Assembly: GCA_021815695.1 (NCBI GenBank)
Contig: JAKAZT010000005.1
Span: 4,183 to 40,304, forward strand
Direction of reading: 5' to 3'
Length of the DNA: 36,122 nt
DNA from: Pseudomonadota bacterium
Lineage (GTDB): Bacteria; Pseudomonadota; Gammaproteobacteria; Xanthomonadales; Rhodanobacteraceae
The translations under genes and the position numbers were made by a program. The notes under the pieces are model-generated. The model saw nothing but the letters and a program-made list of their open reading frames with translations. It had not been told where the DNA came from and did not search any database. This document shows positions 1 to 36,122 of the stretch, one piece after another; the first letter of the stretch is position 1, and each line of letters begins with the position of its first letter.

Positions 1-365
1 CGGCGATGCACACGATCATCATTGCCGACGCGCTGATGGGCCTCGACAACGTGCTCGCCATCGCCGGTGCCTCGCATGGCCGGTTTTCGCTGGTGGTACT
101 CGGCCTGCTGATCAGCGTGCCGCTGGTGGTCTACGGGTCGACCCTGATCCTGAAACTGATTGAGCGATTCCCGATCGTGGTCTATCTCGGCGCCGCCGCC
201 ATCGCCTGGACCGCCGGGCGCATGCTCAGCCATGACCTGCTGACCCGAATCTGGTTCGCGCAGCGTCCGTGGGCCGGCTATGCGCTGGAGGCCGCTCTGG
301 TGCTGGCCCTCTGCGGCGGCGGCTGGTGGCTGCAGCGCCGCGATGCGCGCGGTGTCGCCGGCTGA
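1..365 (+). CDS. TerC/YjbE-family integral membrane protein, C-terminal part (5' end outside window)
   Basis: Frame is open to the window edge; motif ADALMGLDNVLAIAGASHG and several hydrophobic helices typical of TerC family. Confidence 0.75.
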   Translation, partial: AMHTIIIADALMGLDNVLAIAGASHGRFSLVVLGLLISVPLVVYGSTLILKLIERFPIVVYLGAAAIAWTAGRMLSHDLLTRIWFAQRPWAGYALEAALVLALCGGGWWLQRRDARGVAG

Positions 366-411
366 GCGCGGTTGCGGCACGGTGGTGCATCCGACACGGC
401 AATCCTCTTGC

Positions 412-450
412 ACAACGATATTTTATCGTTTTAAGATAATTTATCGTTGT
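412..450. promoter_or_regulatory. Candidate operator/promoter: 9-bp inverted repeat ACAACGATA...TATCGTTGT with an extra internal TATCGTT half-site and GATAAT -10-like box
   Basis: AACGATA at 414-420, TATCGTT at 424-430 and 442-448 in an AT-rich island just upstream of 466. Confidence 0.6.
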
Positions 451-465
451 TCCATGAGGTGTTTC

Positions 466-1035
466 ATGAACCTGTCCGGCTTCCGCCAGCGCCATCCGCG
501 CTGGGCACGCTTCCTGCTGCTCGACGGCAATGTCCCGCCGGAGTCACGGCGAGCCGCACGCTGGTTGATGTCACTGGCAAGCCTTGGGATCTTCTTCACG
601 GCGATCACGACCCTCGGCTCCGTAGCCATGCTGCTGGGGGGCATGCCGAACCCTCAGAGCGTCACCTTCAGGGGATTGCAGGCCCAACTGGCCCACGTTT
701 CCACCACGTGGATCGTGGCGGAAGTACTTGCTGTTTCAGCTGCGCAGGTACTCACGCTGTGGTCGTTACGCCAGCTCGCCAGCGCGTTGCACCACGGCCC
801 TCTGCTGAGCGTCTCTGTTGCGCAGCGATTTCGTACCCTGGGTAACTGGCTGGTGCTCAGCCTGTTGATCGGCTTTCTGTTCGACGTCGTCGATTCCATG
901 AAGGTGCCTGCAGCGCAATTCCATCCCGACGACGGTCTGTTCACTACGGTCATCCTGGCGCTGCTCTGCAGGGCGGTCAGTTCGATCGTGCTCGAAGGCG
1001 TGCGCGCCGCCGACGAAAACCGCGGATTCGTCTGA
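466..1035 (+). CDS. DUF2975-like membrane protein
   Basis: ORF with about four hydrophobic segments; paired with a small XRE-type HTH gene (TGATG overlap), the usual DUF2975 arrangement; ATG at 466 (alternative 454). Confidence 0.7.
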   Translation: MNLSGFRQRHPRWARFLLLDGNVPPESRRAARWLMSLASLGIFFTAITTLGSVAMLLGGMPNPQSVTFRGLQAQLAHVSTTWIVAEVLAVSAAQVLTLWSLRQLASALHHGPLLSVSVAQRFRTLGNWLVLSLLIGFLFDVVDSMKVPAAQFHPDDGLFTTVILALLCRAVSSIVLEGVRAADENRGFV

Positions 1036-1262
1036 TGCCGATCCTCGTCAACCTCGACGTGATGCTGGCGCGGCGCAAGATGAAGTCGAAGGATCTCGCC
1101 GCGCGCATCGGCATCACCGAGGCCAACCTGTCGCTGCTCAAGCAGGGCCGTGTCAAGGGCGTGCGTTTCGAGACCCTGGCGGCGATCTGTGCCGCCTTGC
1201 AATGCCAGCCCGGCGAACTGCTGGAATACCGCGCGGACGGTGGCGATGTCACCGGCGGGTGA
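1035..1262 (+). CDS. Small XRE/Cro-CI family HTH regulator (YozG-like)
   Basis: MPILVNLDVMLARRKMKSKDLAARIGITEANLSLLKQGRVKGVRFETLAAICAALQCQPGELLEY. Confidence 0.85.
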   Translation: MPILVNLDVMLARRKMKSKDLAARIGITEANLSLLKQGRVKGVRFETLAAICAALQCQPGELLEYRADGGDVTGG

Positions 1263-1315
1263 TCGCAGCGCTTGCCGTCGCGCCGGCCAGCGGCGATGAT
1301 CGAACGACCGTTTGA

Positions 1316-3349
<2,034 letters not shown>

Positions 3350-3418
3350 CTCGTGGTGCGCCGCGCGTCGCTCAATGGCGCGGCACATGCGCGCGCCTCG
3401 CCACGCCGCGCGGAAGAC

Positions 3419-4573
3419 TCAGCGCTTCTCGATGGGCGTGAAGGCGCGATCGTCAGGCCCGATGTAGTTGGCGCTGGGGCGGATGATCTTGCCGTCCTCG
3501 CGCTGCTCGATCACGTGTGCGCTCCAGCCCGAGGTGCGCGCGATCACGAACAGCGGCGTGAACATCGCCGTCGGCACGCCCAGCATGTGATAGCTGCTGG
3601 CCGAATACCAGTCGAGATTGGGAAACATCTTCTTGGTCTGCATCATCACCTGCTCGATGCGCTCGGAGACCTCGAACAGGCGCGCATTGCCACCTTCGGC
3701 ACAGAGCTTGCGGCTGATTTCCTTGATGATCGGATTGCGCGGGTCGCCGATCGTGTACACCGGATGGCCAAAGCCGATCACGATATCCTTGCGCTCGACG
3801 CGCGCGCGGATGTCGGTCTCGGCCTCGTCGGCGCTGCGGTAGCGGGCGATGATCTCCATTGCCACCTCGTTGGCGCCGCCGTGCTTGGGACCGCGCAGCG
3901 CACCGATCGCGCCGGTGATCGCCGAGTAGAGGTCCGAGCCGGTACCGGCGATCACGCGCGCGGCGAAGGTGCTGGCGTTGAACTCGTGCTCGGCATACAG
4001 CACCAGCGACTTGTCCAGCGCCTGCGCGTGCAGGTCGCTGGGCTTGCGCCCGTGCAGCAGGTGCAGGAAATGCGCGGCAATCGAGTCGTCGTCGGTTTCG
4101 GTCTCGATGCGCTTGCCGTTATGGCTCCAGTGGTACCAGTACAGCAGCATCGATCCGAAACTGGCCATCAGGCGATCGGCGATGTCGCGCGCGCCGGTGG
4201 GGTTGTGATCGTCCTTCTCGGGCAGCACGGTCCCGAGAACCGAGGCGCCGGTGCGCATCACGTCCATCGGATGCGTGGAGGCCGGCAGCAGCTCCAGCGC
4301 GCCCTTGACCGGCGCGGGCAAGCCGCGCAGGCGCTTGAGCTTGAGCCGGTAGGCGTTGAGTTCAGACCAGGCGGGCAGGTATCCGTGCACCAGCAGATAC
4401 GCGACCTCCTCGAAACCGGCCCGGGTCGCCAGATCATCGATGTCGTAGCCGCGGTAGTGGAGATCGTTGCCGCTGCGACCGACGGTGCAGATCGCGGTAT
4501 TGCCGGCGGCAACACCGGACAGCGCGACCGATTTCTTGGCCTTGGGGAGCATTTGCTGCGCCATGTCACTCAT
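3419..4573 (-). CDS. prpC: 2-methylcitrate synthase / citrate synthase family
   Basis: Citrate synthase motifs ([32 protein letters not shown]) and adjacency to prpB and prpE. Confidence 0.9.
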
Positions 4574-4598
4574 CGAAACTGGCCTCCTCGGTTCCCTT

Positions 4599-5492
4599 TC
4601 ACGGTTTTTTTTCGACGTTGCCGAACAGCGCATCCAGCTTGCGCTCATAGTCCCAGTAGCCCAGCGTGTCGTACAGTTCGCTGCGCGTCTGCATGGTCTC
4701 GATCACGGCGCGCTGATGGCCGTCGCGGCGGATGGCGCCGTACACATCGAGCGCCGTCCTGGCCATGGCGCGAAACGCTGACAGCGGATACAGCACCATG
4801 TCGACACCGACCGCCGCCAGTTCCTGCGTGCTCCACAGCGGGGTCCTGCCGAACTCGGTGATGTTGGCCAGCACCGGGACGCCTACGGCGTCCTTGAACG
4901 CGCGGTACATCGACAGCTCGGTGACGGCCTCGGCGAAGATCATGTCGGCGCCGGCCTCGACGCACAGGCGCGCGCGCGTGATCGCCGCGTCCAGACCTTC
5001 AACGGCGATCGCGTCGGTGCGTGCCATGATCACGAAAGCATCATCGCTGCGCGCGTCGACCGCCGCCTTGACGCGGTCGGCCATGTCTTCCTTCGGCACC
5101 AGCTCCTTGCCGGGACGATGGCCGCAGCGCTTGGCCTGTACCTGATCCTCGATATGCACCGCACCGGCACCGACGCGGATCATGGTCCTGATCGCGCGCG
5201 CGATGTTGAATGCTCCGCCCCAGCCGGTGTCGATGTCGACCAGCACCGGCAGGTCGGTCACGCCGGTCAGGCGCTCGACGTCGATGGCGACATCCTCGAG
5301 CGTGGTGATGCCGAGGTCGGGAATGCCACGGCTGCAGGCGGCGACGCCGCCACCGGACACGTACAGGGCCCTGAAGCCGCTGGCAGCGGCGAGCCGACCG
5401 GCGTAGGCATTGACCGCGCCGACGATCTGCAGCGGTTTTTCGGCGGCGACGGCGGCGCGAAAACGCGCCCCCGGAGTAAGGGTCAGGCTCAT
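4599..5492 (-). CDS. prpB: Methylisocitrate lyase
   Basis: ICL/PEPM family: [48 protein letters not shown]. Confidence 0.93.
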
Positions 5493-5574
5493 GCAGCCTC
5501 CACGGCAAACCGCGATTTTAGCTGATCTGGCTCGCGCCCTGCCCCGGCGCCCGCGTCCGTTTGCGCGCCGCGGC

Positions 5575-7476
5575 TTACGCGTGCCACTCCGGTCCGCGCA
5601 CCAGGGCGCGCTTGATCTCCTCCAGCGCGCCGGGATCGTCAAGGGTGGACAGATCGCCGGGATCCGTCTGCTGCGTCAGCGCCAGCAGCGAACGCCGCAC
5701 CAGCTTGCCCGAGCGCGTCTTCGGCAACGCGTTGACCACGTACACCCGCGCCGGCCGGGCGACGCCGCCCAGCATCGACGTGACGCGCTCGACCATGCCG
5801 GCGGCGGCGGCTTCGCGCGCGACGGCATCCGCCGCCGCGTTGCGCAGCGTCGCGAACACTACCGGCACCTGGCCCTTGATCTCGTCGGCGGCACCGATTA
5901 CCGCGACCTCGGCCACCGCCGGATGCGTGGACACCGCTTCCTCGATCTCGCGCGTGCCGAGCCGGTGCCCGGCCACGTTGATCACATCGTCGGTGCGCCC
6001 GAGGATGAAAAAATAGCCGTCACGATCGCGGATGGCCCAGTCCAGCGAGCTGTACAGCAGCTCCTTGAAGTGGCTGAAATAGCTTTTGAGAAAACGCGCG
6101 TCGTCGCCCCAGATCGTGGTCAGGCAGCCCGGCGGCAGCGGCGGCTGGATCACCAGCACGCCCTTCTCGTCGGGACCGGCCTCGTCGCCGGTGATCTCGT
6201 TGATCACCCGCAGCCGGTAACCGAAATTGGGCAGGCCGGGCGAGCCGAACCTGACCGGCTTGAGGTCCAGCCCCGGCTGCAGACACAGCACCGGCCAGCC
6301 GGTCTCGGTCTGCCAGTAGTTGTCGATCACCGGCTTTCCGAGACCCTCGCTGATCCACGTCGCGGTGGGCTCGTCCAGTGGTTCGCCGGCCAGGAACAGC
6401 CACTTGAGCTGCGACAGATCGTGCCTTTTCAGCCAGGCCGGGTCCTGTTTTTTCAGCACCCGGATCGCGGTCGGCGAGGAGAACATCGTGCGCACGCCGT
6501 ACTCGGCGCAGAGCTGCCACCAGATCCCGGGATCGGGATGCGTCGGCAAGCCCTCGTACAGCAGGCTGGTGGCACCGACGATCAGCGGGCCGTAGACGTT
6601 GTAGCTGTGGCCCACCGCCCAGCCGACGTCGGAGGTCGAGAACATCACCTGCCCCGGACCGACGTCGAACACCGTGCGCATCGACAGCGCCAGCGCCACC
6701 GCGTAGCCGCCGACGTCACGCTGCACACCCTTGGGTTTGCCGGTGGTCCCCGAGGTGTAGAGCAGATAGCTCGGCGCGTTCGACTCCAGCCACGCCACCG
6801 GCACCTCGGCGTCGCGATGCTTCTCGCGCAGCGGCGCGTAGTCGATGTCGCGGCCGGTGATCATCGCCGGATCGGGGTCGAGGCCGCGGCGCACCAGCAG
6901 CACCTTCGGCGGCGGCGTGCGCGCCTGCGCGCAGGCCTCGTCCACCAGTGGCTTGTAGCGGATCACCTTGCCGGCACGCATGCCGGCATCGGCGGCGATC
7001 AGCAGCCTGGGCTGCGCGTCATCGATGCGCAGCGCGAGGTTGTGCGCGGCAAAGCCGCCGAACACCACCGAGTGGATCGCGCCGATGCGCGCGCAGGCCA
7101 GCATGGCGAACACCGCCTCGGCCATGTTCGGCATGTAGATCACCACGCGGTCGCCGCGACCGACGCCCAGCTCCAGCAGCGCTGCCGCAAAGGCATTCAC
7201 CTCGCGGTGCAGCTCGCGATAGGTGACGCTGCGGGTGACGCCGGTCTCGGTCGAGATCGCCACCAGCGCCGGCTGGTCCGGGCGCGCGGCCAGGTGGCGA
7301 TCGACGGCGTTGTAGCAGAGGTTGGTTTCGCCACCGGCGAACCAGGCGCGAAACGGCGGTTCGGCATCGTCGAGAATGCGCGCGGGCGGCCGGTGCCAGT
7401 GGATCGCGCGCGCCTCCTCGGCCCAGAACGCCTCGGGCTGCTCGATCGAACGGCGATACAGGTCCTCGTAGCGCAT
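5575..7476 (-). CDS. prpE: Propionyl-CoA synthetase (acyl-CoA synthetase family)
   Basis: [27 protein letters not shown] start; [24 protein letters not shown]-terminal [10 protein letters not shown]; next to prpBC. Confidence 0.9.
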
Positions 7477-7644
7477 CGCGGCCGCTCCGCCATCAGCTGC
7501 TGACCAGCCTAGTGCAGGTGCGCTGCGCACGCGGTGCGACCATGGTCGAAGCGGCACATCGTCGCGAATGTCCGGCAAGCGCGGCCTGAGCCGCGCGAAC
7601 GCCCGCATGACAAGGACGGCCGAAACCGCAGGTGCCCACAAGAC

Positions 7645-7666
7645 AAGGGCGGCCGAGGCCGCCCTT
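7645..7666 (-). terminator. Perfect 10-bp hairpin (AAGGGCGGCC GA GGCCGCCCTT), probable terminator of mdh
   Basis: Inverted repeat 7645-7654 / 7657-7666 directly downstream of the mdh stop; weak T-tract. Confidence 0.5.
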
Positions 7667-7692
7667 GGTACCCGCCCATGCAAACAGCGGAT

Positions 7693-8679
7693 TCAGCGCG
7701 CGGCGAACAGATGCTCGACGCCGGCGCGCTCCTCGCGCAGTTCCCTGTCGGTCGCGTCCATGCGCGCTCGCGAGAAGTCATTGATCGCGAGGCCCTGCAC
7801 GATCGCGTACTGACCGTTCCTGCAGGTGACGGGATAGCCGTAGATCACGCCGGGCGCGATGCCGTAGCTGCCGTCGGAAGGAATGCCCATCGACACCCAG
7901 TCGCCGTCCGTGGTACCCAGCGCCCAGCTGCGCATGTGGTCGATCGCCGCCGTTGCCGCCGAGGCGGCCGACGACGCGCCGCGCGCCTTGATGATGGCCG
8001 CGCCGCGCTGCTGCACGGTCGGAATGAAGTCCTTCTCGTACCAGACCGGATCAACCAGCGACAGCGCCGGCTGGCCCTTGACCGTGGCGTGGTGGATGTC
8101 GGGGTACTGGGTCGAGCTGTGATTGCCCCAGATGATGGCACGCTTGACGTCGGTGCTGTGCGCACCGGTCTTCCCGGCCAGCTGCGACAGCGCGCGGTTG
8201 TGGTCGAGGCGCACCATCGCGGTGAAGCACTTCGGATCGAGATCCGGCGCGTTGGACTGCGCGATCAGGGCATTGGTGTTGGCCGGATTGCCGACCACCA
8301 GCACCTTGACGTCGCGCCGCGCGTGCGCATTCAGCGCACGGCCCTGCGGCGCGAAGATCGCGCCGTTGGCCTCGAGCAGATCCTTGCGCTCCATGCCCGG
8401 TCCGCGCGGACGCGCGCCGACCAGCAGTGCGTAGCCGACATCCTTGAAGGCCACGTTGACGTCGTCGGTGGCGACGATGCCGCGCAGCAGCGGGAATGCG
8501 CAGTCGTCGAGTTCCATCGCCACGCCGTTCAGAGCCGGCAATGCCGGCGTGATCTCGAGCAGGTGCAGGATCACCGGCTGGTCGGGACCGAGCATCTCGC
8601 CGGAGGCGATGCGAAACAGCAGGGCATAGCCGATCTGGCCGGCTGCGCCGGTGACGGCAACGCGGATGGGAGATTTCAT
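7693..8679 (-). CDS. mdh: Malate dehydrogenase
   Basis: [56 protein letters not shown]. Confidence 0.96.
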
Positions 8680-8962
8680 CGTGGGGACTCCATGGGGTGA
8701 GGCGGGGAGAGATTCGGGACCCGGATTCAGGCGCCCGTGGCTCAGTGCGCCACGTGCGCTGGGCAAACTTGCCGATCCTTAATCCGCTCGGCGGGTCGAA
8801 CTCGTGCGGGAACGACACTCGGGACGCGATCCGGTGCGGGCATCTGCAGTCTTCGCGCGAATCGCGGATCGGCGTTGCGTGGCGTCTGGATTGATGTCGA
8901 AGTCGCTCGTCATCAGTTCGTGATCTCTGCCTTTCCGGGTCCCGGGATATCGGGTTCCGTCC

Positions 8963-10162
8963 TCACTGCAACTCGGCAAAAAACTCGGTAATCCGCTTCA
9001 GCCCCGCATCAAGCTGCGGCAACGGGCAGGTGTAGGAGATGCGCAGTGCGCGCGGTTCGCCGAACGCCGAACCGGGCACGCAGGCCACGCCCTTCGACTC
9101 CAGCAAGGCCGCGCAAAAATCGACGTCATTGCCGATGCGCGTGCCGCCGTGCCGCTTGCCGAACGCGGATGAGATGTCGGGGAACGCATAGAACGCACCC
9201 TGCGGTCGCGGGCAGGATACGCCCGGGATCGCCGTCAGGGCCGCCACCACGCGATCGCGGCGCTGCGCGAAATCGGCGCACTGGCGCTCGGTCACATCCT
9301 GCGGACCGCTGAACGCGGCGACCGCCGCGGCGGTGGTGATCTCGGGGATGTTGGTGATGTGGTTGGAGTTGAGCGTGACCACGGCCTTGGCCACCGCGGC
9401 CGGCCCGGCCATGAAGCCGACGCGCCAGCCGGGCATGCCGTAGGTCTTCGACAGCGAGTCGATGAAGATCGTGCGCTCACGCAACTCCGGCCGCGAATGC
9501 ACGAAGTTGTGGTAGCCCAGGCCGTCGAACACCATGCGGTGATAGATGTCGTCGGTGATGATCCAGGTGTCCGGCTTGCGCGCCAGCACCGAGGCCAGCG
9601 CGGCGATTTCCTCGCGCGTGTAGACCATCCCGGTCGGATTGGACGGATTGTTGAACAGGAACACCCGGGTCGCCGGCGTGATCGCGGCGTCGAGCTGGTC
9701 CGGCGTCAGCTTGTAGTGCTGCGACGGCGGGCACGGCAGCAGCCTGACCCTGGCGCCGACGATGTCCGCGATGTCGAGATAGCTGGTCCAGTACGGCGTG
9801 GGGAAGGCGATCTCGTCGCCTTCGTCCAGCAGCGCCTCGGCCAGGTTGTAGATCACCTGCTTGGCGCCGACGCCGACCGCGATGTTCTCGCGCTGGTAGC
9901 CGGGCAGGCCGGCGCGCGCCAGGTGCGCGATGAAGGCGTCGAGCAGATCGTCGCGGCCGCGATTGGAGCCGTACTGGCCGGTGTCGGCATCCAGCGCCTT
10001 GCGCGCGGCCTCGTAGACGTGCGGCCCGGGCAGGAAATTGGGCACGCCGATCGAGAAGTTGACGATGTCGCGGCCTTCGGCCTTGAGTTTCCTGGCCTTG
10101 TCCGCGATCACCATGATCGCGCTGGGCTTGGCGCGGCTCATGCGCTGGGCGAGCTTGAGCAT
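8963..10162 (-). CDS. Pyridoxal-phosphate dependent class I aminotransferase (aspartate aminotransferase-like)
   Basis: NNPSNPTGMVYTREE; SLSKTYGMPGWRVGFMAGP; RISYTCPLPQLDAGLKRI. Confidence 0.9.
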   Translation of the reverse strand: MLKLAQRMSRAKPSAIMVIADKARKLKAEGRDIVNFSIGVPNFLPGPHVYEAARKALDADTGQYGSNRGRDDLLDAFIAHLARAGLPGYQRENIAVGVGAKQVIYNLAEALLDEGDEIAFPTPYWTSYLDIADIVGARVRLLPCPPSQHYKLTPDQLDAAITPATRVFLFNNPSNPTGMVYTREEIAALASVLARKPDTWIITDDIYHRMVFDGLGYHNFVHSRPELRERTIFIDSLSKTYGMPGWRVGFMAGPAAVAKAVVTLNSNHITNIPEITTAAAVAAFSGPQDVTERQCADFAQRRDRVVAALTAIPGVSCPRPQGAFYAFPDISSAFGKRHGGTRIGNDVDFCAALLESKGVACVPGSAFGEPRALRISYTCPLPQLDAGLKRITEFFAELQ

Positions 10163-10342
10163 CGGGAACCCTCGCACGATGGAAAAGGCGAATGTTATCA
10201 CGCAGCTTGCGCGCATCCGTGGCGTCAGATCGCGATGCGACACCCGCTGCGACCGTTCGCGGCAGGCTGCGCGCCGACGGCTGGATCCGAGGCACGCATT
10301 GCCGGCGCGCCGCGCATCGCGCACCGGATGGCACAGCCGAGA

Positions 10343-10852
<510 letters not shown>

Positions 10853-10907
10853 GCGGGCGTTCCGTGGCGAATGGAAACGCGCACGGTAGCCGCAAGTCGC
10901 GCCGCTG

Positions 10908-12650
10908 TCAGCCGGCCACCGGCCAGCCCAGGTTTTTGCGGCTGAGCGACCCGGGCCCGCGCGGCAGCGTGTGCGGTTGCGCGGGCTGGGTCAGCGGCTT
11001 GCCGCTCAGCAGGTGGTCGTACACCTGATCCAGCGCACGATAGCCGTAGGGCAGCAGCGGCACGTGACGGTCGCCGAAACCGGGCAGCGGCAGGAACGCG
11101 TCGAAGTGCTGGGCATACGGCACCCACCAGGCCAGCGGATGGCGTCCCTCGGCGCGCAGCCAGGCGACATAGGGCTGCGAGCCGAACGCCGGCGGCAGCA
11201 GGCCGTCGGCGGCGCCGTGGATCACCCAGATCGGCAGGTCGCGGCGCGGCAGACGCACCGCGGTCGCGGCGACCGACGCGTGCAGACGGCGGACATCGGC
11301 GCCGTCACCGGTCCACAGCTCGCGCAGGCAGCGCAGGCCGGGGGCGGCCGGATCCGCGCCGGACGCGAGCGAATCGCGGATGACTACACCCGAGCCGGGC
11401 GCGATGCCGGCGGCCTCGGCCCACCACGCCGCGCGCACCGTGGCCGCGTTTTCGTTGGGTGGCACGGCGAGTGCAAAACCGTAGCCGCAGGGCATGGCGC
11501 CGACGCCGGCGCGCAGGTACGAGGAGGCGTAGGTCACCGCGATGGCGCGCCAGAGGTCAAACGCCACCGAACTCGCCGCGGTGGCGATCGCGTCATCCGT
11601 CCAGCCCGAGGCGTGCAGCATGGCCAGCGCCTGCCCCGCCTGCGCCGCGAGCGTGTCGCCGCGGACCGTACCCGCGGCACGCAGGGTGGCGCAGCGCGCG
11701 AGCGTGGCCGGCGGCAGCGTGCCGTCCGGCAGCCGTGCCAGCGGCGTGGCGTTGAAGCGCGCCGCGGCCAGCGCACAGGGCATCAGCCACGCCGCCTCGG
11801 TCGCGTAGTCGTAGAGCGCGCGGCCTTGACCGGGCGTGTTGACATTGGGTTCCAGCGCCACCACCGCATCGAGCACGTGCGCGTCGTCGAGTCCCGCCGC
11901 CTGCAGCACGGCACCGCCGCCGTTGGACAGGCCGGTGGCGATGATGCGCGTGTTCGCGGCCGTGAACGGCGCCTGCGCCGGGAAGGCGCGATCGAGCATG
12001 GCCAGACCGAAGGCCACGGTCTGCAGCACGTCACGGCCCCAGTCGGCCTCGGGGTTGTCGCCGCAATGGGCGTGCTTGATCGCGATACCGGCGTCCGCGT
12101 CATGGTGTCCGGGCTCGAACGCGAGCTGCGCCGCTCCGGCCTTGGTGCGGGTGCCGTCCAGCGTGACGCCGGTTGCGTCGGTGGTATCGAAGTAGTCGCT
12201 GCCGGTGCCCTTGTCGGTGCAGGCCACCGCGCAGCCGCGCGGCAGGCCCCAGGCGCCGGCCAGCGCGATCGCGCCGTAGACGCCGCGCGAGCCGGACGAA
12301 GCCGTGACCACCAGACAGCGCGCCGTGGCGTCGAAGGCGTCCGGCACCTGCACCAGCACGCGATGCGGAGCGCGCGCGCCGGGAATGCGCGCCAGGGCGT
12401 GGTACTCGCGCCCCGGCACCCCGGTCACGGCACCGTAGACGCTGCCGTATCCGCCCAGCGGGCCGAGATCGGCGATGCCTTTCCAGCTCATCTGGATCGC
12501 TCGCCGGCGCAGCTCCGCCGGTGTCGGCTGCGCGGGGTCCGCGAACGCGGCCGGCGCGCCGCGCAGACCTGCGAGGCCGAGCCCTGCGCTGAGCAGATCG
12601 TCGTTCTGGCGATGTACGGTCTCGCGCACCGGGCAGATCAGAAAATCCAT
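10908..12650 (-). CDS. 3-hydroxybutyrate oligomer hydrolase family protein (3HBOH)
   Basis: [34 protein letters not shown]; lipase-type box GLSNGGG; C-terminal [13 protein letters not shown]. Start uncertain: ORF is open to 12809. Confidence 0.8.
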
Positions 12651-12931
12651 GGCCGTGCCCCCGGCGGTCGCGTCAGTGCCAAGGCGAGCGAAATCGCCAT
12701 GCGCCTCATGAAACTGCGCCTCTTGAACGGAATCTAGCAGTTCCGGCGTCAGCGGCCGGTGCACGCGGGCCCGCTGCCGGAGCAGCAATACCCGACCGGC
12801 GTCGCGCACCCCGACTGCTGCGCTGGGAACAACTCGGAGTGAGCGTCACCAGCCTCTGTTGCGCCCCGGACGGCTGCTGCGCGAGCGAGGCTCGTTCAGC
12901 GAGGCCGTGGCCGCCGGGCGCCGCGCCCCGC

Positions 12932-12937
12932 TATACT
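12932..12937 (+). promoter_or_regulatory. Candidate sigma70 -10 box (TATACT) for bipA
   Basis: TATACT in an otherwise GC-rich region about 55 nt upstream of the bipA ATG; no clear -35. Confidence 0.4.
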
Positions 12938-12989
12938 CGGCAGTCCACTCCATTGTCAGGCGCCCGGATGCAAAGCCGGGCGACGCCGC

Positions 12990-14810
<1,821 letters not shown>

Positions 14811-14815
14811 GCGCC

Positions 14816-14834
14816 CTGCCGTCGCGCGCGGCAG
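14816..14834 (+). terminator. GC-rich hairpin CTGCCG-N7-CGGCAG just after typA
   Basis: Inverted repeat 6 nt downstream of the stop codon; no T-tract, so termination is uncertain. Confidence 0.35.
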
Positions 14835-14912
14835 GCGCCGTGGCGCACCGTGCTCCGTGCTGCTGTCTTGGCGGCGCGGATTACGTCTTGCACAAGCGTC
14901 CAGGCCGTCTCG

Positions 14913-14934
14913 ACACAATCTTTCACAATTGTGT
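14913..14934. promoter_or_regulatory. Candidate operator: ACACAAT-N8-ATTGTGT with inner CACAATTGTG palindrome
   Basis: Two nested palindromes in an AT-rich patch 36 nt upstream of the 14970 start. Confidence 0.5.
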
Positions 14935-14969
14935 TATCACGACTCCGGGCCACCCCTGGAGAACCCGTC

Positions 14970-15746
14970 ATGAGTCGTGATTTCGTCCGTACCGGAGCCT
15001 TGAAAGATCCCGCCAGCTATCCACAATGGGCACAGGATCTGATGCAATCGAGCGATGTGGTCAAGCGCGAGGTGCTCGCACACCCGCTTTGGCCCGACAT
15101 GCGCGAAGGCCGCCTCGATCCCGCTTCCATGCGCAATTTCATGGCCGGCATCTGGCCGGTGATCGAGCAGTTCCCCCGCTACATGGCCATGAGCCTGTTG
15201 AAGACCCATTACGGTCGCAGCCGCGGGGAGACATTGGCCCGGCGCTGGCTGGTGCGCAATATCCGCATCGAGCAGAATCATGCCGATTACTGGCTGGACT
15301 GGGCGGATGCGGCGGGCGTGCCGCGTGCCGAAGTGATGCGTGGCGCAGTCGCGCCGGAAACCCAGCTGCTCAGCCACTGGTGCTGGCAGGTCTGTCACAA
15401 CGACAGCCTCGCCGCCGGCATCATCGCCACCAACTTCGCCGTCGAGGGAACCACCGGTGAAGGCGCCGTCCTGGTGACCCAGGACGACATCTATGCCTAC
15501 GGCTTTGACGCCCGCGTGCGCGCCAAGGCCATGCGCTGGCTGACCTTGCATGCCGACTATGACGATTCCCATCCCTGGGAGGCGCTTGACATTGTCTGCA
15601 CGCTCAAGGGAAATGACCCGGCGCCGGGCGATGTGGAGCACCTGCGCCAGTGCGTTGTCAAATCCTACACATACATGCGTGCGAGCCTTGATCATTGCTA
15701 CGAGCATGCGCGCGTAGAGCGCAAGCCAGTCTCCGTGGCGGCCTGA
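14970..15746 (+). CDS. TenA/PqqC-like (heme-oxygenase-like fold) iron-containing redox enzyme family protein
   Basis: All-helical protein with [47 protein letters not shown]. Confidence 0.75.
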
Positions 15747-15819
15747 GCCGCGCATGGCGACCGAATTGCGGCGGCGGGTGGAATCGTCCGCCGCCGCGAT
15801 CTGACCGGGAGCCACCGCC

Positions 15820-18561
15820 GTGCGGGAGATGCGCAGCAGTCTTCTGTCTTCGGATCTCGCGAAGCGCCTGCGGCCACTCGTTTATGGCCTCACCGCCATC
15901 GTGGGGTTCGTGCTGCTGCTGACCTGGCTTGCGCTGCAGTTGCAGGTCGCCGTCGCCGGCATCCTCAATGCCGAAAGCATCTGGTCCAAGACGCAGAAAC
16001 AGGCGACGCTGGATCTGTATGCCTATGCAGTCAGCGGTGATCCGTCCGCGCTGACGCAGTTCCATCACCGCATGGTGATTGTCACCATGGATCGCGAAGC
16101 CCGCGATACGCTGATGACGGCCAATCCCGATTACGCGCTTGCGAGGGACGCCTTTGCCGAAGGTGATTTCCTCAAGCCCGCCATTCCGGGGACGATGTTC
16201 ATCATTCACTATTTTCCGAACGCGCTCTTTGTCCGCGACGCCCTGCAGAGCTGGCGCGCAACCGATCCCTATCTGGCCGAACTCGGCACCATCGCTGAGC
16301 GCCTGCAGCGCGAATACGCCCAGCCGCAGCCCTCGCGCGCCGTGCTCGACCATGAAGCGCAGCGCATCCTCGCCATCAACGACACCGTCAGTCCGCTGAC
16401 CAACGTCTTCTCGCGCAGCATCGCACTGGGCGCCGCCTGGCTGGCCAACATCCTGTTCTGGACCGTCGTCGCCGCGTCCGGCCTGGTCGTGCTGATCTGG
16501 TTGTATTTCGCGCGCCGCACCCTGGCCGGCATTCGCAGCTCCGACGAGCGTTACCGCACCCTGCTCGAGGGCGCCGAAGACGCGATCCTGGTGGTGGACG
16601 AGCAAAGCGGTCGCATCGTCGAAGCCAACCGCGCCGCGATCACGCTGACCGGCTTCCCCCAGGATCGGCTGCTGGGCCGGGATTTCGCCGGGCTGTTCGC
16701 GCAGCCGACGGCCGCCAGCACCCACGCTGCACTGCCGGACGGTCCTGTGGATGGCGCCGAGCGGATCATGCTCGATGCGCACGGCAATGCGGTACCGGTC
16801 GAAGTGCACAGCAGTGGCGCCGGCCTTTCGGACGCCGCGGTGCGCATGGCGGTCATCCACGACCTCAGCGAACGCCTGCGCATGGAGCAGGAACGCCGGA
16901 GCGCAGCCGAGGCACTGGGCACGATCGCCGAGGGCGTGATCATTGCCGACAGCGCGCATCGCGTGCTGGCGATCAACGCGGCCTGCCGCAGCATTACCGG
17001 CTACGGCAACGGCGAAACGGTCGGCCTCGACTTCACCGCCTCGCGCTGTCTCGAGGACGGGCGTCCGCTGCCGGCTGACCTGTGGGAAACGGTGGAGCGC
17101 AACGGCCACTGGCGCGGGGAAGTCTGGAGCCTGCGCCGCGATGGCGAACGCTACCCCGAATGGCTGAGCATCAGCGCCATCCGCGACCGCAACGGCATCG
17201 TGCAACGCTATGTCGCGGTGTTCAGCGACATCTCCGAGCGGCGCCGCTATCAGCAGCACCTCGAACACCTCGCGCATCACGACGCCCTGACGGGACTGGC
17301 CAATCGGCAGTCTTTCGAGCAGCGCGCCAGCGAGACCATCGCCGGCGCGGCGCGCAGCGGCAGCCAGCTGTCCCTGCTGTTCGTCGATCTGGACGGATTC
17401 AAGGCGGTCAACGACAGCTACGGTCACGCCTTCGGCGACCGCCTGCTGGCGATGGTCGCCGAGCGCATCAACAGCCAGTTGCGCGAAGGCGATTTCGCCG
17501 GCCGCATCGGCGGTGACGAGTTCACCATCCTGCTCGATCCGGTGCACGACCGCGAGGAGTCGACCCAGGTCGCGCGCAACCTGCTGCTGACGCTGGGCGA
17601 GCCCTACCCGATGCTGGAGCATGAAGTGTTTCTTTCCGCCAGCATCGGCATCGCCAGTTTCCCGCGCGACGGCGAGGACGTGCCGACGCTGATCGCCAAT
17701 GCCGATGCGGCGATGTATGCCGCCAAGGCCGACGAACGCAACAGCTTCCGCTACTACGCACCGGTGATGCATGCCCCGGCGCGCACTCGCCTGACCCTCG
17801 CCGGCGAGCTGCGCCAGGCGCTGGCACGCGGCGAATTCCGCCTGGCCTACCAGCCCAGCGTGCGTCTGGATGACCGCCGCGTGGTCGCGGTCGAGGCGTT
17901 GCTGCGTTGGCAGAATGCCGAGCGCGGCTCGATCGCGCCATCCGAATTCATCCCGCTGGCCGAGAATCTCGGCCTGATCCGCACCATCGGCGAATGGGTG
18001 CTGGACGAGGCCTGTCGCCAGAGCCGTGCCTGGCTCGACGCCGGTCTGCCGCCAATTCGCATCGCGGTCAACATCTCGGCCAGCCATCTGCGCCACCCGC
18101 GCTTCGCCGAGCGCGTACAGGCGGCGCTGGAAAAGCACCGCTGCCCGCCGGCGACGCTGATGATCGAGATCACCGAGAGCGCCATCCTGCGCATCGGCGA
18201 GCGCACCCAGCAGACGCTGGACGCCCTGCACGCGCTCGGCGTCGGCGTGGCCGTGGACGACTTCGGCACCGGCTATTCGTCGCTGGCCTACCTCAAACTG
18301 CCGGCGATCCGCTACATCAAGATCGACCAATCCTTCGTTGCCGGCATTCCGCACGACGGCAACGACGTCGCGATCACCCGCGCGATCCTGGCGCTGGCCG
18401 CCAGCCTCAATCTGCAGCCGATCGCCGAAGGCATTGAGACCGAAGCCCAGCGCCAGTTCCTGCTGGACGCAGGCTGCGGCGAAGGCCAGGGCTATCTGTT
18501 CGCACACCCGATGCCGGCGGCCGGCATCGAACGCCTGCTGGAACGCACGCGAGTCGCCTGA
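15820..18561 (+). CDS. Membrane sensor with PAS domains, GGDEF and EAL domains
   Basis: Two N-terminal TM helices flanking a helical periplasmic region, two PAS-like segments, GRIGGDEFTIL, VEALLRWQN, EITES, DDFGTGYSSLAYL, KIDQSFV; GTG start. Confidence 0.93.
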   Translation: MREMRSSLLSSDLAKRLRPLVYGLTAIVGFVLLLTWLALQLQVAVAGILNAESIWSKTQKQATLDLYAYAVSGDPSALTQFHHRMVIVTMDREARDTLMTANPDYALARDAFAEGDFLKPAIPGTMFIIHYFPNALFVRDALQSWRATDPYLAELGTIAERLQREYAQPQPSRAVLDHEAQRILAINDTVSPLTNVFSRSIALGAAWLANILFWTVVAASGLVVLIWLYFARRTLAGIRSSDERYRTLLEGAEDAILVVDEQSGRIVEANRAAITLTGFPQDRLLGRDFAGLFAQPTAASTHAALPDGPVDGAERIMLDAHGNAVPVEVHSSGAGLSDAAVRMAVIHDLSERLRMEQERRSAAEALGTIAEGVIIADSAHRVLAINAACRSITGYGNGETVGLDFTASRCLEDGRPLPADLWETVERNGHWRGEVWSLRRDGERYPEWLSISAIRDRNGIVQRYVAVFSDISERRRYQQHLEHLAHHDALTGLANRQSFEQRASETIAGAARSGSQLSLLFVDLDGFKAVNDSYGHAFGDRLLAMVAERINSQLREGDFAGRIGGDEFTILLDPVHDREESTQVARNLLLTLGEPYPMLEHEVFLSASIGIASFPRDGEDVPTLIANADAAMYAAKADERNSFRYYAPVMHAPARTRLTLAGELRQALARGEFRLAYQPSVRLDDRRVVAVEALLRWQNAERGSIAPSEFIPLAENLGLIRTIGEWVLDEACRQSRAWLDAGLPPIRIAVNISASHLRHPRFAERVQAALEKHRCPPATLMIEITESAILRIGERTQQTLDALHALGVGVAVDDFGTGYSSLAYLKLPAIRYIKIDQSFVAGIPHDGNDVAITRAILALAASLNLQPIAEGIETEAQRQFLLDAGCGEGQGYLFAHPMPAAGIERLLERTRVA

Positions 18562-18621
18562 GCGACCCGGGCTCATGCACATGACCCCGCACGCACCGGC
18601 AGCGGTTGCACAAGGACACCC

Positions 18622-19308
18622 GTGGACACGCGACACGACGTGCTGATCGCCTGGAGCGGCGGCAAGGACTGCCTGATGGCGCTGGATCGACTGACTGCCG
18701 ACCCGCGCTGGCGCGTCGTCGGTCTGCTGACCACGGTCACGCGGCAATTCGACCGCGTTGCCATGCACGGCATCCGCCGCGACGTGCTGCAGGCGCAGGC
18801 GCGTGCGCTGGGACTGCCGCTGATCGAATCGCAACTGGACTGGCCGGCATCCAACGCCAGCTACGAGACAGCGTTTACCGCTTCGCTGGCGGCTGCGCGC
18901 GAGCGCTGGCCCGGGCTCGAACGGATCGCCTTCGGCGACCTGTTCCTCGCCGACGTGCGCGCCTGGCGCGAGGCGCTGCTGCAGCGCTGCGGCTGGCACG
19001 GCGTGTTTCCGCTGTGGGGCGAGGACACCGCCGATCTCGCCCGCCGTTTCGTCGCAGCCGGCCACCGCGCCGTGCTGACCTGCGTCGATACCACCCGGCT
19101 CGCTGCCGATTTCGCCGGCCGCGAGTTCGACGCCGATCTGCTCGACTCGCTGCCGGCCGGCTGCGATCCTTGCGGCGAGCATGGCGAGTTCCACACGCTG
19201 AGCCATGCCGGGCCGTCGTTCACGGCGCCGCTGCGCCTCGAGCGCGGCATCAGCGTCCGCCGCGAGGACCGTTTCCAGTACACGGACTTCCTGCTCGCCA
19301 CGGGATGA
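18622..19308 (+). CDS. Adenine nucleotide alpha hydrolase / Dph6-like ATP pyrophosphatase
   Basis: AWSGGKDCLMAL P-loop-like motif; CGEHGEFHTLSHAGPSF; GTG start. Confidence 0.85.
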   Translation: MDTRHDVLIAWSGGKDCLMALDRLTADPRWRVVGLLTTVTRQFDRVAMHGIRRDVLQAQARALGLPLIESQLDWPASNASYETAFTASLAAARERWPGLERIAFGDLFLADVRAWREALLQRCGWHGVFPLWGEDTADLARRFVAAGHRAVLTCVDTTRLAADFAGREFDADLLDSLPAGCDPCGEHGEFHTLSHAGPSFTAPLRLERGISVRREDRFQYTDFLLATG

Positions 19309-19363
19309 CCGCCGCGACCGGACCGCAACCCGATGACTTCGGCAGCGGTTCGACCCGAGAAAA

Positions 19364-19387
19364 CGCCCGCGCCGATCGACGCGGGCG
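19364..19387. terminator. Intrinsic terminator hairpin between convergent genes
   Basis: CGCCCGCG ... CGCGGGCG with TTTTC on the minus strand and CTTT on the plus strand; probably serves the S9 peptidase and perhaps both genes. Confidence 0.7.
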
Positions 19388-19406
19388 CTTTGCCGGCTGC
19401 GGACGG

Positions 19407-21587
19407 TCAGCGCCCGGGCGCTGCTTGCGGCAAGTCGTCCGGGGACTTCCTGATGCCGAGATTCCAGGCCATGAAGGCCGCGATGTCGGCGCTTTGCTGG
19501 ATGCGCTTGTCGGTCGGCATGTAGCCGTGGCTGGTCTGCGTCTCGACCCGGATCAGGATCGGGTTGGCGCAACCCTGCGCGTGCTGCATCGCCGCCGTGA
19601 ACTTGTACGAGTGGCTGGGCACGACGCGATCATCGTGATCCGCGGTACTGATGATGGTCGGCGGGTAGCAGACGCCGGCGCGCACGTTCTGCAGCGGCGA
19701 GTACTTGATCAGCCACTGGAAGGCCCGGGGATTGTTGGGGTCGCCGTATTCCGGCTCCCAGAGGGCGCCGCCGGAGAATTTCTCGTAACGCAGCATGTCG
19801 AGCACGCCGGCACCGGCGTAGGCCGCGCCGAACAGGTGCGGATGCTCGGTGATGCTGGCGCCGACCAGCAGGCCGCCGTTCGAATAGCCCTCGATGCCCA
19901 GATGCGGCGTCGAGGTGATCTTCTCGCGGACCAGGTATTTGGCCGCCCAGGCGAAATCGTCGAACACGTTCTGCTTTCTGCCGAGCATGCCGGCATGGTG
20001 CCAGGCCTCGCCGTACTCGCCGCCGCCACGCAGATTGGCCACCGCGTAGACACCGCCCATCTCCAGCCAGACCGGGATCATCGGGCTGTAGCCGGGAGTG
20101 ACGCTGATGTCGAAGCCGCCGTAGGCATAGAGCAGGGTCGGATTCCTGCCATCGAACTTCAGGCCCTTGCGCGCGGTGATGAACATCGGAATGCGCGTGC
20201 CGTCCTTGGAGCGGTAGAACACCTGGCGCGTCTCGAACCGGGACGGATCAAACGACAACTGCGGCTTGAAGAACACATGGTTGCCGGCGGTCGCCACGTC
20301 ATAGCGGTAGATACTGGTGGGATACAGGAACGAGGTGAACGCGTAGAACAGTTGCGGCGAGTCGGCCTGCCCCGACAGCCCGCCGACCGAACCGATGCCC
20401 GGCAGCGGCAGCACGCCCTTGAGCTTGCCATCGGGCGTGTACAGGCTGACTTCGCTCTTGACATCGACCAGACGCTCGACGACCACGTCGCCGCCGGCCA
20501 GCAGCGCACCCTGGATGACGTCCCTGCCCTGCGGCACCACGCTGCGCCAGTGCGCCGGAGCCGGCTGATCGAGCTTGAACGCGACGATCCGGCCGCGCGG
20601 CGCGGCGCGCGTGGTCAGCATGTAAACGGTGTCTCCGAGATTGCCGACCGGCGTGTAGCCGGCATCGTTGCCGGTGAACAACGGCTTCAGTGGCGCGCCG
20701 ACATCGGGGTGCGCGGGGTCGCCGAGATCGGCGACGTAGAGCTCGTTGCGGGTCGAGGTGCCGTTGACCAGATACACGAACAGATAGCGGCCGTCATGAC
20801 TCACGCTGCCGCCGATGATCCACTCGGGCAGGTCCGGACGTGCGTAGATTTTGCGGTCGGCCGACTGCGGCGTGCCGAGCACGTGGTAGTACAGCGCCTG
20901 GTCGCGTACACGGTCGCTGATCGCCCGGCCCTTCGGCGGCTCGGGGTAGCGCGAGTAGAAAAAGCCCTTGTCGTCCCGGGTCCAGGCGATGCCGGAGAAC
21001 TTCACCCAGCGCACGTCGTCGGCCAGATCCTTGCCGCTGGCGACATCGCGCACGTGCAGCGTTTCCCAGTCGGAACCGCCCTGCGACAGGCCGTAGGCGA
21101 GATAGCGGCCGTCGGGCGAGGGCTGATCGTCGAGCAGGGCGATCGAACCATCCTTCGACAGCGTGTTGGGATCGAGCAGCTCGCGCGGCTTGCCGTCGAG
21201 ACCGTCCTGCACGTACAGCACCGACTGGTTCTGCAGACCACTGTTCTTGGCGTAGAACAGCTTGCCGCCATTCAGCGTCGGCACGCCGACCTTGGGGTAG
21301 TTCCACAGCGTCGTCAGCCGCTGCTTGATCCATGTGCGCAGCGGAATGCTGGCGAGATAGCGTGCCGTCAGCGCGTTCTCGGCGGCGACCCACTGCGTCA
21401 CCGCCGGACTGTCGAGGTGTTCCATCCATTGATACGGCGCCGGTACCTTGACCGTGCCATAGGTGTCCACCGTCACCGCGCGTTCGGCCGCCGGATAGCT
21501 GAGCTTTTCGGCAACCGGCGTCTGCGCCATGGCCACACCCGCGACGGCCAGCGCGAAGCCGGCCATGCTGCATGCGATCTTCCTCAT
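19407..21587 (-). CDS. Prolyl oligopeptidase family serine peptidase (S9A), secreted
   Basis: Signal peptide MRKIACSMAGFALAVAGVAMAQ; GIEGYSNGGLLVGASITEHP; YAYGGFDISVTPGYSP; HDDRVVPSHSYKFTAAMQ. Confidence 0.95.
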   Translation of the reverse strand: MRKIACSMAGFALAVAGVAMAQTPVAEKLSYPAAERAVTVDTYGTVKVPAPYQWMEHLDSPAVTQWVAAENALTARYLASIPLRTWIKQRLTTLWNYPKVGVPTLNGGKLFYAKNSGLQNQSVLYVQDGLDGKPRELLDPNTLSKDGSIALLDDQPSPDGRYLAYGLSQGGSDWETLHVRDVASGKDLADDVRWVKFSGIAWTRDDKGFFYSRYPEPPKGRAISDRVRDQALYYHVLGTPQSADRKIYARPDLPEWIIGGSVSHDGRYLFVYLVNGTSTRNELYVADLGDPAHPDVGAPLKPLFTGNDAGYTPVGNLGDTVYMLTTRAAPRGRIVAFKLDQPAPAHWRSVVPQGRDVIQGALLAGGDVVVERLVDVKSEVSLYTPDGKLKGVLPLPGIGSVGGLSGQADSPQLFYAFTSFLYPTSIYRYDVATAGNHVFFKPQLSFDPSRFETRQVFYRSKDGTRIPMFITARKGLKFDGRNPTLLYAYGGFDISVTPGYSPMIPVWLEMGGVYAVANLRGGGEYGEAWHHAGMLGRKQNVFDDFAWAAKYLVREKITSTPHLGIEGYSNGGLLVGASITEHPHLFGAAYAGAGVLDMLRYEKFSGGALWEPEYGDPNNPRAFQWLIKYSPLQNVRAGVCYPPTIISTADHDDRVVPSHSYKFTAAMQHAQGCANPILIRVETQTSHGYMPTDKRIQQSADIAAFMAWNLGIRKSPDDLPQAAPGR

Positions 21588-21685
21588 CACATCCTCCCGT
21601 GCGGCGGGACGGCTGCTGCGCGCGCGGCACCCGCCCCCGCCGCGAACGGGTCCATTATGGCTCGGCGCGGCAAACTTCGGCACTC

Positions 21686-22522
21686 TCACCGCGGACGCCG
21701 GCCCAGACTGACACGTTCGCGATCCTCGAGGTCGCGTTCGCCGGCGATCTGCACGAAGCCCGCGGCCGCCAGCAGGTCGCGCACGGCAGGCCCCTGCTCC
21801 CATCCGTGCTCGAGCAGCAGCCAGCCGTCGGGGCGCAGATGCCGGATCGCGTCGCGCACGATGATGCGGATGGCGTCCAGGCCGTCGTCGCCGGCGACCA
21901 GCGCCGCGGTCGGTTCGAAGCGCAGATCGCCGATCGCGAGATGCGGGTCGTCTGCGGCGATGTACGGCGGGTTCGACACGATCAGATCGAACGCGGCTGC
22001 CCCCAGCGCTGCACACCAGTCACCGCGGGCAAAGCCGATGTTGTCCATGCCCAGCCGCTCGGCATTGCCGCGCGCCACCGCCAGCGCGGCGGCGCTGGTG
22101 TCGGTGGCCAGCACCTGCACGAACGGCCGTTCGCGAGCGAGCGCCAACGCGATCGCGCCGCTGCCGGTGCCCAGGTCTGCCACCCGCATCGCCTTGTCTT
22201 CGGGCAGCCGCTGCAACGCCAGTTCGACCAGGCATTCGGTCTCGGATCGCGGAATCAGGACCGCCGGGCTTACCTCGAGATCCAGCGTCCAGAAGGCGCG
22301 CGTGCCGGTCAGGTAGGCCAGCGGTTCACCCGCCGCGCGACGCTGCAGCAGCGAATGCAGGGCGGCGGACGCCGTGGAATCCACCGGATCGCCGGCATGT
22401 GCATACAACCAGGCGCGCGGCTGACGCAGCGCGTGCACGAGCAGCAGTTCGGCCTCGCGACGGGCATCAGGGCCCGCCAGCGCCTGCGTCGCGGCGGTGA
22501 GCAGGGTGCGCACGTCGGTCAT
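21686..22522 (-). CDS. prmC: Release factor glutamine N5-methyltransferase
   Basis: IVSNPPYI motif, IPRSETECLVELAL, DLGTGSGAIALAL. Confidence 0.95.
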   Translation of the reverse strand: MTDVRTLLTAATQALAGPDARREAELLLVHALRQPRAWLYAHAGDPVDSTASAALHSLLQRRAAGEPLAYLTGTRAFWTLDLEVSPAVLIPRSETECLVELALQRLPEDKAMRVADLGTGSGAIALALARERPFVQVLATDTSAAALAVARGNAERLGMDNIGFARGDWCAALGAAAFDLIVSNPPYIAADDPHLAIGDLRFEPTAALVAGDDGLDAIRIIVRDAIRHLRPDGWLLLEHGWEQGPAVRDLLAAAGFVQIAGERDLEDRERVSLGRRPR

Positions 22523-22673
22523 CACGGAGGCCTGCGCGGAAGGATCGGCAACCGCGGATGGTAACGGGGCCGACCGCGGGCGATGCAGATCCGGCGGCGT
22601 TGCCACGGCATGCGTTTCCATCGGCTCCGGCGATTGTTAGGATGCAAACGATAGCCACCGTGAATCGACTGCC

Positions 22674-23621
22674 ATGAATCTGCGTGATCTGCGCTATTTC
22701 GTCGCCCTCGCCGAGCACCGCCATTTCGGGCGCGCCGCCACTGCCTGCTTCGTCAGCCAGCCGACGCTGTCGACGCAGATCCGCAAGATCGAGGACGAAC
22801 TGGGCGTCGCCCTGGTCGAACGCACGCCGCGCAAGGTGCTGCTGACCGAATGCGGGCGCGAGATCGCCCTGCGCGCGCGCGAGGTGCTCAACGAGATCGA
22901 GCAGATCCGCGCGATCGCGCGGCGTACTCTCGATCCGGAATCGGGCACGCTGCGGCTGGGCATCTTCCCGACTCTCGGGCCTTATCTGCTGCCGCACGTC
23001 GTGCCGCAGCTGCGCGAGCGGTTTCCGCGCCTGGAGCTGCTGCTGACCGAGGACAAGACCGAGGCCGTGCTGAGGCGGCTGCGCGAAGGGCAGCTGGACG
23101 CCGGCATTCTCGCCCTGCCGCTGCACGACGATTCGCTGCACGCCGAGTTCCTGTTCGAAGAACCCTTCGTCCTGGCCACTCCGGATGGCCATCCGCTGGC
23201 GCACAGGAAGGAGCTGCGGTTGACGGACCTGGCCGACCAGAACCTGATGCTGCTGGAGGACGGCCATTGCCTGCGCGATCAGGCGCTGGAGGTCTGCCGA
23301 CTGGCCGGTGCCGGCGAAAAGACCGGCTTCCGCGCCACCAGCCTGGAAACCCTGCGCCAGATGGTCGCCGCCAATGTCGGCGTCACCCTGCTGCCGATAC
23401 TGGCGGTGCACCCGCCGGTGGCACAGACCGGCAACGTCCATCTGATACCGTTCCGCGGCACGCCGCCCAGCCGCCGCATCGCCATGGCCTGGCGCAGGAG
23501 CTCGGCGATGAGCGCATTCCTGAAGCGCTTCGCCGCCAGCTTCCGCGAGCTGCCGCCGGCGCTGCTGCGGGTCGCTGCGGAAACGCCACGGTCACGGCGA
23601 CCGCGACGGACCGGGGCATAG
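22674..23621 (+). CDS. oxyR: LysR-type hydrogen peroxide sensor OxyR
   Basis: LTTR N-terminus and the redox segment MLLEDGHCLRDQALEVC followed by FRATSLETLRQMVAANVGVTLLP. Confidence 0.94.
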   Translation: MNLRDLRYFVALAEHRHFGRAATACFVSQPTLSTQIRKIEDELGVALVERTPRKVLLTECGREIALRAREVLNEIEQIRAIARRTLDPESGTLRLGIFPTLGPYLLPHVVPQLRERFPRLELLLTEDKTEAVLRRLREGQLDAGILALPLHDDSLHAEFLFEEPFVLATPDGHPLAHRKELRLTDLADQNLMLLEDGHCLRDQALEVCRLAGAGEKTGFRATSLETLRQMVAANVGVTLLPILAVHPPVAQTGNVHLIPFRGTPPSRRIAMAWRRSSAMSAFLKRFAASFRELPPALLRVAAETPRSRRPRRTGA

Positions 23622-23654
23622 GCAGCCCCTATCGCGGCCATTGCCGCAGTTGAT
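23618..23654 (+). promoter_or_regulatory. Candidate OxyR binding site ATAG-N7-CTAT-N7-ATTG-N7-TGAT
   Basis: 13/16 matches to the ATAG-N7-CTAT-N7-ATAG-N7-CTAT layout with exact spacing, upstream of rubrerythrin. Confidence 0.6.
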
Positions 23655-23739
23655 TTCCCACTCCGCCACGGCGGCGTTACATTCCACGGGCTTGATCGGC
23701 CGCATCGATCAGGACCATCTGCCGCCACGAGGTAACACC

Positions 23740-24159
23740 ATGAGCAAGCTCAAGGGCTCCAAGACCGAAGAGAATCTGAAGTACGCGTTTGCCGGCGAGT
23801 CGCAGGCCAATCGGCGCTACCTGTATTTCGCCCAGAAGGCCGACGTCGAGGGCTACAACGACGTCGCCGCGGTGTTCCGCTCCACCGCCGAGGGCGAGAC
23901 CGGCCATGCCCACGGCCATCTCGAGTACCTCGAGCAATGCGGCGATCCGGCCACCGGCCTGCCGTTCGGCGCCACCGGCGACAACCTCAAGAGCGCCATC
24001 GCCGGCGAGACGCACGAGTACACCGACATGTACCCGGGCATGGCCAAGGCCGCGCGCAGCGAGGGCTTCGACGAGATTGCCGACTGGTTCGAGACGCTGG
24101 CCAAGGCCGAGCGCTCGCACGCCAATCGTTTCCAGCGCGCACTGGACGAGGTCAAGTAA
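23740..24159 (+). CDS. Rubrerythrin-family ferritin-like diiron protein without rubredoxin domain
   Basis: [64 protein letters not shown]. Confidence 0.95.
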
Positions 24160-24186
24160 ACCGGCTTGCGTGTATACCGGGCGACA

Positions 24187-24241
24187 CCGCCGGAGCGGGG
24201 ATCTCGCGCCTGCTCCGGCGGCGATGCGCCTGTTCCGGCGG
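24187..24241 (+). repeat. Inverted repeat CCGCCGGAGC...GCTCCGGCGG plus a duplicated 3' arm (GCGCCTG[C/T]TCCGGCGG, 20-bp period)
   Basis: 5' arm 24187-24196; 3' arms inside 24206-24221 and 24226-24241, in the rubrerythrin/Fe-S intergenic gap. Confidence 0.75.
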
Positions 24242-24329
24242 TCCCGGGGACACGCGACCCGCAATCATCGGCTGGCCCCTGCCGAATCAGACCGGCCGCC
24301 GCTGAACACTGTTTGCAGGAATCCTCACG

Positions 24330-25673
24330 ATGACGGACACCCGCACCCTGTCCCGCGAGGGCAATCTGGAGGCGCCGACGCGCCACCCGCTGGGCTGGAC
24401 CGAGCCGGGTTTCTACGACCAGGAGGCTCTCGAAAACGAGCTTGAACGCGTGTTCGACATCTGCCATGGCTGTCGCCGCTGCGTGAGCCTGTGTCATGCC
24501 TTCCCCACCCTGTTCGACCTGATTGACGAATCCAGCACCATGGAAGTCGACGGCGTGGCCAGATCCGACTACGCCAAGGTCGTCGAACACTGCTATCTGT
24601 GCGACCTGTGCTATCAGACCAAGTGCCCGTATGTGCCGCCGCATGCGTGGAACGTGGACTTTCCGCACCTGATGCTGCGTGCCAAGGCACAGTCGTTCCG
24701 CGCCGAGGGCGCACCGTTCAAGGCACGGGTACTGTCCAGCACCACGGCGATGGGGCGACTTGCATCGATTCCCGTCGTGGTCGATGTCATCAACGCCGCC
24801 AACCGCAATCCGACGGCGCGCAAGCTGCTCGACAAGACGCTGGGCGTGCATCCCGACGCGCGCGTGCCGACCTACCACAGCGACACCGCGCGCAAGCGGC
24901 TCAGGCGCGCCGACGCGGCGGGCGATGCCGTTCCGGCCGGACGTACGCGCGGCAAGCTGGCGATCTTCGCCACCTGCTACTGCAACGTGTCCGAGCCCGC
25001 TGTGGTCGAGGACCTGCACGCGGTGCTGCAGCACAACGGCGTGCCGAACAAGCTGGTCGCGCGCGAGGTCTGCTGCGGCATGCCCAAGCTGGAGCTGGGC
25101 GACCTCGACAGCGTGGCGAAGTACAAGGAGCAGAACATCCCCGTCCTGGCCGCCGCGGTGCGCGAGGGTTACGACCTCACCGCCGCGATCCCCTCCTGCG
25201 TGTTGATGTTCAAGCAGGAGCTGCCGCTGATGTTTCCTGACGACGCCGACGTGCTGCTGGTCAAGCGGCATTTCTACGATCCGTTCGAGTATCTGATGGA
25301 ACGCCATCGCGCCGGCAGGCTGCGCACCGACTTCCGCAACCCGCTGGGCAAGATCGCCTGGCAGGTGGCCTGTCACCAGCGCGTGCAGAACATCGGCCCG
25401 AAGACGCGCGAGATCCTGGCGCTGATCCCGGGCACCGAGATCGCCACCATCGAACGCTGCTCGGGCCACGACGGCACCTACGGCGTCAAGACCGCGACCT
25501 ACCCGATCTCGCGCAAGATCGCCAGGCCGGTGGAAGCGCGCGTACGCCAGGAGGAACCCGCGCACTTCACCAGCGACTGTCCGATGGCCGGTGCGCACAT
25601 CGCCCACGGCCTCGGCGATGCACCCGTCGCCGAGCATCCGCTCAGCCTGCTGCGACGCGCTTACGGTATCTGA
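24330..25673 (+). CDS. (Fe-S)-binding protein, heterodisulfide reductase HdrD/GlpC-like
   Basis: Two 4Fe-4S motifs ([33 protein letters not shown]) and CCG-type cysteines ([26 protein letters not shown]). Confidence 0.92.
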
Positions 25674-25786
25674 GACATCACCACTCCGGCCTGGACAGTG
25701 GTCGCAGTGGAAGCTTGCGGATGCGGCCGGCCCGCCGGTCCGGATTGATTTTCCCCGTGCGGGCGACAGCGTCCGCGGAGTCGGCC

Positions 25787-26368
25787 ATGCACAAACTCGC
25801 CAGCGACCAGTTGCTGACCCTCGAGTCCTACGCGCGCCAGCGCAAGGATTTTCGCGCCCGCGTGATGGCGCACAAGAAGCGTCGCACGGTGCATCTTGGC
25901 GAGCACATGACGCTGCTGTTCGAGGATCGCCTGACCGTCCAGTACCAGGTCCAGGAGATGTTGCGCGTCGAACGCATCTTCGAGCCGGAGGGAATCGCCG
26001 ACGAGCTCGAGGCCTACAATCCGCTGATCCCGGATGGGCAGAACCTCAAGGCCACGCTGCTGATCGAGTATCCCGACATCGACGAGCGCCAGCGCGCGCT
26101 GTCGGCGTTGCGCGGCATCGAGCACGTGATCCAGCTCACCGTCTCCGGCCACGCCGCGGTCCGTGCGATCGCCGACGAGGATCTCGAACGCAGCAACGAA
26201 AGCAAGACCTCGGCGGTGCACTTCCTGCGCTTCGAGCTGGCTCCGGCGATGATCGACGCGTGGAAGTCCGGTGCGGTCGTGACGCTGGCGGTGGATCATC
26301 CGGGCTACGACGCGCGCGTCGCGCTGGACGCCGACACACGCGTTGCGCTGGCGGCCGACTTTGCCTGA
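25787..26368 (+). CDS. DUF3501 family protein
   Basis: HLGEHMTLLFEDRLTVQYQVQEMLRVERIFEPEGIADELEAYNPLIPDG, and position after rubrerythrin and the Fe-S protein. Confidence 0.88.
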   Translation: MHKLASDQLLTLESYARQRKDFRARVMAHKKRRTVHLGEHMTLLFEDRLTVQYQVQEMLRVERIFEPEGIADELEAYNPLIPDGQNLKATLLIEYPDIDERQRALSALRGIEHVIQLTVSGHAAVRAIADEDLERSNESKTSAVHFLRFELAPAMIDAWKSGAVVTLAVDHPGYDARVALDADTRVALAADFA

Positions 26369-26394
26369 GTGACCGCCGCCGGCAGAATGCGGGC

Positions 26395-27003
26395 ATGAGC
26401 CGCTCGCGTCTGCTGCTGATCCTGCTGTTGCTGCCGGGCGTCTGGGGTGGCCTCTCGTGGTGGCGATCGCGCCCGCTGCAGCATCCGGCCGGCGAGCTGG
26501 TCGCCGATGCACCACGGCAGCGGCCACCGGACGGTCCGCTGTCGCTGCCTGCCTACCACGGCTACACGCTGACGCCGCGGGCGCGCTTCGATCTCAGCGC
26601 CCGCGTGCTGGCCCGCGCGGACTACCACTTCGATGCCGGCGCCGATCTGGCACCGACCGATCTCGCGCTGGGCTGGCAGCAGATGTCGGACAGCGCAGTC
26701 CTCGACCACATCCGGATCAGTCAGGCCCATCGCTTCTACTACTGGAGCGTGCGCCGGTTCCCGATTGCGCGCCGCGCGATCGAAACCGAGAGCGCCAACA
26801 TGCATCTGATCCCCGCGGACGACCAGGTGCAGCGCGAACTCAGGCACGTGCGCGTCGGCGACGTGATCACCCTGGACGGCTATCTGGTCGATGCGCAGCG
26901 CGCCGACGGCTTCGTCTGGCGCACCTCGCTGACCCGCGACGACACCGGTGCCGGCGCCTGCGAGCTGGTATACGTCGAACAGCTGGACATCGCGCCGCGC
27001 TGA
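26395..27003 (+). CDS. Conserved hypothetical protein, N-terminally membrane anchored or exported
   Basis: N-terminal hydrophobic helix; SDSAVLDHIRISQAHRFYYW, SANMHLIPAD, RTSLTRDDTGAGACELVYVEQLD. Confidence 0.7.
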   Translation: MSRSRLLLILLLLPGVWGGLSWWRSRPLQHPAGELVADAPRQRPPDGPLSLPAYHGYTLTPRARFDLSARVLARADYHFDAGADLAPTDLALGWQQMSDSAVLDHIRISQAHRFYYWSVRRFPIARRAIETESANMHLIPADDQVQRELRHVRVGDVITLDGYLVDAQRADGFVWRTSLTRDDTGAGACELVYVEQLDIAPR

Positions 27004-27162
27004 GCACCGCGGCATACCGCCTGCGGACGCGTCTCGCGCAATGCCGCATGCGGGCACGCGGCGACGCGCCGTCACCGCCGCAAGAAATTCTGAAAGGTAT
27101 TTCCGCATGCCCGGGTCTTGTTCAGCGCCGGGACGAACCCGGTCACCTACGGAGACTGACCC

Positions 27163-27441
27163 ATGAATACCCAGAACCTGCTCAAGAATGCCCTGTTCAG
27201 CGCCATCGCCGTGGGCGCGCTCGGCCTTGCTTCCACCACGCCGGCGCACGCTGCCGACAAGATGGCGGTCGAGAAGTGCTACGGCATCAACGCCGCGCAC
27301 AAGAACGACTGCCACACGATCGGGCACTCCTGTGCGGGCCAGGACAAGATGGCGCGCGATCCCAATGCCTTCATCGCCGTGCCCAAGGGTCTGTGCGAAA
27401 AAATCGATGGCGGCAAGCTCGCGCCGGCGCAGAAGGGCTGA
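27163..27441 (+). CDS. bufA1: DUF2282 family bufferin-type RiPP precursor
   Basis: Sec-like signal peptide, [26 protein letters not shown]...[12 protein letters not shown] with four cysteines; followed by DUF692, DUF2063 and DoxX genes. Confidence 0.9.
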
Positions 27442-27452
27442 GCAGCACCGCC

Positions 27453-28319
27453 ATGCACGACGCGAGCACACCCGCGGCGCGACCGATCCCGGCTGCGGCC
27501 GGGATCGGCCTGCGCGCGCCCCACCTGCCGCGGGTACTCGCCGAACGTCCGCGCGTGCCGTGGTTCGAAATGCACAGCGAGAATTTCTTCGGTGCCGGCG
27601 GCGCGATCCATGACGCGCTTGAACGCGTGCGCGCCGACTATCCCTTGAGCCTGCACGGCGTCGGCCTGTCGCTGGGCTCGGCCGATGCGCTCGACGGCGA
27701 TCACCTGCTGACGCTGCGCGCCCTGGTGCGGCGCTACCAGCCGGCTCTGGTCTCCGACCACATCTGCTGGGGCGCGATCGGCGGCATCCACCTCAACGAT
27801 CTGCTGCCGCTGCCGTTCACGACCGAGGCGCTGGACCTGATGGTATCGCGCGTGCAGCAGGTGCAGGACGCGCTGGGCCGCGAGTTCCTGGTCGAGAACG
27901 TGTCCAGCTATCTGACATTCCGGAATGCGGAAATGAGCGAGTGGGAGTTCGTCGCCGAACTGGTGCGCCGCGCCGGTTGCGGCCTGCTGCTCGACGTCAA
28001 CAACGTCCATGTCAACAGCGTCAATCACGGCTTCGACGCGCATGCCTACCTGCGCGCGATGCCGGTCGCCGCGGTGCGCGAGATCCATCTGGCCGGCTTT
28101 ACCCGCAAGAGCGACCTCGCGGTACCGCTGCTGATCGACAGCCACAGCCGGCCGGTGGATGCCGCGGTCTGGGCACTCTACGGCGAGGCGCTGGACCGGT
28201 TCGGTCCGGTGCCCACCCTGATCGAATGGGATCAGGATCTTCCCGAACTCGAGGTGCTGCTGGCCGAAGCCGGTCGTGCCGAGGCTCTGCTCGATGTCCG
28301 CCGCACCCGCGCTGCGTGA
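27453..28319 (+). CDS. bufB1: DUF692 multinuclear non-heme iron-dependent oxidase (MNIO)
   Basis: WFEMHSENFFG, LHGVGLSLGSAD, SDHICWG, VENVSSYL, DVNNVHVNSVNHG, EIHLAGF, EWDQDLP. Confidence 0.95.
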   Translation: MHDASTPAARPIPAAAGIGLRAPHLPRVLAERPRVPWFEMHSENFFGAGGAIHDALERVRADYPLSLHGVGLSLGSADALDGDHLLTLRALVRRYQPALVSDHICWGAIGGIHLNDLLPLPFTTEALDLMVSRVQQVQDALGREFLVENVSSYLTFRNAEMSEWEFVAELVRRAGCGLLLDVNNVHVNSVNHGFDAHAYLRAMPVAAVREIHLAGFTRKSDLAVPLLIDSHSRPVDAAVWALYGEALDRFGPVPTLIEWDQDLPELEVLLAEAGRAEALLDVRRTRAA

Positions 28320-29076
28320 GCTGCAACGCGGCTTCGCCGATGCCGTGCTCGGCCGCGGCGACGACGCCGCGCGCTGGGTGGTCGGCGCGGGCCTCGCACC
28401 GGCCGCGCGGCTGCAGGTGTACGCCAACACCAGTGCCGGCACGCAGATCGACGCCCTGCGTGGAACCTATCCGGCAGTGCTGGCGCTGGTCGGCGAGGAT
28501 TTCTTCGAGGCCGCGGCGGCGCGCTATCGCCTGCTGCATCCTTCGACGCACGGCAATCTGCAGGACTTCGGCGGCGCCTTCGCGGAATTTCTGGCCGCGA
28601 TGCCGGAGGCTGCGGCGCTCGCCTATCTGCCCGACGTGGCGCATCTGGAATGGCTGCGCCAGGAGGCCGCCCTGGCGGCCGATGCGACACCCCTCGACGC
28701 GGTCGCTCCGGTCGCGCTCGACGCTGGCGGACCGGTGCGGCTGATTCTGCACCCGAGCCTGCGCCTGCTGGCCAGCGCGTACCCGGTGCTGACGATCTGG
28801 CGCTACGCCACCGCGCCCGCGAGCGGGCGTCTGCAACTCGAAGGTCGCGGCGAGCAGGTCGTACTGTGGCGCGACGGCAGCGACGTGGCCCTGGCAGCGA
28901 CGGATGCGGCCAGTCACGCCTGCATCGCGGCGCTTGCCGGCGGACGCGATCTCGATGCGGCGCACGCCGACGCACTCGCCGCCGATGCGCATTTCGACCT
29001 TGCCGCCTGCCTGCGGAGCCTGATCGCACAGGGCCTGGTCGTGGCTTTCACGCAAACCGGGGAATGTACGCCATGA
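28294..29076 (+). CDS. bufC1: DUF2063 (HvfC/BufC N-terminal domain) MNIO partner protein
   Basis: LRELQRGFADAVLG, LQVYANTSAGTQIDALRGTYPAVLALVGEDFFEAAAARY; overlaps the end of the MNIO gene. Confidence 0.9.
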   Translation: MSAAPALRELQRGFADAVLGRGDDAARWVVGAGLAPAARLQVYANTSAGTQIDALRGTYPAVLALVGEDFFEAAAARYRLLHPSTHGNLQDFGGAFAEFLAAMPEAAALAYLPDVAHLEWLRQEAALAADATPLDAVAPVALDAGGPVRLILHPSLRLLASAYPVLTIWRYATAPASGRLQLEGRGEQVVLWRDGSDVALAATDAASHACIAALAGGRDLDAAHADALAADAHFDLAACLRSLIAQGLVVAFTQTGECTP

Positions 29077-29561
29077 ACTCGCTGATGAAACGCGGCTTCG
29101 CCTTCCACGACGACTTCGCCGCCGCGCTGGCCCGGCTCGGCCCGCTGGCCCTGCTGCTGTTTCGTGCCTGGGTGGCGCTGGCGTTCTGGCGCGCCGGCGT
29201 GGTCAAGATCGAGGACCCCTACGGCACGCAATACCTGTTCAACAACGAGTATCACGTGCCGCTGCTGTCGGGCGATGTCGCCGCCTTCCTCGGCACCTGG
29301 ATCGAGCTGATCACGCCGTGGCTGCTGGTCGTCGGCCTCGCCGGCCGCCTGACCGCGCTGTTCCTGTTCGTCTACAACATCATCGCCGTGATCTCCTACC
29401 CCGACCTGTGGCCGCACGGCTTCTGGACCGGCCTGATCGGCGACGGCTTCAATGACCACAAGGTGTGGGCGATGATGCTGCTGGCCGTGATCGCCTGGGG
29501 ACCGGGCGCGCTGTCGCTCGATGCGCTGCTCGGGCGCCTGCGGCGTCGATACGCGGACTGA
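29073..29561 (+). CDS. bufD1: DoxX family membrane protein
   Basis: RAWVALAFWRAGVVKIEDPYGTQYLFNNEYHVPLL; four TM segments; ATGA overlap with the previous gene. Confidence 0.9.
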   Translation: MNSLMKRGFAFHDDFAAALARLGPLALLLFRAWVALAFWRAGVVKIEDPYGTQYLFNNEYHVPLLSGDVAAFLGTWIELITPWLLVVGLAGRLTALFLFVYNIIAVISYPDLWPHGFWTGLIGDGFNDHKVWAMMLLAVIAWGPGALSLDALLGRLRRRYAD

Positions 29562-29643
29562 GCAGACGACGCGGCTTGCAATCGGCACGCGACAACCCAC
29601 CCTCACAGGACCACCCGCCCGGTCGCAGCGTGCGCGGTGCTGC

Positions 29644-30300
29644 ATGGAGACCCCGATGAATGCCAGCTGTGATCTGCGTGGCGCCAGCCTGACCGTGCCG
29701 CCCGACCGTTTTCCCGATCCGTCGTGCGACCTCGCTGCCGGAGATGCCGGTCCGCAGACCGCGGTGCTGGCGGGCGGCTGCTTCTGGTGCGTGGAAGCCG
29801 TGCTGCGCGAACTCGACGGCGTGTTCGAGGTAACGTCCGGCTACGCCGGCGGCCGTGCCGAGGACGCCGATTACCGCACCGTCTGCGCCGGGCGCAGCGG
29901 CCACGCCGAGGCCGTGCAGGTGCGCTTCGATCCGCGCCGGCTGAGCTACGGACAACTGCTCAAGGTGTTCTTCGCCATCGCCCACGATCCGACCCAGCGC
30001 GACCGCCAGGGCCACGATGTCGGCAGCCAGTACCGCTCGGCGATCTTCCCCGGCGACAACGCCCAGCGGAAGGTCGCCGAAGCCTATATCCGCCAGCTCG
30101 ACGCCGCGGGTGTGTTTACAGCGCCGATCGTCACCGTCGTCGAGCCGCTGACAGCCTTCTATACGGCCGAACCTGATCACCAGGACTATGCCGCACGCAA
30201 CCCGCAGCAACCCTACATCGCCGCGATCTCGACGCCCAAGGTCGAGAAGCTGCGCGAATATTTCGGTGAGCGGCTGAAGGGCCGGCACGGCAGGACCTGA
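29644..30300 (+). CDS. msrA: Peptide-methionine (S)-S-oxide reductase MsrA
   Basis: AVLAGGCFWCVEAVLRELDGVFEVTSGYAGG; HDPTQRDRQGHDVGSQYRSAIF; start 29644 or 29656. Confidence 0.96.
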   Translation: METPMNASCDLRGASLTVPPDRFPDPSCDLAAGDAGPQTAVLAGGCFWCVEAVLRELDGVFEVTSGYAGGRAEDADYRTVCAGRSGHAEAVQVRFDPRRLSYGQLLKVFFAIAHDPTQRDRQGHDVGSQYRSAIFPGDNAQRKVAEAYIRQLDAAGVFTAPIVTVVEPLTAFYTAEPDHQDYAARNPQQPYIAAISTPKVEKLREYFGERLKGRHGRT

Positions 30301-30312
30301 CCCGGAGCGACC

Positions 30313-30768
30313 ATGAGCACCGACACGACCCTACGTTCGCGTTCCGGCCATGACCTCGGGCCGCTGTCCGCCGTCGAGCGCGAGCGGCTGGCGCAGCGGC
30401 TCAGCCCCGAGGAACGCCGCATCCTGCTCGAGCACGGCACCGAGCGTCCGTTCTGCGGTGTCCTGCTGCTGCAGAAAGCGCCGGGCCATTACGCCTGCCG
30501 CCTGTGCGGACTGCCGCTGTTTCGTGCCGGCGCCAAGTTCGACTCCGGCACCGGCTGGCCCAGCTTCGACACGCCCTGCGATCCCGATCACCTCCGCGAG
30601 ATCGCCGACGACAGCCTGGGCATGCGCCGCACCGAGATCCGCTGCCGCCGCTGCGATGGCCATCTCGGTCACGTGTTCCCCGACGGGCCGCCGCCGACCG
30701 GCCTGCGCTACTGCCTCAACTCGGCGGCGCTGGCGTTCGTGCCCGACGGCGCCACGCCGGGTCAGTAG
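30313..30768 (+). CDS. msrB: Peptide-methionine (R)-S-oxide reductase MsrB
   Basis: [44 protein letters not shown], zinc CxxC pairs. Confidence 0.96.
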
Positions 30769-31280
30769 CGCAGCAGCGTCACCAGCGGCGCGGCGGCAAC
30801 CCAGCGCGCGCGCCCGCCCAGCGCGCCGATCTCCAGCACCACCGCCGCGCCGACGATCTCGGCGCCGAGATGCTCGACCAGACGCTGCGCGGCCTGCAAG
30901 GTGCCGCCGGTGGCCAGTACGTCATCGACGATCAGCGCGCGCGTGCCGGGCGTCAGCGCATCGACGTGCGCCTCCAGCCGGTCGACGCCATACTCCAGCA
31001 CGTAGTCCACGCCGACGCGTGCGCCGGGCAGCTTGCCGGCCTTGCGCAACGGCACGAATCCGGCGCCCAGTGCATGCGCCAGCGCTCCACCCAGCGCGAA
31101 GCCGCGCGCCTCGATGCCGCAGACCGCGCCGACGCCCTCGCCGCGCCAGGGCGCCGCCAGCGCGCCGATGCACAGGCCAAACGCGCGGGCATCCGCCAGC
31201 AGCGGTGCGAGGTCCCTGAACATCACGCCGGGCCTCGGGAAATCGGGCACGTCGCGAACGAAGGCAGTCAGCTCATGCAA
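30762..31280 (-). CDS. apt: Adenine phosphoribosyltransferase
   Basis: [36 protein letters not shown]; probable TTG start at 31280 (no ATG/GTG at a sensible position). Confidence 0.88.
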
Positions 31281-31393
31281 CGGCGATTCCCCGACGAATG
31301 AGCAGCCCGGAACGATCGGGGCCGCCACCGACCGCCGGGAGCCCTGCCCGCGCCCCGGTGCCCGGGCGGCATCGCGAGTTCGCGCGGCATGCT

Positions 31394-32035
31394 TCAGCCA
31401 CGCGCGCGCTCGGCCTCGGCCGCAGCCCGCCATTCGATGACCGCCGGCAGCGCGGTGATCGCCTCGACGTAAGCCTGTGCCTCTGCGGTCAGGGCAATGC
31501 CGTAAGCGACGAAGCGCAGCGCCACCGGTGCGTACATCGCGTCCGCCAGACCGAAGCCGCCAAACAGGAACGGTCCGCCCGTGCCGAAGCGCCCGCGCGC
31601 GTCGCGCCACAACTGCTGCACGCGGGTGATGTCGCGCGCCGCCTCGGGACCCGGCGTCGCCGGCGCGCCGCGGCGCTGCAGATTCAGCGGCAACTCGCGG
31701 CGCAGCGCGGCGAAGCCGGCGTGCATCTCGGCGGCGATGGCGCGCGCATGCGCGCGCGGCGCCCGTTCGCGCGGCCAGCCGCGGCCAGCGAGGAAGGTCT
31801 CGTTGATGTACTCGAGGATCGCCAGCGACTCCCAGACCGCGACACCGTCGTGCAGCAGCGCGGGCACCTTGCCGGTGGGCGAGAACTCGCCGATGCGGGT
31901 ACGGAACTCGGGCGTGTCCAGCGGCAGACGCAGCTCCTCGAAATCGACGCCGAACACACGCAGTGCCAGCCAGGGCCGCAGCGACCACGAGGACAGATTC
32001 TTGTCGCCGATCACCAGGGTGGGAAGGGTCATCAT
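31394..32035 (-). CDS. Glutathione S-transferase family protein
   Basis: LVIGDKNLSSWSLRPWLALRVFGVDFEELRLPL; SPTGKVPALLHDGVAVWESLAILEYI. Confidence 0.9.
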   Translation of the reverse strand: MMTLPTLVIGDKNLSSWSLRPWLALRVFGVDFEELRLPLDTPEFRTRIGEFSPTGKVPALLHDGVAVWESLAILEYINETFLAGRGWPRERAPRAHARAIAAEMHAGFAALRRELPLNLQRRGAPATPGPEAARDITRVQQLWRDARGRFGTGGPFLFGGFGLADAMYAPVALRFVAYGIALTAEAQAYVEAITALPAVIEWRAAAEAERARG

Positions 32036-32085
32036 CGGTCTCCGCAGGCGATCGGCGCACAAGGCGCGGGCAGGGTCGGCGCAGG

Positions 32086-32250
32086 CTAGTGCGGTGTCTC
32101 GGAAATACGCATCCATCTTTCCCGCGTCTTTCGGCACGATACGGCGTTGCGCCTCGTCGCCATAGCGGGGCTATGACTCCTCGCCGCGCCTTGTCTCGCA
32201 CCGAAATCCATCGGCAATCGCCGGCGCGTACTTCCGAGACACCACACTAG
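32086..32250. mobile_element. 165-bp palindromic MITE-like / intergenic repeat element
   Basis: 25-bp termini CTAGTGCGGTGTCTCGGAAATACGC / GCGTACTTCCGAGACACCACACTAG (2 mismatches as inverted repeats); CATAGC-GGG-GCTATG at the exact centre. Confidence 0.75.
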
Positions 32251-32271
32251 CAGATCGTCGCGCGCGGCCGC

Positions 32272-33756
32272 TCAGGCCACTGCGACGGTATCGGCGTCAA
32301 CGCGAAAGTGCGCGCCGATGCTGCGTCGACGCGCACGCATCGCGGCCAGCATCGCCGCCGCCAGTGCCAGCACGTCGCGTTCGCGGGATGCCGCCGGAAC
32401 CTCGCCGGCGAGCGCCGCCAGCGCCGCTCCGGCGCGAGCCAGACCGTCGTCGCTGCGCAGCAGCGCGGCGTCGCGCCAAAGCAGCTCGCCAAGACGCAGA
32501 CGCAGCCCGGTCGGCGACGGCTGCCAGCGCCGCTCCGGCGGCAACGCCACGCCCGGCTCGGGCAACGATCGCGACGCCAGCGCCGCGCCCAGCTCACGGC
32601 CATGCGCCAGGCCTTCGAGCAGCGAGTTGCTGGCCAGCCGGTTGGCACCATGGACGCCGCTGCAAGCAGCCTCGCCGACCGCATACAGGCCCGGCAGCGA
32701 CGTCGCACCCGCGGCGTCGGTGCGCACACCGCCCATGCAGTAATGCGCTGCCGGCACCACCGGGATCGGCTGCGCACGCGGGTCGATTCCGCGATCCATG
32801 CAGGCGACGAACACGGTCGGAAAGCGCTGCGGGAAGCCGGCACCGATCGCAGCGGCGGCATCGAGCCAGGCGCCGCCACGCAGCGTCTCGCACCACACCG
32901 CGCGTGCCACTACATCGCGCGGCGCCAGCTCCGCATCGGCATGCAAGGCCGGCATGAAGCGCTTGCCACGCGCGTCGAGCAGTACCGCACCGGCGCCACG
33001 CAGGGCTTCGGTCAGCAGCGGCAACTGACCGTGCGCGCCGTCGCGCGGGGCCAGCGCGGTGGGATGGAATTGCACGAACTCGAGATCGGCGAGCGCCGCG
33101 CCGGCTGCCAGCGCCAGCGCGATGCCGCTGCCGTCGCTGCCGGGCGGATTGGTGGTGTAGCGATACAGGCCGGCATAGCCACCGCTGGCCAGCACGACCG
33201 TGCGGGCGCGCCACAGCTCGCTGCCGCCCGGGCCCTGCGCCCAGGCACCGACCACGCGGCCGGCGCCGTCGCGAGCGAGCGCAAACGCGGTGCGGCGGGA
33301 CGCGAAGGTCAGATGCGGACGCGCTGCGGCGGCAGCCGCCAGCGCCCGCATCACTTCGGCACCGGTCGCGTCGCCCTGCGCATGCACGATGCGGTCACGA
33401 CGGTGCGCGGCCTCGCGACCCAGGGCGAGCGCTGCGCCGACGCGGTCGAAGCGCGCACCCAGCGTCTGCAACCAGGCAATCAGTCCGGGTGCCGCCGCGG
33501 TCAGACGCGCGACGGCCGCCGGATCATTCAAGCCCGCCCCGGCGCTCAGTGTGTCCTCGGCGTGCAGTCGCGGGCTGTCGTCGGCGGCCAGCGCGGCGGC
33601 GATGCCGCCTTGCGCCCAGCGGCTGGCCCCGTCAACCGCCGGCTCCGGACCCGGCGTCAGCACCGCCACCCGCCGTGGCGCAGCGGCCAGCGCGGTCGCC
33701 AGCCCGGCGGCGCCGGAGCCGACCACCAGCACATCGAACAGGGCATCGGTCGTCAT
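32272..33756 (-). CDS. nadB: L-aspartate oxidase
   Basis: VLVVGSGAAGLATALAAA; SRWAQGGIAAAL; HYCMGGVRTDAAGATSLPGLYAVGEAACSGVHGANRLASNSLLEGL. Confidence 0.96.
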   Translation of the reverse strand: MTTDALFDVLVVGSGAAGLATALAAAPRRVAVLTPGPEPAVDGASRWAQGGIAAALAADDSPRLHAEDTLSAGAGLNDPAAVARLTAAAPGLIAWLQTLGARFDRVGAALALGREAAHRRDRIVHAQGDATGAEVMRALAAAAAARPHLTFASRRTAFALARDGAGRVVGAWAQGPGGSELWRARTVVLASGGYAGLYRYTTNPPGSDGSGIALALAAGAALADLEFVQFHPTALAPRDGAHGQLPLLTEALRGAGAVLLDARGKRFMPALHADAELAPRDVVARAVWCETLRGGAWLDAAAAIGAGFPQRFPTVFVACMDRGIDPRAQPIPVVPAAHYCMGGVRTDAAGATSLPGLYAVGEAACSGVHGANRLASNSLLEGLAHGRELGAALASRSLPEPGVALPPERRWQPSPTGLRLRLGELLWRDAALLRSDDGLARAGAALAALAGEVPAASRERDVLALAAAMLAAMRARRRSIGAHFRVDADTVAVA

Positions 33757-33804
33757 CGGATCGATCTCTCGGGACGTGTCGGCGATGGCCGCGCGGTGCC
33801 GCGC

Positions 33805-34788
33805 TCAGTGCACCGCCAGCATGCGTTCCACCGCGCGCCGCGCGCCGTCGGCCACCGCCGCGTCCACCTCGACCGGGTGCTGCAGGAACTGCAACGCATC
33901 GCGGACCTTGGTCAGGGTGATGCGCTTCATGTGCGGACACAGATTGCATGGCTGCACGAACTCGATGTCGGGGAACTGCACGGTGACGTTGGCGCTCATC
34001 GAGCACTCGGTGATCAGCGCCACCCGCTCCGGCCGCGCGCGATCGAGGTGCTCGACCATGCCATGGGTGGAGCCGACGAAGTCGGCCTCGGCGAGCACGT
34101 CCGGCGGGCACTCGGGATGGGCGATCACGTGCAGGCCGGGCTGCTCGGCGCGCAGGCCGCGCAGCTGCGCGCCGCTGAAGCGCTCGTGCACCTCGCAGGC
34201 GCCCTGCCAGAGCACGATCTCGACCGCGGTCTGCGTGGCGACGTAGCGCCCCAGGTAGCGGTCGGGAAGAAAGATCACCTTGGGCACGCCCAGCGACTCG
34301 ACTACCCGTACCGCGTTGCCCGAGGTGCAGCAGATGTCCGACTCCGCCTTCACCGCCGCCGAGGTGTTGACGTAGGTCACCACCGGCACGCCGGGGTGCT
34401 GCCGGCGCAGCGCGCGCACGTCGGCGGCGGTGATCGATTCGGCCAGCGAACAGCCGGCTCGCGGATCCGGGATCAGCACCGTGCGCGCGGGGTTGAGCAC
34501 CTTGGCCGTCTCGGCCATGAAATGCACGCCGCACACCACCAGCACATCAGCCTCGGCACGCGCCGCCTCGCGTGCCAGCGCCAGCGAATCGCCGGTGATG
34601 TCGGCAACGCCGTGGAAAATGGCCGGCGTCATGTAGTTGTGCGCCAGGATCAGCGCATGGCGCTCGACCTTGAGGCGACGGATGGCCTCGATCAACGGGC
34701 GCTCCGCCTCCCATTCGAGATCGGGGATCACCGCGCGGGTGCGTGCGCGCAGCGCAACGAGCGAGAGTGATGCATCGGTAGCCGGCAT
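33805..34788 (-). CDS. nadA: Quinolinate synthase
   Basis: LILAHNYMTPAIFHGVADITGDSLALAREA; VVCGVHFMAETAKVLNP; CNLCPHMKRITL. Confidence 0.96.
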   Translation of the reverse strand: MPATDASLSLVALRARTRAVIPDLEWEAERPLIEAIRRLKVERHALILAHNYMTPAIFHGVADITGDSLALAREAARAEADVLVVCGVHFMAETAKVLNPARTVLIPDPRAGCSLAESITAADVRALRRQHPGVPVVTYVNTSAAVKAESDICCTSGNAVRVVESLGVPKVIFLPDRYLGRYVATQTAVEIVLWQGACEVHERFSGAQLRGLRAEQPGLHVIAHPECPPDVLAEADFVGSTHGMVEHLDRARPERVALITECSMSANVTVQFPDIEFVQPCNLCPHMKRITLTKVRDALQFLQHPVEVDAAVADGARRAVERMLAVH

Positions 34789-34790
34789 AG

Positions 34791-34812
34791 TTATACTCGA
34801 TCAGAGTAATAA
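34791..34812 (-). promoter_or_regulatory. Palindromic candidate operator overlapping a TATAAC -10-like box, abutting the nadA start
   Basis: TTATACTC-GATCA-GAGTAATAA: perfect 5-bp arms TACTC/GAGTA plus TTA/TAA extension. Confidence 0.55.
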
Positions 34813-34878
34813 GCAGCCAGCAAATGCTAGTCCCGAGCAAAACAGGGCACAAGCGAAAAAACGAAAGCCCGAGGTAAC

Positions 34879-35142
34879 TCAGGTCGGCAGCGGATCGAGT
34901 CCCCGCCCTGCAACCGCACCAGCTTGAGACGCCGGCGCCGGCAGGGTGTCGGCGATGATGCGCGCCGCTTCCTCGACGGCCGGGTCGGGCACCATCACCG
35001 TGACCAGATCGCGCGCGGGCAACTGGCCGATGCCGCCCATCAGATAGGCGCCGCTGACGAAGGCCGGAATGCCCGCCGCCTCCAGCGCGTCCTTGACGAG
35101 CTGGGCATCGACCAGCGACTCGGCGTGATAGACGGTACGCAT
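34879..35142 (-). CDS. DUF2007 domain-containing protein
   Basis: [53 protein letters not shown]. Confidence 0.85.
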
Positions 35143-35240
35143 GCGGCGACGCTAGTCCGATGCGGTGCGCACGGCAAGCCAGTCCGCGACGGCCATGGCT
35201 GCCGCTACACTTCGCGGCTCGACCTCACGCAGAAATCGCC

Positions 35241-36122
<882 letters not shown>

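Follow-up and report, generated by a model that had tools for sequence, protein, structure and literature searches.

In the window (the whole stretch of DNA analysed, 36,122 nucleotides), the gap between a GST gene and a nadB-like gene holds a 159-bp element that is almost certainly a non-autonomous MITE of the IS630/Tc1-mariner type, a reading that follows from its TA duplication together with its IS630-type TIRs. MITEs of this type have been described before, so that the element taken by itself is unremarkable and represents a new family within an established kind. The case for a new variation on that kind would lie in its ~46-bp core, which recurs across Gammaproteobacteria between changing ends in elements of near-constant length, unlike the expected decay products of a single IS.

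Limits of the element and its copies

The preliminary description named the neighbours as nadB and a GST gene, and profile matches bear this out, identifying a nadB-like FAD oxidoreductase and a GST (Table 1), with nadA also confirmed nearby. In line with the same description, the inverted-repeat palindrome is real: the arms at 32085-32110 and 32226-32251 are 92% complementary, CATAGC-GGG-GCTATG occupies 32161-32175 with its centre at 32168, the exact midpoint, and both strands fold far better than shuffled sequences (-84.9 kcal/mol, z -5.9 for the + strand; -98.8 kcal/mol, z -10.3 for the - strand, which is co-directional with nadB). The length first given, 165 bp (32086-32250), does not hold because it counted the CTAG on both sides, whereas empty sites show that the outer C and G belong to the target and that the mobile unit is 159 bp. 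Short, non-coding and bounded by TIRs of 22 bp, this unit has the make-up of a MITE.

Table 1. Coordinates of the element, its parts and the adjoining genes.
Feature	Positions	Strand	Extent or context	Basis
GST gene	31394..32035	-	start codon ~53 bp beyond the element	GST_N_2, E 1.4e-14
Left copy of duplicated target TA	32087..32088		within CTAG 32086-32089	empty site GGCTAGCAG in G006 and G007
MITE proper	32089..32247		159 bp, no coding role	empty-site comparison and same-length copies in relatives
Left TIR GTGCGGTGTCTCGGAAATACGC	32089..32110	+		resembles IS630 ends GTGTNNTGTCYC; arm complementarity
Left half of conserved core	32144..32166	+	26 elements, several families of the class	class consensus GCGTTGCTCGTCGTCGCCATAGC; mean pairwise identity 81%
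Right half of conserved core	32171..32193	+		class consensus CTATGACTCCTCCTCGCGCCTTG; mean pairwise identity 80% and pairing pattern
Right TIR GTGTGGTGTCTCGGAAGTACGC (read on - strand)	32226..32247	-		arm complementarity
Right copy of duplicated TA	32248..32249		within CTAG 32247-32250	empty-site comparison
nadB-like gene	32272..33756	-	stop 24 bp before the element in the direction of transcription	FAD_binding_2, E 2.6e-86

A 17-mer from the TIR has no second match in the window at up to three mismatches (chance expectation 0.13), so the element is indeed single there, as first described; yet the genome holds about 16 related, dispersed copies (G000, the window's own MAG), most of them 79-95% identical. 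Congeners and more distant relatives contribute 1-17 matches each, some of the same length, and most genomes have none. The orthologous GST-nadB gap is intact and empty in two sister species of the genus (G006 and G007), which read GGCGCAGGCTAGCAGATCG against GGCTA-[159 bp]-TAGCAG in the window. The insert thus comprises 32089-32247 plus one TA, and the target duplication that had been anticipated exists but is of TA, not of CTAG. Clean empty sites were also found for copies L004, L005, L082 and L167. Other sites, e.g., that of L003 and its counterpart in G006, hold the element in two or more species, which indicates insertions of different ages. Several copies are decayed, a point that weighs against the MITE reading as far as current mobility is concerned.

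At the site of L003 in G007 (L221) the element is absent, and GGGCACCGCGCTAAC beside the site resembles a remnant right end, which could reflect the past deletion of a copy. Additionally, when copies are oriented by the core, the right-hand TA is lost or changed far more often than the left (19 versus 2, binomial p 2e-4, for copies that are not independent), e.g., in L167, L082, L183, L129 and L112. Comparison with empty sites shows that L082 and L005 formerly had the TA and that L167 lacks one base. For ISY100 in vitro, some insertions carry TA on one side only (PMC2170065).

A core shared across Gammaproteobacteria

The 45 copies that were aligned vary little in length. Their core is much more strongly conserved than the stretches immediately inward of the TIRs, where sequence varies from lineage to lineage and complementarity is retained. 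When the full-length consensus was compared with 369 genomes of the class, seven genomes besides G000 gave matches, and there to the core only; the core as query against 399 genomes of the phylum added five further matches in the class, while a sixth match, in G986, has the look of coding sequence hit by chance. Such searches, which rely on similarity to the core or the full consensus, are biased to conserved cores; nevertheless, the full-length query over the class gave, outside G000, nothing but the core. The class-level loci are complete elements from other orders and families, mostly of the form TA/GTG...CAC/TA and ~158-162 bp long where both ends were found. TIRs match themselves at 90% within an element and at 31% between elements (the latter, taken in fixed windows, being a low estimate), and the best match in shuffled control flanks averaged 12/20; for two of the 26 elements (f102a and f155a) the automatic search gave no convincing TIR. 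In one genome (G895), two copies carry a recognisable core between unrelated ends, GAACCTATCCCAGTAGG, each bordered by TAA. If confirmed, this would mean that the same core is used with the ends of another transposase type; no IS with such ends was found in the viral contigs searched.

As separate observations, viral contigs (L309-L324, e.g., L310:3581-3649) contain a recurrent ~68-bp element that is bounded by GAACCTATCCCAGTAGG and GAGCCTATCCCATTAG within TTTA/TTAA-like flanks and is possibly another miniature element, and some copies in G056 and G047, two order-level relatives, have GC-rich, REP-like hairpin modules inserted in place of the core stretches adjoining the central stem (L143, L144, L148, L154 and L157).

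Outward from the CATAG/CTATG stem of the core, mismatches alternate with Watson-Crick pairs. Read on the - strand, the mismatches are of the G.A or A.G type, in 20-23 of 23 cases at the four innermost positions, and the pairs between them swap G-C for C-G, pairing being kept in 23/23 at L12-R9 and in 21/23 at L9-R12. Fixed mismatches and swapped pairs together suggest that the purine-rich strand, here the strand of nadB transcription, forms tandem G.A pairs of the type 5'-GA-3'/3'-AG-5'. In 24 of the 26 elements the predicted fold of this strand is also the more stable one, an outcome that is partly expected from G.U pairs, among elements that are not independent, and that we take as supporting evidence only.

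Common descent with horizontal spread, with no selection on structure and with fixed mismatches inherited from a shared ancestor, is a serious explanation for the core, if one that stops short of probable. It accommodates the homology and near-constant length of the elements, as well as the concentration of swapped pairs in few lineages, which implies few independent changes. It fits less well with a core that keeps 80-81% identity over ~46 bp in 26 elements while the outer arms fall to 36% (compared without gaps), and with G-C/C-G swaps that preserve pairing at positions whose flanking mismatches stay fixed. In the favoured reading, descent has preserved the core throughout the class as the ends varied. 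Selection on the core hairpin is the best-supported reason for its retention, and because independent swaps are few, we treat it as plausible and unproven. Tentatively, then, the ~46-bp core may be a functional hairpin module whose purine-rich strand probably contains tandem G.A pairs. Selection would have maintained this module as it travelled through Gammaproteobacteria in ~159-bp MITEs, the ends of which would have been replaced to suit different transposases, one set (G895) not resembling IS630. If true, the interior of a MITE has a role, whether as RNA or in helping the element to spread (through synapsis, a cruciform or a host factor), and this role becomes testable with small synthetic elements.

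Rfam gave sub-threshold chance matches only for the window and none at the gathering score for 11 loci, and the plasmid and phage collections contained no match to the element or the core. Core sequence strings led, in the parts of the literature sources that were available, mainly to human and animal primer papers. No description of a class-wide core with changing ends was found among the open-access papers covered.

IS630-type ends, CTAG targets and rival origins

The transposase with CTA/GTG ends that the preliminary description proposed to look for exists in the IS630 family. One congener (G009) carries an intact gene of this family (NF033545, E 1.6e-77; DDE_3) within an element bounded by CTA/GTGTTCTGTCCC and CTA/GTGTCATGTCCC, and TA-flanked ends GTGTNNTGTCYC are found on intact IS630-family elements in this genus and family, e.g., TAGTGTGGTGTCTCACAACTAA in G030 and TAGTGTGGTGTTCC in a multi-copy IS of G251; by family member, the ends read GTGTGGTGTCTCACAAC (G030), GTGTGATGTCTCATAAATAA (G027), GTGTGATGTCCC (G237) and GTGTGGTGTTCC (G251). 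In G056 and G047, the TIR GTGTGGTGTCCCAAAAATAA is common to local MITEs and IS630-like elements over a ~23-bp match, and contigs break inside elements in which the local MITE TIR is followed by IS630-like coding ends (MRKKGRPVKGL..., ...ANPKPFIWRKSADAIIEAVARAAGKL), fragments that are too short for a profile match and were called IS630 from a reading of their residues. No IS630 transposase was found in G000 (a MAG 87.9% complete, in 188 contigs), and the exact TIR of the element occurs in no IS630 of the family among those examined. The core is likewise missing from the IS630 elements examined; these MITEs are therefore not simple internal-deletion derivatives, although an interior derived from the parent IS is a common, not a required, trait of IS630-derived MITEs.

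CTAG is strongly depleted in the window, with 6 occurrences against ~105 expected from base composition, and despite this rarity almost every copy whose flanks are intact lies in it. Tenzen and Ohtsubo (in 1991) reportedly described TA within CTAG as the preferred target of IS630. Since the first base of the element is G and its last is C, insertion into C/TA/G restores CTAG at both edges, which leaves a TAG stop unbroken (for instance at L185, L131 and L116) and explains MITE-MITE and MITE-IS junctions with one common CTAG in G047 and tandem IS630 in G237. A single CTAG is common to MITE-IS630, MITE-MITE and IS630-IS630 junctions (L154:3324-3657, L111 and L228:1156-1157). Enrichment at gene stops was rejected: a coding frame terminates at 10 of 54 boundary TAGs, versus 47 of 345 control CTAGs, which leaves no real excess beyond CTAG availability. 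In mechanistic terms, an IS630-family transposase acting in trans would cut at the GTG...CAC ends and the element would be pasted into the TA of a rare CTAG, its terminal G and C restoring CTAG on both sides, so that the stop would stay intact and new target sites would be left.

CTAG at both ends could also be read as the mark of another IS family with CTAG-containing targets, e.g., an IS5 subgroup (4-bp YTAR duplication) or IS481, and the class-level element with non-IS630 ends and TAA repeats lends this some support, but the empty sites record a 2-bp TA duplication only, as is known for IS630-family elements (PMC2170065), and the matching TIR type is found on that family, making a different driver very improbable. 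That the element is instead a regulatory or terminator structure local to the nadB-gst unit, as its very stable hairpin on the nadB co-directional strand and its closeness to both genes might suggest, is just as improbable and is refuted as its origin by the ~16 dispersed copies and the empty gaps in two congeners, where the preliminary description had considered a single copy at one site in all relatives, as well as by a consensus scan that detected neither a promoter-like nor an intrinsic-terminator-like site there and by the lack of any clear bias in orientation with respect to adjacent genes (a crude test with a crude gene caller). The mobile MITE first proposed is thus supported by its copies, empty sites, target duplication and IS630-type ends. 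In this MITE, the nadB-to-gst RNA is predicted to fold into a very stable hairpin, which might serve as an RNase III substrate or a 3'-end stabiliser.

Comparison with known repeats

REP and BIME sequences are likewise intergenic palindromic repeats, but REPs, in the portions of the sources consulted, measure 20-40 bp and are linked to tyrosine transposases (PMC2817692, PMC3733652), whereas the present element is bounded by TIRs with IS630-like ends and by a duplicated TA. TA duplication is also seen in two insertion sequences of the Tc1/mariner type, ISY100 and IS630 of Shigella (PMC2170065). IS630 also shares the CTAG preference; both are full insertion sequences with a transposase, whereas the present element codes for nothing. 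Closer in form are the Correia or NEMIS elements of Neisseria, of ~107-155 bp, with 24-bp TIRs, TA at their termini and a long hairpin RNA cleavable by RNase III (PMC2229807, PMC10969869); a consensus scan shows none of their internal sigma-70-type promoters in the present element. RUP (repeat unit of pneumococcus), attributed to IS630-Spn1, is also short, non-coding and multi-copy, with IS630-like TIRs and TA targets (PMC2229807). However, RUP is 107 bp long with 9-bp TIRs and resides in a Gram-positive host, whereas the present element spans 159 bp, is nearly palindromic throughout, prefers CTAG and carries a class-wide core.
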